Of a stretch of DNA of 64,000 bases, positions 1 to 64,000 are shown one piece after another. Source of the DNA: Pelosinus fermentans JBW45 (GTDB lineage Bacteria; Bacillota; Negativicutes; DSM-13327); assembly GCF_000271665.2 (NCBI RefSeq), contig NZ_CP010978.1:1086501-1150500 (forward strand), in the 5' to 3' direction. The stretch's first letter is position 1, and each line of letters starts with the position of its first letter. The position numbers and the translations under genes were made by a program. The notes beneath the pieces are model-generated. The model did not search any database and was not told the origin of the DNA. It saw only the letters and a program-made list of their open reading frames with translations.

Positions 1-519
1 TTCTTCTTTAACGGTGGAGATGAAAAACCTTATCCAGGTGAAGAACGGATTTTAGTTGCTTCCCCCAAAGTAGCTACTTATGATTTAAAGCCAGAAATGA
101 GCGCCATTGAGGTGACTGATAAGTTGGTAGAAGCCATTAAAACTGGCAAATTTGATGTGATTATTTTAAATTATGCTAACAGTGATATGGTAGGTCATAC
201 TGGCAAACTAGATGCTGCTATGAAGGCTGTAACTACTGTTGATAATTGTGTGGGGCGTGTAGTAGAGGCTATGCGCAGCCAAGGGGGGATCACTCTCATT
301 ACTGCTGATCACGGTAATGCAGAAAAGATGCTTGACCATGTTACTGGTGAGCCATTTACTGCTCACACGACAAATGAAGTCCCTTTGATCATGGTGTCGG
401 AAAAACACCGTGGAAGAACAATGAAAAAAGGGATTTTAGCAGATATTGCTCCTACTATTCTCGATTTGGCAGGGATTGAAATTCCTGCTGAAATGACTGG
501 AAAATCTTTAATAAAATAA
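1..519 (+). CDS. gpmI: 2,3-bisphosphoglycerate-independent phosphoglycerate mutase, 3' part
   Basis: The frame is open from base 1, so the 5' end lies outside the window; 172 C-terminal residues of a roughly 510-residue family are present. The enzyme interconverts 3- and 2-phosphoglycerate in glycolysis using two Mn ions in an alkaline-phosphatase-like fold. Visible here are the GHTG segment, the metal-binding TADHGNAE motif and the later HTTNEVP segment with its conserved His, all from the phosphatase domain, and the typical end EMTGKSLI. It ends 16 bases before enolase, the next enzyme in the pathway, so the two are almost certainly co-transcribed. The identification is secure. Confidence 0.95.
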
Positions 520-535
520 ATGGAGGTTTCACTAA

Positions 536-1816
<1,281 letters not shown>

Positions 1817-1835
1817 TTGTTTGTTTTAAAAAAAA

Positions 1836-1880
1836 CACCGAACTGTCAGCAGCCTGCACTGCTGCCTGTTCGGTGCTTTT
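1836..1880 (+). terminator. rho-independent terminator after eno
   Basis: CACCGAAC (1836-1843) pairs with GTTCGGTG (1868-1875), with further pairing inside (AGCAG/CTGCT), followed by CTTTT. It lies 20 bases after the enolase stop. Confidence 0.85.
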
Positions 1881-1907
1881 GTATTATATAGAACCCTATC
1901 TACCTGT

Positions 1908-1937
1908 CATTGCTTCACTGACGCTCGCAATGACTAA
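1908..1937. repeat. short palindrome of the GTCATTGC...GCAATGAC type
   Basis: GTCATTGC (1908-1915) is inverted as GCAATGAC about 13 bases later. From memory, palindromes of this wording recur between genes in many environmental bacteria. It sits between the eno terminator and the first copy of the GAACCGCAGAGG repeat. Confidence 0.45.
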
Positions 1938-1957
1938 CAGAGCAAATAGAACGATTT

Positions 1958-2092
1958 AACCGCAGAGGCACAGAGGACGCTGAGAGGGATTTTTAACCCT
2001 ATCTATCTTTTCTCTGTGTCCTCTGTGCCTCTGCGGTTCGGCATCTTTACTTCGTGTTCTTATTTCTCTTCGCATCTTCGCGGTTCAAAATG
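1958..2092. repeat. dispersed palindromic repeat, copy 1 plus an extra right arm
   Basis: The left arm AACCGCAGAGGCACAGAGGA (from 1958) is inverted at 2017-2039, giving a hairpin that ends CTCTGCGGTTC. A second right-arm-like segment follows, with CTTCGTGTTC and TTCGCGGTTCAAAATGC (2049-2092), and it reappears near 52720-52755. It lies between the convergent ends of eno and the CdaR-type regulator. The same arms occur at eight other places in the window. Confidence 0.8.
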
Positions 2093-2097
2093 CTTTT

Positions 2098-3261
2098 TTA
2101 CTCTTCAAATAGTATTTTACACAGTATCGCATGATTTAAAAATCCGCAAGGATCGAGACCTGTGATTTCTTTGAATTTTTTCAGGCGGAATAATAAGGTG
2201 TTGCGATGGATGTAAAGATTTTTTGCCGTACTGGTAATATTCATATTATTGTTGAGTAAACTAACAATGGTATTTTTCATATCATACTTTCGCGTCAGAC
2301 TGGTGGTTAGTTTTGCTTTGATGATTTGTAATGGCTGACAAGGGTCTTTTGCATTCATTTCCTTCACGAGATAGGAAGATAAGATATCAAAATCATGTAT
2401 GGCAGCAAGGGGAGCTTGATTCGTAGACATATTTAGAGCAAACAAGGCCTCTTGATAGGATTGTCCTAACGCCGTGTACTCCATAGCGAGGCTTCCTAAA
2501 CCCAGGCATAGGGGGAGGTTCATCGTGCTCAATTGTTTTAATAGATCAGAGGCCCATGTTTTATAAGACATTTCCCATGTATTGTATTCAAAATATTTAA
2601 AAATGATGAGCTTGTCTTCGATGAAAACAACTAAATCCTGATGATCAATATGAGAGGGATTGGATAACAATTTCATGATACTTTCTCGCGTTCTGGATGC
2701 TACCAAATCATTCGGGCCAAAATTCTTGTGGGCATGATCAAGAAGAGGTCCAATATCCACCACAAGTACCAAGCGGGGAAGAGACAACTCGTATTTTAGC
2801 AGTTTAGCGGTTTTTAGTAATTTATCATAATTTGTACTTGCATGATCGGATAAGAGGAGCGCCGCAAAGTTTTCCCGTAATTGAAATTGGGAGCGAACCT
2901 CTTCTTGCAGGACTTCTTGTTCTAGGATTAGCTCTGTTACCAATTTTACCATTCTGGCGATATCCCGTACTTTGTCCGGATGACCAGAAATACCAACTAC
3001 ACCGATGATTTGATCATGTAATACAATAGGCATATTAAGACCTGGCAGTGATCCTGTATATTGGTCAAGGTCGCCAGGAAAAATTTCTACGATTTGGAGA
3101 CTGTTGATTACATCTTTTGCACCTTGGTGAAAGGTATTGATCCTGTGTTTATGCCCAGAGGCGATAATCACACCCTTGCTATCCATAATATTAATATTTT
3201 GCTGGGCAATCGGCATGATGTGATCTACAATGGGTTGGGCTAGATTACTTGTCAGTAACAA
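2098..3261 (-). CDS. cdaR: CdaR-type sugar-diacid-responsive transcriptional regulator
   Basis: This 387-residue protein has the CdaR/PucR plan. An N-terminal sugar-diacid-recognition domain (about 5-135; start LTSNLAQPIVDHIMPI and the VVGISGHPD segment) is followed by a middle GGDEF-like region and a C-terminal PucR-type helix-turn-helix (about 325-385) containing TAKNLYIHRNTLLFRLKKF. E. coli CdaR activates glucarate/galactarate/glycerate genes. Here the gene is transcribed away from a glycerate kinase across a 324-base gap, which suggests it controls that gene in response to glycerate or a related acid. The symbol rests on family and context. Confidence 0.85.
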   Translation of the reverse strand: MLLTSNLAQPIVDHIMPIAQQNINIMDSKGVIIASGHKHRINTFHQGAKDVINSLQIVEIFPGDLDQYTGSLPGLNMPIVLHDQIIGVVGISGHPDKVRDIARMVKLVTELILEQEVLQEEVRSQFQLRENFAALLLSDHASTNYDKLLKTAKLLKYELSLPRLVLVVDIGPLLDHAHKNFGPNDLVASRTRESIMKLLSNPSHIDHQDLVVFIEDKLIIFKYFEYNTWEMSYKTWASDLLKQLSTMNLPLCLGLGSLAMEYTALGQSYQEALFALNMSTNQAPLAAIHDFDILSSYLVKEMNAKDPCQPLQIIKAKLTTSLTRKYDMKNTIVSLLNNNMNITSTAKNLYIHRNTLLFRLKKFKEITGLDPCGFLNHAILCKILFEE

Positions 3262-3585
3262 ATGTATTCACCTCGACTAGTTAAAATGTACAATATTATT
3301 CATAAACACTGGGCAGTGGTCGTTCCCCAAAATAGTGTTTTCCATCATACTTATTATAGTGAAAACTACTAATTGGGGCAAGCTTATTAAGGATTGTTCT
3401 ATTGTAGAACCCGGGAGTGATAGTAGGATTTACATTTGCTCATTGATTAGATACTTTGCACAATATTTAGCAGCATAGAAGGAGATCTGTTATATATTCT
3501 GATCATTGTAATGGATTGGTTTCTTACATACAATAATACTACCAGTCGGAAATAAACCAAAGTGTAAAAGAGAAAGGATGGATGG
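3262..3585. promoter_or_regulatory. divergent intergenic region with a GTTCTA-TTG-TAGAAC palindrome
   Basis: This 324-base spacer separates the regulator (leftward) from glycerate kinase (rightward) and must hold both promoters. The clearest element is the palindrome GTTCTATTGTAGAAC at 3396-3410, a plausible operator for the CdaR-type protein (inference from position). No strong -35/-10 pair stands out. Confidence 0.4.
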
Positions 3586-4797
3586 GTGAAGATGCGTATT
3601 ATAGTTGCTCCCGATTCTTATAAAGGAAGTGTATCAGCAGTCGGTACTGCTAACGCTATGGAAAAAGGAATTAAGGCAGTTTTCCCTGATGCAGAAGTGA
3701 TTAAAGTACCAATTGCTGATGGTGGAGAAGGTACCGTAGAAGCCCTTGTTACAGCTACTGCTGGGCAGGTTATATACCAAGATGTAGTGGGGCCCCTTGG
3801 TGATCCGATAAAATCCTATTGGGGAATTTTAGGGGATGGTAAAACTGCTGTTATCGAAATGGCATCTGCCTCTGGATTGCCCCTTGTTCCCAATGACAAA
3901 AAAGATCCTCGTATTACCACTACCTATGGAACTGGTCAATTAATACAAGCAGCTCTGGCAAAAGGCTTGAAAAAAATCATTATTGGAATTGGCGGCAGCG
4001 CTACGAACGATGGCGGCTGCGGAATGGCTCAGGCCTTAGGCGGAAAGTTTTTAGATGCTGATGGACAGGAGCTGCCTTACGGGGGCGCTGCTTTGGCTAA
4101 GTTAGATCGGATTGATCTTTCTGGCCTGGATGCACGACTAAAGGACACTGTAATCATCGTTGCCTGTGATGTGGACAATCCTTTATGCGGCGCAAAAGGA
4201 GCCACTGCTGTATATGGTCCGCAAAAAGGAGCAACTCCTAAAATGGTGCTGGAGCTTGATGCAGCATTAAAACATTTTGCCAGTAAAGTGAGCAAAGTGA
4301 CTGGTAAAGAGGTAGCAGAGTATCCAGGGGCAGGTGCTGCTGGTGGACTTGGTGCAGGACTGTTGTTCTTTACCAATGCGACCCTTAGGCCTGGAGTCGA
4401 AATTGTTCTCGAAACCACTGGATTTGATTCTTTAGTTCAATCTGCCCAGCTGGTTATTACAGGAGAAGGACGAACGGATTTTCAGACGGCTTTTGGAAAA
4501 GCCCCAGTAGGAGTAGCTAAAATGGCAGAAAAATATAATGTTCCTACCTTGTGTCTTTCTGGTGGTTTAGGCCAGGGATACGAAGATGTATTGCAGCATG
4601 GTATCGATGGAGTAATGAGTACGGTACCAGGTCCGATGAATTTGGAAGAATGCATGGAGCGTGGAGCAGAACTCATTGAATTGGGAACCAAACGCCTCTG
4701 CCGCGTTGTTAAAGTAGGTATAAAAATGGAGGTTTCACGAACCGCAAAGGCACAATGCCGCTGCCGCGGCACACAAAGGAGAGCACAAAAAATATAA
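3586..4797 (+). CDS. garK: glycerate kinase with repeat-derived C-terminus
   Basis: Glycerate kinase phosphorylates D-glycerate with ATP, feeding it to glycolysis. The N-terminus APDSYKGSVSA, the IADGGEGT motif, GIGGSATNDGG and ITGEGRTD identify the GarK/GlxK family. Family members are near 380 residues; this frame gives 403. The extra tail, from about residue 385, is encoded by the left arm of a dispersed palindromic repeat starting at 4739, which also supplies the stop. The start is GTG at 3586 (about 8 bases after AAAGGA) or ATG at 3592. A divergent CdaR-type regulator lies upstream. Confidence 0.9.
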   Translation: MKMRIIVAPDSYKGSVSAVGTANAMEKGIKAVFPDAEVIKVPIADGGEGTVEALVTATAGQVIYQDVVGPLGDPIKSYWGILGDGKTAVIEMASASGLPLVPNDKKDPRITTTYGTGQLIQAALAKGLKKIIIGIGGSATNDGGCGMAQALGGKFLDADGQELPYGGAALAKLDRIDLSGLDARLKDTVIIVACDVDNPLCGAKGATAVYGPQKGATPKMVLELDAALKHFASKVSKVTGKEVAEYPGAGAAGGLGAGLLFFTNATLRPGVEIVLETTGFDSLVQSAQLVITGEGRTDFQTAFGKAPVGVAKMAEKYNVPTLCLSGGLGQGYEDVLQHGIDGVMSTVPGPMNLEECMERGAELIELGTKRLCRVVKVGIKMEVSRTAKAQCRCRGTQRRAQKI

Positions 4798-4832
4798 ATA
4801 AACCCTTTGTGTACTTTGCGCCTTTGTGGTTC
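4739..4832. repeat. dispersed palindromic repeat, copy 2 (overlaps the end of garK)
   Basis: The left arm GAACCGCAAAGGCACAATGC (4739 on), with an inner CGCTGCCGCGGC palindrome, is inverted as CCTTTGTG...CTTTGTGGTTC ending at 4832. The left arm lies inside the garK reading frame, the right arm beyond its stop. As a hairpin it could act as a weak terminator. Confidence 0.85.
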
Positions 4833-5031
4833 CTCGTTATATGTTTATTTGAATTTCTTCAAACAGAATAATAAGGTATAGAGAAGGCGCTTTTTGTCTA
4901 TAATGGGAGAAGTAGCAGTAAATGTATTCAAAATACTGGAGATTTAAATAATAAGTGGTTAAAACATTGTCAATTTGATTTTGAGTATGTTACAATAAAA
5001 TTACTAGAGATGTTAGGGGGTTATAATTACA
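4833..5031. other. AT-rich spacer before secG
   Basis: About 200 bases with no credible gene. The only clear element is the AGGGGG ribosome site of secG at 5014-5020. Confidence 0.5.
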
Positions 5032-5265
5032 TTGGTTACATTTTTAATGATTTTAGAAGCCATTATTTGTATCGCATTGATTGCTGTTGTTGTGTTGCAG
5101 TCAGGCAAAGGGGGAGGACTAGCAGGTTCAATCGGCGGAGGAGCTGATAGTGTACTCGGAGGCGGCCAGAAAAAAGGATTGGATGCAGCCTTATCCAAAA
5201 TCACCATGTTCCTTGGCGGTCTGTTTGCTGTTATCACTTTGATTTTAGTAAAACTGATGAGCTAA
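5032..5265 (+). CDS. secG: SecG, preprotein translocase subunit
   Basis: This 77-residue protein has the SecG plan: TM1 (about 2-22), the glycine-rich loop SGKGGGLAGSIGGG, then TM2 (about 54-74). SecG joins SecYE and aids protein export. The start is TTG at 5032, chosen because TTAGGGGG lies about 11 bases upstream and the hydrophobic segment begins immediately. In Firmicutes secG commonly precedes est, rnr and smpB; here hppA and a carbonic anhydrase gene lie between. Confidence 0.93.
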   Translation: MVTFLMILEAIICIALIAVVVLQSGKGGGLAGSIGGGADSVLGGGQKKGLDAALSKITMFLGGLFAVITLILVKLMS

Positions 5266-5410
5266 ACATTTCAATACGGGACCAGATATGCGACAATTTA
5301 TAGAACAAGTAATGCAGTACAATTAAAGTATGTAGAAGTATATGCCTAGCCATTTAGCACCGGACCTTAGTGACGAAGAAATTTGTTTAATAAAGGGAGG
5401 AATTGTTATA

Positions 5411-7411
5411 ATGGAATTATTGTATATTGCGCCACTGGCCGGAATAGTAGCATTACTATTTGCGGCATATTTTATGAATAGCGTGCTTAGTGAAAGTTCT
5501 GGAAATGAAAGAATGCAGGAGTTGTCCCAGGCTATTTTTGAAGGGGCAATGGCCTATCTCAATCGACAGTATAAGACGCTAATTCCTTTTACTGTCATTA
5601 TTTTTGCCGTTTTATTCTTTGTTGATGGTTATAAGTTAGCGGTGTCTTTTTTAGTAGGGGCTGTATTTTCAGCAGTTGCCGGTTATGTGGGAATGACTTC
5701 AACAACCAAGGCCAACGCAAGGACGACAGAAGCTGCTCGCCATAGTCTCAATAAAGCATTGAGCGTTTCATTTAGAGCGGGAGCAGTTATGGGTTTGTCT
5801 GTCGTAGGTCTTGGTTTATTAGGTGTATCCGTACTGTACATAATTTTCGGTGATCCTGTGGTGATTAATAGCTTTGCTTTTGGTGCCAGTGCCATTGCAT
5901 TCTTTGCTCGTATTGGCGGTGGTATTTTTACTAAAGCAGCAGATGTGGGAGCGGATTTAGTTGGTAAAGTTGAAGCAGGTATTCCAGAGGATGATCCTCG
6001 CAATCCTGCCGTTATTGCTGATAATGTAGGTGACAATGTAGGCGATACAGCAGGCATGGGAGCCGATTTATTTGAATCCTATGGTGCTACAGCCATTGCC
6101 GCCATGTTAATCGGAAATACCTTATTTGGTGTCAATGGAGTATTGTTTCCTTTATTAATTGGTGCAGCTGGTATCTTTGCTGCTATTGTTAGTATATTTT
6201 TAGTACGGACAGGCGAAGATGGAGATCCCCAGGCTGCTCTGAATCGGGGTTTATGGAGCACCAACTTTTTGACAGCGATCATGGCTTATGCCTTATCCAC
6301 CATGATCTTTGGTGACAAGGGTTTTGGTATATTTATCGCCATTGTAGCAGGTTTAGTGGTCAATGTGTTGGTCGGTATGATTACCGAATATTATACTTCC
6401 AGTGCCAAAGCACCAACGCAACATATCGCCGATGCCTGCCAGACGGGGGCTGCCACGAATATCATTGCAGGTATTGCCACTGGTCTTAGAAGCACAGGTC
6501 TTCCTATGCTGGTATTTTCTGCAGCTATTTGGGTAGCGTTTAATCAAGCAGGTATTTATGGTATTGCCATGGCAGCCATGGGCATGTTGTGTACGGCAGG
6601 TATGGTAGTTGCTGTAGATTCTTTTGGTCCAGTTGCCGATAATGCAGGCGGTATTGCTGAAATGGCAGAACTGGGACCAGAGGTGCGTAAAACAACGGAT
6701 AAACTTGATGCAGTAGGTAATACTACCGCTGCAATTGCTAAGGGCTTTGCCATTGGCTCAGCGGCCTTAACAGCATTGGCTCTTTTCACAGCTTTTGGTG
6801 AAGAAGTTGCTAAGAATCCTAAATTATCCGGATTATTGGTAAATGGTCATTTAGTTATCAATCTAACAGAACCTACTGTTATTATTGGACTTTTCCTTGG
6901 TGCAACTTTACCTTTCTTAGTATGTGCAATGACCATGGAAGCAGTAGGGAAAGCTGCATTTGAGATGATCGAAGAGGTTCGTCGTCAGTTTAGAGAAATT
7001 CCTGGAATTATGGAAGGCACTGGTCGTCCTGATTATGCAGCTTGCGTGGATATTAGTACCAAAGCTGCCCTTCGCGAGATGCTCATGCCAGGTATCTTTG
7101 CCGTAGGAATGCCTTTAGTAGTTGGTTTTCTTATGGGTGCTAAAGCGCTGGCTGGCTTTTTGGCAGGGGCAACAGCAACAGGTGTTCTGTTAGCCTTGTT
7201 TATGTCTAATGCTGGTGGGGCTTGGGATAATGCTAAAAAGTATATTGAAACAGGAAAATATGGAGGTAAGGGTACACCTGCCCATGCTGCAGCTGTTATT
7301 GGTGATACAGTGGGCGATCCCTTTAAGGATACCTCCGGACCGGCCATGAATCCGCTAATCAAAGTAGCCGGTACGATATCACTAATCATTGCGCCCCTAT
7401 TATTATCATAG
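5411..7411 (+). CDS. hppA: membrane-bound ion-translocating pyrophosphatase
   Basis: This roughly 666-residue, many-TM protein hydrolyses pyrophosphate and pumps H+ or Na+. The signature [11 protein letters not shown] and acidic [15 protein letters not shown] appear near residues 180-215, and a second acidic set ([14 protein letters not shown]) near the end. The motif GNTTAA has Ala where K+-independent enzymes carry Lys, so it should be K+-dependent (known for the family). Na+ versus H+ cannot be decided by eye. The reading frame opens at 5342, but ATG 5411 is preceded by AAGGGAGG at 8-10 bases and gives the normal hydrophobic N-terminus. Confidence 0.95.
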
Positions 7412-7413
7412 AT

Positions 7414-7456
7414 AAAAAGGTTATTCATCTTTAGCGGATGAATAACCTTTTTTGTA
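7414..7456 (+). terminator. rho-independent terminator after hppA
   Basis: AAAAGGTTATTCATC pairs with GATGAATAACCTTTT around a short loop, ending in a run of T. It starts 3 bases after the hppA stop. Confidence 0.9.
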
Positions 7457-7484
7457 AATAGAGAAAGCTTTTTAGGAGGATATT

Positions 7485-7585
7485 GAACTGCAGAGAACGC
7501 AGAGTGCACAGAGGGTATACGCTGAGGGGATATTATGTCTTACTCGATATATCTTTTCTCTGTGTACTCTGTGCCTCTGTGGTTC
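7485..7585. repeat. dispersed palindromic repeat, copy 3
   Basis: GAACTGCAGAGAACGCAGAG at 7485 is inverted as CTCTGTGCCTCTGTGGTTC ending at 7585. It lies between the convergent ends of hppA and the carbonic anhydrase gene. Confidence 0.85.
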
Positions 7586-7602
7586 CTTTTATTATTATTT
7601 AC

Positions 7603-8166
7603 CTAGTAACCGTTCACAACAACCTCTAGCTCTCCTGTGTGTGGATTAAACATGAGTCCGTGGATGGGAACATCTTTTGGAATGAGGGGGTTATTATGGA
7701 TTTTGTCTACCACTTCTTTTACATTGTTAATAGGATGGTGAAAATGGTCGAGCCAATCTTCTAATTCTTTTTCGATCATTTTGATTGCATCAGGCGATAT
7801 CCCCCGAGCCAGCATTTTTTCCGTAAGACCTTGGGATGTTGTGTGGGAAACACCGCAGTCTAAATGACCGATGACGAATACTTCTTTTACGCCTAGCTCA
7901 AAAATTCCTACAATTAAGCTGCGAATTGTGGCCTCAAAAGGACCAGTGACTGAATTACCCGCATTTTTTATTACTTTTGCTTCACCACGTTTGATTCCCA
8001 TTGCTGGTTCTAAGAAGTCCACCAGCCTGGTATCCATACAGGTAAAAATGGCCAATTGGCGCTTCGGCATTTTGCTGGGCTCAGAAAAATAGTGCACAAA
8101 TTGATCAGATAAATTCTTAGTAAAAGTTTGATTTGCAGCTAATACTTGCTCTAAAATCTGCATCAT
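7603..8166 (-). CDS. beta-class carbonic anhydrase
   Basis: This 187-residue enzyme interconverts CO2 and bicarbonate in the cytoplasm. The Zn ligands are visible: Cys43 in CMDTR with the Asp45/Arg47 dyad, His101 and Cys104 in GHLDCG. The spacing fits the compact beta class common in Gram-positive bacteria and archaea. The start ATG at 8166 follows AAGGAAGG by 4 bases; a second ATG follows directly. It is convergent with hppA, separated by a repeat, and appears to be a single-gene unit. Confidence 0.93.
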   Translation of the reverse strand: MMQILEQVLAANQTFTKNLSDQFVHYFSEPSKMPKRQLAIFTCMDTRLVDFLEPAMGIKRGEAKVIKNAGNSVTGPFEATIRSLIVGIFELGVKEVFVIGHLDCGVSHTTSQGLTEKMLARGISPDAIKMIEKELEDWLDHFHHPINNVKEVVDKIHNNPLIPKDVPIHGLMFNPHTGELEVVVNGY

Positions 8167-8511
8167 GATTCCTTCCTTTTTCTAATAGTACTTGCCGTAT
8201 ATTTATATGTTAACCCAATTAAGATTATTATTGCGAAGATAAATGGCAATAATAAAAATGCTGTCTATATACGTACCCATTGCTTAACTAAGAACATTAT
8301 GAAAATAACAATTTTTCACTTCGACAAGGATGTATTTTTATCCTGCTGTTACGTAAATACGCCGAATAATCCGACTACAGGAAAAAGAAAAGGAGAAGTC
8401 AATTCCTTCTAAATTTGGAATCTAATTAAGTTTTCTTTTTGGCAGGTAGAATTTTTATTCTATAAAATGGTATAATTGTAATAATAGCAATAACTTTAGG
8501 GGGGTTTGCTT
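8167..8511. other. intergenic region between divergent carbonic anhydrase and esterase genes
   Basis: About 345 bases, AT-rich, with no gene I can support. It must carry promoters for both flanking genes. A possible -10 is TATAAT (8470-8475) upstream of the esterase; no convincing -35 is seen. Confidence 0.4.
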
Positions 8512-9261
8512 TTGACTATAATGGAGGGAGCAGAACCATTTTTTTTACTCGGCGGCGAAAAAGGTGTTTTATTGTTACATGGTTTTACGGGTTCACCTGC
8601 TGAGATGCGTTTGCTTGGCGAAAAATTGCATCAGGAAGGCTATACTGTTTTTGCGCCAAGAATCAGCGGACATGGAACAACAGTGGAAGAATTAGCAAAA
8701 ACAAAATGGCCTCATTGGTATAGCGGAGTCGAAGATGGGTATCATATAGTAAGATCAGTATGTAAGGAAATCTCAGTTGTAGGATTATCCATGGGAGGGT
8801 TATTAGCCTTAAAACTGGCAGCAGAATATCCTGTCAATAAGGCAGTATCTCTTAGTACTCCTATTTATATTGCTGACAAACGTTTGGACATGCTGCCTCT
8901 ATATCGTGTATTATATCAATTTGTTCCGAAGAAACGTAAATCCTTTGCAGGTATTGGCTCACAGTACTGTGTAGGTTATAATGCTACCCCTCTTAGCAGT
9001 CTAAGCAGTTTATTGGATTTAATTGAAGATGTAGATGTGCGTTTACCTACAATAAAGACGCCTTTATTAGTAGTACAAGCTCGCTTTGAACATACGGTAC
9101 AGCCAAGAAGTGCGACTTATATTTTCGAGCAAGTGGGCAGTACAGAAAAAAAACTAGTCTGGCTGGAGAAATCCGGTCATATTGTTACTCTTGACATAGA
9201 ACGTGAACAGGTATTTGAGGAAATAATTGATTTTCTACAGAATGAAAAAATGACGACATAG
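8512..9261 (+). CDS. est: Est30-type carboxylesterase / monoacylglycerol lipase
   Basis: This alpha/beta-hydrolase of about 249 residues hydrolyses short acyl esters. It shows the oxyanion segment LLHGFTGSP, the nucleophile elbow GLSMGG (Ser93) and SGH (His223). These match the numbering I recall for Geobacillus Est30 (Ser94, Asp193, His223), but the acid position in the ARFEHTV segment is Glu193, not Asp. TTG 8512 is the best start, about 7 bases from AGGGGGG; TTG 8506 is too close and ATG 8521 too far. In Firmicutes this gene sits between secG and rnr, as here. Confidence 0.88.
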   Translation: MTIMEGAEPFFLLGGEKGVLLLHGFTGSPAEMRLLGEKLHQEGYTVFAPRISGHGTTVEELAKTKWPHWYSGVEDGYHIVRSVCKEISVVGLSMGGLLALKLAAEYPVNKAVSLSTPIYIADKRLDMLPLYRVLYQFVPKKRKSFAGIGSQYCVGYNATPLSSLSSLLDLIEDVDVRLPTIKTPLLVVQARFEHTVQPRSATYIFEQVGSTEKKLVWLEKSGHIVTLDIEREQVFEEIIDFLQNEKMTT

Positions 9262-9316
9262 TACATCTCTAGGTTTACTTTGTAACGGTTTTGAATAAAG
9301 AATTGAGGTGATGCAA

Positions 9317-9718
9317 ATGGAATTAAAAGATCAGTGGTGCTTTGCTTGCGGTAAGGACAATCCAATCGGGTTAAAGCTTGAATTTGTAGAAGAGGAAGAC
9401 ACCTATCGTACGACATTTACAGCAAAGCCAGAACACCAAGGATATGATGGCATTATGCATGGCGGCCTTGTCAGTACTCTTTTAGATGAAGTCATGGCTC
9501 GTTACATTAACATGAAAGGTTTTAATGCAGTGACAGCACGTTTGGAAGTGCGATTTCGCCAACCGACTCCCCTTGGGCAGCAACTGACAGCAAGGGCTAA
9601 AATCATCTCTCAGCGTGGCAAACTGTATGAAATAAAGAGTGAATTATCACTGCCGGATGGGACTGTTACCGCAGAAGGTAAAGCCACCATTGCAGTGGTG
9701 GAGGATACAGCATCATGA
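9317..9718 (+). CDS. PaaI-type hotdog-fold thioesterase
   Basis: This 133-residue protein has the PaaI/4HBT hotdog fold. The N-terminal CFACGKDNPIGLKL is typical of one thioesterase subgroup, and HGGLVSTLLDEVMA carries the core helix and likely active-site Asp/Glu. It probably hydrolyses an acyl-CoA; the substrate is unknown. ATG 9317 is about 6 bases after GAGGTG; upstream GTG/ATG codons overlap that site. Its TGA overlaps the ATG of rnr (ATGA at 9715-9718), so translation is probably coupled. Confidence 0.85.
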   Translation: MELKDQWCFACGKDNPIGLKLEFVEEEDTYRTTFTAKPEHQGYDGIMHGGLVSTLLDEVMARYINMKGFNAVTARLEVRFRQPTPLGQQLTARAKIISQRGKLYEIKSELSLPDGTVTAEGKATIAVVEDTAS

Positions 9719-12036
9719 TAGTATTAAAAGACAAAATCTTAGAGTTCATGAGAACGGAAGCATATAAACCTTTGACCGCGGAAGAATTAGCCGAGCATAT
9801 GGAGCTCAAAGGGACAGAATTAAGTGAACTATGGAAGGTTATTGAAGAGCTAGAAAGTAATGCAGATATTATTAAAACTCGCTATGACAAATACGGTGTA
9901 CCTGAACGTATGAATTTGGTAGTAGGGAAGTTAAGCGCCAGCAATAAGGGATATGGCTTTGTGATTCCTGAAAAAGTTAGAACACCTAATGAAACAGATA
10001 TTTTCATTCCTCCCGACGGGATGATGAGTGCCATGCATCATGATCGGGTAGTCGTTCGTGTCCACACCCAGAGTGGGCAGGGCAAATCCCGGGATGGGGA
10101 AATCATCCGCATTGTAAAACGGGCCAATACCCGTATTGTAGGAACTTATGAAGCCAGCCGCAATTTTGGTTTTGTAACTCCTGATGACCTTCGCTTAGGT
10201 CAGGATATTTTTATTCCGAAGGATGGACAAAATATCGTCCCGAGTGGTGCAAAAGTAGTAGTAGAAGTTACCAAATGGCCAGAGAAAAAACGGAGTGCTG
10301 AAGGCAAGATCATGGAAGTCTTGGGGAATACGGGAGATAGCGGGATTGAAATTCTCTCCATTATCAAAAGGCACAATTTGCCTATCGATTTTCCCGCTGA
10401 AGTTGCGCAGGCTGCCGAGAATGCTCCAGATACCATTAGTGAAGATGAAATCTCCGGTCGGCGTGACCTGCGGCATTTGCCCATTGTAACCATTGATGGA
10501 GAAGATGCCAAGGATTTGGATGATGGGGTATATGTCGAACGTTTGAAGAATGGCAATTATCTTCTGGGAGTCTACATTGCAGATGTCAGTTATTATGTTC
10601 GTGAAAATACGGTACTGGATAAAGAAGCCAGTGAGCGGGGAACCAGCGTATATTTGGTAGACCGGGTATTGCCCATGCTGCCTCGTCGCTTGTCAAACGG
10701 TATCTGCAGTCTCAATGCCGGGGAAGATCGTCTGGCCATGTCGGCTCATATGGAAATTGACCATAAGGGACAAGTGGTTAAGTATGAATTATTCCCCAGC
10801 GTCATAAGAGTACAGAAACGTTTTTCTTATACGGTAGTACGTAAAATTTTGGTGGAACATGATGAAGAATTAATTCATGAACATAAGGAATTGCTTGGAC
10901 AATTAGAAAATATGGAACGACTGTGCCGAATCCTGCGGGAACGAAGGATGCGCCGCGGTGCCATCGATTTTGACTTCCCGGAATTAAAAGTGAAATTAGA
11001 TGAAACGGGAAAACCCATTGAGATTATAAAACGAGTCCGCAGTCTAGCCGAATCCATCATTGAAGAATTTATGCTGGTGGCAAATGAAACTGTGGCTGAA
11101 CATATGCATAAGTTAAAGGTTCCTTTTGTTTTCCGCGTCCATGAAGAACCGGATTCGGAAAAAATGGTAAAATTAAATAATCTATTGCATAATTTTGGGC
11201 AGAGTTTATCCAAGGTGGATGAAGTACAGCCCGCTGCCTTGCAGAAAATTTTAAATCATATTTCAGGACGTCCAGAAGAAAGGATTATCAGTACGGTTAT
11301 GCTGCGCTCATTAAAACAAGCTCGCTATGAAGCACAGAACCTGGGACACTTTGGATTGGCTGCAACCTACTATACTCATTTTACATCTCCCATACGACGT
11401 TATCCGGATTTAATTGTACATCGCATTCTGCGGGAGACCTTTAATTCGGGAGATATATCAACAAAACGCAAAGCAAAACTAGCAGCCATGCTCCCAGAGA
11501 TTGCCCTGCATTCCTCTGAAAGAGAGCGGGCGGCTGCAGAAGCAGAACGGGAAACTGTTTCTCTGAAAACCGTAGAATATATGGCGCAGTTTGTAGGAGA
11601 GCATTTTGACGGAATCATTAACGGCGTTACGGCTTTTGGGATTTTTGTGGAGCTGGATAATGGAGTAGAGGGCTTAGTACGTGTATCCAGTATGGAAGAT
11701 GACTATTATCAATATGTGGAAGAACAATATTCATTAATTGGTGAGCGCAGTCATAAGATATATCGTCTAGGTGATGCAGTGAAAGTCATCCTCACCAGAG
11801 TCAGCCCAGAAGAGCGCAATATCGACTTTGTCTTAGAATCCAATAGCGCCTGGATTGAACGATCGATAAATCGAAGACCGAGCGGAGGAAGACCCCAAGG
11901 AAATGGAGTGAAGAGTGAAGGCTCTGGCAATGGTCGAAGAACTGTCTCTGCCGCGAATAAGAGCAGTAAGACGAGGAAGGCTGTGGTAAGCCGTGCCAAA
12001 CCGAAACCAAGAAGAAATAAGCCCAAGAAGAAGTAA
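9715..12036 (+). CDS. rnr: ribonuclease R
   Basis: This 773-residue 3'-5' exoribonuclease has an N-terminal winged helix (about 1-65), two cold-shock domains (about 68-220; KGYGFV and NFGFV), the RNB catalytic domain with metal-binding DGEDAKDLDD (261-270), an S1 domain (about 630-715) and a Lys/Arg-rich tail. RNase R degrades structured RNA and works with tmRNA-SmpB in quality control, which fits smpB immediately downstream. Start ATG 9715 overlaps the preceding stop. Confidence 0.96.
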   Translation: MIVLKDKILEFMRTEAYKPLTAEELAEHMELKGTELSELWKVIEELESNADIIKTRYDKYGVPERMNLVVGKLSASNKGYGFVIPEKVRTPNETDIFIPPDGMMSAMHHDRVVVRVHTQSGQGKSRDGEIIRIVKRANTRIVGTYEASRNFGFVTPDDLRLGQDIFIPKDGQNIVPSGAKVVVEVTKWPEKKRSAEGKIMEVLGNTGDSGIEILSIIKRHNLPIDFPAEVAQAAENAPDTISEDEISGRRDLRHLPIVTIDGEDAKDLDDGVYVERLKNGNYLLGVYIADVSYYVRENTVLDKEASERGTSVYLVDRVLPMLPRRLSNGICSLNAGEDRLAMSAHMEIDHKGQVVKYELFPSVIRVQKRFSYTVVRKILVEHDEELIHEHKELLGQLENMERLCRILRERRMRRGAIDFDFPELKVKLDETGKPIEIIKRVRSLAESIIEEFMLVANETVAEHMHKLKVPFVFRVHEEPDSEKMVKLNNLLHNFGQSLSKVDEVQPAALQKILNHISGRPEERIISTVMLRSLKQARYEAQNLGHFGLAATYYTHFTSPIRRYPDLIVHRILRETFNSGDISTKRKAKLAAMLPEIALHSSERERAAAEAERETVSLKTVEYMAQFVGEHFDGIINGVTAFGIFVELDNGVEGLVRVSSMEDDYYQYVEEQYSLIGERSHKIYRLGDAVKVILTRVSPEERNIDFVLESNSAWIERSINRRPSGGRPQGNGVKSEGSGNGRRTVSAANKSSKTRKAVVSRAKPKPRRNKPKKK

Positions 12037-12065
12037 AGAGATAATGTGGTATCGAGGTGAGTTTT

Positions 12066-12539
12066 TTGAAAGATGCAACAGCCAGTATTAAAATAATTAC
12101 AGAAAACAGGAAAGCCAGACATGACTTTCATATACATGAAAGTTATGAGACAGGTATTGTGCTAACAGGGACAGAGGTGAAATCTCTGCGGGCGGGCAAG
12201 GCCAATTTAAAGGATGCCTATGCTAGGATTGAGAAATCCGAGCTCATGTTGCATAATGCCCATATTAGTCCCTATGATGCAGGGAATCGCTTTAATCACG
12301 AACCGTTGCGCGTTCGGAAGTTGTTAATGCACCGCAGCGAAATTGATAAATTGCTTGGTAAAACCAAAGAAAAAGGATATACCTTGGTGCCTTTGAAAAT
12401 GTATTTTGCTCATGGTTTAGCAAAATTGCAATTAGGATTGGCTACAGGGAAGAAAAACTTTGATAAGCGCCAAGATATGGCTGAGCGAGATGCCAAACGA
12501 GAAATGGATCGAGTATTTCGTGAAAGACAAAAAGAATGA
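12066..12539 (+). CDS. smpB: SmpB, tmRNA-binding protein
   Basis: SmpB brings tmRNA to stalled ribosomes. The 157-residue protein has [24 protein letters not shown], the KANLKDAY segment and the basic tail with [16 protein letters not shown] 12057 overlaps the ribosome site, so TTG 12066, about 5 bases after GAGGTGA, is the likelier start. No ssrA follows: a terminator interrupted by an insertion sequence comes directly after the stop. Confidence 0.95.
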
Positions 12540-12559
12540 ATAAAAAGTAGGCTCTCCTG

Positions 12560-14017
<1,458 letters not shown>

Positions 14018-14251
14018 CCTGGAGCCTGCTTTTTATTATTTTTAAAGAATATAATATTTGTCTGATGAATGGGAATTTTTGCTTAATTATTTTGATATTG
14101 TTATTATATAATGCAGCAAATTATCATTTAGGAAAATCGTGCAGGAATTTTCTAGTTAATGATAAATTAAAGAAATAATAAGCAACTAATATCTCATCTG
14201 CGTTAAAACTATACAGATGCGGTACTAGCTATATCTAAGGAGTCTAAAATT

Positions 14252-15013
14252 ATGCTGATTGTTCTTGTAATGTTTGCATTAGGGTTATTACTTGGTTTTA
14301 TTGGTGCCGGGGGTGCCGGTGTGGTGATTGCGGTTTTAACCGTAGTATTCGGTATTCCTATACATACTGCCTTGGGAACGTCGCTTAGCGCTATGATTTT
14401 TACTATGATATCTGGTGCATACAGCCATTTTCGAGAAGGGAATGTGGTGGTGAAAAATGGCGTAGCAATTGGTATCTTTGGTGCTATAGGTGCTTTTATT
14501 GGAGCGCAAATTGCAGCTGGATTACCGGCGAAAGAACTTAAATGGATGACGGCCTGCATGCTGCTGTTATCAGCTCTTTTGCTTTGGCTAAGAATCTTTT
14601 TTGCTAATAGGGGAATTTTTTCTCGAAGTGAAAGTGAAGCTGGTCCCACTGGAATGTCTTTCTGGTTAATGGCCTCCGGTCTTGGTCTTGTTACAGGAGT
14701 TTTATCGGGAACCTTTGGAATTGGTGCTACTCCGTTTATTCAAATTGGCTTATTGATCTTCTTTCATATGTCTATCCACCAGTCGGCAGGTACAACCATG
14801 CTTGTCATTCTGCCGATTGCATTATTGGGCGGCTTGGGCTATTTAACAGCTGGTCACTTAGATGTAATGCTGCTTTTTAAAGTAACCATAGGACTGATCG
14901 TTGGAGCTTATATTGGAGCAAAATTTACCAGGCGCTTAGATCCATTTATTTTAAAGATTTCCATGGTAGCTGTACCCATATTTGGCGGGCTGTTGCTGCT
15001 ATTTGGTCGCTAA
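14252..15013 (+). CDS. TauE/SafE-family membrane permease
   Basis: This 253-residue protein has about eight TM helices in two similar halves, each opening with a Gly-rich segment (GFIGAGGAGVVIAVL and SGTFGIGATPF) typical of the TauE/SafE family (Pfam PF01925). Members are proposed to export sulfite or organosulfonates; the substrate here is unknown. AAGGAG lies 9 bases before ATG 14252. It stands alone, followed by a dispersed repeat and the convergent IMP dehydrogenase gene. Confidence 0.85.
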   Translation: MLIVLVMFALGLLLGFIGAGGAGVVIAVLTVVFGIPIHTALGTSLSAMIFTMISGAYSHFREGNVVVKNGVAIGIFGAIGAFIGAQIAAGLPAKELKWMTACMLLLSALLLWLRIFFANRGIFSRSESEAGPTGMSFWLMASGLGLVTGVLSGTFGIGATPFIQIGLLIFFHMSIHQSAGTTMLVILPIALLGGLGYLTAGHLDVMLLFKVTIGLIVGAYIGAKFTRRLDPFILKISMVAVPIFGGLLLLFGR

Positions 15014-15096
15014 AAAAATCCTTTATTAGCATTTTGCTGATATTACTAGGGGAAGTATCATCAGTCCAAATTGCGAACAGAATGACAAAAAACAAT

Positions 15097-15185
15097 GAAC
15101 CACAAAGGCGCAATGCCGCTGTGCGGCACACGAAGGGGGCACGAAGAGTATAAAATCCTTTGTGCCCTTTGCGTCTTTGTGGTTC
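15097..15185. repeat. dispersed palindromic repeat, copy 4
   Basis: GAACCACAAAGGCGCAATGC with an inner CGCTGTGCGGC palindrome begins at 15097 and is inverted as CCTTTGTGCC...CTTTGTGGTTC ending 15185. It lies between two convergent genes. Confidence 0.85.
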
Positions 15186-15204
15186 AATCTGTTTTACTTC
15201 TATA

Positions 15205-16701
15205 TTAGTAGTTGTTTTCTTTTAGTATTACATCATGGGCTCCGCCTTCTACAATGCTGGTAGAGGAAACGATAGTTATTCTTGCAACTCTTTGCAGTTC
15301 TTTAATGGATATGGCACCGCAGCTGCACATGGTTGATTTTATTTTGCTTAAAGTAACATCAATGTTATCCTTTAGTTTTCCTGCATAGGGTACATAGCTG
15401 TCCACACCTTCTTCAAATTTAAGGTTGCTGCCTTCTCCGAGGTCATACCGTTCCCAGTTACGGGCACGCTTTGAGCCTTCGCCCCAATATTCTTTCACGT
15501 AATTATTGCCAAGCTTTGTTTTAGGAGCAGGGCTTTCATCGAATCTTGCAAAATATCTTCCCATCATAATAAAGTCAGCGCCCATGGCTAAAGCTAATAC
15601 CGTGTGATAGTCATGAACGACTCCGCCGTCGGAACAGATTGGAATGTAGATGCCTGTTTCTTTAAAATAATCATCTCTTGCCTGTGCAACTTCAATCACG
15701 GCAGATGCCTGTCCTCTGCCAATCCCTTTGGTTTCCCTTGTAATACAGATAGACCCTCCGCCGATTCCAACCTTTACAAAATCCGCACCGGCTTCTACGA
15801 AGTACATGAATCCTTCTTTGTCGACTACGTTTCCGCCGCCGATTTTAACGGTATCCTTATATTCTTCTTTTATATATTTTATAGTTTCTGCCTGCCATTC
15901 GCTAAAGCCGTCGGAAGAATCTACACATAATACATCCACTCCAGCCTTAACTAATGCGGGTACTCGATCTTTGTAATCTCTTGTATTAATACCTGCGCCC
16001 ACCATATATCTTTTTTCAGAGTCTAAAAGCTGCAGAGGATTTTCTTTGTGATCCTCATAATCTTTTCGGAAGACAAAATACACCAAATGCTGCTGATCGT
16101 CAATGATGGGCAGACAATTTAGTTTATGCTCCCAGATAATATCATTGGCTTCTTTAAGGCTGGTATGAATGGAACTAACGATGAGTTTTGAAAATGGTGT
16201 CATGAATTCTTTGATTTTCCGGTCTAAAGAATCCCGACTCATTCGATAGTCTCTGCTAGTAACGATTCCCACTAATTTAGTGTTAAGCGTTCCATCCTCT
16301 GTAATGGCAATGGTGGCATGTCCTAATTTTGATTTTAATTCTACAACATCTTTTAAGGTTTGATCTGGTGATAGATTCGCATTGCTAACCACGAAGCCAG
16401 CTTTGAAATTCTTTACTCTGCTCACCATCTCTGCCTGCTCTTCAATAGGCTGGGATCCAAAAATAAAGGATAAGCCTCCACATTTAGAAAGAGCGATGGC
16501 TAGATTGTCATCGGATACAGATTGCATGATTGCAGAAACAAAAGGGATATTGATTTCAATTGGTGGCTGCTCATCTCTTTTGAATTTTACAATAGGTGTT
16601 TTTAAATTCACTTTGCTGGGGATACAATCTTTTCTTGTAAGATTAGGTACAAGAAGATATTCGCTAAAAGTTCGAGAAACTTCCTTATAATAGAATGCCA
16701 T
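15205..16701 (-). CDS. guaB: IMP dehydrogenase of the Tritrichomonas foetus type
   Basis: IMPDH oxidises IMP to XMP, the committed step of GMP synthesis. This 498-residue protein keeps the barrel with two CBS domains inserted (about 105-225). The catalytic Cys319 lies in [10 protein letters not shown], and the flap dyad Arg418-Tyr419 in RNWERYD. Both numbers equal those known for the protozoan T. foetus enzyme, and stretches such as [10 protein letters not shown] and GAGINTRD also match it as I recall, unlike the usual bacterial GuaB. It is a single gene facing tauE. Whether the genome has another guaB cannot be seen. Confidence 0.92.
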
Positions 16702-16821
16702 TGTTACACTGCCGCCTTCCTATATAAATTTTGACTATTGTATCAAAGTTAGCAGGTGGTGTCAACTTACAAAATATTTTGTTTACAGGAGTTCTGGTTT
16801 CTACAGAGAAATACAATAAAG

Positions 16822-17130
16822 ATTAGCTTTCCTTTATGGTTCCTGGTGCTCACGAGATCATCAGCGAATTGGCAAAACTATATTCGTCGAGGAAATACTG
16901 CTGGGAGTGGGTACCGTACTTGATCCTGAGACCGCTAGAATCGCAATTTTAAGCGATGCTCAATATGTTGTTTCTCCTTGTTTGAACATTAATACGGTCA
17001 AACTGTGTAATCGCTATCGTATACCGATAATGCCAGGAGCGATGACGATTAAAGAAGTCGTAGAAGGAATGGAGGCTGGTGCCGATATTATTAGAAATAT
17101 TTCCAGGGGAATTATTTGGACCTATCAGTG
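16822..17130 (+). pseudogene. eda: decayed 2-dehydro-3-deoxyphosphogluconate (KDPG) aldolase fragment
   Basis: Pieces of an Eda-type aldolase appear in changing frames: ISF (16822), then FMVPGAHEIISELAKLYSS (16833-16889), then EEILLGVGTVLDPETARIAIL onward with IMPGAMTIKEVVEGMEAGAD, then IFPGELFGPIS up to about 17130. Frameshifts fall near 16831, 16888 and 17092. The N-terminal third is missing, and the end runs into a lone right arm of the dispersed repeat. The longest open piece (GTG 16907 to 17173) is not a real gene. Confidence 0.8.
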
Positions 17131-17151
17131 TTCTCTGTGTCTCTGCGGTTC
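17128..17151 (+). repeat. dispersed palindromic repeat, solitary right arm (copy 5)
   Basis: GTGTTCTCTGTGTCTCTGCGGTTC matches the right arm of the other copies, but no left arm is present upstream. It abuts the broken end of the aldolase fragment, so deletion at the repeat may have removed the rest. Confidence 0.7.
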
Positions 17152-17240
17152 GATTCTGTTTTATATGTTTTAAAGGATGCGAAGACATGCAAAGAACATG
17201 AGAGAGTACTATGTGCTTTGGTAAGTTCAGCAGGATGAAA

Positions 17241-17296
17241 TTCTCATAAATTCTTTATAGTATCTTCACAAGATCTTCACATTTTCTTTGTATACT
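17241..17296 (+). promoter_or_regulatory. metal-cluster promoter A: 11-bp direct repeats plus -10
   Basis: TCTTCACA at 17263-17270 and again at 17274-17281 (period 11) is followed by 9 bases and TATACT (17291-17296). Two weaker repeats in phase lie upstream (TTCTCATA 17241, TCTTTATA 17252). There is no -35 consensus; the second half-site lies beside that position, as for activation by OmpR-type regulators. It serves the membrane protein at 17331. Confidence 0.8.
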
Positions 17297-17330
17297 ATCA
17301 ATATAAGTTTATATGAGGAGAGTGTTGATT

Positions 17331-17840
17331 ATGGTTATGACACACTATATGGAATTGCTGGCTGTTAACCAGCCATGGAATTTAATTTTGTATATGGTTA
17401 TTCCTGTAGCCCTGGCAGAAGCGCTTGTTGCAACTGAATTTTTTACGGTTTTCCTTCGTGGGTCCAATGCTGGTGGATGGAAAACAGCCAATAAGGCAAT
17501 TGGTATTTTTCTGGGATTTTACTTCCTGGGAGTCTTTCTCAATTTAATAACCACTGTTATTCCTACGATTCAATGGCGCGGTATTGCTGATATACTGGCA
17601 GTAGGTTCTTATCTCAGTGGTGTAATTCCGCTGTTTAGTATTGCTTTATTGGAACTCGGAGTAATTGGCAAGGGTAAATCGGATGATGAAAAGATGAAAC
17701 TCCATTTCATTTTATTGACCGTATTTCTCGTTGTTGCTCACGTAGCTATGATTTTCGGGATGGTGGATCCGACGATTATGGGATGGGATCCTAATGCTGT
17801 TGGTGGGAATACGCCACCTATGCAACATAAGCATCCATAA
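17331..17840 (+). CDS. small multi-pass membrane protein of the metal cluster, function unknown
   Basis: I do not recognise the family with certainty. The 169-residue protein has about four TM segments, an early acidic helix (PVALAEALVATEFF) and a C-terminal tail rich in Met, His and Pro (MQHKHP). ATG 17331 follows GAGGAG by about 9 bases. It is transcribed from promoter A, which shares its architecture with four other promoters of this cluster, so it likely belongs to the same metal-stress regulon. A terminator follows directly. Confidence 0.7.
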   Translation: MVMTHYMELLAVNQPWNLILYMVIPVALAEALVATEFFTVFLRGSNAGGWKTANKAIGIFLGFYFLGVFLNLITTVIPTIQWRGIADILAVGSYLSGVIPLFSIALLELGVIGKGKSDDEKMKLHFILLTVFLVVAHVAMIFGMVDPTIMGWDPNAVGGNTPPMQHKHP

Positions 17841-17860
17841 AAATTTGGAATATGATAGCA

Positions 17861-17898
17861 AAGCAGCTTTTCCTGCAGGAAAGGCTGCTTGCTTTTTT
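17861..17898 (+). terminator. rho-independent terminator
   Basis: AAGCAGC...GCTGCTT with inner TTTCCTGCAGGAAA pairing, followed by a T run. It closes the single-gene unit at 17331-17840. Confidence 0.85.
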
Positions 17899-18112
17899 GT
17901 CTACTTGGTGGCCCTTTTCACTTTAGTGGCTGAAAGGACGGCTAGTTTTACTCAATTATATCTGCCATTAACTGCCGATATTGCAGAAAGAATAGAAACT
18001 GCGGTACAATAGCATCAATATGAGCAAATAATGTTTTTTACAATAAGCATGTTGTATCTTATAGGATGTGGTTGGTTTTATACTGGTTGTCATGGGTGCG
18101 GAGGTGTGATAA

Positions 18113-18808
18113 ATGAAAGTGTTAGTAGTGGATGATGATGAGAAAATTGTAAAAGTGCTGGTAACCTATCTGACAAAAGAGGGATATATGACGGAAACAG
18201 CTATGGATGGCAGGAGTGCAGTTGAAAAGGTACGGCAATGGGAGCCTGATGTGGTATTGCTGGATGTGATGCTGCCAGAACTAGATGGCTGGGGAGTATG
18301 CAAGGAAATTAGGCGGGATAGCGATGTGCCGATTATTATGCTCACGGCGCGGGATGCCGAGAATGATCGGGTCATTGGGCTGGAAATCGGGGCTGACGAC
18401 TATGTAGCAAAGCCTTTTAGTCCCCGGGAACTGATTGCCCGGATACGAGCGATCCTGCGGCGGGTTAAGCCTGAAGGGCGGCGAGACAAGGTTGGGAATG
18501 AATTGCGGGTTGGAGAGATAGCATTGCATCAGCATAACCACACATTAACAGTTCAAGGTAACCCTATCGAACTAACGCCTACCGAGCATAAACTACTAGA
18601 ACTATTTTTGACCCATCCAAACCAGGTCCTATCTCGGCTGCAGTTGATTGAAAAGGTACAAGGTTATGCTTATGAGGGCTATGAACGGACGGTTGATTCT
18701 CATATTAAAAACCTCCGCAAAAAGCTGGGCGATTCCTCTGGCGAGCCTCGTTATATCAAAACCGTTTATGGTGTTGGTTATAAATTGGCAGGTGATCCGC
18801 ATGGGTAG
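18113..18808 (+). CDS. OmpR/PhoB-family response regulator (CusR-like)
   Basis: This 231-residue regulator has a receiver domain (about 1-115) with phospho-acceptor Asp51 in LLDVML, acidic pocket VDDD and Lys in AKPFSP, then a winged-helix DNA-binding domain (about 130-228; ending TVYGVGYKL). GGAGGTG precedes ATG 18113. It overlaps the sensor kinase gene by 8 bases. The 11-bp direct repeats at five nearby promoters fit the tandem-dimer binding of this family, so it is the prime candidate to bind them. The ligand is inferred to be copper or silver. Confidence 0.92.
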   Translation: MKVLVVDDDEKIVKVLVTYLTKEGYMTETAMDGRSAVEKVRQWEPDVVLLDVMLPELDGWGVCKEIRRDSDVPIIMLTARDAENDRVIGLEIGADDYVAKPFSPRELIARIRAILRRVKPEGRRDKVGNELRVGEIALHQHNHTLTVQGNPIELTPTEHKLLELFLTHPNQVLSRLQLIEKVQGYAYEGYERTVDSHIKNLRKKLGDSSGEPRYIKTVYGVGYKLAGDPHG

Positions 18809-19931
18809 TCTTCTGATACGGGTAATGGTCACTTTCTTTGTAACAACGGCAACTGTTGTGGTGGGACTCATCTTAGTCGTCAACTATCAGGTATCCGAAA
18901 ATTTTAATTCCTATTTATATATGAGCGGTATGCATGGCATGATGATGAATCATGGCAATATGGCTTCTATGATGGGGTTACCAGAAAAACAGTTTATGAT
19001 ATCGTTAAAGCAGTCTTTATTATTGGCTGCAGGCGGGATGCTACTAATTGGTGCTGGCGTTAGCTATTATTTGGCCCGTAATATTGCGACTCCGGTGATT
19101 GATTTGAACCGAGCAGTGAATGCAGTGGCAGCAGGAAATTTGGATGCAGCCGTTACCGTTGGAAGACAAGACGAAGTGGGGCAATTGGCTATGGCGTTTA
19201 ACGCCATGACGGCCAAATTAAAATCAAATACTGTCTTGCGTCAACGCTTTCTGGCTGGGATAGCTCATGAGCTTAGAACACCGCTGACAATACTGAAGGC
19301 TAATCTGGAAGGAATCTCCGATGGTGTTATTACTCCGGACGTGGAGCAAATGAGTTCGCTGACTGAGGAAGTGGACCGACTGACAAAGTTGGTCGGAGAA
19401 CTCAGAGATCTTTCTTTATTAGAGGCAGGACAACTACAGCCGGAATTTGCTCTTTTAGACTTAACCCAACTGCTACGTCAGATTGTAGGGAAAATTAAGC
19501 TTCTAGCTAGTGAAAAATACATCAGCCTGCGCATAGAAACAGATGATAGGGTATCAGCTATTTGGGCGGATGGGGATATGGTTAACCAAATGGTGTATAA
19601 TCTTGTCTTAAATGCTATCAAATATACACCTGACGGTGGGCAGATTACCATAGCGGCAACCACAAAAAATGGCATGATTGAAATTGCGGTTACGGATACG
19701 GGAATTGGAATTGCAGTAGAAGATGTCGAACATGTTTTTGATTATTTTTACCGCGCCGACCCGGCTAGGACTAAAGCAAGCGGCGGTACTGGTTTAGGCC
19801 TAGCTCTTGTCAAGCAAATGGCTTTGGCCCATGGTGGACAGGTAAAGGTCAAAAGTAAAATAGACAAAGGTAGTACTTTCACCGTCCTGCTGCCGGCTGA
19901 TCTCCATCAAAAACGCACAGTTTCTCCATAA
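18801..19931 (+). CDS. sensor histidine kinase with Met-rich external loop (CusS-like)
   Basis: This 376-residue kinase has TM1 (about 5-28), a short external loop (29-67), TM2 (about 68-90), HAMP (91-143), HisKA with His156 in AHELRTP, and an ATPase domain with NLVLNAIKYT, DTGIGI and GGTGLGL. The loop has eight Met and two His within about 18 residues (41-58), pointing to soft-metal binding such as Cu(I) or Ag(I). The frame is open from 18648, but ATG 18801, overlapping the regulator's stop, gives the proper membrane start. Promoter B overlaps its 3' end. Confidence 0.92.
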   Translation: MGSLLIRVMVTFFVTTATVVVGLILVVNYQVSENFNSYLYMSGMHGMMMNHGNMASMMGLPEKQFMISLKQSLLLAAGGMLLIGAGVSYYLARNIATPVIDLNRAVNAVAAGNLDAAVTVGRQDEVGQLAMAFNAMTAKLKSNTVLRQRFLAGIAHELRTPLTILKANLEGISDGVITPDVEQMSSLTEEVDRLTKLVGELRDLSLLEAGQLQPEFALLDLTQLLRQIVGKIKLLASEKYISLRIETDDRVSAIWADGDMVNQMVYNLVLNAIKYTPDGGQITIAATTKNGMIEIAVTDTGIGIAVEDVEHVFDYFYRADPARTKASGGTGLGLALVKQMALAHGGQVKVKSKIDKGSTFTVLLPADLHQKRTVSP

Positions 19932-19956
19932 AAACTCCACAATGTTAGGTTATACT
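19923..19956 (+). promoter_or_regulatory. metal-cluster promoter B
   Basis: TCTCCATA (19923-19930) and ACTCCACA (19934-19941) are 11 bases apart; 9 bases later comes TATACT (19951-19956). It overlaps the kinase stop codon and drives the SHOCT gene. Confidence 0.8.
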
Positions 19957-19985
19957 ATGCTTAACACAAAGGAGGTGCATGAACT

Positions 19986-20228
19986 ATGATGATGGGGTAC
20001 GGTTTTAGCGGTCCCTTCGGTTGGCTGGGCATGGGCCTGGGGATACTCGTTCATTTAGCATTTACCGCTCTTGTTATTATGGCGGCGATTTGGCTATTTA
20101 AGACGTTGTTCCGTAGTGGCAGCCAAAATGAGCCACGGACTGACGCTTTGGAGATATTGAAACAGCGGTATGCCAAAGGAGAAATTACTACCGATGAGTA
20201 TCAGCACATAAAAAAAGAACTGGAATAA
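19986..20228 (+). CDS. small membrane protein with SHOCT domain
   Basis: This 80-residue protein begins with a Gly/Met-rich segment, has one TM helix (about 18-42), then a C-terminal SHOCT motif (about 52-80: LEILKQRYAKGEITTDEYQ). SHOCT is a short oligomerisation or interaction motif found on many small membrane proteins. AAAGGAGGTG lies upstream of ATG 19986. It is expressed from promoter B and so is probably induced with the metal-export genes. The molecular role is unknown. Confidence 0.8.
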   Translation: MMMGYGFSGPFGWLGMGLGILVHLAFTALVIMAAIWLFKTLFRSGSQNEPRTDALEILKQRYAKGEITTDEYQHIKKELE

Positions 20229-20252
20229 AAACCACACAAATTTTTCACAAAG

Positions 20253-20286
20253 GCTCCATAATTTCTCCACAATCATGGGATACAAT
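20253..20286 (+). promoter_or_regulatory. metal-cluster promoter C
   Basis: GCTCCATA (20253-20260) and TCTCCACA (20264-20271) are 11 bases apart; after 9 bases comes TACAAT (20281-20286). It drives the Met-rich exported protein at 20320. Confidence 0.8.
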
Positions 20287-20319
20287 GAAGACAAATAAGA
20301 AACAGGAGGGGGAATCCCT

Positions 20320-20628
20320 ATGAAAAAGAAAATTCTAATATTTACGATGTTAGCAGCTTTGATGGCTGTGCCGGTGTTTGCCGCAACGACTGACAAGACT
20401 CAGACACAAAATGATTGGTTCAATCAGATGTCTCAGAATCATCGGCAAATGATGCAACAAGCCGTGGATAATGGTACTATTACTACTGAGGAAGCGACTC
20501 AGATGAATGAGCATATGCAGCAAATGGCTCCTGTCATGCAAAAAATGATGCAAAATGGCGGTATGATGAACGGCATGATGCAAAACGGTGGTACGATGGG
20601 ATTTTGCAATAACAATAACACCAAGTAA
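20320..20628 (+). CDS. small exported Met-rich protein (metal-cluster paralogue 1)
   Basis: The 102-residue product starts with a clear signal peptide (MKKKILIF, hydrophobic core, cleavage after VFAA). The mature part has a helical segment (QMMQQAVDNGTITTEEATQM) and a C-terminal half very rich in Met, Asn and Gly, with a late Cys. It is a close relative of the product at 27740, sharing the signal peptide and the QQAV-GTI motif. A periplasmic Cu/Ag-binding or chaperone role is inferred from composition and from promoter C. GGAGGGGG precedes the ATG. Confidence 0.8.
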   Translation: MKKKILIFTMLAALMAVPVFAATTDKTQTQNDWFNQMSQNHRQMMQQAVDNGTITTEEATQMNEHMQQMAPVMQKMMQNGGMMNGMMQNGGTMGFCNNNNTK

Positions 20629-20633
20629 TGTGG

Positions 20634-20661
20634 AAAAGACCAGGAGAAATCCTGGTCTTTT
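20634..20661 (+). terminator. rho-independent terminator
   Basis: AAAAGACCAGGA and TCCTGGTCTTTT form a perfect 12-bp stem with a GAAA loop, six bases after the preceding stop. Confidence 0.92.
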
Positions 20662-20718
20662 AGTTTGACGACAGCTTTTTCACTAGCTGGCCGAAAGATG
20701 CCGTTTTTAGCATAAGTA

Positions 20719-20836
20719 GAGATTAAAAGAAGCGCCCAAAGCATTTGCTGCCGAACCAACAAATCAAGAGCAGCCAGCACCGCAGGATGATGCTCCGAAA
20801 GACAACAGTAATGAACATTCAGGTCACCATATGTAA
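20719..20836 (+). pseudogene. possible remnant: C-terminal tail of an exported protein
   Basis: Without a start codon, a frame reads KAFAAEPTNQEQPAPQDD and ends NEHSGHHM-stop at 20834-20836, followed directly by a strong terminator. The Pro/Gln linker with a His/Met end resembles tails of metal-related periplasmic proteins in this cluster. A TAG closes the frame just upstream, so I read it as what remains of a deleted gene. This is tentative. Confidence 0.35.
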
Positions 20837-20841
20837 TAGCA

Positions 20842-20873
20842 AAGCAGCCCTTTTATTAAAAGGGCTGCTTTTA
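20842..20873 (+). terminator. rho-independent terminator
   Basis: AGCAGCCCTTTTATTAAAAGGGCTGCT is a near-perfect hairpin followed by TTTT. No intact gene precedes it; it probably belonged to the remnant ending at 20836. Confidence 0.85.
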
Positions 20874-20928
20874 TATCAACAAATAAGAAAAGAGTACTGA
20901 TTCGTTATGAAATACAAATAATATGAGT

Positions 20929-20973
20929 TCTTCAAACTTTCTTCATAAAATCTTCACATTAGTTGGATATGAT
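20929..20973 (+). promoter_or_regulatory. metal-cluster promoter D, for the efflux operon
   Basis: TCTTCATA (20940-20947) and TCTTCACA (20951-20958) are 11 bases apart; 9 bases later comes TATGAT (20968-20973). A third repeat in phase, TCTTCAAA, is at 20929. This is the only evident promoter for the downstream CusCBA-like genes. Confidence 0.82.
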
Positions 20974-21010
20974 AGACATCAATATAAAGATGCAATCGAG
21001 GTGAAATACA

Positions 21011-21106
21011 ATGTGGGACTTACTTATGATCGAATTGGCAGTGATGGGGTCTTTATGGTGCTATCTTACAAATCGAGCTGAGGGGCTAGTTGCTAAAGAA
21101 GAATAA
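21011..21106 (+). CDS. 31-residue membrane peptide leading the efflux operon
   Basis: ATG 21011 follows GAGGTG by about 7 bases and opens a 31-residue frame (MWDLLMIELAVMGSL...AKEE). It has a hydrophobic N-terminal helix (about 3-20) and a charged tail. It is the first gene after promoter D, 68 bases ahead of the outer-membrane factor. Good translation signals and position support it. Its role, perhaps an accessory peptide of the pump or a leader, is unknown. Confidence 0.55.
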   Translation: MWDLLMIELAVMGSLWCYLTNRAEGLVAKEE

Positions 21107-21173
21107 GGATAAACCAAAATATCTAAGGTCAGTTTGTTATGATTGTCTTCAATAAGGGGACGAAGGGGGATAT

Positions 21174-22472
21174 ATGAACGTAGGAAAATGGTTTCGATGC
21201 AAAGTATTATCATTGACTGCTGTGCTCGTATTGGGAATTATAATACCAGTTATGGCGGAACAAGCCCAAGAGACTCTGTCTTTAAAAGAGATAGTGGATA
21301 CTGCCGTCAAGAATAATCCAGCGGTCATTGAGAGTCAAAAGCGCTGGGAAGAAAAAGAGGCTCGCATTCCCCTGGCAAAAGCCTGGGCGAATCCTCAGTT
21401 TGGGATTATGAAAGATGATATACCCAAGAGTACCTTAAATCCTTTTGATGCAATGATGACGGAATACACTTTTACCCAGGACATTATGAATCCGTCTAAA
21501 TTGAAAGCCATGGGTAAAATGGCTGGCAGTGATGCTGCAATGACTAAAGCGAATTACCAAGATAAGCAGATGGAAGCCTATGCTGCGGCGAAAACTGCCT
21601 ATTATGATCTACTCTATGCTGATAAAGCTCTAGAAATCGGCAAGGAAAATCAGCAACTCATGGGCCAGCTGGTGCAGATTGCTCAGGTTAACTATTCTAC
21701 TGGAATGGTACCTCTGCAAGATACCTTGCGAGCTCAGACTGAATTTTCTAAAATGACTACTGATCTTTTGAGCATGGCATCCATGGCGGCAGTAGCAAAA
21801 GCGAAAGTCAATACTGTTATCGGCCGTAAAGCCGATACCGCCTTCACAGTGAAAGAAGAGTTCAGTGCCCCACCTCCTGACTTTGACTTGACCAGTTTGC
21901 AGACAGAAGCCCAAGCTGGAAAACCAGCTGTTGTTGGCATGGAACAGCAAGTGGAAATGGCAAAGAATGGTGTGGAATTGGCAAAAAAACAGCAGTTACC
22001 AGATTATCAATTCAGCATTGGCTATAAAGATAGAAAACAAACGATGATGGATACGACACCTGATACCTGGAAAATGGAAGTTATGGTCATGCTGCCTATT
22101 TGGCAGGGAAAAAATAAAGCAGAAATTAAATCTGCTGCAGCTAGTTTGGAGGCAGCTCAGGCTTCATTGGCTACTATGCAGAGTATGACGGAGCTGGATT
22201 TGCAGATGGCACTGACCGAAGCGCAGTCTGCCTGGCGCCAAATTGACCTGTATAAGAATACCGTGATTCCCCAAGCGGAGCAAACCTATCAAGCCGGAGT
22301 TGTGAGCTATACAAATGGCAAAGTGGATTTCATGGCTGTCCTGGATAGTCTAAATGCTCTCCGTAATGTGCGATTGGATTACTATAAAGCCCGCGTGAAT
22401 TATGAGAAAGCAGTGGCGGATCTGGAAAAAGCGGTAGGAAAACCTTTATTTACGAGTGGAACCCAGCCATAA
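21174..22472 (+). CDS. outer-membrane efflux protein (TolC/CusC family)
   Basis: This 432-residue protein has a signal peptide (cleavage after PVMA) and the two repeated coiled-coil domains of outer-membrane factors (LSLKEIVDTAVKNNPAV; later AWRQIDLYKNTVIPQAE). It forms the outer duct of a tripartite pump, which implies an outer membrane. GGGGG precedes ATG 21174. Adaptor and RND genes follow with short spacing, so the three form one operon from promoter D. Confidence 0.9.
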   Translation: MNVGKWFRCKVLSLTAVLVLGIIIPVMAEQAQETLSLKEIVDTAVKNNPAVIESQKRWEEKEARIPLAKAWANPQFGIMKDDIPKSTLNPFDAMMTEYTFTQDIMNPSKLKAMGKMAGSDAAMTKANYQDKQMEAYAAAKTAYYDLLYADKALEIGKENQQLMGQLVQIAQVNYSTGMVPLQDTLRAQTEFSKMTTDLLSMASMAAVAKAKVNTVIGRKADTAFTVKEEFSAPPPDFDLTSLQTEAQAGKPAVVGMEQQVEMAKNGVELAKKQQLPDYQFSIGYKDRKQTMMDTTPDTWKMEVMVMLPIWQGKNKAEIKSAAASLEAAQASLATMQSMTELDLQMALTEAQSAWRQIDLYKNTVIPQAEQTYQAGVVSYTNGKVDFMAVLDSLNALRNVRLDYYKARVNYEKAVADLEKAVGKPLFTSGTQP

Positions 22473-22497
22473 TGTGCAAGCAAAAGGAGAGGATAGC

Positions 22498-23772
22498 ATG
22501 ATTGAAAAACTACAGGCTAAGAAAAAGATGATCATAGGTGTGACAGCGGGTATTCTAGTATTTGGCGGTGGCGGTTACTATTATGCTGCGCAGCACGCAA
22601 AGCCGACTGTGGATCATACCGGTCATCAAACAACGACTCCGGTTATGGCTATGGGTGACACTGTTACTCTGGATGCCAAAGCTAGGCAATTGTCCGGAGT
22701 GCAAACGGCGCTAGCAGTCGTAAAAGATATTATGAAGGAAATTAAGACCACGGGTAAACTTGCTATGAATGAAAGTGGACGTACGTACCTTACCTCCCGG
22801 GTGGAAGGGCGGGTTGATGAACTATATGTGACTGCTGATGGTGAATATATTGCCCCGGGGCAGGCCATCGCCGCTGTATACAGCCCTACCTATATTGCGA
22901 CCCAGGAAGAATATTTATTAACACTGGAAAATGTTCAGAAGCTGCAAAACGCTGGCAAAGATGTAGTTCAGATCAATAATCGCCTGCGGGAGGCGGCAAA
23001 GCGCAAATTGCAGCTGTTAAATGTACCAGACAGTGAGATTGCTCATCTGGAACATACCCGAACACCCAAGGATCATATGATCATCTATGCCCAGTTTGGC
23101 GGTACGGTTTTGGAGAAACAAGTGCTGCCAGGAGCATTCATTATGCCAGGGGATAAACTGTACAGTCTATCGGATTTATCTACTCTTTGGCTGTATATTG
23201 ATATTTATGAAAAGGATATAGCAGGCATTAAACTAGGTCAAAGAGTTGGGGTGAACAGCGGTGCCTATCCGGGAGAAACTTTTAGCGGACAAGTAACCTT
23301 TATTAACCCGGTGCTGGATGATGCCACCCGAACAGTGAAAGTTCGGGTGGAAATGGATAATCCTGGGGGCCTACTGAAGCCAAATATGTTTGTTAATGCC
23401 AATGTTCAACTGCCTTTAGGGGACAGTGTGGTGATACCGGAATCCAGCATCTTAGATTCTGGTAGCCGTAAAATTGTCTTTGTCGCTCAAAGTGAAGATA
23501 CATTTATCAAACGGGATGTAGTCACGGGGCAATACGCCGATGGCTATGTTCAGATCTTTTCTGGGCTGCAGGCAGGTGAAACAGTAGTGACAGCCGCCAC
23601 CTTCCTCATTGATTCCCAAACCAAATTAGGCAGCTTTGGCTCTCATGCCGGTCACGGTGGCGGGGCCGCTAAAGAGACGAGTGCACCAGCACCCGTGAAC
23701 GGTACAAATAGCGGCCCAGCTGCTCCGGCACCTGTTGCCGGGAGCGAACACAGCGGCCATGGCGGTCAGTAA
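22498..23772 (+). CDS. cusB: periplasmic adaptor subunit of RND metal pump (CusB-like)
   Basis: This 424-residue membrane-fusion protein has an N-terminal TM anchor (about 11-28), barrel and lipoyl halves (TSRVEGRVDELYV; GGTVLEKQVLPGAFI), a coiled-coil hairpin (about 135-180) and a C-terminal His/Gly-rich tail (GHAGHGGG, EHSGHGGQ). His residues near the N-terminus (DHTGHQ) may also bind metal. ATG 22498, after AAAGGAGAGG, is preferred to GTG 22456, which overlaps the previous gene. It links the inner RND protein to the outer-membrane factor. Confidence 0.9.
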   Translation: MIEKLQAKKKMIIGVTAGILVFGGGGYYYAAQHAKPTVDHTGHQTTTPVMAMGDTVTLDAKARQLSGVQTALAVVKDIMKEIKTTGKLAMNESGRTYLTSRVEGRVDELYVTADGEYIAPGQAIAAVYSPTYIATQEEYLLTLENVQKLQNAGKDVVQINNRLREAAKRKLQLLNVPDSEIAHLEHTRTPKDHMIIYAQFGGTVLEKQVLPGAFIMPGDKLYSLSDLSTLWLYIDIYEKDIAGIKLGQRVGVNSGAYPGETFSGQVTFINPVLDDATRTVKVRVEMDNPGGLLKPNMFVNANVQLPLGDSVVIPESSILDSGSRKIVFVAQSEDTFIKRDVVTGQYADGYVQIFSGLQAGETVVTAATFLIDSQTKLGSFGSHAGHGGGAAKETSAPAPVNGTNSGPAAPAPVAGSEHSGHGGQ

Positions 23773-23783
23773 GGAGGAGCAAC

Positions 23784-26700
23784 ATGCTGAATCAATTAAT
23801 CGAATTTTCCTTGAAAAACCGCGTGATTATCCTAGTGTTATCTGCATTGGTTATTATCTGGGGAATCTTCGTCGTACGGGAGACCCCTATCGATGCTTTT
23901 CCTGATCTTAGTGAAAACCAGGTGCTTGTCTCGGCGGACTGGATGGGGCGTGGGCCTCAGGAAATCCAGGATCAGGTCACGTATCCATTGGAGACTGCCT
24001 TGCGGGGGCTGCCTAAGGTGAAAGAAGTACGCTCAGCTTCCTCATTCGGGATGTCACTCATAACTGTCATCTTTGAAGACGGTGTAGAGCCTTACTTTGC
24101 CCGCCAAGTGGTAAATGAAAAAGTGCAGCAAGCCATTCCTCAATTGCCACGGGGTGTGCAGCCTGCCTTGGGACCAGTCAGCACGCCGATGGGGCAGGTA
24201 TTTATGTATACAATAGAAAGCGATCGTCATAATCTGGCTGATCTGCGTACGATTGAGGATTTTACCATCAAGCAGCAGCTCAGTGCGGTGCCTGGAGTTG
24301 CAGAAGTCGCCAGCATTGGCGGCTATGTGATGCAGTACCAGATCAACCTGGATCCTCATCTTCTGCAAAACTATCGGATTACCTTCAATCAGGTATTTGG
24401 TGCCCTTGGTGCCAACAACGCTAATATTGGTGCGAAAGTTGTCGAGCAAAACGGTCAAGAATTTATTATCCGAGGATTAGGATTAATCCAGTCTCCTGAT
24501 GATATTAAAAATATTGTGATCTCTCAAAATAACAATGTACCTATTTACATCAAGGATGTAGCCAACGTAACTGCTGGGCCGGATTTTCGCCGGGGCGTGC
24601 TAACCAAATCTGGTTATGAAGCGGCTGGGGGTATCGTCATTCAGCGTATGGGCGAAAACACCCTCGACGTGATTGACCAGGTGAAAGCCAAGATTGCTGA
24701 AATCCAGCCAACCTTACCGGAAGGCATGCGGATTGTGCCTTTTTATGACCAGACGGATCTGGTAAAAAAAGCAGTCAATACGCTGACCCGGGCATTAATT
24801 GAAGAATTTATTTTAGTCTCAATCATTGTCATTCTCTTTTTAGGGAATGTTCGGTCTAGCCTGATTGTAACAAGTGCCATTCCAATAGGTATTTTAATTG
24901 CACTGATTGCCATGAAGCAGATTCATCTGTCGGCTAACCTAATGTCACTTGGCGGCATTGCCATTGGTATTGGAGTCATGACCGACGCGGCTATTGTTAT
25001 GGTGGAAAATATTTATCGCCATTTGGCAGAGGACGGCGGTCGACGCAGCATTGTGGATGTGACCCTGGAAGCGGCAAAGGAAGTAGCCGCACCTATTTTC
25101 TTTTCGATTACGATTATCATTGTTACCTTCCTGCCCGTATTTACGATGACTGGGACGGAGGGCAAGATGTATACCCCGATGGCCTGGGCGAAATCCTTTG
25201 CCATGAGCGGGTCACTGCTGCTAGCTTTCACCTTGGTACCTGTGTTGTGCACCTTGCTGCTCAAAGGAAAAATTCAGGAAAGGGATACCTGGGTTGTTGC
25301 TAAACTACATCGGTGGTATGTACCGACTTTGAAATCAGTATTAAAACACAGTAAAATCACGATTAGTATCGCAGTCGTCGTAATGATTGCCGGATTTTCT
25401 TTGCTGCCTCTCATTGGCACTACCTTTATGCCGGAATTGGATGAAGGAACGTTCCTAGTCATGCCGACCATGCTGCCTAGCGTGTCTTTAACTGAGGCTC
25501 TGGAAGCAGCTAAAACCATGGATAAAGTCATTATGGATATTCCGGAAATCGACATGTCCGTAGGGAAGGTAGGTCGTGCTGAGTCTGCTATGGACCCGGC
25601 ACCGATTAGTATGATTGAAACGATTGTCACGTTAAAACCGAAAGAACAATGGCGGGACGGCATGACAAAACAAAAAATTGAACAAGAAATGATGGTTAAG
25701 CTTGCCAATATGCCTGGGCTTAACTTAGCCTTTACCCAGCCGATTGCCGGACGGTTATCCATGCTGACAACGGGAGTTCGTACGGAACTAGGTATTAAAC
25801 TTTATGGAGAAGACCTGCAGGTGCTTCAGCAAAAGGCCTTTGAGATAGAAAAGGCACTTGCGACCGTGCCAGGAGTTAGCGATCTCTTGGCTGAACGGGT
25901 CTTTGGCGCATCCTATCTAGAGATTCAGGTCAACCGGGAAAAAGCAGCTCGGTATGGTCTTAACATTGCCGATGTAGAAGATGCCGTTGAATTAGCGGTA
26001 GGCGGTAAAAATGCCACCACTACCATTGAAGGACGCAAACGCTTTAATGTCTTAGTGCGTTACAATCGGGAAAACCGAGAAACCATTGACGCTATGGAAA
26101 ACATCCTCATTCCGGTAACAGGTGGCGGCGCCGCGGCGAAAAGTAGCGGTGGCGGAATGGGCGCAGGTATGGGTGGCGGCGCAACTGCTGCAGCGGCACC
26201 GGCTAGTAGCGGTGCTTATGTACAGCTGGGTGAAGTAGCTCAGTTCCAGGTTGTGGACGGTCCATCGATGATCAGCAGTGAAAACGGGGTCTATCGAATG
26301 ATTGTTCAGATGAACACCCGGGGACGGGATGTCGTAAGTTTTGTGAATGAGGCCAACCAAGTCATTAAGGAAAAAGTCGACTTGCCTGCCGGTTATTCCT
26401 TAAAGTGGACTGGTCAGTATGAAAATCAGCAGCGGGCGAAAGATCGACTCTCTTTAGTAGTACCAGCGGTCATCGTGCTCACATTCTTCTTGCTCTATAT
26501 GACCTTTAAGTCCGCCAGCGATGCTTTCCTCATTTTGATGAACATTCCCTTCTCTTTAGTGGGTGGTATTGTAGCTATGTATGTTACTGGCACCTACATG
26601 ACGGTAGCTGCAGCTGTCGGTTTTATCGCTCTCTTTGGAATCGCTGTGCAAAATGGGGTCATCATGGTTACCTATATTAAGCATCTGCGGGATCACCGAA

Positions 26701-26972
26701 CCTTGGAAGAAGCTATCACCGAGGGTGCATTTACCCGCTTGCGTCCGGTTATGATTACCGCATTAGTTGCGAGTTTAGGGTTATTTCCATTACTCTTTGC
26801 CACAGGGACTGGTGCCGAGGTACAGCGACCAATGGCTACAGTTGTTGTGGGAGGATTGGTTACTTCCACCATTTTGACATTGATCGTACTGCCTTGCATC
26901 TATCTGGTGTGGAACCAGTGGCAAGAGCGCAGGAATCCAGCTATATCTAGCAAATCCCATACTACTGAGTAA
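23784..26972 (+). CDS. cusA: heavy-metal RND efflux transporter (CusA-like)
   Basis: This 1062-residue inner-membrane pump has 12 TM helices and two large periplasmic loops. The HME-RND features are DAFPDLSENQV near the N-terminus and the proton-relay TDAAIVMVEN in TM4. Met in PISMIETIV and RLSMLTTGV align, from memory, with CusA Met573 and Met623 of the Cu(I)/Ag(I) site. Residues about 779-812 form a Gly/Ala/Ser-rich insertion absent from E. coli CusA as I recall it. The ATG is 12 bases after cusB with a GGAGG site. Copper or silver is the likely substrate. Confidence 0.92.
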   Translation: MLNQLIEFSLKNRVIILVLSALVIIWGIFVVRETPIDAFPDLSENQVLVSADWMGRGPQEIQDQVTYPLETALRGLPKVKEVRSASSFGMSLITVIFEDGVEPYFARQVVNEKVQQAIPQLPRGVQPALGPVSTPMGQVFMYTIESDRHNLADLRTIEDFTIKQQLSAVPGVAEVASIGGYVMQYQINLDPHLLQNYRITFNQVFGALGANNANIGAKVVEQNGQEFIIRGLGLIQSPDDIKNIVISQNNNVPIYIKDVANVTAGPDFRRGVLTKSGYEAAGGIVIQRMGENTLDVIDQVKAKIAEIQPTLPEGMRIVPFYDQTDLVKKAVNTLTRALIEEFILVSIIVILFLGNVRSSLIVTSAIPIGILIALIAMKQIHLSANLMSLGGIAIGIGVMTDAAIVMVENIYRHLAEDGGRRSIVDVTLEAAKEVAAPIFFSITIIIVTFLPVFTMTGTEGKMYTPMAWAKSFAMSGSLLLAFTLVPVLCTLLLKGKIQERDTWVVAKLHRWYVPTLKSVLKHSKITISIAVVVMIAGFSLLPLIGTTFMPELDEGTFLVMPTMLPSVSLTEALEAAKTMDKVIMDIPEIDMSVGKVGRAESAMDPAPISMIETIVTLKPKEQWRDGMTKQKIEQEMMVKLANMPGLNLAFTQPIAGRLSMLTTGVRTELGIKLYGEDLQVLQQKAFEIEKALATVPGVSDLLAERVFGASYLEIQVNREKAARYGLNIADVEDAVELAVGGKNATTTIEGRKRFNVLVRYNRENRETIDAMENILIPVTGGGAAAKSSGGGMGAGMGGGATAAAAPASSGAYVQLGEVAQFQVVDGPSMISSENGVYRMIVQMNTRGRDVVSFVNEANQVIKEKVDLPAGYSLKWTGQYENQQRAKDRLSLVVPAVIVLTFFLLYMTFKSASDAFLILMNIPFSLVGGIVAMYVTGTYMTVAAAVGFIALFGIAVQNGVIMVTYIKHLRDHRTLEEAITEGAFTRLRPVMITALVASLGLFPLLFATGTGAEVQRPMATVVVGGLVTSTILTLIVLPCIYLVWNQWQERRNPAISSKSHTTE

Positions 26973-27067
26973 AGGCCATTAATGGCAAGAAGCTGTGGTG
27001 GTAAAATGATCTCACTACAGCAAAAATTAGAATATAAAGCAATGACAATCATTGGAGGTTTTAGATT

Positions 27068-27529
27068 ATGAAAAAAAGTAAAGTACTCTTTAGCATGCTA
27101 GCCATTATTGCAGTTGTTTTTTTAGTGGCGGGGTGTGGATCGAGTGAAAAAACAACTGTTCAGCCGACAACTGCCAGTCAAGAGCAAGCAATTGGACATG
27201 AAGGGCACAGCGCAGCGATGCCAAAGGAAGACCCTGTGCCGATGATGAAGGATTTGGATAAATCCTTACAAGATGTGGTCAAACAAGCCAAAGCTGGACA
27301 GACGATGGATGCGCAAAAGAGTGCAGCACAACTCGTGAGTACTGTGGAAAAAATTGTACCCCATATGATGGAAGCCAATTTAAAAGACAGTTTGCGCAAA
27401 GCGGCAGGTGACATTAAAAATACTGTTAACTCCGGAAAAATGGACCCGAGTGCTATGGAAAGTAAAGTGAAGACGATGCAAGATGTTATGAAGACAACTA
27501 TGTCCCACTTGCAAACCATGCAACACTAA
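27068..27529 (+). CDS. exported lipoprotein with His/Met-rich segment
   Basis: The 153-residue precursor has a lipoprotein signal ending LVAGC (lipidated Cys about 22), a Thr/Gln linker with HEGHSAAM, and a helical domain (about 55-150) ending SHLQTMQH. I do not recognise a named family. Position 95 bases after cusA, with GGAGG before the ATG, suggests it belongs to the efflux operon and may pass metal to the pump or buffer it. This is inferred from context and composition. Confidence 0.78.
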   Translation: MKKSKVLFSMLAIIAVVFLVAGCGSSEKTTVQPTTASQEQAIGHEGHSAAMPKEDPVPMMKDLDKSLQDVVKQAKAGQTMDAQKSAAQLVSTVEKIVPHMMEANLKDSLRKAAGDIKNTVNSGKMDPSAMESKVKTMQDVMKTTMSHLQTMQH

Positions 27530-27595
27530 AAAAGGTTGGCTGGAGAGGAGAACGAGTGCTATAAGAATTTGTGTTATTTCTAAAAAAACATAGGA

Positions 27596-27629
27596 TCTTC
27601 ATAAGAAATCCACAATCTTTGTTTATAAT
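27596..27629 (+). promoter_or_regulatory. metal-cluster promoter E
   Basis: TCTTCATA (27596-27603) and AATCCACA (27607-27614) are 11 bases apart; after 9 bases comes a perfect TATAAT (27624-27629). It drives the exported protein at 27740 through a 5' leader of about 105 bases. Confidence 0.82.
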
Positions 27630-27654
27630 AAGGATGTAAGATATAAATAAAATT

Positions 27655-27715
27655 AGTCTCTCGGAAGGTTTCATTTAGAAGGACAGCAAAGGATATACTT
27701 GTTTTCCGAGAGTAC
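27655..27715. repeat. short palindromic repeat, family 2, copy 1 (in the 5' leader)
   Basis: CTCTCGGAA (27658-27666) is inverted as TTCCGAGAG (27704-27712). The interior CATTTAGAAGGACAGCAAAG closely resembles a segment at 57818-57835. It lies between promoter E and the start of the gene at 27740, so it will form a hairpin in that leader. Confidence 0.6.
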
Positions 27716-27739
27716 ACTAAATCAACAGGAGGGTTGACA

Positions 27740-28018
27740 ATGAAAAAGAAAATGTTAATCATAACAGCATTAGCAGCATTGATTGCGGTGCCAGTTTTCG
27801 CAGCCACCACTGATCAGGCTGAGGAGCAGTGTGGGCCGGTAAATGGCAACCATCAGCAGATGATACAGCAAGCTGTGAAAGATGGTACTATTTCTAGCAA
27901 TGAGGCTGCTGCCTTAAATGAAAGCATGGAAAAGGTGGCTCCTATTATGGAGAAAATCAGGAAAAATCATGGGATGACCCAGAACACCACCAATGACACA
28001 GTGGAAAGCTGTAAATAG
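27740..28018 (+). CDS. small exported protein (metal-cluster paralogue 2)
   Basis: The 92-residue precursor has a signal peptide ending VFAATT and a helical mature part (MIQQAVKDGTISSNEAAAL, MEKVAPIMEKIRK) with two Cys, one near each end of the mature chain. It is paralogous to the 102-residue product at 20320 but lacks its Met-rich tail. ATG 27740 follows AGGAGGG by 6 bases; the upstream TTG overlaps that site. It is transcribed from promoter E and closed by a strong terminator. A periplasmic metal-stress role is inferred. Confidence 0.78.
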   Translation: MKKKMLIITALAALIAVPVFAATTDQAEEQCGPVNGNHQQMIQQAVKDGTISSNEAAALNESMEKVAPIMEKIRKNHGMTQNTTNDTVESCK

Positions 28019-28020
28019 AG

Positions 28021-28076
28021 GAATAGAAAAATCCCTGCCACATTCATTTTAGAATTTGGCAGGGATTTTTCTATTC
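28021..28076 (+). terminator. strong rho-independent terminator
   Basis: GAATAGAAAAATCCCTGCCA pairs with TGGCAGGGATTTTTCTATTC over 20 bp. It lies between convergent genes and may serve both strands. Confidence 0.92.
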
Positions 28077-28103
28077 CTATAACAAATAAGTCTCTTATAT
28101 CTA

Positions 28104-28517
28104 TTATAGTTCAAAATTACCGCTAGACTCAGGTTGGAAAAGGATTTTATCCACTTTCAGCCTTAAGGTGCCGTTGGGAATTTTCCAATCCAGTGTATCC
28201 CCGACTCGGTATCCTAAGATCGCTGTCCCGATAGGTGCCAGTACTGAAATTTTATCTTCAGCTATATTGGCTTCATCCGGGTACACCAAAGTATAGATCA
28301 ATTCTTCATCATTATCCAAATCTTTTAATACTACCTGAGAATGCATTGTGATGACATCAGCAGGAATCTCTTCCGGCTGCGTGACAACCGCTCGTTCCAG
28401 TTCATAGGTTAGATCGTCCAGGTAATCTTTATTACCTGGCTGAAATTCCTCTTCCAATACAATTAGCCTTTGCAATTTCTTCTTGTCCAAATTAGTAATA
28501 AAAATTTCTTTTGAAAT
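28104..28517 (-). CDS. rnk: Rnk/GreA-type RNA-polymerase-binding factor, probable ATT start
   Basis: The protein matches Rnk, a relative of GreA/GreB: a short N-terminal helical part, then the FKBP-like GreA C-terminal domain (VVTQPEEIPADVITMHSQVV; VLAPIGTAILGYRVGD). Rnk binds RNA polymerase in competition with Gre factors. No ATG, GTG or TTG lies at the right place. AAAGGAG sits 9 bases before an ATT at 28517, giving MSKEIFITNLDKKK and 137 residues, the family length. The longer frame to 28655 runs into a structured repeat and is unlikely. Confidence 0.75.
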   Translation of the reverse strand: MSKEIFITNLDKKKLQRLIVLEEEFQPGNKDYLDDLTYELERAVVTQPEEIPADVITMHSQVVLKDLDNDEELIYTLVYPDEANIAEDKISVLAPIGTAILGYRVGDTLDWKIPNGTLRLKVDKILFQPESSGNFEL

Positions 28518-28569
28518 AGTTACCAGCTCCTTTATAATAAAATTCGCAGAATTAATTGATAACTTTGCA

Positions 28570-28692
28570 TAAAAAAGACTTGATTCAGAGGAAATGCTAA
28601 CTCCACCACCAGTCTTAGTCACACTTATGGGGGCTAAGACGCTCTTAACTCGCACTTGTACAAGGTGGGAGTCTTAGAGCGGTTTAGTCATC
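28570..28692 (-). repeat. structured repeat resembling an IS200/IS605 right end (copy 1, decayed)
   Basis: Read on the minus strand it begins GATGACTAAACCGCTCTAAG, has a hairpin around ACTCCCACCTTG/CAAGTGCGAGT, and ends CTGAATCAAGTCTT. A second copy in opposite orientation is at 31436-31560. The last hairpin has lost pairing here. The TCAA-bounded end and hairpins resemble the right ends of IS605-type elements, which encode the TnpB guide-RNA scaffold. No tnpB is nearby. Confidence 0.55.
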
Positions 28693-28934
28693 GCATAAAC
28701 ATACAGCGACTATCGTTAATGTGATAGCCGCTAATCAGATGAATTTATAAAGTGGTAAGAACCTATACTTTATTGTGACATATTTGGTGCAATAAGTAAA
28801 GTGGCGGTTGATAGAATGAGTACCTAAATATTAAAGTACGAGAAGCAAAGAGAAATCAGTATGAATTTTCTAGGATTGAATCTATAATAAATGTAATATA
28901 AATAGATACGATGGATGGCAAGAGGGGGAAAGAA

Positions 28935-29273
28935 ATGGAATTGAAGAAAGGGAATGTGCCTTTAGTAAGTCCAGAGATTGAAAAGATAGATCTTGTGAAT
29001 CGGGCAGAATCTTGTGCTATTACATTACAAAAATTGGTACATCATTTAGAAGCCATGCGCATTGCTGAGTATTTAGAAATGTTAGAAAAGCCCAAGAAAA
29101 TCATTATAAATAATTTTTTGGCAGGGATTGCACGAGGGTTGGGGATGGCTGTAGGAGCCAGCGTAATTTTTGCTATCACAATTGAAATGCTGCGAAGGTT
29201 TGTATTGTTTAATATGTTTGGACTGGGAAGCTTCATGGCAGAGTTTATGAAAATAATTGATGCGCAAAAGTGA
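28935..29273 (+). CDS. small membrane protein, DUF5665-like
   Basis: The 112-residue protein has a soluble N-terminal helix (NRAESCAITLQKLVHHLEAM), the segment MLEKPKKIIINNFLAGIARG and one or two TM helices (about 60-98: GLGMAVGASVIFAI). I believe it is the DUF5665 family seen in Firmicutes, from memory. ATG 28935 follows AGGGGGAAA; the upstream ATG 28911 lacks a site. Its role is unknown. It lies between the two structured repeats. Confidence 0.7.
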   Translation: MELKKGNVPLVSPEIEKIDLVNRAESCAITLQKLVHHLEAMRIAEYLEMLEKPKKIIINNFLAGIARGLGMAVGASVIFAITIEMLRRFVLFNMFGLGSFMAEFMKIIDAQK

Positions 29274-29312
29274 AATCATTGCAAGACCTTGGCTTTGATG
29301 GGCAGGAAAAGG

Positions 29313-31340
29313 TTATGATAAGATGGAGTTTCCTTTCAGCCAAGTAACGAATTGCTGACCTTTTGCAGTCAGGCAGCTGCCCCGTCTGCCAACTTGTGAA
29401 TCCACTAGATCCATCTCACCGAATATCGATAAGAATCGTCTAATTTCACTTTCTTTAATATTCATTACAGAATCAGCACATTTTGCTTCAATCCATTTCC
29501 TCCCTGCCCCTGAAGGGCAGCCAGAGAGGATGGAAAGTACCAGATAGACTTTTTCTTTATCACAATGGGCAGATAGATAGGAAAATTCTGGACTAAAATC
29601 GGTAAGGGTGCTTAAAATATAAGCAGGTAGATTACTGATATCCACCATTTGTGTTGCCATACAGGAAATATAGGTGGCTGTATTAATCAATTCTCTGACA
29701 TTGCCTAACCACTTGTATTTTAATAGACTTGTTTCTGCTTCTTGTGTAAGAGTGATTTTTTGATTGTGATACTTTTTCATAAAAAAATGCAGTAACGGAA
29801 TAATATCTTCTGGTCGTTCCCGTAATGGGGGAATTATGATAGGAAGGACATTCAGACGGTAAAATAAATCTTGGCGAAAGAGTCCTTTTTGTATTTCTGC
29901 CTGCAAGTCTTTATTGGTTGCTGCAATCACTCGCAGATCTACATCAATGACTTTGGGAGAGCCAACACGCATAATTTGCCGCTCCTGAAGTACTCTGAGT
30001 AAGCGTACCTGAACAGATAGGGGCATGTCTCCAACCTCGTCTAAGAAAATAGTGCCGTTATTGGCTTGTTCAAACAAACCAGGTTTTCCTTCTTTAATGG
30101 CACCTGTGAAGGAACCAGCTTCGTAGCCGAAAAGTTCACTTTCTAATAAATTCTCAGGAAAAGAAGCGCAGTTAATAGCAATGAAAGGATACATGGAGCG
30201 AGGAGAAGCTGCATGAATGGAATGTGCGATCAATTCTTTGCCTGTCCCGCTTTCTCCTGTAATCAGTACAGTGTGATTTGTAGGAGAGAGCTGCTTAGCA
30301 AAATTGATGCAGTCTTTCATCTTAGAAGATTTTGTTTGGATATTTGCAAAGGTATAACGGGTCACCAGACCATTGTCCCGTAACTTCTTTGATAAGCTCT
30401 TTTCTAAGTGGCGTATATAGGTTACTTCCTGAAAATTGTAATAAGTCCCAGCGGGTTCACCGAAATATTCAATCTTGCTGCTGCTGACTAATAAGGAGCG
30501 GTCTTTGAATTGGATTAATTCATCAATGATACTCTGATCTGAATTTTGGAGAGAAATATCAGGTAGAACATGAGAAAAAAATTTCCCGATTATATTATCG
30601 GTGATATCAAATAGTTGGCTGAATTTCTTATTGTACAGTAAAATAAAATTATCTTTGTCGGTAAGCAGGATTGCATCATGAGAAAGATTGACAACCGTAT
30701 CAAGCTGCGTATTTTTCATGAAAAGTTCTTTATAATGGCTCTTAATGCCGATATCCACTGTGACAATGGTATCGGAGTATTTGATAAGGCGCTTGCTGGT
30801 TTCTTGCGTATCCAAATTGAAATAATTTAATATGGATAGAAATGTAGAGATATCGATATAGCGATGGCCTACGTCGATCACTTTTTTGATGTGGGGTGGA
30901 ACAGTGCTGGCTTCTCCTAGGGTGATTGCAATGTTGATAGCAGGATACTCCTGTTTCGGATCGTAGGAGATAAGATTTAGATGAGTAATGCCGAGTTGAC
31001 ACAAAAAAGCGATTGCTTCGCTGGTGGTTTCTGGTGAATCATTAACAACCAGTACATTTGTACCTTTTGGAATAGCGGTTATTTTATAAATTTCTTTATT
31101 AGGAAGGGTGCGGCGCAGGATGATGATGCGACTAGTATCAGAAATATAATGTTGGGCCTCCATTGCATGGCTCTGTGCGGTGACAACGACTAAATCATCG
31201 GTGATGATATCTCCAGGCTTTAGATAAGATAAATAGTAAGTATGAATTGTTATATGACCTGAAAATACTTTTTCCAAGTTAATTTGGATAAACTCACTAA
31301 GATTAGAGGGAGCCAAAGTAAGAATGCCAATCGTTTTCAT
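29313..31340 (-). CDS. sigma-54-dependent activator with PrpR-like N-terminus
   Basis: This 675-residue enhancer-binding protein has an N-terminal PrpR-like sensory region (about 1-200), a PAS-like domain (about 210-310), and an AAA+ domain with Walker A GESGTGKE (362-369), GSFTGA (409-414, a variant of GAFTGA that contacts sigma-54) and LDEVGD. The C-terminus lacks the usual Fis-type helix-turn-helix; instead it has a winged-helix-like region (CLTAKGQQFVTWL). It is divergent from an OPT transporter preceded by a consensus -24/-12 promoter, so it probably controls peptide and asparagine use. Confidence 0.88.
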   Translation of the reverse strand: MKTIGILTLAPSNLSEFIQINLEKVFSGHITIHTYYLSYLKPGDIITDDLVVVTAQSHAMEAQHYISDTSRIIILRRTLPNKEIYKITAIPKGTNVLVVNDSPETTSEAIAFLCQLGITHLNLISYDPKQEYPAINIAITLGEASTVPPHIKKVIDVGHRYIDISTFLSILNYFNLDTQETSKRLIKYSDTIVTVDIGIKSHYKELFMKNTQLDTVVNLSHDAILLTDKDNFILLYNKKFSQLFDITDNIIGKFFSHVLPDISLQNSDQSIIDELIQFKDRSLLVSSSKIEYFGEPAGTYYNFQEVTYIRHLEKSLSKKLRDNGLVTRYTFANIQTKSSKMKDCINFAKQLSPTNHTVLITGESGTGKELIAHSIHAASPRSMYPFIAINCASFPENLLESELFGYEAGSFTGAIKEGKPGLFEQANNGTIFLDEVGDMPLSVQVRLLRVLQERQIMRVGSPKVIDVDLRVIAATNKDLQAEIQKGLFRQDLFYRLNVLPIIIPPLRERPEDIIPLLHFFMKKYHNQKITLTQEAETSLLKYKWLGNVRELINTATYISCMATQMVDISNLPAYILSTLTDFSPEFSYLSAHCDKEKVYLVLSILSGCPSGAGRKWIEAKCADSVMNIKESEIRRFLSIFGEMDLVDSQVGRRGSCLTAKGQQFVTWLKGNSILS

Positions 31341-31435
31341 TTCAATAATCCTCTTTCAAATGTATCAACTAATTTTTTTACTTTATAAAAAAGCTGCTAA
31401 TAGTGAAGGCAGTCTGCCTATCTCTAGCTTTATCT

Positions 31436-31560
31436 GATGACTAAACCGCTCTAAGGCTCCCATCTTCTTAAGCGGGAGCTAAGAGAGGCTAAGTCCCTGG
31501 ATAAGTGCGACTAAGATTCAGATGGAGTTAAAACTCCATCTGAATCAAGTCTTCTTTATT
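31436..31560 (+). repeat. structured repeat resembling an IS200/IS605 right end (copy 2)
   Basis: It begins GATGACTAAACCGCTCTAAG, contains GGCTCCC...GCGGGAGC and the perfect hairpin GATTCAGATGGAGTT-AAAA-CTCCATCTGAATC, then TCAAGTCTT. It is alignable along its length with the copy at 28570-28692, with compensating changes in the first stem. Possible TnpB guide-RNA scaffold remnant; no transposase is present. Confidence 0.55.
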
Positions 31561-32095
31561 TTATCATAAGTACCAACTTCTGTAAGGCAGGAATCTAAAA
31601 ATGTCCAAGTCATGAAGAATGCAAAGTCTAATTAGGTTAATAAATAGGTTGTATAAATTCCTGTTTATCCCGTTCTTTAAGTCCTAGATGCCTTTACTAT
31701 CGCAAGAAAATATTTTATCAGATGAAAATGCCTTTGGCAGTCAGCTGATATTTTTTTATATTTTCTAGAAATATTAGAATGTAAGGCTTCTGGATAACAA
31801 CTTTTACACATATTAATTGTAAATGTAGCACGAAGACTTTTTTTGGCACAATCTTTGCAGTTAGAGTAAGCGTTAAGCGTGGACATAAGGCATTCATAAA
31901 GAAGGCTGGGCGTTCGCTCCAGTTATATCCCAGCAATTTCCCAAGTTAACCGCGCTAATTTGTATTTATAGAAAATAGGAGTTTAAGGTGTAGTCTTATT
32001 GCTATGATAAGGAGGAGAGAAAGTAGTACATGTAAAGCTGACTTAAGAATGAAGTACTTAGAAAAGTAACTGCAAATTTATCAAGGAGGCGCATT
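31561..32095 (+). promoter_or_regulatory. long leader region of the OPT transporter gene
   Basis: About 535 bases hold no credible gene. They contain a TTTACA-N9-TGTAAA palindrome near 31803-31826 (possible activator site), the sigma-54 promoter at 31843-31859, and about 220 bases of 5' leader with a GCTGGG...CCCAGC hairpin near 31903-31934. AAGGAGG precedes the OPT start. Confidence 0.5.
31843..31859 (+). promoter_or_regulatory. sigma-54 (-24/-12) promoter
   Basis: TTGGCAC-AATCT-TTGCA matches the consensus TGGCAC-N5-TTGCA exactly. It points to the OPT transporter at 32096, and the divergent neighbour is a sigma-54 activator. Confidence 0.82.
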
Positions 32096-34063
32096 ATGTC
32101 TGAACAAAAAAGCAACGTTACTCCAATGGGAACACCTATGTCCCCTGATAAAGAGTATCAGGAAATAAATTCATATGTTGTCTTTTGGGGGTTATTCTAT
32201 GCCGCTATTTTTGCCCTAGCAGTTGGTTATCTGTGCCTGAAGATCGGGCAAACGGTAGATGCCTTTGCTCCTGTGTCAGTAATGGCCATGGGCATGGCGG
32301 TCATGCTTAAACGTAAAAATGCCTTCCCGGAAAACGTCCATATTCAAGCCATCGCTAGCGCTGGTACGAATGGTTTGGGCGGTGCCATGTTTATTCTACC
32401 GGCCTTTTACATCCTAGGAAATAACAGTCTCAGCTACTTTCAAATGGCTGTACCAATTATCCTTGGTGGTCTACTTGGCGTTTTGATTGCTGCTATATTC
32501 CGCCGCTATTTTTGTGAAGACATGCATCATGCCTATCCCTTCCCAGCTGGACGGGCAGCGGCAGAAGTTTTAACCTCTGGAGAAGGCAGTAAAGCTAAAC
32601 TCATGTTATTCAGTGGCGCAATTGCTCTCATTTATGATTTTATCCTCAGCAGCCTTGGATGGTGGCAGGAAGTGATTTCTAGCACCGCTTTTAGCTGGGG
32701 GCAGCAGTTAGCAGATAAAGCCAAACTGACTTTCAGTTTAGACAACGAATCGGCACTGCTGGGGATTGGCTTTTTCACTGGGCTAAGATATGCCGCAATC
32801 ATCACTGCAGGTTCATTCTTTTCTTGGTTTGTCTGTATTCCAGTCATTTATTTCTTGGCAGGCGACCATCACATGCTAGTCAAAGGCCAAGACATCTTGC
32901 TGGCTAATGCTCCCATCAGTGCGGTATTTCGTGAGTATGTACGCCACATTGGCATTGGCATGCTGGCCATGGCGGGCATTATCGGACTTTTATCTATGTC
33001 TAATGTTGTAGGCAATGTGGCAAAAACCGTTGTGAGCGGTTTGCTTAAAAGAAATAGCGAAACACAACAAGCCTTACAGCGCACTCAAAAAGATATTCCC
33101 ATGCCCCTTATTGTGAGCGGCATCGTTCTTGTCATTCTGCTATTCACAGTGTTTTTCCATACCTTTTTCTCCCAAAGTATCCTACAAACAGTGCTAGCAC
33201 TAGTGATTGTTGTAGTTTTCTCCTTCTTATTCTCTGTGGTTGGCATAAGTTCGATCGCTTTTACTGGTACTGAGCCGGTTTCTGGTATGACTATTTTCAT
33301 GATTATCGTCTCTGCGCTAATTTTGGGTAGTACAGGAATGCATGGCGATGTGGGTATTACAGCAATTTTGATGATGTCGGCTTTCCTTTGCACTGCTTTG
33401 GGTGTAGCGGGGAACTTCATGTCAGAGCTTAAGGTGGCTCACCTACTGGGAGCAACCCCGCGTAAAATGCAGCAGTGGCAATTGGTTTCTGCTACGCTGG
33501 CAGCTGTATTATCTATAGGAGTTCTTATACTGCTCAACCAGGCCTATGGCTTTGTCGGGCAAGGTGCTTTACCAGCACCTCAAGCAAACGCTATGGCGGT
33601 TATTGTCAAGCCCTTAATGGAAGGTGGCTCGGCTCACTGGCCGCTCTATTTGGCAGGTGGCTTCTTTGCTGTCATTCTCTGGATGGTTAAAGTTCCGCCA
33701 TTGGCTTTTGCTCTTGGCGCTTATCTGCCGATGGAAATTAATTTACCACTTTTAGTTGGCGGTCTGATTTCCCACTTTGTTTCTCATAGCAGCAAAGATG
33801 AGCTTCTAAATGCCTTGCGTCTAAACAAAGGGGAAACGATTGCCTCCGGTTTCATAGCAGGTGGTGCTATCGGCAGTCTTATCAGTGCCGTATTGCGTAT
33901 AATGGGATTTGATTATTTTCTGGAAGTGTGGGTAGAAACACCTGCGGCTACCTACCTGGGCGTTTTTGTCTATCTGCTGCTTTGTACCTTACTCTATAAA
34001 GTAGCCATGAGTGCTAAAGCGAGATCCAGCGATACTCCCTTAACTAAGTCAGTAAGCAGCTGA
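32096..34063 (+). CDS. OPT-family oligopeptide transporter
   Basis: This 655-residue membrane protein has about 14-16 TM helices. The early segment FALAVGYLCLKIGQTVDAFAP and the motif YPFPAGRAAAEVL (about 148-160) are typical of prokaryotic OPT transporters, which take up small peptides with protons. AAGGAGG lies before ATG 32096. It is expressed from the sigma-54 promoter and followed after about 90 bases by an asparaginase gene, suggesting scavenging of peptides and amides as a nitrogen source. Confidence 0.9.
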   Translation: MSEQKSNVTPMGTPMSPDKEYQEINSYVVFWGLFYAAIFALAVGYLCLKIGQTVDAFAPVSVMAMGMAVMLKRKNAFPENVHIQAIASAGTNGLGGAMFILPAFYILGNNSLSYFQMAVPIILGGLLGVLIAAIFRRYFCEDMHHAYPFPAGRAAAEVLTSGEGSKAKLMLFSGAIALIYDFILSSLGWWQEVISSTAFSWGQQLADKAKLTFSLDNESALLGIGFFTGLRYAAIITAGSFFSWFVCIPVIYFLAGDHHMLVKGQDILLANAPISAVFREYVRHIGIGMLAMAGIIGLLSMSNVVGNVAKTVVSGLLKRNSETQQALQRTQKDIPMPLIVSGIVLVILLFTVFFHTFFSQSILQTVLALVIVVVFSFLFSVVGISSIAFTGTEPVSGMTIFMIIVSALILGSTGMHGDVGITAILMMSAFLCTALGVAGNFMSELKVAHLLGATPRKMQQWQLVSATLAAVLSIGVLILLNQAYGFVGQGALPAPQANAMAVIVKPLMEGGSAHWPLYLAGGFFAVILWMVKVPPLAFALGAYLPMEINLPLLVGGLISHFVSHSSKDELLNALRLNKGETIASGFIAGGAIGSLISAVLRIMGFDYFLEVWVETPAATYLGVFVYLLLCTLLYKVAMSAKARSSDTPLTKSVSS

Positions 34064-34150
34064 TCAATTCCAAGGTCTAACATCCATCTCCTAAAATAGA
34101 CTAGGAATCATTGATTTTAATTGTAAAAATATTTGCAAGGGAGAAGAACC

Positions 34151-35143
34151 ATGAAAAAAAATATTGTAATTATCGGTACAGGAGGTACCATCGCTGGTAA
34201 GGCTTCCTCTGCAGCGGAAACATTGCATTATACTTCGGCAATCCTATCTATAAATAGTCTGATTCAAGAAATTCCAGAAATACATAGGATTGCTCATGTT
34301 ACTGGAGAGCAGCTATCGCAAATTGATAGCTGCGATATGACTTATGATATATGGCTGCAATTAGCAGCACGCGTTAATGAACTTTTAGCTTCCAATGAAG
34401 TGGATGGAATCGTTATTACTCATGGCACTGATACGCTGGAGGAAACAGCTTATTTTTTAAATTTGGTAGTACAAAGCCAAAAACCAGTAGTGCTGGTTGG
34501 TGCTATGCGGCCTGTTACTGCCATGAGTGCTGATGGTCCAATGAATCTTTATAATGCAGTTACTCTTGCAGCCAATGATAAATCCGTTGGCAAAGGCGTG
34601 CTGGTTGCTCTAAATGATACGGTGAATTGCAGCCGTGAAGTTACCAAAACAAATACGATGCTGCAGGATAGTTTTCAAGCTCCGGATTTGGGATATCTAG
34701 GTTATATACAGGGTGGAATTCCTTATTTTTATCGGCTTCCAGCACGGAGGCATACAATATGCTCAGAATTTGATTGTAGAGGAATTACTGATCTGCCTAA
34801 AGTTGAAATTATTTACGGTTATGTTGATAGCAGTCCGATCATAGCAGAAGCCGCAGTAAAAGCTGGAGCAAAAGGGATTGTTTATGCCGGATTAGGCAAT
34901 GGGAATATGTCCCACAGCATAAGAGAAGGACTCATCAATATTGAAAAACAAGGTGTTGTTATTGTTAGGAGTACCCGTGTAAGCAGCGGCATTGTGACTC
35001 GAAATGGAGCGGTACATGATGATGAATACCATTTTGTCGTATCTGATACCTTAAGTCCGCAAAAAGCCAGAATACTTCTTATGCTGGCTTTGCTTACCAC
35101 CAATGATCCCGTGGAGATACAAAGAATGTTTTGGGAGTACTAG
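34151..35143 (+). CDS. ansA: L-asparaginase
   Basis: This 330-residue amidohydrolase releases ammonia from L-asparagine. Catalytic Thr13 lies in GTGGTIAG, and the second active-site motif is THGTDTLEETAYFL. No signal peptide is seen, so it is cytoplasmic. GGGAGAAG precedes ATG 34151; the frame also has a TTG at 34133. It follows the OPT transporter and is probably in the same sigma-54-controlled unit. The symbol is by family; ansB is equally possible. Confidence 0.9.
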   Translation: MKKNIVIIGTGGTIAGKASSAAETLHYTSAILSINSLIQEIPEIHRIAHVTGEQLSQIDSCDMTYDIWLQLAARVNELLASNEVDGIVITHGTDTLEETAYFLNLVVQSQKPVVLVGAMRPVTAMSADGPMNLYNAVTLAANDKSVGKGVLVALNDTVNCSREVTKTNTMLQDSFQAPDLGYLGYIQGGIPYFYRLPARRHTICSEFDCRGITDLPKVEIIYGYVDSSPIIAEAAVKAGAKGIVYAGLGNGNMSHSIREGLINIEKQGVVIVRSTRVSSGIVTRNGAVHDDEYHFVVSDTLSPQKARILLMLALLTTNDPVEIQRMFWEY

Positions 35144-35169
35144 GATTTATAAGTTTTAGGGGGAACGCT

Positions 35170-35261
35170 GAACCGCAGAGAACACAGAGTACGCAGAGAA
35201 CAATGAGAGAGCATTTTTATCTTCTCCATCCTTCTCTGTGTTCTCTGCGTCTTTGTGGTTC
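35170..35261. repeat. dispersed palindromic repeat, copy 6
   Basis: GAACCGCAGAGAACACAGAG (35170 on) is inverted as CTCTGTGTTCTCTGCG...TGTGGTTC ending 35261. It comes directly after the asparaginase gene and could act as its terminator. Confidence 0.85.
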
Positions 35262-35350
35262 CTTTTTCGTTTTATAGGAAACTGGTCTTTGCAAAAGATG
35301 TTTTGTGTCGAGGAATGTCTAAAGGGGATAGTTAAAACGCTTTTTGTTAA

Positions 35351-35388
35351 ATAATTATTATCCGCGTGGATAATGGATAATAATTATA
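35351..35388. other. AT-rich inverted repeat upstream of the CHASE-GGDEF gene
   Basis: ATAATTATTATCC (35351-35363) is inverted perfectly as GGATAATAATTAT (35376-35388) around 12 bases. It is not GC-rich and has no T tail, so it looks more like a protein-binding site than a terminator. The gap 35262-35507 holds no gene. Confidence 0.4.
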
Positions 35389-35507
35389 TAGTGTTATATT
35401 GTTATAGAGAGAAGACTATATTTAAGTATGGACTTTAGACAAGAGGAAATAGTATTTTTTAGAGACGGAATAAATGAATATTTGCAAAGTAGGTGAAGGA
35501 GGAGAAA

Positions 35508-36908
35508 ATGAAAGAATTTTATTATGATACTACAACTCCTTTACGTAGAAATTATATATTGTCCAGTCCCCTGGTCATTGCGGTCATAGTCTTTTTCCTG
35601 GCCGCTGCTTTTGCGACCTGGATCATTTGGCAGCTGGAGCAAGATCGTCTTAAAATTGCCAGAGTGCGTGCCTATGAGATAGCAAGTGGCTATGCAGATG
35701 CAATTAGACACGCCAACGAGAGCAGTTTTGCTACTACCTATGCATTAGCAGCGTTGGTTCGTCAGGGAAAGGGCACGATTCCCCATTTTCATGATGTAGC
35801 AAGCCAAATGCTGTTGTTGTATCCTGGGGTAGACTCACTGCAGTTGGCTCCTGGGGGAGTTGTGCAGCAAATCGAACCTCTTTCTGGCAATGAAAAAGCC
35901 ATAGGCCACGATCTGATAAACGACGAAACGCGGTCTGTCGAAGCAATTTTGGCTCGTGATAGCGGACAGTTAACCTTCGCGGGGCCTTTCAAAATGCTTC
36001 AAGGCTCCTTTGGCGGGGTAGGGCGTTTGCCAGTGTTTCTTAAGGATGAAATAGGCAATTCTTATTTTTGGGGATTTGTTAACGTGGTACTTCGTTTTCC
36101 TGAGATCCTTGAATCTGCACACCTTTCTCAACTGGAAATGCAGGGATTTGCCTATGAATTGTGGCGTGTCCATCCAGATACAGGGCAAAAAGAGGTTATT
36201 GCTGGATCTGCAGATGCTTTAGCAGGGGAACCTGTAGAAAGAATTGTGAAGGTGTCTAACATAATGTGGATACTTAGTGTAGCTCCCACCAATGGCTGGG
36301 GTGATCCCTATGGACTGTATCTAAAGATGATGCAGGGGCTGATCTTTAGTATATTAGTGGCATGGGTGGCCAAGTTGATCATTGACTTGAAACGACACAA
36401 GGCAGAGCTAGAATGTCTTGCCTTTTTTGATACGTTAACAGGTCTTCCCAATCGACGTTTATTATATGACCGTCTTAACCAGGCTATCGCCCAGAGTAAG
36501 CGAGATAAGAAAATTGTGGCTGTCTGTTACTTAGACCTGGATAATTTTAAATTGATCAATGATACCTTAGGCCATGAGAGTGGTGATTGTTTGCTAATCG
36601 AGGTAACGAAGCGTTTTAGATCCTGCCTGCGAGAGCAGGATACATTAGCACGGATCGGTGGCGATGAATTTGTGCTCCTTTTACAGAATCTAGAAGAAAC
36701 AAATCAGTATAAAGTAGTATTGGAACGTATCTTGAAAGCTGCTGCTGAACCGATTGTCTTAGGTGATAAACATGTGATGGCATCCATTAGCATCGGCGTT
36801 ACCTTATATCCCCAGGATGCTGGTGATCCTGCAACCTTATTGCAGCACGCCGATGAGGCGATGTATCAAGCAAAACGAGATGGCAAGGGAAAAATCTGCT
36901 TGTTTTGA
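35508..36908 (+). CDS. membrane diguanylate cyclase with CHASE sensor domain
   Basis: This 466-residue protein has TM1 (about 22-44), an external CHASE domain (about 60-245; YPGVDSLQLAPGG and GPFKMLQG), TM2 (about 278-298) and a GGDEF domain with an intact IGGDEF active site. The allosteric I-site REQD lies five residues before it, so product inhibition is likely. It makes cyclic di-GMP in response to an unknown external ligand. ATG 35508 follows AAGGAGG by 5 bases. A GGDEF-EAL gene under a c-di-GMP riboswitch lies elsewhere in this window. Confidence 0.9.
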   Translation: MKEFYYDTTTPLRRNYILSSPLVIAVIVFFLAAAFATWIIWQLEQDRLKIARVRAYEIASGYADAIRHANESSFATTYALAALVRQGKGTIPHFHDVASQMLLLYPGVDSLQLAPGGVVQQIEPLSGNEKAIGHDLINDETRSVEAILARDSGQLTFAGPFKMLQGSFGGVGRLPVFLKDEIGNSYFWGFVNVVLRFPEILESAHLSQLEMQGFAYELWRVHPDTGQKEVIAGSADALAGEPVERIVKVSNIMWILSVAPTNGWGDPYGLYLKMMQGLIFSILVAWVAKLIIDLKRHKAELECLAFFDTLTGLPNRRLLYDRLNQAIAQSKRDKKIVAVCYLDLDNFKLINDTLGHESGDCLLIEVTKRFRSCLREQDTLARIGGDEFVLLLQNLEETNQYKVVLERILKAAAEPIVLGDKHVMASISIGVTLYPQDAGDPATLLQHADEAMYQAKRDGKGKICLF

Positions 36909-36960
36909 CAAAGGAAACTCTACATTTAAGAAGTACTAGTTAAGGATGGCGATGTATTCG

Positions 36961-37007
36961 AAAAAATTGTTACGCATCGGACTTTCGATGACGTAGCGAT
37001 TTTTTTA
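36961..37007 (+). terminator. probable rho-independent terminator
   Basis: AAAAAATTGTTACGCATCG pairs imperfectly with CGATGACGTAGCGATTTTTT, ending in a T run. Confidence 0.7.
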
Positions 37008-37127
37008 TGTTGCAAGAAGGTAAATACTTTAAAATGACGAAACTTTATCAATAAAAGTAAGATTGTGTATAATCCTTGAAATAATTGCTATTTTTGTATA
37101 GATGATAATTGGAAGGACTGTTTAAAG

Positions 37128-37646
37128 ATGACACGTAAATATGAATTTAAATGGGATCTTTTGGGAGATGTTGTTGAGGGACGACCCAATCTTGGTCCTA
37201 TGGTGCACATAGAAGCGTATCGGTTGATGCAATATTGTTTCCGAGATATTTTAGAAAAAAACTTTGGTACCAAAAGAGCAGATCAGCTTTTTTTTGAGTC
37301 AGGACAATTGGCTGGAGTACAGTTTTATAAGAATTTAATAAAAGAGGCCTCTAGTTTTAATGATTTTATAAAGATATTACAAGCCACTTTAGTTGAGAAG
37401 GGGATTGGAATACTAAGGATGGAGGAAGTCGATTTAGAGAAAGGAAAATTCGTCATTAGCATATTTGAGGATCTGGATTGTTCTGGTTTGCCAGAGCTAG
37501 ACTATGAATTTTGCAGATATGATGAGGGATTTATTGCGGGTTTATTAGAAGCTTTTACAGGACATCGATTTAATGTTAAAGAAATTGATTGCTGGTGCAC
37601 AGGAGATCGTACCTGCCGTTTTGTTGCAGAAATTATTAACGATTAA
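37128..37646 (+). CDS. V4R (4-vinyl reductase) domain protein
   Basis: This 172-residue protein is essentially one V4R domain, a small-molecule-binding fold found in regulators of aromatic catabolism. The C-terminal YDEGFIAGLLEAF segment and the cysteine cluster DCWCTGDRTCRF (about 153-164) are characteristic and may bind metal. The N-terminus has FKWDLLGD, like the start of V4R activators. The PAS/PucR regulator follows after about 40 bases, so the two may form a split sensor-regulator pair. The ligand is unknown. Confidence 0.82.
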   Translation: MTRKYEFKWDLLGDVVEGRPNLGPMVHIEAYRLMQYCFRDILEKNFGTKRADQLFFESGQLAGVQFYKNLIKEASSFNDFIKILQATLVEKGIGILRMEEVDLEKGKFVISIFEDLDCSGLPELDYEFCRYDEGFIAGLLEAFTGHRFNVKEIDCWCTGDRTCRFVAEIIND

Positions 37647-37689
37647 TATTGTTTTGCGCAGTTAGTTAACGGCGTCAGGGGGATTGAAG

Positions 37690-39291
37690 GTGAATCATAC
37701 AGAAACCATTGAATTGCTGTTGAATGATCTATTAAGAAAGCGTGGTAAACCAGCATTTTTAATTGATGACCTTAATGATCATCCGGCTATTTTACAATTA
37801 GTTGAAGACCTTATGACTATTCGAGAATTTACTTATGGAATATCCAATGGTGATTTATCCCAGAATCTAAGCATGAAGGGGTATTGGGCTGGAGCATTAA
37901 AAGCATTACAGTCTAATCTACGGCATTTAACTTGGCAGACGAGTATGATTGCTTCAGGCGATTTTAATCAGCGTATTGATTTTATGGGGGATTTTTCTGC
38001 ATCCTTTAACATCATGATACAACGGTTAAAACAAGCAGAAGAAAATGAAAAAAAATATATGTCCGAATTAAAGAAGCGTGAGGCGCAGCTTAAGGAAAGT
38101 GAGCAAAAGTATCGACTCATCGCTAAGAATATGGACGACATGATCGTACTTATGGATGATAATATGAAGGTTATCTACTGCAGTCCATCCATTGAGAGAT
38201 TACTCGGCTATACGGCAGCGGACTTTATTGAACTATCTTTAACGGAGCAAGTACTGCCTTTTATTGGTATACAATTAGGCAAGATGGCTGGGCAAGATGG
38301 GGGAGATCCCTCTGTGCTTATGGAAGTAGAGCAGCAGCGTAAAGATGGAGAAATCATTTGGCTGGAATCTTTAATGAGTACCGCTAAGGATGAAGAGGGG
38401 CAGAATATGGGATTTCTTTGTGTAATCAGAAATATTACCCAAAGAAAACTGGCGGAAAATGATTTGCAGCAATCCTATGAGCGAAGGTTAAAAAATGATT
38501 TCTTTACGAAACTTTTAAATGGTGATATCGAAATTGAGTCGGATGTTTACAATCATGCTTATCGGTTAGGAATTCAGCTTCCTAATCATTTTTCGTTATA
38601 TTTTCTGAGTATTGATGATAGTGGCAGTTTTCTTAGTGAAGTCAATGCATTGGAGCAGAGACAAAAAAATATGGATGTGCTGATTGATCAGCTTACGAAT
38701 CAAGAGGCTACAATTGCCTGGGAAGTGCCTGAAGGTATTGGCATATTGAGTGCTATGTGTGATTCTTCTTACCATAAAACTAAAGAGATACAATTGGCAG
38801 AATCCTACATTGACCTTGTAGCATTATCTTTTCCTGGCTTACAAGCTCATATTGGTATAGCCGACTATTTTGATTCGTTAACACGCGTCGCTCTTCGATT
38901 TAAGCATGCCCAATCAGCAGTGCGCATTGGTAAGAGGATTTGGAATCAGCATAAGGTGTATCATTTTGACGATTGTGGTGTTTATCAAGTCTTAATTCCT
39001 TTTGCTGATTCAGATGAATCTGAGGTATTTGTTAAGAAAACATTAGGACCTTTACTTGAATATGATCAGAGAAATCAAACGGAATTAGTTGATACATTGG
39101 AGAAGATTTTGTCGGGGCTTAGCTTGAAGGAAGTTGGAAAACAGACGTTTTTTCATTATAAAACCATTCAAAATAGAAAACAAAGGATAGAAAACATATT
39201 GAATGTATCACTTGATTCAGCAGAGGTACGTATGATGCTTGGGACAGCGATACATCTTCTGAAAATTGTTCAGGTCAAGGCCGATCTTTAA
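37690..39291 (+). CDS. PAS-domain regulator with PucR-type C-terminal helix-turn-helix
   Basis: This roughly 533-residue protein has an N-terminal region with HAMP-like character (about 45-120), a coiled coil (about 118-145), a PAS domain (about 143-255; PSIERLLGYTAADF, ITQRKLAE) and a C-terminal CdaR/PucR part ending in a helix-turn-helix (GKQTFFHYKTIQNRKQRIENIL). GTG 37690 is about 8 bases from AGGGGG; the TTG at 37684 is too close. No TM segment is visible, so it is a soluble sensor-regulator. Its targets are unknown. Confidence 0.8.
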   Translation: MNHTETIELLLNDLLRKRGKPAFLIDDLNDHPAILQLVEDLMTIREFTYGISNGDLSQNLSMKGYWAGALKALQSNLRHLTWQTSMIASGDFNQRIDFMGDFSASFNIMIQRLKQAEENEKKYMSELKKREAQLKESEQKYRLIAKNMDDMIVLMDDNMKVIYCSPSIERLLGYTAADFIELSLTEQVLPFIGIQLGKMAGQDGGDPSVLMEVEQQRKDGEIIWLESLMSTAKDEEGQNMGFLCVIRNITQRKLAENDLQQSYERRLKNDFFTKLLNGDIEIESDVYNHAYRLGIQLPNHFSLYFLSIDDSGSFLSEVNALEQRQKNMDVLIDQLTNQEATIAWEVPEGIGILSAMCDSSYHKTKEIQLAESYIDLVALSFPGLQAHIGIADYFDSLTRVALRFKHAQSAVRIGKRIWNQHKVYHFDDCGVYQVLIPFADSDESEVFVKKTLGPLLEYDQRNQTELVDTLEKILSGLSLKEVGKQTFFHYKTIQNRKQRIENILNVSLDSAEVRMMLGTAIHLLKIVQVKADL

Positions 39292-39333
39292 ATTATAAAG
39301 ACCAGCACCGATAGGGTGCTGGTCTTTATAATT
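39291..39333. terminator. bidirectional terminator between convergent genes
   Basis: AATTATAAAGACCAGCACC pairs perfectly with GGTGCTGGTCTTTATAATT across a 5-base loop, with T runs on both strands. It overlaps the ends of both neighbouring coding regions. Confidence 0.92.
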
Positions 39334-40088
39334 TAATAAATGACCTTGACATTATGTGTATTAAAAAGTTCCATCCAATTAGGATCTGGTTCTTGGTCAG
39401 TAACAATATAGTCAATATCACTAAAGTCAAATAACTTTATAAAACCGGTTTTATTGAATTTCGTATGGTCTACAAGTAAAATGACCATTTCGGCTTGTTT
39501 GATCATTCTTCTTTTAAATTCGCTTTCTGGTTCATTTGATTCCATAATTCCGTTATCGAAGGATAAACCTTTGCAGCTCATTATGGCCATATTCACATAA
39601 TAATTCTGCAATGCATTTTGAGCGACTGATCCCACTAAGGCAAGAGAATGAGCCCGAAGGGTTCCACCAGTAGAAATAATGTTGAAATTAGAACTGATAA
39701 AATCATAAGGAATTTTTACGGAATTGGTAATGATGGTAATTCCCTTCTTTTTTTGAAGAGCGTGTAGTAATTCCAAGCATGTTGTACTGGCATCAATCAT
39801 AATTGTGTCGTTATCATGAATTAAATTAGCTGCTTTCAAAGAAATATTTTGCTTCACTTCATGATTCATAGAAGTTCTTGTCTGAAAGGGCAGATCTTCA
39901 ATTGTATATTGATTTAGAACAGCACCCCCATAAGTGCGGGATAATACACCTTCATTCTCCAGCTTTTCTAGATCGCGACGAATGGTTTCTTCTGTAACTT
40001 TAAACAGTTGACTTAAATTGGATACATAGACTTTTTTGTCTTCGTGAATTAGTTTAATAATCCGTTGTCGACGTTCAATTCCAAGCAT
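39333..40088 (-). CDS. DeoR-family regulator of the rhamnose operon
   Basis: This 251-residue protein has an N-terminal DeoR helix-turn-helix (ERRQRIIKLI; VSNLSQLFKVTEETIRRDLEKLE, about 5-50) and a C-terminal sugar-phosphate sensor domain with DASTTCLELL and VDHTKFNKTG. Such repressors release DNA on binding a phosphorylated sugar. It is divergent from the rhamnose genes across a 461-base AT-rich gap, so it very likely represses them with a rhamnose intermediate as inducer (inference). GGAGG precedes ATG 40088. Confidence 0.9.
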   Translation of the reverse strand: MLGIERRQRIIKLIHEDKKVYVSNLSQLFKVTEETIRRDLEKLENEGVLSRTYGGAVLNQYTIEDLPFQTRTSMNHEVKQNISLKAANLIHDNDTIMIDASTTCLELLHALQKKKGITIITNSVKIPYDFISSNFNIISTGGTLRAHSLALVGSVAQNALQNYYVNMAIMSCKGLSFDNGIMESNEPESEFKRRMIKQAEMVILLVDHTKFNKTGFIKLFDFSDIDYIVTDQEPDPNWMELFNTHNVKVIY

Positions 40089-40549
40089 TGGGCTTCCTCC
40101 TCTGGATTTGTTGAAATGGTAGCTTTCAAGATGATTCTAGTATAATGGCATTTGGAATAAAAAACAAATAAAAATCTGTTATGTAGTGGGAATAAAGAAT
40201 TAATGATTAAAAAAAGAAGATTAAAAAAGATGGAATAAAGATTTATAAAATAATGTATATATGAATGACAATTATTTTAAGATGGATTTGAAAAATCAAA
40301 ATAGCAGAAATGTAATGATAAAATAAAAGATTAATTTAGGCAATTAAATGTATGAATAAAAGATTAACAAAGATAAAACAGTTAAAAAAATGACAAAAAT
40401 ATTGACAATACAGAAAAGCGTGATAAAATGAAGGTGATTTGGGAGGAAAATAATAGCAAAAAAATAAGAACCTTAATTCAAAAAAATGAAAGATATGAGA
40501 ATCAAGACGATAGTGGGTTGTAGATGCCGCAAATTAAAGGATGGTGCTG
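40089..40549 (+). promoter_or_regulatory. divergent control region of the rhamnose operon
   Basis: This is a very AT-rich region of about 460 bases without a gene. TTGACA (40402-40407), 16 bases, TAAAAT (40424-40429) is the likely operon promoter. GGAATAAAGA or AATAAAAGATTAA-like words recur at about 40190, 40233, 40327 and 40358 and are candidate DeoR operators. The leftward promoter is less clear. Confidence 0.6.
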
Positions 40550-42013
40550 ATGAAAAAGCATATTGCAGTGGACATCGGAGCCTCAAGTGGGCGCTTAGTA
40601 GTAGGGACCTATGAAAATAGAAAGATTCTTTTGAAGGAAATTTATCGCTTTCCTAATGGAATTGAAGAGCGAAATGGCAATTATTTTTGGAATATTGAAA
40701 AATTAATAGAAGAAATTATCAATGGCCTGGAAGCAGCAAGAAAGGAAGGCATTGATGAATGCACCTTAGGTATTGATACTTGGGGCGTGGATTATGCATT
40801 GATCGACGTGGCTGGTAATCGAATTCAGGAGATCTATGCTTATCGTGATGAGCGGACTCAATCGGCCATTCAAAATGTGAAAAAACAAAAATCTTTAAAA
40901 GACATTTACAAAAAAATAGGAATCCAGTTTTTAAGTTTCAATACTTTATTCCAGTTGTATGTGCATGATAAAAAAGAGTTGGCGAAAGCACATAAAATAC
41001 TATTGGTGCCAGATTATTTATATTATCGTTTATCGAGTAAGTTAATTAGTGAAAAAACCAATGCTTCTACCACGCAGTTGTTAAATCTGGAAACAAAAGA
41101 TTATGATGAGGAGTTACTACAGTTGATTGGTGTGAAACGCGAGCAGTTTGAAACGCTGACGGAGCCTGGAGAATCCTTGGGACCCATTAAGGAATCCATC
41201 AGGAAAAAATACGATATACCCCAATGTGAATTCATTTGTGTAGCAACTCATGACACAGCTTCTGCTGTTCTTGGGGTCCCAGGTACGGAGAAAAACTTTG
41301 CTTATCTTTGCAGCGGGACTTGGTCATTGATGGGTGTGGAAAATAAGTCTCCTATAGCGAATGAACAATCCTATAATATGAATTATACAAATGAGTGGGG
41401 CGCTTATGGCACCTATCGTTTTCTAAAGAATATTATGGGGCTTTGGCTCATTCAAGAAGTCCGTCGTCAGCTTGAAAAGGAGTATTCTTTTGCAGACCTT
41501 GTTACGGAAGCGAAGAAAATAAAGCCCTTCCAATTTCTAATTGATTGTAATGACGAGTGTTTTCTAAAACCTGAAAATATGGTGATCGAAGTGCAGCGTT
41601 ATTGCCAAAAATCGGGACAACTGGTGCCACAAACAGCGGGAGAGTTTACACGATGCATTTTTGACAGTCTCGCATTAATGTATCGCAAGACGTTAAAAGA
41701 ACTTACTTTGCTGAATGAATATCCGATTCATTCTCTGCATGTAGTTGGTGGCGGGGTACAAAATGAACTGCTTTGCCAACTCACAGCTGATGTTGTAGAA
41801 ATTCCCGTTATTGCAGGTCCCATTGAATCGACTGCCCTTGGCAATATTATTGTGCAAATGATTAGTTGTGGTGAACTCGCGAATCTGGCAGAAGCGCGAA
41901 AAGTGATTAGGGAGTCTTTTCCGATTAAAACCTATCAGCCAGCTCCCATTCATCAGCTTGACGAAATCGATAAGCAGTTTGCACAGCTAACCTCTGGCAC
42001 CTTAGGCGGATAA
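40550..42013 (+). CDS. rhaB: L-rhamnulokinase
   Basis: This 487-residue FGGY-family kinase phosphorylates L-rhamnulose at C1. It opens HIAVDIGASSGRLV, and has LGIDTWGVDYAL, the ATHDTASAVLGVP catalytic segment and LHVVGGGVQNELL (ATP site). ATG 40550 is preferred to ATG 40541, which overlaps the AAAGGA ribosome site. It is the first gene of a rhamnose unit running to 49182 on one strand. Confidence 0.95.
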   Translation: MKKHIAVDIGASSGRLVVGTYENRKILLKEIYRFPNGIEERNGNYFWNIEKLIEEIINGLEAARKEGIDECTLGIDTWGVDYALIDVAGNRIQEIYAYRDERTQSAIQNVKKQKSLKDIYKKIGIQFLSFNTLFQLYVHDKKELAKAHKILLVPDYLYYRLSSKLISEKTNASTTQLLNLETKDYDEELLQLIGVKREQFETLTEPGESLGPIKESIRKKYDIPQCEFICVATHDTASAVLGVPGTEKNFAYLCSGTWSLMGVENKSPIANEQSYNMNYTNEWGAYGTYRFLKNIMGLWLIQEVRRQLEKEYSFADLVTEAKKIKPFQFLIDCNDECFLKPENMVIEVQRYCQKSGQLVPQTAGEFTRCIFDSLALMYRKTLKELTLLNEYPIHSLHVVGGGVQNELLCQLTADVVEIPVIAGPIESTALGNIIVQMISCGELANLAEARKVIRESFPIKTYQPAPIHQLDEIDKQFAQLTSGTLGG

Positions 42014-42061
42014 AAGGCAGAGAAAATAGTTACATATTATGCAAAATGGGAGGAAGTCAAA

Positions 42062-43315
42062 ATGAGTACTGAAGTACAAAATCAGTATCAAGCTGCAAAA
42101 GCCCTTTATAACGAACTGGGAATTGATGTAGACAAAGTACTAGAAAAATTAAGCCAAGTGAAAATCTCCATACATTGCTGGCAGGGAGATGATGTTCACG
42201 GATTCTTAAGAAATGAAGCATTGTCCGGAGGCATTTCCGTGACGGGTAACTATCCAGGAGCCGCTCGCACTCCTCAGGAGCTTCGCTGCGATTTAGAAAA
42301 AGCTCTTTCCATGATTCCAGGAAAGCATAAAGTTAATTTACATGCTATTTATGCAGATACAAAAGAAAAGGTAGATTTGGACCAATTAGAGCCGAGACAT
42401 TTTCAGACTTGGGTAGAATGGGCAAAAAAGCAGGGGCTGGGTCTGGACTTTAATCCAACTTGTTTTTCTCATCCTAAATTTCAAGATGGATTTAGTATTA
42501 GTCATCCCAATCCTGAGATTCAGGAGTTCTGGATCAAACACTGCAAGGTATCGCGCAAAATAGCAGAATATTTCGGTAAAGAACTGCAGCAGACCTGTGT
42601 CACTAATTTTTGGTTTCCCGATGGTTTCAAGGATGTGCCCATTGATCGTATGGCACCTAGAAAAAGGATGAAAGAAGCCCTTGATGAAGTATTTGCAGAA
42701 AAAATAGATTCTCAATTTAATGTGGATGCAGTAGAAAGTAAACTTTTCGGTATCGGATCCGAAAGTTACGTAGTTGGTTCTCATGAATTCTGCATGAGTT
42801 ATGCTCTTAAAAATAATAAAGCCATTTGTCTGGATGCAGGACATTTCCATCCGACGGAAACCATTTCGAATAAACTTTCAGCAATATCATTATTTGATAC
42901 CCAGATTTTATTGCATGTGAGCCGTCCTGTACGCTGGGATAGTGATCATGTTGTCATTATGGATGATGAATTGCAAGAAATCGCCAAAGAATTGGTACGC
43001 AATCATTTATTGGGTAAAGTACATATTGGACTAGACTACTTTGATGCCAGTATCAATCGCATTGCTGCATGGGTCATTGGTGCGCGTAATATGATTAAGG
43101 CGCTGCTTCGTGCCATGCTGGAGCCGACAGATAGGCTGAAAAAGGCAGAAGTAACAGCTGATTTTACGACTCGCCTGGCAATTTTAGAAGAACTAAAATC
43201 CTATCCATTTGGTGCGATTTGGGATTACTATTGTCAAAAAAATCATGTTCCAGTACGAGAAGCCTGGCTCACAGAAGTGAAGCAATATGAAGCAGAGGTA
43301 TTGCAGAAACGGTAA
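42062..43315 (+). CDS. rhaA: L-rhamnose isomerase
   Basis: This 417-residue, full-length enzyme converts L-rhamnose to L-rhamnulose with Mn. Family hallmarks are [40 protein letters not shown], and the metal-binding [11 protein letters not shown] and [18 protein letters not shown] precedes ATG 42062, 48 bases after rhaB. Confidence 0.97.
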
Positions 43316-43340
43316 TCAAATAGTAATGGGAGGAATGGAT

Positions 43341-44171
43341 ATGAGTATCATGATTGAGCATGAGATCCCTTTTGTAAGAGAGATGATGGAAGTTACCCGC
43401 AACCTTTGGGAAATGGGCTGGGGCGAACGCAATGGCGGGAATATTAGTTACCTGCTTCAGGAAGATATCGTAAAACAATACATAAATGTGCTGGATATAA
43501 AACGTAGTGTGGCTTTGCCTTTTCCTGTTCCAGAATTGGCGGGGAAATACTTTATTGTGACGGGAACGGGGAAATATTTTAAGAATGTAGTAATGAATCC
43601 AGAGGAAAATTTGGGTGTGATTCGAGTTCAGAGCGATGGAAATGGAATTGAAATCCTATGGGGTTATAAAGACGGCAGTTTGCCAACAAGTGAGTTAGCA
43701 GCACATTTTATGAGTCATATTGAACGTTTGAAGAAAGATGAAAATCACCGTATTATTATGCATACCCATGCAACCAATGTATTGGCGATGACCTTTGTAC
43801 ATGATCTTGACGAAAAGAAATTCACGAAAACCCTGTGGCAAATGTGTACCGAATGCTTAGTTGTGTTTCCCGATGGCATAGGGGTCATCCCATGGATTGT
43901 TCCAGGGACCAACGAAATTGGTAAGAGTACAGCTCAAAAAATGAAAGATTTTCGTTTAGTAATCTGGCCACAGCATGGAATTTTCGGTGCAGGTACAACC
44001 ATAGATGAAACCTTTGGTTTGATTGAAACGGTTGAAAAAGCAGCGCAAATTTATATGTTAATTAGCTCTCATCAAGGCGGAGTGCAGCAAAGTCTTACTG
44101 ATCAGGAATTAATTGATTTAGCAAAAGAATTTGGCGTGAAACCAGTAGCTGGAGTATTAGATATTCGGTAA
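43341..44171 (+). CDS. rhaD: rhamnulose-1-phosphate aldolase
   Basis: This 276-residue class II aldolase splits rhamnulose 1-phosphate into dihydroxyacetone phosphate and L-lactaldehyde. [11 protein letters not shown] is the phosphate-binding segment; Zn ligands are His of IMHTHATNV and the later [10 protein letters not shown], with catalytic Glu probably in SELAAHF. ATG 43341 is 7 bases from GGGAGG; ATG 43335 is too close. It lies between rhaA and the sugar importer genes. Confidence 0.95.
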
Positions 44172-44206
44172 GTATTCTTAATCAATTGAGATTGGAGGAG
44201 AGCAGG

Positions 44207-45700
44207 TTGACCTCAGATTATATCGTTCAATTAAAGCATGTCAGCAAAACATTTAGCGGCATTAAGGCGTTAGATGATGTATCTTTAGATATTAAGCGTG
44301 GTGAAGTTCATGCCCTTGTAGGTGAGAATGGAGCGGGAAAATCCACCTTAATTAAGGTGCTGTCTGGTGTTCATTTTCCAGATGATGGTGCCGAGATCTA
44401 TATTAATAATGAAAAAGTCATCATACGAAATCCGATGGATGCTATTCGCAAGGGAATTTCTGTTATTTACCAAGATATTAGTTTGTTTCCTAATTTAACG
44501 GTTGCCGAGAACATCTGCATTGGCAATGATGAAGTGTGGAAAAGAAAGCTGAATTGGTCTCAGATTCAGCAATTGGCTGAATGTGCCATTGCAAAAGTAG
44601 GGGCAGCGATTGATCCTTACATGATGCTAAAAGATTTGAATTTGGCTTCCCAGCAAATTGTTGCCATTGCCAGAGCGATTAGTTTCAACGCCAGCTTAAT
44701 TATTATGGACGAACCTACATCCACCTTGTCATCAGGGGAAGTGGAGAATCTCTATCAGATTATTGACAATTTGCGCAAGAACAACATTGCTGTCTTGTTT
44801 ATCAGTCATAAATTTGACGAAATCTATCATGTTGCTACCCGCGTAACCATATTAAGAGATGGTAAATTTATCGCTGCTCATGATATACAGGATGTGGATC
44901 GCCCAGAATTAATACGGTTAATGGTTGGCAGGGATGTAGAATATATCTCCATGAATGCTGAAAAAATCTGGGATGAAGAAGTTTTAAAGGTGAATCATCT
45001 GAGTAAAAAAGGAAATTTTCGTGATATTTCCTTTACATTAAGGAAAGGTGAAATTATTGGGATCACAGGGCTGGTTGGTTCAGGACGCAGCGAATTGGCA
45101 AAGGCAATCTTTGGTCTCAATAAGCCAGATTCTGGTGAGATCATTTTAAATGGCAGCGCTGTTACCATTGCATCTTCCAATGATGCTGTCCAATACGGTA
45201 TTGGCTATGTGCCGGAAAATAGACAACTGGAAGGACTCATTGGTAAAAGCAGTGTCTGCCAGAACATCACGTTATCCATTTTAAACAGTCTTTGTAATTC
45301 CTATAAGTGTGTGGATGTAACAAAAGAGAGACAGCTTGCTCAGGAATATATTGAAAAACTAGATGTCAGGCCTACAGAACTGGACAAATTGGTTGGGCAG
45401 TTAAGCGGCGGCAATCAGCAAAAAGTAGTTCTAGCAAAATGGCTGGTTACAAACCCCAAGATTTTAATTATGGATGAGCCCACAAGCGGTGTAGATATAG
45501 GGGCAAAAATTGAAATCCATAAAGTGCTGCGGCAATTGGCTAATAACGGCATTGGTGTAATCGTCATTTCCTCGGAGCTGCCTGAAATATTAGCAGTGAG
45601 TGATAAAATACTCATCATGCGACAAGGCAGTATCGTTAGCGTTATCGATAAAAATCTTGCAACCCAAGAAGCCATCTTAGCAAAAGCCTTGGGTGCATAA
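44207..45700 (+). CDS. rhaT: rhamnose ABC importer, ATP-binding subunit
   Basis: This 497-residue protein carries two ABC domains, as in RbsA/MglA-type sugar importers. The first has Walker A GENGAGKST and Walker B IIMDEPTS; its signature region LASQQIVAIARAI is degenerate, as usual. The second has the altered Walker A GLVGSGRSE and an intact LSGGNQQKV signature. TTG 44207, 6 bases after GGAGGAG, fits the ribosome site; TTG 44186 does not. Rhamnose specificity is inferred from the operon. The symbol follows the Rhizobium rhaSTPQ naming. Confidence 0.88.
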   Translation: MTSDYIVQLKHVSKTFSGIKALDDVSLDIKRGEVHALVGENGAGKSTLIKVLSGVHFPDDGAEIYINNEKVIIRNPMDAIRKGISVIYQDISLFPNLTVAENICIGNDEVWKRKLNWSQIQQLAECAIAKVGAAIDPYMMLKDLNLASQQIVAIARAISFNASLIIMDEPTSTLSSGEVENLYQIIDNLRKNNIAVLFISHKFDEIYHVATRVTILRDGKFIAAHDIQDVDRPELIRLMVGRDVEYISMNAEKIWDEEVLKVNHLSKKGNFRDISFTLRKGEIIGITGLVGSGRSELAKAIFGLNKPDSGEIILNGSAVTIASSNDAVQYGIGYVPENRQLEGLIGKSSVCQNITLSILNSLCNSYKCVDVTKERQLAQEYIEKLDVRPTELDKLVGQLSGGNQQKVVLAKWLVTNPKILIMDEPTSGVDIGAKIEIHKVLRQLANNGIGVIVISSELPEILAVSDKILIMRQGSIVSVIDKNLATQEAILAKALGA

Positions 45701-45732
45701 AAGGTAACCCTATGAGAAAAGGAGGATGCACG

Positions 45733-46725
45733 ATGAATGATTTGCTTAAAAAACGTGAGTTTGTCATGTTTATGATGCTCATGGTTATCAGTATATGTAT
45801 ATCACTTATAACCCCTACATTTCTGACTCCGTCGAATTTACTCAGTATCGTTATGAATAATATTATTTTAGCTATTATGGCTATGGGTATGACCTTAGTG
45901 ATTGTTACGTCCGGTATTGACGTATCCGTTGGCTCTCAATTGGGCTTCGCAGCCATATTTGTTGGTTTGGTAGCCTTAATTCCTGGTTCTAATATCCTTA
46001 CTGTTCTGGCTGTGGGAATTGTCAGTGGAATTGTATTAGGGCTTTTAAATGGTATATTGATTGCTGGTGCTGAGATACCTGCCATCGTCGTTACCTTAGG
46101 TACCATGAATATTTTCCGCGGAAGTTTGCTATTGTATACAAATGGAAAATGGGTTACTGCATTGCCTGCCTGGTACACAAGCCTGTATAACACTTCCGTA
46201 ATGGGAATTCCCATTCCCATTATCATTTTGTTATTGGTGATTGGGGTAACCTATTTTATTACGCAGCATACTCGCCTGGGGCGGAGTATCTATGCCTTAG
46301 GAGGCAATCCCGCCATCGCATCACGGGTGGGTATCAATACAGGAATGGTAACTATGTTTGTCTTTGCCTATATGGGTGCATTAACGGGAATTGCCAGCAT
46401 CTTATATGGTGCTCAATTAGCAACCATTGATCCGAATGCAGGGACATCCTTTGAATTAATGGTTATTTCCGCTGTCGTTATCGGTGGTGCAAATGTTCTG
46501 GGCGGAAGCGGCAGTTTGCTGGGCAGCCTGATTGGTGTGCTGATTCTTGGTGTATTGCAAAACGGTATTATTTTGATGCGTATAGAGCCTTACTGGCAGA
46601 ATGTAGTGGTTGGATTGACTTTAATTACGGCTGTAACCCTAGATGTTGTGAATAACCGTAAAAAAGAAGAGCGCAAAAAAGTAATCTATGTCGCCGAAGA
46701 AGTAAAGGCAGGTGGTAGCGTATGA
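45733..46725 (+). CDS. rhaP: rhamnose ABC importer permease 1
   Basis: This 330-residue inner-membrane permease of the RbsC/BPD_transp_2 family has about 8-10 TM helices, ITSGIDVSVGS-like VTSGIDVSVGSQLG, and GTMNIFRG. ATG 45733 follows AAGGAGG. Its end overlaps the next permease start by 4 bases, so the two permeases are made together and probably form a heterodimer. Confidence 0.88.
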   Translation: MNDLLKKREFVMFMMLMVISICISLITPTFLTPSNLLSIVMNNIILAIMAMGMTLVIVTSGIDVSVGSQLGFAAIFVGLVALIPGSNILTVLAVGIVSGIVLGLLNGILIAGAEIPAIVVTLGTMNIFRGSLLLYTNGKWVTALPAWYTSLYNTSVMGIPIPIIILLLVIGVTYFITQHTRLGRSIYALGGNPAIASRVGINTGMVTMFVFAYMGALTGIASILYGAQLATIDPNAGTSFELMVISAVVIGGANVLGGSGSLLGSLIGVLILGVLQNGIILMRIEPYWQNVVVGLTLITAVTLDVVNNRKKEERKKVIYVAEEVKAGGSV

Positions 46726-47690
46726 TTGGGATAAAGCGGTCTCACGAATTGATTCTACTGTTGTTTTTCAGCGGTTTGATTATCATTATGAGCTTATTAT
46801 CACCTTCATTTTTAACAATTGATAATCTTTTATCTGTTACCCAGCAAATGTCAGAATTTGGGATATTGGCATTGGGCGTCACGGTTATTATTATTACTTC
46901 TGGTATTGACCTTTCTGTCGGGTCCATTGCTGGTTTGACTACCATTGTGATTGCCATGAGCTATGGCTGGTCTGGCAGCCTTGTTGCAGCGATTCTGCTA
47001 GGAATCTTGGCAGGAGCATTATGCGGCGCATTTAATGGGGTATTGATCGCGAAAATTGGTGTACCGCCGATTCTGGTAACCTTGGGAACAATGACATTCT
47101 TCAATGGTATCGCATTGGTGCTAAGTAAAGGAAACGCGATTTCTGACTTGCCTGAGGAATTTTACTTTGTAGGTCAGGGTTACTTGTTTGGCAATGTACC
47201 AGTGCAAACCTTAATCTTTCTGGTGCTGGCAATCTTGACCTCTCTTTTATTATCCAAGACACCTTGGGGGAGGAGAGTATATGCAGTAGGCAATAATTCC
47301 GTTGCTGCTGTATTTTCTGGGGTGCAGGTTGATAAAGTGCTACTGTATGTATATATTTTTGCAGGTATCATGTCGGCTATTTCTGGTTGGATTATCTCCT
47401 CCCGGGTTTCTACTGCCAGAGCAGATCTGGGGGCCGTATATGTAATGCAAAGTATTGCAGCTACAGTCCTAGGAGGAACTAATATTGCAGGGGGTTCTGG
47501 TACAATTTTTGGTACGGTAATTGGTGTCAGTGTCTTTGCAGTGTTGGCCAATGGATTAAATCTGATTGGGGTAAGTCCTTTTGCCCAAAATTTATTGATG
47601 GGTTTGGCTTTGATTGTGGTGCTGCTCATTAACAACGTATCGATTATCAAAAGGAAAATTGCCATCTTTATAAAATTGAATTTCAACTAA
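46722..47690 (+). CDS. rhaQ: rhamnose ABC importer permease 2
   Basis: This 322-residue RbsC-type permease shares the family segments with its neighbour: ITSGIDLSVGSIAGL, LVTLGTMTFFNG and LGGTNIAGGSGT. Its ATG overlaps the stop of the preceding permease (ATGA). The order ATPase, permease, permease, binding protein, mutarotase matches rhaTPQS-type loci. Confidence 0.88.
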   Translation: MIGIKRSHELILLLFFSGLIIIMSLLSPSFLTIDNLLSVTQQMSEFGILALGVTVIIITSGIDLSVGSIAGLTTIVIAMSYGWSGSLVAAILLGILAGALCGAFNGVLIAKIGVPPILVTLGTMTFFNGIALVLSKGNAISDLPEEFYFVGQGYLFGNVPVQTLIFLVLAILTSLLLSKTPWGRRVYAVGNNSVAAVFSGVQVDKVLLYVYIFAGIMSAISGWIISSRVSTARADLGAVYVMQSIAATVLGGTNIAGGSGTIFGTVIGVSVFAVLANGLNLIGVSPFAQNLLMGLALIVVLLINNVSIIKRKIAIFIKLNFN

Positions 47691-47825
47691 TGCTGGTCGT
47701 GGAAGTACCCGGTTTAACAGCAAGGCTCATAGGTGTACACCAAAACGAAAGGAGGAATTGTAGGTAGAGCCTGATTCGGAACCAGTATCGGGTATTTCAA
47801 AAATATAATAATGAGGTGACTTGGA

Positions 47826-48851
47826 ATGAAAGCCAAAAAGACAGTTACAATGTTATTGGTTTTTATGTTTATTGCATTGCTGTTGACGGGATGCGGTAGC
47901 AGCAGCAGTAATGCTCCAAAAGCAGATAGTGGAGCGAAAACGGGCAAGAAAGTGGTCGCAATGGTTCCTAAAGTAATTGGCAGTCCTTATTTTGATACTT
48001 GTGCAGAAGGTGCTAAGAAGGTAGCAGCTGAATTTGGTTTTGAATTTCTCTATACAGGTCCAACTTCTGCAGATGCTGCACAACAGGTAAATATCATTCA
48101 AGACTTAATTAACAAAAAAGTCGATGTCTTGATCGTTGCTGCGAACGATGCCCAATCCGTTGCTCCAGCTCTTAAGAAAGCAAAGGCAGCCGGAATTAAA
48201 GTAATGACCTATGATGCTGACTCTACACCTGACGCTCGTGATTTATTTATTAATCAAACGACTCCTGAAATACTTGGTCGTCACATTATGGACAATGTAG
48301 CGAAAGAAATCGGCGGCAGTGGTGAATATGCGATCTTAACAGCCTCATTAACTGCCTCGAATCAAAATGTCTGGATTAAGTGGATGAAAGAGCAGCAAGC
48401 TGCTAAATATCCTAATATTACTCTTGTAACCATTGCACCAAGTGAAGAAGATCAGCAAAAGGCATTTGCACAAACGCAGAATTTAGTGAAGGCTTACCCT
48501 AATTTAAAGGGAATCGCTGCCTTATCTACCGTTGCTGAACCCGGTGCTGCACAGGCGATTGAACAATTAAACGTAATTGGAAAAATCAAGCTGGTTGGTT
48601 TGGCTACACCAAACGGAATGAGACAATATTTAAAGAGCGGCGCAGCGCAAAGTGCCACTTTATGGGACGTTGGTAAACTTGGTTATTTGAGTATGTATAT
48701 GGCCAAGCAACTTCTTGACGGGAAAACTCCCACTGATGGCATGGAGGTCCCTACTGTAGGTAAAGTTGCTTATAAAGCCGATAATAAAGAAATTATTATG
48801 GGAGAGCCTTTAGATTTTACTAAGGAGAATGTAGATACTTTTAATTTCTAA
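47826..48851 (+). CDS. rhaS: rhamnose ABC importer, substrate-binding lipoprotein
   Basis: This 341-residue precursor has a lipoprotein signal ending LLLTGC (Cys about 23) and a periplasmic-binding fold of the Peripla_BP_4/RbsB type (KVVAMVPKVIGSPYF, DVLIVAANDAQSVAP, AALSTVAEPGA). Lipidation implies anchoring at the membrane. GAGGTG precedes ATG 47826. Rhamnose as ligand is inferred from the operon. Confidence 0.9.
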   Translation: MKAKKTVTMLLVFMFIALLLTGCGSSSSNAPKADSGAKTGKKVVAMVPKVIGSPYFDTCAEGAKKVAAEFGFEFLYTGPTSADAAQQVNIIQDLINKKVDVLIVAANDAQSVAPALKKAKAAGIKVMTYDADSTPDARDLFINQTTPEILGRHIMDNVAKEIGGSGEYAILTASLTASNQNVWIKWMKEQQAAKYPNITLVTIAPSEEDQQKAFAQTQNLVKAYPNLKGIAALSTVAEPGAAQAIEQLNVIGKIKLVGLATPNGMRQYLKSGAAQSATLWDVGKLGYLSMYMAKQLLDGKTPTDGMEVPTVGKVAYKADNKEIIMGEPLDFTKENVDTFNF

Positions 48852-48867
48852 AAGGGATGGGGTATAA

Positions 48868-49182
48868 ATGATTCGTAAAGCATGCCTTATGAAGGTGTTT
48901 GCTAATTGTCACGCAGAGTATAAAAAAAGGCATGATGAAATATGGCCGGAAATGGTGCAGATGCTTAAAGAACATGGTGCACATCGTTATTCTATCTATC
49001 TTGATCCTACCAGCAATACTCTGTTTGCCTATTTGGAAATTGAAGATGAAGAAAGATGGAATAAAAGTGCCCAGACCCAGATCTGTCAAAAATGGTGGGA
49101 CTATATGAAAGATGTGATGGAGACCAATCCGGATAATTCTCCAATCGTCGTGAACTTGCAAGAGGTGTTTTATCAAGAATAA
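48868..49182 (+). CDS. rhaM: L-rhamnose mutarotase
   Basis: This 104-residue protein equals the family length. RhaM interconverts the anomers of L-rhamnose to supply the form used by the isomerase. The conserved [12 protein letters not shown] (catalytic His in it), HRYSIYLD and WWDYMKDVM segments are present. It is the last gene of the operon, 16 bases after the binding protein. A lactaldehyde-processing enzyme is not encoded here. Confidence 0.95.
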
Positions 49183-49241
49183 CCTGCAAAAAGGAGCAAT
49201 TCTGATGGCAAATCTTTGAGGCAGTGAATTTGAGGTGAAAT

Positions 49242-49276
49242 GAGCTGTGTAGGATTATCTACGTAGCTCGTTTTTG
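49242..49276 (+). terminator. rho-independent terminator of the rhamnose operon
   Basis: GAGCTGTGTAG pairs with CTACGTAGCTC around a short loop, with GTTTTTG following. Confidence 0.8.
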
Positions 49277-49369
49277 TTTGTTTAAATTTAGATAAACATC
49301 CAAGAAAGATTGCATTTATTATTAATATTAACTATAATTACTACAAAAGATACTAAACGGAGGTATGAG

Positions 49370-49819
49370 ATGGTTGATTCGATCGATTCGAAAGCATTAA
49401 AGCAGCTGATGGAAAAAGCCCGCACCACTTGGGCGGAATTGGGAGCTCTCTTAGGGTTGTCAGCGCCAGCGGCAGCTGAGCGCGTACATAAGTTAGAGGA
49501 GCGTGGTATTATCAAAGGATATTATGCGCTAATAGACCCTGAAGCAGTTGGCTATGGCTTAGCTGCGTATATTGCTATCTATCTTGACAAGCCTGAACAT
49601 CGAAAAGGATTTCTGAAATTTGTGCAAGATACGAAGGAAATACAAGAATGTCACCATATTGCTGGAGACGAGGATTATGTGTTGAAAGTACGGTGTAAAG
49701 GGACGCGGGATTTAGAACGGATGGTGAGTGAAAATATCAAATCCATTCCAGGTGTTGCTAAAACACGTACTACGGTCATTTTATCTACAGTGAAAGAAAA
49801 TCCTATATTGCCTATATAG
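49370..49819 (+). CDS. Lrp/AsnC-family regulator
   Basis: This 149-residue protein has an N-terminal helix-turn-helix (about 3-52: TWAELGALLGLSAPAAAERVHKLEERGIIKGY) and a C-terminal ligand-binding RAM domain (CHHIAGDEDYVLKVRC). ATG 49370 follows CGGAGG by 6 bases; the frame opens upstream without a site. A LysE-type exporter gene follows after about 60 bases, so it probably controls export of an amino acid it senses. Confidence 0.88.
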   Translation: MVDSIDSKALKQLMEKARTTWAELGALLGLSAPAAAERVHKLEERGIIKGYYALIDPEAVGYGLAAYIAIYLDKPEHRKGFLKFVQDTKEIQECHHIAGDEDYVLKVRCKGTRDLERMVSENIKSIPGVAKTRTTVILSTVKENPILPI

Positions 49820-49879
49820 AGAAGATTGCCGTTAGGCAGAAGTTCACTCCAATAAAATCAGAGAGGAAGTTGTTTGCAG

Positions 49880-50506
49880 ATGCTGGATTCGATGTGGCTG
49901 ATCAAGGGCCTATTACTGGGATTTTCTATCGCCGCTCCGGTGGGGCCTATTGGAATTTTGTGTATTCGTCGAACATTAACCCAAGGGATGCGTAATGGGT
50001 TGGCTGCAGGTTTAGGAGCGGCAACTGCAGATGCTTTTTATGGAAGTATAGCAGCCTTTGGACTTACCATAATTACGAATTTGTTTGTAGATAATAGCCT
50101 ATATTTTCGTATTGTAGGCAGTGGTTTTTTATTTTATCTTGGGTATAGTACTTTTATTGCCAAACCTGCTCCAATAAAGGAGGAAGTTTATCAAGACGGA
50201 TGGATAAGAGCCTATCTTACCACGTTTTTCCTGACCATTACGAATCCGATGACCATATTGTCTTTTAGTGCTGTTTTTGCAGGTTTTGGGTTTGTTGATG
50301 CAAAAGACGATTTCTTTTCCTCCTGTTTATTGGTAGCAGGAGTATTCTTAGGATCTTGCTTATGGTGGTTTATGTTAAGTGGAACGGTTCAGTTGCTGCG
50401 ACATACATTCAATTATCAGAGATTGATATGGGTTAATCGCATATCAGGCACTCTTATCGTTGGATTTGCGATTGTTTCATTTTTAAGCTGTATAAGTTTT
50501 AAGTAA
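49880..50506 (+). CDS. LysE/RhtB-family amino-acid exporter
   Basis: This 208-residue membrane protein has six TM helices and the family opening GFSIAAPVGPIGILCIRRTLTQG, with LTITNPMTILSF in the middle. LysE proteins export amino acids; the substrate here is not evident. The start is ATG 49880 or TTG 49874, both within reach of AGAGGAAG. It pairs with the Lrp-type regulator upstream. Confidence 0.88.
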   Translation: MLDSMWLIKGLLLGFSIAAPVGPIGILCIRRTLTQGMRNGLAAGLGAATADAFYGSIAAFGLTIITNLFVDNSLYFRIVGSGFLFYLGYSTFIAKPAPIKEEVYQDGWIRAYLTTFFLTITNPMTILSFSAVFAGFGFVDAKDDFFSSCLLVAGVFLGSCLWWFMLSGTVQLLRHTFNYQRLIWVNRISGTLIVGFAIVSFLSCISFK

Positions 50507-50513
50507 AAAAAAT

Positions 50514-50649
50514 GAACCACAAAGGCGCAATGCCGCTGACACGGCACACAAAGGAGTACACAAAATAAGTAAATAGAACCCTTTGTGTCCCTTGCGTCTT
50601 TGTGGTTAATTCATTATTCTTTCTCTGTGTTCTCTGCGCCTCTGCGGTT
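50514..50649. repeat. dispersed palindromic repeat, copy 7, with extra right arm
   Basis: GAACCACAAAGGCGCAATGC with inner GCTGACACGGC is inverted as CCTTTGTGTCC...TTTGTGGTT ending 50607. A second right arm, CTCTGTGTTCTCTGCG...CTGCGGTT, follows at 50621-50649. It lies between convergent genes. Confidence 0.85.
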
Positions 50650-50668
50650 AAAAAAAGGATGCGTCAAC

Positions 50669-51547
50669 TTATTTCACATATTCGAATTCATTTACAAAAT
50701 CGATAAAGGCTTTGCAAGCCAGAGGTAAAATTTTATTTGGTTTCCAAATAAGCCCCATTTCGAGGAACAGGTGGGGATGAAGAGGGATTTTTGTGACATG
50801 GTTTACGACTTTTATTGAATTTTTCGGTAAAAAGGAGATTCCCACTCCTTTTGCCACTAATGCTTTTATGGTCTGAAATTGGTTTGTTGAGAGTGCGACA
50901 CTAGGAACTAAACCGTATTTTGCATATTCATCCAAAATGATTCTTCGCAGTACAAAACCTTCATTGTAGAGTATGATGGGTTCATCTTTTAGTTGCTCAA
51001 AGGTCAAAAAGGGTTGGCGGCTTAAGGGATGATCAGTAGGAAGGCAAACGACGATTTCTTGTGAAGTAATTAAGTGGGAATGTAGATCGGTTAATGTGGG
51101 CGGTAAGATGACAAGACCTACATGTACGTCTTCTTGTCGTACCAAATCAACAGCTGTTGAAGATCCGTCTTCGATAACAGACATCTCAAGAGAGGGATAG
51201 TTTTTCTTAAAATCTGCAAATAACTGAGGAAATACATACGCTCCTAATAATGGTGGCACCGCAATCCGGAAGGTACCTCTCGTCAAATTCTTATATTCAA
51301 TCATGGTGTTCTTGGCAGCAGCCATTCTTGCCAAAATATCTTCTGCCAAGTCAAGAAATACGACTCCTTCTTCTGTTAGGAGTACTTTTTTCTGGGTTCG
51401 GTCTAATAGCTGGAATCCCAGTTCTTCCTCTAACTTATGAATGGCTTTAGAAATAGCAGGCTGAGATATGTGCAATTTATGAGCAGCAGCTGTGAAATTC
51501 TTTAGTTCAGAAACAGTAACAAAATATTCTAATTCTCTTATATCCAT
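50669..51547 (-). CDS. LysR-family transcriptional regulator
   Basis: This 292-residue protein has the N-terminal LysR helix-turn-helix (MDIRELEYFVTVSELKNFTAAAHKLHISQPAISKAIHKLEEELG in part, about 1-60) and a substrate-binding co-inducer domain (about 88-290). It is divergent from the FAH-family gene at 51728 across 180 bases, so it probably regulates that gene with a related organic acid as effector (inference). The region between contains the usual AT-rich LysR-type interval. Confidence 0.9.
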   Translation of the reverse strand: MDIRELEYFVTVSELKNFTAAAHKLHISQPAISKAIHKLEEELGFQLLDRTQKKVLLTEEGVVFLDLAEDILARMAAAKNTMIEYKNLTRGTFRIAVPPLLGAYVFPQLFADFKKNYPSLEMSVIEDGSSTAVDLVRQEDVHVGLVILPPTLTDLHSHLITSQEIVVCLPTDHPLSRQPFLTFEQLKDEPIILYNEGFVLRRIILDEYAKYGLVPSVALSTNQFQTIKALVAKGVGISFLPKNSIKVVNHVTKIPLHPHLFLEMGLIWKPNKILPLACKAFIDFVNEFEYVK

Positions 51548-51727
51548 TTTTTATTCCACCCCGTCAATAACTTATAGTTATCATACCATGATTAATTGAT
51601 ATTTTCATTATATTTAGGATCGTACTATACTAAAAGTGCAGAAACTAGTACCTTGTCAGCTTTAAAACGGTAGGATAATGGCGAGGCTATATAAAGTGTT
51701 CTTGCATAGAATGAGGAGAGATTTATA

Positions 51728-52612
51728 ATGGAAAAAGAATATCATGAGGGAATTTTAGCAGGAGAGCATTTAGCTGCTTCTTGCGTTGGCACAGCAGAAG
51801 GAACGAGTGCTGAAGATAATACAGCAACAGAGTCAAAGAGAATTGTTCGCTATCAAGATAGCGATGGAAACATACATTATGGCGTTATTGAGGGAGAAAC
51901 TATCTTTCAATTAGCCAATGAATTTGCAGAAATCGCTGCTGGTACATGTTCCTATGAGGGGACGGAAGTCGCACTTGGAGATGCAAAAATTCTAATTCCT
52001 GTAGAGCCATCAAAAGTAGTCAATTTTGGCTGGACATTTGCCGGACATGCTAAAGAAACGGGTGGTACGGCGAATTTAAAAGAACCTTTTCTTTTCTTAA
52101 AACCGCAATCTGCGCTAATTGCAGACAAAGAAACCATATGCTTGCCGCCAATTGATTTAACGAACAAGGTTGAGCTTGAAGGCGAAGTTGCCTTAGTAAT
52201 TGGCAAGAGCGGTAGAAACATTCCGGAAGAAGAGGCGTTAAGCTACGTTTTTGGTTATACCGTGTTTAATGATGTAACAGCAAGAGATTTGACTAAAACA
52301 GACCCGCAGTTTACACGGGGAAAAGGTTTTGATACTTTTGGACCTATTGGGCCATGGGTGGTAACTGGTATTGATCCGACCCATTTGAGAATTGTTACAA
52401 CCTTAAATGGAAAAGTGGTACAGGACGGAAACACAAGTGAAATGTCCTTGAGTATTCCATTTTTGATTAGCTGGGTTTCAAAGATCATGACCCTAGAACC
52501 TGGCGATGTTTTGGCATTGGGATCTCCTTCTGGCACTTGTCCGATGAAATCCGGTGATGTGGTAACGGTAGAAGTGGAAAACATTGGCAAGCTAACGAAT
52601 TATGTGAAATAA
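51728..52612 (+). CDS. fumarylacetoacetate hydrolase (FAH) family protein
   Basis: This 294-residue enzyme has an N-terminal extension (about 1-85) and the FAH catalytic fold. Metal ligands are in VELEGEVALVIGK (Glu) and the later NDVTARDL (Asp), with TFGPIGPW and the end GDVVTVEVENIG. Members hydrolyse or decarboxylate beta-diketo acids, for example acylpyruvates or 2-hydroxyhepta-2,4-diene-1,7-dioate. The exact substrate is unclear. GAGGAG precedes ATG 51728. A divergent LysR gene lies upstream. Confidence 0.88.
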   Translation: MEKEYHEGILAGEHLAASCVGTAEGTSAEDNTATESKRIVRYQDSDGNIHYGVIEGETIFQLANEFAEIAAGTCSYEGTEVALGDAKILIPVEPSKVVNFGWTFAGHAKETGGTANLKEPFLFLKPQSALIADKETICLPPIDLTNKVELEGEVALVIGKSGRNIPEEEALSYVFGYTVFNDVTARDLTKTDPQFTRGKGFDTFGPIGPWVVTGIDPTHLRIVTTLNGKVVQDGNTSEMSLSIPFLISWVSKIMTLEPGDVLALGSPSGTCPMKSGDVVTVEVENIGKLTNYVK

Positions 52613-52651
52613 TTCGTTAGTAACTTAAAAAATATAATGTTATAAAAAAAA

Positions 52652-52757
52652 GCGATGACGAAGATCGCGAAAGAAATGTGAAGAACACGAAGGATATTAT
52701 GGCTATTCATATCCTTCGTGTTCTTCATAATCTTCGTGTCTTTGCGGTTCAAAATGC
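52652..52757. repeat. dispersed palindromic repeat, divergent copy 8
   Basis: GAAGAACACGAAGGATAT (52679 on) is inverted perfectly as ATATCCTTCGTGTTCTTC, and the outer part ends TTTGCGGTTCAAAATGCTT, the same words as near 2085-2095. It lies after the FAH gene. Confidence 0.7.
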
Positions 52758-52799
52758 TTTATTATTAAATACCGTCTATATTTTATATCATAAAAGTCC

Positions 52800-52828
52800 T
52801 TGACAAAAGAGCAATGTCCTGTGATAAT
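52800..52828 (+). promoter_or_regulatory. sigma-A promoter of the T-box/liv operon
   Basis: TTGACA (52800-52805), a 17-base spacer and GATAAT (52823-52828). The T-box leader begins about 120 bases downstream and no other promoter is evident before livJ. Confidence 0.75.
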
Positions 52829-52944
52829 GAATACACCATTACAAAAAAGAATTATGATGTGGGATTTGAAATATGGAATGCTACTTTGAAAAGGCAGCAT
52901 AGGATCTGTATCATTGATCTTTTTATAGGGAAAATTTTATAACA

Positions 52945-53215
52945 AAAAGTAATGACTAGGAGCGACACAGCAGAGAAAACGCTACAGAGAGCTGGCGGGT
53001 GGTGTAAGCCAGAGCGAAATTGTGAGTGTCATCTCGCCTAGGAACTCTTTTGCCGAAATAAATACTGTTGCAGCTGCTTCCGTATTGTTAAGCAAAAGCG
53101 CCGCCGAGCGTTAATCGGAAGTCTGATTATAATCAGATGCAATGAGTCCAATGTAGGGTGGTACCGCGTATCGTCGCCCCTATCAACGCTAATAAAGCGT
53201 TGATAGGGGCTTTTT
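52945..53215 (+). promoter_or_regulatory. T-box leader (probably leucine-specific)
   Basis: Stem I is visible (CTAGG/CCTAG base; GAGAGCTGGCGGGTGG...GCCAG). The T-box sequence AGGGTGGTACCGCG is at 53155-53168, and the terminator GCCCCTATCAACGCT/AGCGTTGATAGGGGC with T run follows at 53176-53215. In the specifier loop (TCATCTCG, 53029-53036) CTC followed by a purine fits a Leu codon; ATC (Ile) and GTC (Val) are alternatives. Uncharged tRNA would antiterminate and switch on the branched-chain amino-acid importer downstream. Confidence 0.92.
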
Positions 53216-53265
53216 GTTTTTTGCAAAAAGAATACAAAAAAGAAATAAAAAAGGTGGAGATTCGT

Positions 53266-54423
53266 ATGGTAACAAGGAGTATAAAAAAGAAGGGCATAGT
53301 AAGTCTTTTTCTAATGGTTTTAACGGTTATGGTCCTAGGGTGCAGCAGTGAAAAGTCTGGGAATAAAGGGGCAGCCTCAGATGGCAGTACGGCTAAAATT
53401 GGAGTGGTTTCCTATCTGACTGGGGCTGGTGCGGCTTACGGCGAGTCAATCCGTCAAGGATTAGAACTGGCTAGCGATGAGGTCAATGCCAAGGGAAAAG
53501 TAAAGCTTGAACTTATTTTTGAAGATTCTAAAGGTGAGAAGAATGAAGCGATTAATGCTGTTAACAAACTGATTCACAAAGATAATGTATTGTCACTCAT
53601 TGGCCCCACATTAAGTGGTGAAATGTTTGCTGTTGGACCAATTGTCAATCAAGAAGGAGTACCCATTATGGGAACGTCATTGACAGTAGAAGGAATTACT
53701 GAGATCGGCGATTATGTCTTCCGCAATTCTTTGCCCGACTCGGCTGCTATACCACAGTCTGTAAAAAAGGCTAAAGAAAAATTCAATTTGAAAAAAGTAG
53801 CGATTATGTATTCGGATAACAATGATTTGGCGGTATCAGGGTTTAAAATATTTGAAAAGACCTTAAAGGAAATTGGCGTAGAAGTAATTGCAGTGGAAAC
53901 TTTCGCTGATAAAAATACTGATTTTTCCGCTCAGTTGACCAAAATTGCCACACTGAATCCCGATGCCATTATGGTTGCTGGATTGTATCAGGAGGCTGCG
54001 TTGATTCTTAAAAAAGCACGGGAAATTGGAATCACTGTTCCCGTTGTTGGTAATAATGGTTTTAACTCGCCGCAGTTGATTAAATCAGCTGGTAATGCAG
54101 CCGATGGAGCCATTGTAGCTAGTCCCTGGTTTCCGGGAAAAGATGATGCTAAGGTTAAAAGCTTCATAGCTGCTTACAAGGCAAAATACAAAAAAGAACC
54201 TGACCAATTCGCAGCTCAGGCTTATGATGCACTGCAAATTATGGCAATTGCAATCGAAAAAACAGGTTCAGTTACAGATCGACAGAAACTTCGTGATACA
54301 TTGGCTACGGTCAAGGATTATTCGGGTGTAACTGGTAAGTTTGCCTTTGATGAGAAACGCAATCCGTCGATGGATGTTACAGTTCTCGTTGTAAAAGACG
54401 GTCAGTTCACAGAACTAAAATAA
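53266..54423 (+). CDS. livJ: branched-chain amino-acid ABC importer, binding lipoprotein
   Basis: This 385-residue precursor has a lipoprotein signal (VMVLGC, Cys about 25) and a Peripla_BP_6 fold (KIGVVSYLTGAGAAYG; SLIGPTLSGEM; VPVVGNNGFNSPQL). It captures Leu/Ile/Val outside the membrane. ATG 53266 follows AAGGTGGAG by 6 bases; the longer open frame runs back into the T-box and is discarded. It is the first gene after the T-box, so import responds to amino-acid charging of tRNA. Confidence 0.92.
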   Translation: MVTRSIKKKGIVSLFLMVLTVMVLGCSSEKSGNKGAASDGSTAKIGVVSYLTGAGAAYGESIRQGLELASDEVNAKGKVKLELIFEDSKGEKNEAINAVNKLIHKDNVLSLIGPTLSGEMFAVGPIVNQEGVPIMGTSLTVEGITEIGDYVFRNSLPDSAAIPQSVKKAKEKFNLKKVAIMYSDNNDLAVSGFKIFEKTLKEIGVEVIAVETFADKNTDFSAQLTKIATLNPDAIMVAGLYQEAALILKKAREIGITVPVVGNNGFNSPQLIKSAGNAADGAIVASPWFPGKDDAKVKSFIAAYKAKYKKEPDQFAAQAYDALQIMAIAIEKTGSVTDRQKLRDTLATVKDYSGVTGKFAFDEKRNPSMDVTVLVVKDGQFTELK

Positions 54424-54459
54424 GGATGTCGAGTAAGGTTAAGACTGGGGGAATTAAAC

Positions 54460-55341
54460 TTGTTTTTGCAGCAGTTGATTAACGGCATCACCTTAGGAAG
54501 TACCTATGCATTGATTGCGTTAGGCTACACCCTGATTTTTGGTGTATTAAATATTGTTAATATGGCTCATGGTGAAATATTCATGTTTGGTGCCTTCATT
54601 GGTTTGATTTTGGCTACTAAATTCAATATGAGTATCTTTAGTGCCTTGTTAGGGGCTATGGTAGCAGGAGCAGTGCTCGGGTATCTTATGGAGCGTCTGG
54701 CACTGAGGCCGCTGCGCCGTCGTAAGGTTTCTGAATTAGCACCTCTGATTAGTACGATTGGGGTATCCATTTTTCTAGAGAGTTTGGCACTTCGACTGTT
54801 TGGACCACAAGCGCAATCCTTTCCATCCATTTATGCTGCACAACTATTTGAGGTGGGCGGACTTAAAATTTCAGCGGTGCAGATTATTATCTTGGCCATT
54901 TCATTTGGGTTAATGGTTGCGCTGCGTTTCTGGTTGGCGAAAACACGCTTGGGCAAATCCATTCGTGCTACAGCTGAAAATATTGAAACGGCTAATCTGT
55001 TAGGTGTGGATACACAAAAAGTAATCGTGCTAACGGTTATGCTGGCATCGGCCCTGGGAGGGGGAGCTGGGGTACTTGTTGGACTGGCCTTTAATGCAAT
55101 CGAACCAACCATGGGAATTACTATGGGATTCAAAGGGTTAGCAGTACTTATTTTGGGTGGTTTAGGCAATATTACCGGAGCGATGGTCGGCGGGTTGCTT
55201 TTAGGTATCGCTGAAATATTCAGTGTAGCTTATGGGGTGTCATCGTATCGTGATGCTGTAGCTTTTGGTTTCATTATTTTACTGTTATTTTTGCGTCCTC
55301 AGGGGATTTTTGGCAGCAAAGAGCAGCAAGGAGGACGGTAG
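54460..55341 (+). CDS. livH: branched-chain amino-acid ABC importer, permease LivH
   Basis: This 293-residue inner-membrane permease opens FLQQLINGITLGSTYALIALGYTLI-like, contains NMAHGEIFMFGAF (family hallmark) and ends with LFLRPQGIFG. About eight TM helices. The start is TTG at 54460, with CTGGGGG about 8 bases upstream. It lies 36 bases after livJ and 2 before livM. Confidence 0.93.
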   Translation: MFLQQLINGITLGSTYALIALGYTLIFGVLNIVNMAHGEIFMFGAFIGLILATKFNMSIFSALLGAMVAGAVLGYLMERLALRPLRRRKVSELAPLISTIGVSIFLESLALRLFGPQAQSFPSIYAAQLFEVGGLKISAVQIIILAISFGLMVALRFWLAKTRLGKSIRATAENIETANLLGVDTQKVIVLTVMLASALGGGAGVLVGLAFNAIEPTMGITMGFKGLAVLILGGLGNITGAMVGGLLLGIAEIFSVAYGVSSYRDAVAFGFIILLLFLRPQGIFGSKEQQGGR

Positions 55342-55343
55342 GC

Positions 55344-56324
55344 ATGGAATTTTTATTAAATCCGTATTACATGCAACTCATAACCTTTATCATCATAAAT
55401 GCCATTTTAGGCATTAGTATTTATCTAACGTTGTCTACAGGACAATTATCCTTGGGCAATGCCGGCTTTATGAGCGTAGGAGCTTATACCTCGGCTCTTC
55501 TTACTTTAAAAGCTGGAGTTCCTTTATATGCTGCGGTTCCTTTAGGCGGCGCCGCGGCTTGTCTATTGGCAGCGATCATCGGTATTCCCACCACTCGATT
55601 GCGAGGCATCTATCTGGCAATCGCGACTCTCGGGTTTGGCGAAGTAGTTAGGGTGATTATTCTCAATCTTAAGATTACCAATGGTGCTTTAGGGCTTTCG
55701 TCAATTCCTTCTATGGGTGTAATGCTCAGTAAAGGGATTGCTGCTTTTGGGTTAGCAGGTGGTATTGGCGGAATTAGTGTACGACAATTGGGCAGTATTG
55801 CTGTGATTCTCATTCTGGCTCTGATTTTAGGGTTCTTGATCTTTTTTGCCTTGCGTCTTAGTTCTTCCCGGTTAGGCAGAGCATTTGCTGCAATTAAAGC
55901 GGATGAACATGCCGCAGAAGTCTCTGGTATTGATACCCGCTACTATAAATTATTAGCCTTTTTTATGGGGGCTTTTGTAGCTGGTATTGCTGGTGGTCTG
56001 GCAGCCCATATCACTTTTTATATTGGACCGAAAGACTTTGCGTATCATCGGGCAGTAGAAATATTATTGTTTGCTGTTCTTGGTGGCAGTGATGTGGTAT
56101 GGGGACCGATTTTAGGAGCAGTACTTCTGACAGTATTGCCAGAAGTACTGCGGTTTGCCACTGAATATCGGGAAATGATCTATGGGGCAATACTAGTCCT
56201 GATGATGGCTTTTCGCCCGCAGGGACTCATTAGTGAAAGTACTCTTGCATTATGGCGGACAAAGCTGACTCGTCAGCCTAAGATCGCGGGCCAAGATAAG
56301 GTAACAAGGAGGACGACGCCATGA
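55344..56324 (+). CDS. livM: branched-chain amino-acid ABC importer, permease LivM
   Basis: This 326-residue permease has about nine TM helices with LSTGQLSLGNAGFM, the conserved GIPTTRLRGIYLAIATLGFGE and FRPQGLI near the end. AAGGAGG precedes ATG 55344. Its end overlaps the livG start by 4 bases. It forms the channel with LivH. Confidence 0.93.
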   Translation: MEFLLNPYYMQLITFIIINAILGISIYLTLSTGQLSLGNAGFMSVGAYTSALLTLKAGVPLYAAVPLGGAAACLLAAIIGIPTTRLRGIYLAIATLGFGEVVRVIILNLKITNGALGLSSIPSMGVMLSKGIAAFGLAGGIGGISVRQLGSIAVILILALILGFLIFFALRLSSSRLGRAFAAIKADEHAAEVSGIDTRYYKLLAFFMGAFVAGIAGGLAAHITFYIGPKDFAYHRAVEILLFAVLGGSDVVWGPILGAVLLTVLPEVLRFATEYREMIYGAILVLMMAFRPQGLISESTLALWRTKLTRQPKIAGQDKVTRRTTP

Positions 56325-57082
56325 CCTTACTACTTGAGCAAGTCACGAAACAATTCGGTGGTTTGGCCGCTCTGACGGATGTGGGCTTTACGGTTAATCC
56401 AGGAGAAATAGTAGGAGTCATCGGACCGAATGGAGCTGGTAAGACCACACTGTTTAATCTTATTACGGGTGTGCTGGCACCTAGCTCTGGCAGGATTATT
56501 TATCAAAAACAATCATTAGTCGATTTTAAACCACATAAGATTACAGAACTGGGAATTGCCAGAACCTTTCAAAATATTCGTCTGTTCGAGCATCTTACAG
56601 CCTTAGAGAATGTAGTGGTTGGCGCACATTGCCGTATGAAGGCCGGATTGTGGCAGGGAATATGGCGTACAGCGGCTCAGCGGCAAGAAGAAAAAAATAT
56701 CCGTGAAAAAGCAAGAGAATTATTGAATTTAGTAGGAATTGGTGAAGATGAATTGTCTTTGGCAGGGGCTTTGCCTTATGGTAAGCAGCGGCGTTTGGAG
56801 ATTGCCAGGGCGTTAGCGTCACAGCCGGATTTACTGTTACTTGATGAGCCAGCTGCTGGAATGAATGAGAGTGAGACCGATGATCTTCAGATATTGATAA
56901 AAAAAATTCAAGAATTAGGTAAAGCCGTTATTTTGATTGAGCATGATATGGGCTTGGTAATGAACATTTGTGACAAGCTGGTGGTATTGAATTTTGGCAA
57001 AAAAATTGCCGAGGGTATTCCGAAGATCATTCAGGATCATCCAGCAGTAATTGAGGCCTATCTTGGCAAGGAGGAAGACTAA
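56321..57082 (+). CDS. livG: branched-chain amino-acid ABC importer, ATPase LivG
   Basis: This 253-residue ATPase has Walker A GPNGAGKTT, Q-loop ARTFQNIRLF, a signature region LPYGKQRRLEIARAL (SYGxQ-like, as in LivG) and Walker B LLLLDEPAAGMN. ATG 56321 overlaps the livM stop. It pairs with LivF to power the importer. Confidence 0.94.
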   Translation: MTLLLEQVTKQFGGLAALTDVGFTVNPGEIVGVIGPNGAGKTTLFNLITGVLAPSSGRIIYQKQSLVDFKPHKITELGIARTFQNIRLFEHLTALENVVVGAHCRMKAGLWQGIWRTAAQRQEEKNIREKARELLNLVGIGEDELSLAGALPYGKQRRLEIARALASQPDLLLLDEPAAGMNESETDDLQILIKKIQELGKAVILIEHDMGLVMNICDKLVVLNFGKKIAEGIPKIIQDHPAVIEAYLGKEED

Positions 57083-57083
57083 T

Positions 57084-57791
57084 ATGCTACAGTTGCAACA
57101 GCTTGCCGCAGGATATGGCAATATTAAGGCATTGAAAAATATTGATCTTACTGTCCCTGCAGGGTCGATTGTTTCTTTAATTGGTGCAAATGGTGCCGGG
57201 AAGACAACAGTTATGAAGGTTATTATGGGATTGATTAAACCAGAGTTCGGTCAGATTTTCTTCAAAGGTCAAAATATTAGTGGAATAGCAAGCCATAAAA
57301 TCGTGAGTTTAGGACTTTCTCTAGTACCGGAAGGTCGCAGCATACTGTCGCGAATGACGGTATTGGAAAATTTGGAGATGGGAGCTTGCCAGCGCCAAGA
57401 TAATGAAGTGCAGGCAGACTTGCAACGGATCTTTCAACGATTTCCCATACTGGAAGAGCGAAAAGCCCAATTAGGAGGGACTCTTTCGGGTGGTCAGCAG
57501 CAAATGCTGGCGATTGGCAGAGCATTGATGTCCAGACCCGAATTGTTGCTTCTTGATGAACCTTCAATGGGGTTAGCGCCGCTGGTAGTGGCGGATATTT
57601 TTAAGGTCATTCAGGAAATTAACCAAGAAGGAACTACGGTATTGCTTGTGGAACAAAATGTAAGGCAGGCATTAAAGATTGCTAAGTACGCCTTTGTATT
57701 AGAAACGGGACGCATTAGTCTCCACGGCCAGGCTGAGGATATTGCTAAAGATCCACGGGTTATGGAAGCCTATCTAGGCGGCAAAAAATAA
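57084..57791 (+). CDS. livF: branched-chain amino-acid ABC importer, ATPase LivF
   Basis: This 235-residue ATPase has Walker A GANGAGKTT, the LSGGQQQMLAIGRAL signature and LLLLDEPSMGLAP Walker B. ATG 57084 is one base after livG, with AAGGAGG upstream inside livG. It completes a five-gene liv system. Confidence 0.94.
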   Translation: MLQLQQLAAGYGNIKALKNIDLTVPAGSIVSLIGANGAGKTTVMKVIMGLIKPEFGQIFFKGQNISGIASHKIVSLGLSLVPEGRSILSRMTVLENLEMGACQRQDNEVQADLQRIFQRFPILEERKAQLGGTLSGGQQQMLAIGRALMSRPELLLLDEPSMGLAPLVVADIFKVIQEINQEGTTVLLVEQNVRQALKIAKYAFVLETGRISLHGQAEDIAKDPRVMEAYLGGKK

Positions 57792-57800
57792 ATGATTAGC

Positions 57801-57939
57801 AGTCTCTAGGGAAGTCTCCATTTAGGACGGCAAAGGATGAGCATAGCTAACGCTTCGCCGTTGTACTTAACCTACGCTTATAGTTATGCTCATCCTTTGC
57901 CTGTCTGTGGCTATAGATGGATGGTTTTCGAAAGAGACT
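57801..57939. repeat. palindromic repeat, family 2, copy 2, with nested hairpin
   Basis: AGTCTCTAGGGAAG (57801 on) is roughly inverted as TTTTCGAAAGAGACT (to 57939). Inside, GGCAAAGGATGAGCATAGCTA (57829-57849) is inverted as TAGTTATGCTCATCCTTTGCC (57881-57901), one mismatch apart. The outer part matches the copy at 27655-27715. It lies between livF and ilvE. Confidence 0.7.
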
Positions 57940-57966
57940 ACATTAGAATGGGGAGGAACTGTAGGA

Positions 57967-58881
57967 ATGGAAAATATGTATGTTTTTTATGAGGGAAAGA
58001 TTGTTTTGGAGAGCGAAGTACATATCAGTGTACGCTGTAAAGGATTTAACTATGGGCTCGGTTGTTTTGAAGGAATACGGGCTTATTGGGATGAGACTGA
58101 AAAACAGCTGTATGTATTTCGCCTAAGAGAACATTATGAACGTCTTCTGCAATCCTGCAAAGTGTTGTATATTAATATTCCTTATACTGTAGATGAGTTA
58201 TGTCAAGCTACGATTGAATTGCTTAAGAAAAATAATCTTCAGACGACAACCTATATCAGGCCAGTTGCATTTAAGGGCTCCAATCATGTTGCTCCTACCT
58301 TATTAGATGATGACAATCGAATTGTGATCTATTGTCAGCCTATGGGTAACTTTACTGGCAAAGATGAGCTTCGGGCCGCATTTACTTCTTGGGAACGCTT
58401 AGGGGATAACATGCTGCCGCCTCGCACTAAGCCTACAGCTGCTTATCTTAATTCGGCTCTGGCTTCTTTAGAAGTAGTGAGTAAAGGGTATGACGAGGCT
58501 TTGTTTTTAACACGCAATGGTCATGTTTGTGAAGGACCGGGGGAAAATGTATTTATGGTTCGCAATGGGAAAATAATTACTCCACCTCCATCTGACAATA
58601 TTCTTGAAGGTATTACCAGAGATACAGTGATGCGTTTGGCACGCCAAGAGCTTGGCATTGAAGTGATTGAGCGCAGTATTACCAGAACGGAATTATATGC
58701 AGCGGATGAAGTTTTCTTCAGCGGTACAGCGATGGAAGTGGTGGCTGTTGTTGAAGTGGATGACCGAAAAATTGGCAATGGCCATCAAGGCCCTGTGTGC
58801 CGTAAACTTAAAGAATTATTCTTTCAGGTTGCTACGTCCAAAATAAAGACATATTCGGATTTTAGTACACCTGTATATTAG
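57967..58881 (+). CDS. ilvE: branched-chain-amino-acid aminotransferase
   Basis: This 304-residue class IV PLP aminotransferase interconverts Leu/Ile/Val and their keto acids. The N-terminus has GKIVLESEVHISV and GLGCFEGIRAY; the PLP-binding region is in RTKPTAAYLNSALA (the exact PLP Lys was not assigned), followed by ARLRGYDEAL-like SKGYDEALFL, GPGENVF and the end ILEGITRD, VFFSGTAMEV. ATG 57967 follows GGGAGG by about 10 bases. Its location after liv links import with branched-chain metabolism; whether the T-box reaches it across the repeat is unknown. Confidence 0.93.
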   Translation: MENMYVFYEGKIVLESEVHISVRCKGFNYGLGCFEGIRAYWDETEKQLYVFRLREHYERLLQSCKVLYINIPYTVDELCQATIELLKKNNLQTTTYIRPVAFKGSNHVAPTLLDDDNRIVIYCQPMGNFTGKDELRAAFTSWERLGDNMLPPRTKPTAAYLNSALASLEVVSKGYDEALFLTRNGHVCEGPGENVFMVRNGKIITPPPSDNILEGITRDTVMRLARQELGIEVIERSITRTELYAADEVFFSGTAMEVVAVVEVDDRKIGNGHQGPVCRKLKELFFQVATSKIKTYSDFSTPVY

Positions 58882-58905
58882 AAATTAAAAGTTTTGTAGA
58901 TTTTA

Positions 58906-58957
58906 TGAATCACAAAGGTATAATGCCACTGATGCGGCATTATACCTTTGTGATTTG
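58906..58957. repeat. dispersed palindromic repeat, shortened copy 9, terminator-like
   Basis: AATCACAAAGGTATAATGCC (58908 on) is inverted perfectly as GGCATTATACCTTTGTGATT. The left arm still matches the CACAAAGGCGCAATGCCGCT words of other copies. It follows ilvE and could end its transcript. Confidence 0.75.
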
Positions 58958-59087
58958 ATTCGTTTAATGTATAGAGGTAGAGGTATGTAAGAAGGCAATG
59001 AACCGTGAGGTTGCGATATGGGATATTGTGGGATGTTTTTTTTAAAAAAGATCCTTGCTTGGAGGACTTTAGTCCTTAAGTTTTAAC

Positions 59088-59116
59088 TTGACTTAATAAT
59101 AATAAGGCAATACAAT
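59088..59116 (+). promoter_or_regulatory. sigma-A promoter of the riboswitch-controlled gene
   Basis: TTGACT (59088-59093), a 17-base spacer and TACAAT (59111-59116), about 30 bases before the riboswitch. Confidence 0.78.
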
Positions 59117-59147
59117 TATATGTATAATTTGACAAAAATTTCAAAAG

Positions 59148-59228
59148 TTAATATTGGGCAAACTTACCGAAAGGTAAGGACGCAAAGCCGTGGGTCTAAG
59201 GAATTGTCTATGACTGCCAGGTTGCGAA
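59148..59228 (+). ncRNA. cyclic di-GMP-I (GEMM) riboswitch
   Basis: GGGCAAACTTACCGAAAGGT, then AAGGACGCAAAGCCGTGGGT and CTAAGG...TGACTGCCAGGTTGC follow the GEMM-I consensus: GGGCAAAC, GAAA tetraloop receptor partner, GGACGCAAAGCC, and the closing CAGGTTGC. The G-rich entry suggests c-di-GMP rather than cGAMP (from memory of the recognition base). The downstream gene encodes a GGDEF-EAL protein, so it may give feedback control. Confidence 0.93.
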
Positions 59229-59254
59229 TATAATTACATTGTAATTATTAAATT

Positions 59255-59286
59255 GGCACCCGCTTTCTATAGCTGGTGCTTTATTT
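59255..59286 (+). terminator. expression-platform terminator of the GEMM riboswitch
   Basis: GCACCCGCT pairs with AGCTGGTGC (one internal mismatch), followed by TTTATTT. It is placed to be controlled by the aptamer, about 90 bases before the coding start. Confidence 0.75.
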
Positions 59287-59375
59287 CGTATTCTTTATTC
59301 TCTGTGTCCTTTTTGGCTATTATATCGGTGGAGTCATAAGAATTACTAATTACCGGGAAATAGGAGATGATATAG

Positions 59376-61151
59376 TTGACCCTGCGATCCAAAATAACAA
59401 TGCTAGTGGTCGTAACCTTTGGTCTATTTATTTTTTGTGTATATGCTTCTTTACATTATTCATTGGATCAGCAATTTGAGGAAAAACAAATTTCTATTGA
59501 AAATTCAGCTACTGGTAGGTATGAGAATCTCGCTCTTACTATGTCTTTCTTAGAAGAGCAGCATTTACATCTAGTAGGTCAAAAAAGTATTTACTATGGA
59601 GCTATTTTGATATTGTGTAGTGGTTTGATTTTTAGTTTTCTTTTACCAATGATATTAGAAAAAATCTTATTTCGTCGTTTGTATTCATTAATTAGGAGTA
59701 TCGTCTACATAACTAAGACCCAGGACCTGTCATCAACTCTATGCGTATCAGGAACTGATGAAATTGCTATTTTGGCAGGAGAAATGAATGAGATGCTACT
59801 CGCTCTGTCCAATGAAAAAATGCTGAGGCAGCAAGCCTTGCAAGAAGTCCAAGAGCTTAATAAAAATTTGGAAGAGCGGGTACAAGAAAAGGCAATACAG
59901 CTGAAAAAACAGATGTATACCGATCAACTTACGACAACTCCCAATCGTCTGCAGCTGAATGAAGATATGAAAGATGCTGAGAAACCTCATTTAGCAATTA
60001 TTAATGTAGAGCAATTTCGCACGATTAATGAATTTTACGGCTATCAGGCAGGAGATGATTTATTGCTGGAACTGGCAGAACGTCTGAAAAAACTGATAGA
60101 ACCATACCACTATAATTTATACCGCTTAGCAGGTGATGAATATGCCATTCTTGCTAATGAGGGAAATGAGAAGAACTTTAGTGATTGGATGCTGAATATT
60201 CATAATGTAATTGAAAAAGTACCTTTTAAAATTCATGGTCATAGCTCTTATCTTTTTGTTACTATCGGTATTGCAATTACGAAGGATAAACCTTTAGAAA
60301 AAGCACAAATGGCTTTGGAATACGCCAGGCAATATTGTCTGCCGCTAAAAGTGTATCATGATGATTTGCCTATGAGGGAGACTCATCGCAATAATCTTCA
60401 TTGGATACATGAAGTACAAGATGCAATACAGGAAGATCGGGTAATGGTATATTATCAGCCGATCATGAATACTCTTACTTTTGAAATTAGTAAATACGAA
60501 GTATTGGTTCGCTTGCTTGGCCGAGATGGGCAGGTGATTTCACCTGGAACATTTTTGCCTATTATTAAGAAAACTAAGCTGTATCCTCGTTTGACAGAAG
60601 TGGTTTTAGAAAAATCTTTTACTCACTTCGCAGATAAAGATGTTGATTTTTCAATCAATCTAAGTGCTGCGGATATTTTAGATCATGGAGTACAAGAGTT
60701 AATTGGAGAATTATTGGAAGACTCTTGCACCGCGAAAAGGGTCACTTTTGAATTTGTTGAATCAGAAGAATTTAAGAATCCAGACGATCTATCTTTCTTT
60801 ATCAAAAAAATAAAAGCTTCTGGTGCCAAAATAGCAATTGATGATTTTGGCAGCGGTTACTCAAACTTTGCCTATATTTTAAATATGGGAGCTCATTATA
60901 TTAAAATTGATGGCTCATTAATTAGTGAAATTGGAACAAATCCTGCAATGGTCGCCATTGTTGAAAGCATAGTATATTTTGCCAAGCAGCTTGGTATTCG
61001 AACCATCGCTGAATACGTTAGTTCAGAGTCTATCTTTCTAGAAGCTAAAAGAATTGGTTTGGATTATGTACAAGGATACTATATAGGAAAACCAAGCCCT
61101 ATTTTAGTAGAGGAAAACAAGTTCTGCTGCGTTCGTTTAGGTGTTAGTTAA
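59376..61151 (+). CDS. membrane GGDEF-EAL protein, probable c-di-GMP phosphodiesterase
   Basis: This 591-residue protein has TM1 (about 7-27), a short external segment, TM2 (about 73-95), HAMP (96-150), a coiled coil, GGDEF (about 178-330) and EAL (about 345-585). The GGDEF motif is degenerate (AGDEY, 252-256). The EAL motif reads EVL (375-377), but the catalytic Glu, SINLSAADI, IDDFGSGYSN, KIDGSLI and the late Gln of YVQGYYIGKP remain, so hydrolysis is plausible and synthesis doubtful. TTG 59376 lies about 8 bases after TAGGAGATG. Expression is under the GEMM riboswitch. Confidence 0.9.
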   Translation: MTLRSKITMLVVVTFGLFIFCVYASLHYSLDQQFEEKQISIENSATGRYENLALTMSFLEEQHLHLVGQKSIYYGAILILCSGLIFSFLLPMILEKILFRRLYSLIRSIVYITKTQDLSSTLCVSGTDEIAILAGEMNEMLLALSNEKMLRQQALQEVQELNKNLEERVQEKAIQLKKQMYTDQLTTTPNRLQLNEDMKDAEKPHLAIINVEQFRTINEFYGYQAGDDLLLELAERLKKLIEPYHYNLYRLAGDEYAILANEGNEKNFSDWMLNIHNVIEKVPFKIHGHSSYLFVTIGIAITKDKPLEKAQMALEYARQYCLPLKVYHDDLPMRETHRNNLHWIHEVQDAIQEDRVMVYYQPIMNTLTFEISKYEVLVRLLGRDGQVISPGTFLPIIKKTKLYPRLTEVVLEKSFTHFADKDVDFSINLSAADILDHGVQELIGELLEDSCTAKRVTFEFVESEEFKNPDDLSFFIKKIKASGAKIAIDDFGSGYSNFAYILNMGAHYIKIDGSLISEIGTNPAMVAIVESIVYFAKQLGIRTIAEYVSSESIFLEAKRIGLDYVQGYYIGKPSPILVEENKFCCVRLGVS

Positions 61152-61178
61152 GTAATTTGCTAAAAATAATAAAGGATA

Positions 61179-61240
61179 ATGGATTTCTCATATAATCACG
61201 TTCTCTAATCAGCAGAGGTGATTATATAAGAAATCCATTT
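61179..61240 (+). terminator. strong rho-independent terminator
   Basis: ATGGATTTCTCATATAATCAC pairs with GTGATTATATAAGAAATCCAT almost perfectly and is followed by TTTTTG. Confidence 0.9.
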
Positions 61241-61385
61241 TTGTTTTTTTATAGCCTGTAAGCCAGTACCTTATCAGCCCTAAATCAGTGAATACTGACA
61301 GTCTAGTTATTTTTATTGAATTGTAATATTTATCCTATATGGCGGCAATAATAAAGACAGAACGCTAAGGATAAGCAAGGATGTG

Positions 61386-61499
61386 ATGATAATAATGAAT
61401 GAGACAGAGGAAAGTTGGAAGGAAAGTCCAATCGTGATTTTTGCAGGTGTGTTAGTAGTATATACAGTTAGCCACTCCATCATGGCATTATTCAGCTAA
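61386..61499 (+). CDS. 37-residue single-TM membrane protein
   Basis: ATG 61386 is 5 bases after AAGGA and opens a 37-residue frame. A charged N-terminus (NETEESWKESP) is followed by one TM helix (IVIFAGVLVVYTVSHSIMAL), and the frame stops at TAA 61497. The acidic-then-hydrophobic layout is typical of real small membrane proteins. I do not recognise the family. It lies alone between a terminator and the DUF3870-like gene. Confidence 0.55.
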   Translation: MIIMNETEESWKESPIVIFAGVLVVYTVSHSIMALFS

Positions 61500-61558
61500 T
61501 AAGGGAATTTGATATGGATTGTGTTTTTGGTATCTTTGCTACACGATTTGTAATGGTA

Positions 61559-61587
61559 TTGACAATTTATTATCTGCGATGTTATCC
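61559..61587 (+). promoter_or_regulatory. candidate promoter
   Basis: TTGACA (61559-61564), 17 bases, TTATCC (weak -10), about 30 bases before the start at 61617. Confidence 0.35.
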
Positions 61588-61616
61588 TTTAAGCATAAGA
61601 ATTGTAGGTGAATTCT

Positions 61617-61958
61617 ATGTTTGGACCTAACACCATTTGCATTGTGGGTGATGCCAAGTCACCGCAGAATGACGCAGTAACTCATCAGTATGGACGCTTT
61701 TCCATTTGTTTCGTAGTAGATAAAGACTCTGGAAACATTATTACGTGCAGCAGTACATTTGCAATCAGTCTAACGAATGATTTTATAACTACCATTTTTA
61801 GTAATAAGAGTTTAACTACGGATGGTGAGATCATTCGCGTAGAAGTGGAAAATCGCTATTTTGGCGCTTCTCAGAAAGCGATTATTGTAGCATTTAAAGA
61901 TGCACAAAAGAAATATAACAGTATAAAAAAAGGCATTCATGTACAAGTGACAGAGTAG
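61617..61958 (+). CDS. DUF3870-like protein
   Basis: This 113-residue protein has no signal or TM segment. The segments VGDAKSPQNDAVT, FVVDKDSGNIITCSSTFA and the end FKDAQKKYN match, from memory, the DUF3870 family of Firmicutes, whose function is unknown. ATG 61617 is 6 bases from AGGTGA; GTG 61608 overlaps that site. It is followed by a terminator and then glutamate racemase. Confidence 0.75.
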   Translation: MFGPNTICIVGDAKSPQNDAVTHQYGRFSICFVVDKDSGNIITCSSTFAISLTNDFITTIFSNKSLTTDGEIIRVEVENRYFGASQKAIIVAFKDAQKKYNSIKKGIHVQVTE

Positions 61959-62015
61959 TGCCACTCTTAGGCAAAAAGCATATGTGGCTGCTTCATTTAT
62001 TACTAACGTAAATGA

Positions 62016-62063
62016 AATCCAGCAAAGCAATCCTTTTATCAGGATTGCTTTGTTGGATTTTTT
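62016..62063 (+). terminator. rho-independent terminator
   Basis: AATCCAGCAAAGCAATCCT pairs with AGGATTGCTTTGTTGGATT (one mismatch or wobble), followed by a T run. Confidence 0.88.
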
Positions 62064-62085
62064 TATTTAATAAGGAGGAGATATC

Positions 62086-62913
62086 ATGAAAAGTGGTTTG
62101 CCAATTGGAATATTTGATTCAGGTATTGGTGGTCTTAGTGTTTACAGTCAAATAAAAAAGGTATTGCCAAAAGAGGATATCATCTACTTTGGCGATACGG
62201 CACATGCTCCTTACGGCACTCGAAATCCATGGCAAATACGAGAATTTGTGAATCAAATGTTATCTTTTTTTGATCGTTGTAATTTAAAAATAGCTGTAAG
62301 TGCCTGTAATACCATTACTGTACTGGGATTGGAGGAGTTTCAGAAGAATCATGACTTTAAAATAGTAGGAATGAGCACAGGGGCACAGCAAGCGATAGCT
62401 GCCAGTACCAATAAACGTATCGGTGTTATTGGTACAGAGGTGACGATTCATAGTGGGATGCACCACAAAACCTTATTAGCATTAAAACCGGAGAGTAAAG
62501 TGTACGCTCAGACTTGCCCTAAATTTGCGCCTCTCATTGAACAAGGAAAGTTGACTGGTATAGAAATAGAAGATGCAATTACTGAATACCTAACCCCCTT
62601 AAAAAAAGAGAAAATAGATACGTTATTATTAGCTTGCACTCATTATCCGTATATAAGTGAATTAATAAAAGAATTCATGGGAGATCAAGTGAAGGTGATT
62701 GATCCAGCAGAAGAAACGGCTAATCAAATTAGGAATGTGCTTAGCAATGCTGGGATTTTAAATGACAATGGCAATGCAGGAAAAGGGAGGTTATATTTTT
62801 CAGAGCAGGCGCAGCAGGTACGCAGGATTGCCGAGAACATTATGGACACTTCAAGATGCTTGTTTTTAGAAAGAAACCTAGAAGGAGTAGTTCCATGTAA
62901 AAAAGATAATTGA
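62086..62913 (+). CDS. murI: glutamate racemase
   Basis: This 275-residue enzyme makes D-glutamate for peptidoglycan by a two-base mechanism. DSGIGGLSV (Asp11), catalytic Cys74 in SACNT, and Cys184-Thr-His in LACTHYP are present. The overall length fits MurI; an amino-acid racemase of related specificity is a lesser alternative. AAGGAGGAG precedes ATG 62086. It has its own transcription unit after the terminator at 62016-62063. Confidence 0.92.
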   Translation: MKSGLPIGIFDSGIGGLSVYSQIKKVLPKEDIIYFGDTAHAPYGTRNPWQIREFVNQMLSFFDRCNLKIAVSACNTITVLGLEEFQKNHDFKIVGMSTGAQQAIAASTNKRIGVIGTEVTIHSGMHHKTLLALKPESKVYAQTCPKFAPLIEQGKLTGIEIEDAITEYLTPLKKEKIDTLLLACTHYPYISELIKEFMGDQVKVIDPAEETANQIRNVLSNAGILNDNGNAGKGRLYFSEQAQQVRRIAENIMDTSRCLFLERNLEGVVPCKKDN

Positions 62914-63193
62914 GTATGACAATTTGCACAATAACCATAAAATTCAAGAGAATGGGAAATTATTTTAAAATATTCTACAGTATTGATGGATAAATTGCAA
63001 TTCATAGAAGAATTTTAAGAAATTGCAGGAATATAGGTGAGAAGTAATGAAGTTATGCAGTATTTCATAGAATTTTTAATAAGGGTGCTGTTTAGTCATT
63101 TCATCACTTTAGGATATTGTGATTTCTTAAGATTGAAAATTCGAAACACAGATTAGTAAGAAGCTTTGCGTACTGATTGGAGGGAAGAGTTCA
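62914..63193. other. AT-rich spacer without a recognised gene
   Basis: About 280 bases. No gene, strong hairpin or promoter that I can defend is visible. TTGGAGGGAAG at 63178-63188 is the ribosome site of the next gene. Confidence 0.5.
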
Positions 63194-64000
63194 TGGATAT
63201 GAATGTTCTCGGTGAGCCCGTTGGTCATAATATGGGGATAGCTTGGAATCAATTTATTCGTTCAGGAAAAATCGCAGCAGGAATTGTTTCGCCTTTGGTT
63301 GCTAAGTCATGGGAGAAATGTGCCAATCGAAACATGAACCCTACAGAAGGTCGAGGGCAAATTGAATTAGGGCATAATGAGCTTAAAGAGCTGCTAGATA
63401 AGAACGAAAGGACGATTCGTATTGCCAATCCTTTTATGAAAAATCTTTATAAAACGTTTTCCAATACGGGATTCATTATCGTATTGGCGGATATTAAAGG
63501 ATATATATTAGAATCTTTTGGTGATAAGGAACGTTTAAAGAATGCACAATATCTTAACTTTGTTCTTGGAGCTAATTGGTCAGAGGCAAGCGTGGGGACA
63601 AATGCAATTGGACTTGCGTTAGCTACGGGAAAGCCGGCTCAAGTCTCAGGCTGGGAGCATTTTTCACAACCGCATCACTGCTGGACTTGTTCGGCAGCCC
63701 CCATTTTTAATAGACAAGGAGAAATGGTTGCCGTACTAGATATTTCCGGGCCTGTACATGAGAAAAATTCTCATACTCTGGGCATGGTGGCCGCGGCTTC
63801 AGAGGCAATTTCCATGCAGCTAAAAATGCAGCAGAAACAAAATGAAATGGTTTTAGTGAATAAACATTTGGAAAGTATTTTTAATGCTATGTCAGACGGT
63901 GTGATCCTCATTGATAAATGTGGCATTATTAAAGACGTAAATACTATTACGAAACAAATGCTCAATCGCAATAACCAAAACATGATCGGCTGTTCGATTG
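63194..64000 (+). CDS. AcoR-type sigma-54-dependent activator, 5' part
   Basis: The frame from ATG 63194 stays open to the window end (269 codons). It starts with a helical region containing SPLVAKSWEKC, then a GAF-type sensor domain with the AcoR-like ANWSEASVGTNAIGLAL and HHCWTCSAAPI (about 130-180), then the start of a PAS domain (NKHLESIFNAMSDGVILIDK). This order is that of AcoR-like regulators of acetoin or dehydrogenase operons, whose AAA+ and Fis domains would lie beyond the edge. Target genes are not visible. Confidence 0.85.

Follow-up and report, generated by a model that had tools for sequence, protein, structure and literature searches.

Among described systems, the pho box of PhoB is comparable in layout to the promoters considered here: a pair of 8-bp direct repeats, separated by a 3-bp linker, stands about 10 bp before a TAN3T/A −10 (PMC1906773, accessible sections). 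For BaeR, the accessible text of PMC3799227 gives the half-site TCTNCANAA, and BaeSR targets named in PMC7657598 include an RND pump as well as proteins of the periplasm. The cre/blr tag of CreBC/BlrAB is TTCACN6TTCAC in the excerpted text of PMC4689548, and HssR and related Gram-positive regulators are described with a direct repeat at the target promoter (excerpts of PMC3968170 and PMC6305404).

We analysed a 64,000-nucleotide stretch of the Pelosinus fermentans JBW45 genome (the window). The original prediction assigned one shared architecture to five promoters of this window, and a renewed direct reading confirmed it at every site: two NNTYCAYA half-sites lie 11 bp apart, exactly 9 bp separate the second from the −10, and a −35 is absent, the best match to TTGACA at 16–18 bp reaching only 2 or 3 of 6 positions (Table 1). 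An extended −10 (TG) is absent from all five sites of the window; TG occupies that place in 22 of 42 distinct strings with the 9-bp gap in the class. Additional in-phase half-sites had been proposed at two sites. One is clear, at site 3 (TTTTCACA at 20242), and weaker ones occur at sites 1 (17252, 17241) and 4 (20929). The end of the first half-site of site 2 is overlapped by the kinase stop codon (19929–19931).

The original prediction counted the CusCBA-like pump among the units of the regulon. Downstream of site 4, the 31-codon ORF comes first and the pump genes follow. Pfam searches returned no match for this ORF and no family for the lipoprotein-like protein that follows the pump. In an alignment, the pump carries methionine at the places of E. 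coli CusA residues 573, 623 and 672, which we take to be the metal-binding methionines; all three are kept. Terminator-like hairpins, one of which separates the DUF6803 and regulator genes, number 15 in the region versus 10.1 expected by shuffling.

Table 1. Promoter sites and genes of the cluster, in window coordinates
Feature	Position (strand)	Layout or assignment	Matrix score
Site 1, promoter of DUF6803 gene	17263..17296 (+)	TCTTCACA-AGA-TCTTCACA-9 bp-TATACT; half-sites 17263, 17274; −10 17291	38.7
DUF6803 membrane protein	17313..17840 (+)	Pfam PF20617, E 8e-69; alternative start 17331 with better ribosome site	
Terminator-like hairpin	17861..17890 (+)	Between DUF6803 and regulator genes	
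Response regulator	18113..18808 (+)	Receiver and winged helix; BaeR-type helix RTVDSHIKNLRKK; putative binder of sites 1–5	
Sensor histidine kinase	18801..19931 (+)	Short Met/His-rich loop MSGMHGMMMNHGNMASMMG	
Site 2, promoter of SHOCT gene	19923..19956 (+)	TCTCCATA-AAA-ACTCCACA-9 bp-TATACT; half-sites 19923, 19934; −10 19951	31.1
SHOCT-domain membrane protein	19986..20228 (+)	Pfam PF09851	
Site 3 with extra half-site, promoter of exported protein 1	20242..20286 (+)	GCTCCATA-ATT-TCTCCACA-9 bp-TACAAT; half-sites 20253, 20264; −10 20281	25.0
Exported Met-rich protein 1	20320..20628 (+)	Weak DUF2680 likeness, below Pfam cut-off	
Site 4, promoter of 31-codon ORF and, by position, of pump genes	20940..20973 (+)	TCTTCATA-AAA-TCTTCACA-9 bp-TATGAT; half-sites 20940, 20951; −10 20968	36.9
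31-codon ORF	21011..21106 (+)	MWDLLMIELAVMGSLWCYLTNRAEGLVAKEE; kept at the same place in two genomes of the genus	
Outer-membrane factor, CusC-like	21174..22472 (+)	Pfam OEP	
Membrane fusion protein, CusB-like	22498..23772 (+)	Start chosen by eye	
CusA/CzcA-family RND pump	23784..26972 (+)	TIGR00914, 1147.8 bits (cut-off 701.45)	
Lipoprotein-like protein	27068..27529 (+)		
Site 5, promoter of exported protein 2	27596..27629 (+)	TCTTCATA-AGA-AATCCACA-9 bp-TATAAT; half-sites 27596, 27607; −10 27624	34.6
Exported Met/Cys-containing protein 2	27740..28018 (+)		

The repeat and linker layout is that of PhoB, with 9 bp to the −10 here, which points to a new regulon built on a familiar plan; the promoter logic itself would be textbook PhoB-type. 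The features of a pho-box-type promoter are present at all five sites, which have an 11-bp period, 9 bp to the −10 and a −35 match of at most 3 of 6; the 9-bp gap also prevails in the class (below). In the E. coli phoB stretch, the best match to the class matrix lies 81–48 bp before phoB and has a 9-bp gap. The repeat differs, TCTYCAYA here versus CTGTCAT in the pho box, and the regulator scores 233.6 bits against the PhoB model (cut-off 296.2).

The recognition helix and half-site resemble those of BaeSR, which acts at spy and mdtABC in E. coli and Salmonella. E. coli BaeR has almost the same helix (RTIDSHIKNLRRK). The first half-site fits TCTNCANAA at site 1 and, with the following A, at sites 2, 4 and 5, while that of site 3 starts with G. 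BaeR is also the closest solved structure (4b09), and the regulator is 42% identical to E. coli BaeR. It scores 230.7 bits against the BaeR NCBIfam equivalog model (cut-off 380), however, and a quick tree, midpoint-rooted and with poor deep support, places the two on separate branches. Moreover, the consensus published for BaeR comprises one box.

Like CusRS, CopRS and SilRS, the two-component pair here adjoins a CusCBA-type pump, but CusR, CopR and SilR have the helix NAIDVAVKRLRGK and the E. coli cusC promoter carries the inverted AAAATGACAATTTTGTCATTTT, not direct repeats. The heavy-metal regulator model TIGR01387 gave 167.3 bits (cut-off 279.2). By model scores, the regulator is neither CusR nor BaeR proper. 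The HssR direct repeat is reportedly GTTCATATT. The CreBC/BlrAB tag fits site 1 and none of the other four, the CreB model gave 235.8 bits (cut-off 273), and the CreB helix ends in HIKTLRAK, unlike that of the regulator here. We considered and rejected both CusR-type regulation and CreB membership. The entries listed by a search of the open-licence literature describe neither this regulon nor a tandem rule for BaeR.

A strict pattern, fitted to the five sites themselves, has six exact matches in the 5.38-Mb genome: the five sites and one upstream of a paralogous two-component operon (genome 3963147–3963114). With up to two mismatches, 11 matches were found versus 7 in the reversed control, which leaves the exact class as the sole clean one. 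When the −10 was dropped from the pattern, half-site pairs numbered 32 versus 21 in the control, so a pair by itself is weak evidence within one genome. A scoring matrix built from 41 sites of other genera only ranked the five sites 1–5 in the window, with scores of 25.0–38.7. The next scores were 6.6–10.9 for overlaps with the same repeats and otherwise 6.4, and the maximum over 60 Markov windows was 15.2.

The spacing is conserved in other genomes. When it was left free (4–14 bp) across 150 genomes of the class, the gap was exactly 9 in 48 of 63 matches; the reversed control gave 1. At 19 group A/B regulator loci, 14 loci held 37 matches with a gap of 9, other gaps being counted 0–4 times, and a period of 11 occurred 48 times versus 0–2 for periods of 6–10 and 12–17. 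By comparison, 20 other OmpR-type loci yielded three gap-9 matches, all in one locus. The full element was absent at 5 of the 19 group A/B loci, including the close relatives L044 (90%) and L050 (71%), which lie on short contigs of 7.4 and 14.9 kb.

Presence of the motif follows the regulator. Where a strong regulator relative is present, 16 of 31 genomes contain the motif; where none is, the figure is 0 of 29, at a 1e-76 cut-off chosen after data inspection and with kinship ignored. A further check, only partly independent in that nine of its genomes were picked for motif presence, found a regulator relative in 9/9 gap-9 genomes versus 4/15 motif-negative ones; one off-spacing genome (G066) also has a relative. 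A phylum scan with a C-type variant found matches in six genomes among 299, versus 1 for the control; the gaps were 13, 10, 6, 4, 4 and 9, and the scan therefore lends no support to a phylum-wide code outside regulator-bearing lineages. One of its gap-4 rows is site 2 of the window itself, which also fits a gap of 9, and its gap-9 genome contains another element at a distance of 1.3 kb.

The recognition helix correlates with the element at greater distance. A named-genome scan, which may omit records close to the genome of the window, served as the distant set; 80 of its 588 relatives, 39–53% identical, were kept. With the helix expression R[TSA][VI]D[SAT]H[IV]KNLR[KRA]K, chosen after data inspection, the element occurred at 12 of 32 loci with the helix versus 1 of 48 without (kinship ignored); it was missing at the other 20 of the 32. 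Other families and phyla also showed the same spacing, there ahead of unrelated genes. This apparent reach of a helix, site and spacing code is the less expected part of the finding.

We therefore read the five sites as probable activator-binding promoters of one regulon, controlled by the 18113 pair, at which a regulator dimer replaces the −35 (probability roughly 0.8). The pair (18113–19931) would sense a periplasmic signal through the Met/His-rich loop of the kinase, which is similar in all eight group A loci read. Together with the CusA methionines, this loop points to Cu/Ag, and the likeliest signal may be Cu(I)/Ag(I) itself or the resulting envelope stress. Judging by the period of 11 bp and a helix of the BaeR type, the phosphorylated regulator would bind both half-sites on one DNA face as a head-to-tail dimer. 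Following the PhoB precedent, this dimer would stand in for the −35 and hold sigma-70 region 4, and polymerase would then use the −10 exactly 9 bp on. The units switched on would be DUF6803, SHOCT, the two small exported proteins and the CusCBA-like pump. Tandem binding by an OmpR-family regulator adjoining polymerase, as originally proposed, appears well supported by these comparisons. Such a regulon would bring an uncharacterised two-component pair together with DUF6803, SHOCT, small exported Met-rich proteins and small ORFs in one testable unit.

The original prediction also named the 18113 regulator as the obvious candidate binder and called the regulon local. This regulator is the leading candidate, though not the sole one. 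A paralogous regulator (genome 3962133–3962801) has the nearly identical helix RTIDAHIKNLRRK, and the sixth site, which extends the code to a second two-component operon, precedes its operon; cross-binding is thus possible, and the regulon is not confined to this locus. Binding of the five sites by the paralogue or by both regulators, with the 18113 pair as one of two inputs, would also agree with group B loci elsewhere that carry the same element. We nevertheless consider it rather unlikely, given that the 18113 pair sits amid the five sites and that group A loci elsewhere have sites around their own pair.

Instead of an activator site, the repeats could be an upstream element used by an alternative sigma factor, as the fixed −10 spacing and missing −35 might suggest. 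We rejected this as highly improbable: the −10s fit TANNNT, extra in-phase copies of the repeats occur, motif presence tracks an OmpR-type regulator and its helix, and the half-site is identical to that of BaeR in the accessible text of PMC3799227. Promoters alike only through recent duplication are more improbable still and were likewise rejected, for although the two exported proteins start alike, and some duplication thus occurred, the 9-bp spacers of the five sites are unalike, so that simple copying of one promoter does not account for them, and in other families and phyla the spacing also holds ahead of genes that are unrelated.

Activation by an OmpR-type regulator, our preferred reading, may extend beyond this locus. 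The genes downstream of the element recur: small exported Met-rich, LTXXQ/Metal_resist, PepSY and DUF2680 proteins, and also unannotated 31- and 46-codon membrane-type ORFs. We give even odds to a broader reading, in which the helix and the grammar TCTYCAYA-N3-TCTYCAYA-N9-TANNNT were kept together across phyla and in more than one OmpR/PhoB branch, the one box published for BaeR would represent half of a tandem site whose spacing is fixed, and the whole would descend from an ancestral periplasmic metal and envelope-stress regulon. If so, one could read from sequence which genes many unstudied two-component systems target directly. The rule of helix, site and spacing could serve to predict which genes this type of regulator targets directly in other genomes, and we suggest re-reading the E. 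coli BaeR box as a tandem site.

As a separate observation on E. coli, a candidate tandem reading gives GGCGCAAA as the downstream half-site of spy, with TACACT boxes in spy and mdtA.

The five predicted promoters between 17241 and 27629 share one element, in which a pair of 8-bp half-sites (NNTYCAYA), 3 bp apart, is followed, after exactly 9 bp, by a TANNNT −10. This bears out in full the original prediction of a common architecture of paired half-sites, a 9-bp gap and a −10 with no −35: TTGACA-like hexamers 16–18 bp from the −10 matched at best 3 of 6 positions at all five sites. The 9-bp spacers are mutually unlike. Extra in-phase half-sites are clear at site 3 and weaker at sites 1 and 4, and at site 2 the first half-site runs at its end into the kinase stop codon. 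Accepting start codons only with a ribosome-site-like word, the distance from −10 to start codon is 29–37 bases at all sites but one, where it is 110.

Coordinates of the sites and associated features (window positions unless a genome or locus is named)
Feature	Position	Remark
Site 1, first half-site	17263	
Site 2, first half-site	19923	
Site 3, first half-site	20253	
Site 4, first half-site	20940	
Site 5, first half-site	27596	
Regulator gene	18113-18808	plus strand
Kinase gene	18801-19931	
Sixth site	genome 3963114-3963147	minus strand
Paralogous regulator	genome 3962133-3962801	
31-codon ORF	21011-21106	directly after site 4
31-codon ORF	L055:6331-6426	kept with site
31-codon ORF	L097:1572-1667	kept with site
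46–48-codon ORF	L042:7929-8069	
46–48-codon ORF	L045:8386-8526	
46–48-codon ORF	L048:13307-13447	
46–48-codon ORF	L098	
46–48-codon ORF	L099	
46–48-codon ORF	L104	
46–48-codon ORF	L109	
Two full elements	L231: 215, 1501	within 1.3 kb
KDPG-aldolase-type ORF	16907-17173	just upstream of site 1
IS3-type ORFs (two)	12601-13938	minus strand

A strict pattern, fitted to the five window sites, matched six times in the 5,380,816-base genome: at these five and at a sixth site. With up to two mismatches it matched 11 times versus 7 in a reversed control, which leaves exact matches as the only discriminating class; the half-site pair by itself, with no −10 required, is not rare (32 versus 21). In a less fitted test, allowing gaps of 4 to 14 bp, we found 63 matches in 29 of 150 genomes of the class versus 1 in the reversed control, some places being counted twice where another −10-like word is close by. 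The gap was 9 bp in 48 of the 63, one of them a window site. A matrix from 41 sites of other genera placed the five window sites at ranks 1 to 5 (25.0 to 38.7); the next window score was 6.4, with hits overlapping the same repeats set aside, and the top score of 60 Markov windows 15.2. As the training sites were chosen with a fixed-spacing expression, this checks letters more than spacing.

The protein at 18113 consists of a receiver and a winged helix, and within the class its relatives form two groups, A (about 70–100% identity) and B (about 51–60%). Across 19 group A and B loci (345 kb, window left out), the half-site pair had a period of 11 in 48 cases, and the remaining periods between 6 and 17 were each seen 0–2 times; a gap of 9 accounted for 37 matches, spread over 14 loci, and the remaining gaps between 3 and 16 for 0–4 apiece. 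In 384 kb around 20 of the class's other OmpR-type regulators, gap 9 occurred three times, all in one locus (L139) whose regulator has a similar helix, RTVDSHIKRLRQK. Wherever the regulator gene was recovered in group A and B loci, all sites were oriented as that gene; of the 14 matches in the distant set (the 80 named loci below), 8 were so oriented, 7 of these lying no more than 800 bp upstream of the regulator, and 6 opposite.

Motif and regulator also co-occur by genome. Of 60 genomes, 31 have a strong relative (E below 1e-76), and the spacing-free motif was found in 16 of these versus 0 of the other 29. In a later 30, a relative was present in 9 of 9 gap-9 genomes and 4 of 15 motif-negative ones, and a looser expression found a site near the relative in three of those four; of four genomes with off-spacing matches only, three lacked the relative and one (G066) had it. 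Two phylum-scan genomes, G431 and G258, gave best relatives at E 2.5e-62 and 3.1e-75. G431, which is not a member of the class, has two full elements in its locus L231; the regulator's best relative there shows 47% identity and the helix RTIDSHIKNIRHK. Two genomes of another family (G011, G031) keep the order kinase end, site, SHOCT, site, exported protein, further sites, pump, and most of the cluster is kept in G001, of the same genus. In the latter (L055) the regulator gene is split into two frames, through error or decay, while sites, kinase and pump remain.

Aligned DNA-binding domains give recognition helices RTVDSHIKNLRKK for the 18113 regulator versus RTIDSHIKNLRRK for E. coli BaeR; that of CusR is NAIDVAVKRLRGK. 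Judged from sequence, recognition by the 18113 regulator is BaeR-like, not CusR-like. Helix type and element go together (counts ignore kinship throughout): in the class set the element occurred in 13 of 18 helix-type loci and in the one non-helix-type locus, and in 1 of 20 control loci, none helix-type. Among 80 named loci with regulators 39–53% identical, searched within the available flanks for the full element, it occurred in 12 of 32 helix-type loci versus 1 of 48 others, assigned by record title to Chloroflexi, delta-type proteobacteria, Bipolaricaulota and one Alteromonadaceae; gap 9 gave 13 helix-type matches, against 0–2 for any other gap between 0 and 20. With the helix expression unchanged, 27 further loci, including genomes chosen for having the motif, gave 8 of 13 versus 1 of 14, the exception (L237) being one residue off the expression. 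A quick tree placed the window protein in a clade of 34 (30 helix-type, 21 with motif); E. coli BaeR fell outside it, adjoining other helix-type proteins, with deep branches poorly resolved.

This promoter logic is already known; the less expected part is the reach of the helix-site-spacing code. The BaeR consensus quoted in PMC3799227, TCTNCANAA, is the half-site of the window element, and the cre/blr tag TTCACN6TTCAC (PMC4689548) equals site 1. In PhoB boxes an 8-bp repeat occurs twice, separated by a 3-bp linker, and the −10 lies 10 bp further downstream (PMC1906773); two 11-nucleotide units are given in PMC4415409, and models support strict spacing (PMC10294691). Run on individual E. coli stretches, the class matrix placed the two top scores of the spy stretch upstream of spy, ranks 2 and 3 of the mdtA-baeR stretch at mdtA (rank 1, 2.4, lying inside baeS), and the top scores of the phoB and creD stretches 81–48 bp before phoB and 58 bp before creD; none of the four best scores of the cus stretch lay at the cusC promoter. 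With promoter scores as low as −1.6 to 11.3, this agreement is no more than suggestive. By eye, spy reads TCTCCATA-ATT-GGCGCAAA-9-TACACT and mdtA CCTCCATT-TTT-CTCCCTTA-9-TACACT, TACACT being the putative −10.

The interpretation originally offered mostly stands, with changes in BaeR-like recognition, regulon reach and the paralogue. The regulon of predicted sites is wider than the purely local one proposed: the sixth site precedes a 46-codon ORF and group B two-component genes, and the paralogue may share the sites with the 18113 regulator.

In the window, site 1 lies ahead of the gene for a DUF6803 protein, site 2 ahead of that for a SHOCT protein, sites 3 and 5 each ahead of an exported-protein gene, and site 4 ahead of a 31-codon ORF, after which comes the CusCBA-like pump. 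Model search assigns the pump to the heavy-metal RND family, and Met is conserved at the positions matching E. coli CusA 573, 623 and 672. The kinase loop reads MSGMHGMMMNHGNMASMMG in the window, and all eight group A loci examined have a similar one; from this we infer Cu(I) or Ag(I) as the probable signal. Of 20 hand-chosen downstream proteins of other genomes, 10 passed a Pfam family cut-off (Metal_resist/LTXXQ (two), PepSY, DUF2680, DUF2933, VTT, NlpC/P60, NusG_II, LemA and RseC/MucC) and 10 had no family above it; a further search added two proteins to DUF2680 and one to DUF2933. Taken as a whole, these proteins lean towards metal and envelope stress, resembling the BaeR targets spy and mdtABC (PMC7657598).

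Pairs of the 31-codon ORF, from the window and two other genomes of the genus, differ at 6 to 9 codons, partly silently; a Pfam search gave no family. Membrane-type ORFs of 46–48 codons (core YTPxQxxILxxLxWGAW) directly follow the element in several genera, and in the P. fermentans genome one precedes the paralogous two-component genes; two members searched in Pfam gave no family. By eye, the ORF upstream of site 1 resembles a piece of a KDPG-aldolase-type gene, perhaps a remnant, and two further ORFs resemble an IS3-type transposase in pieces.
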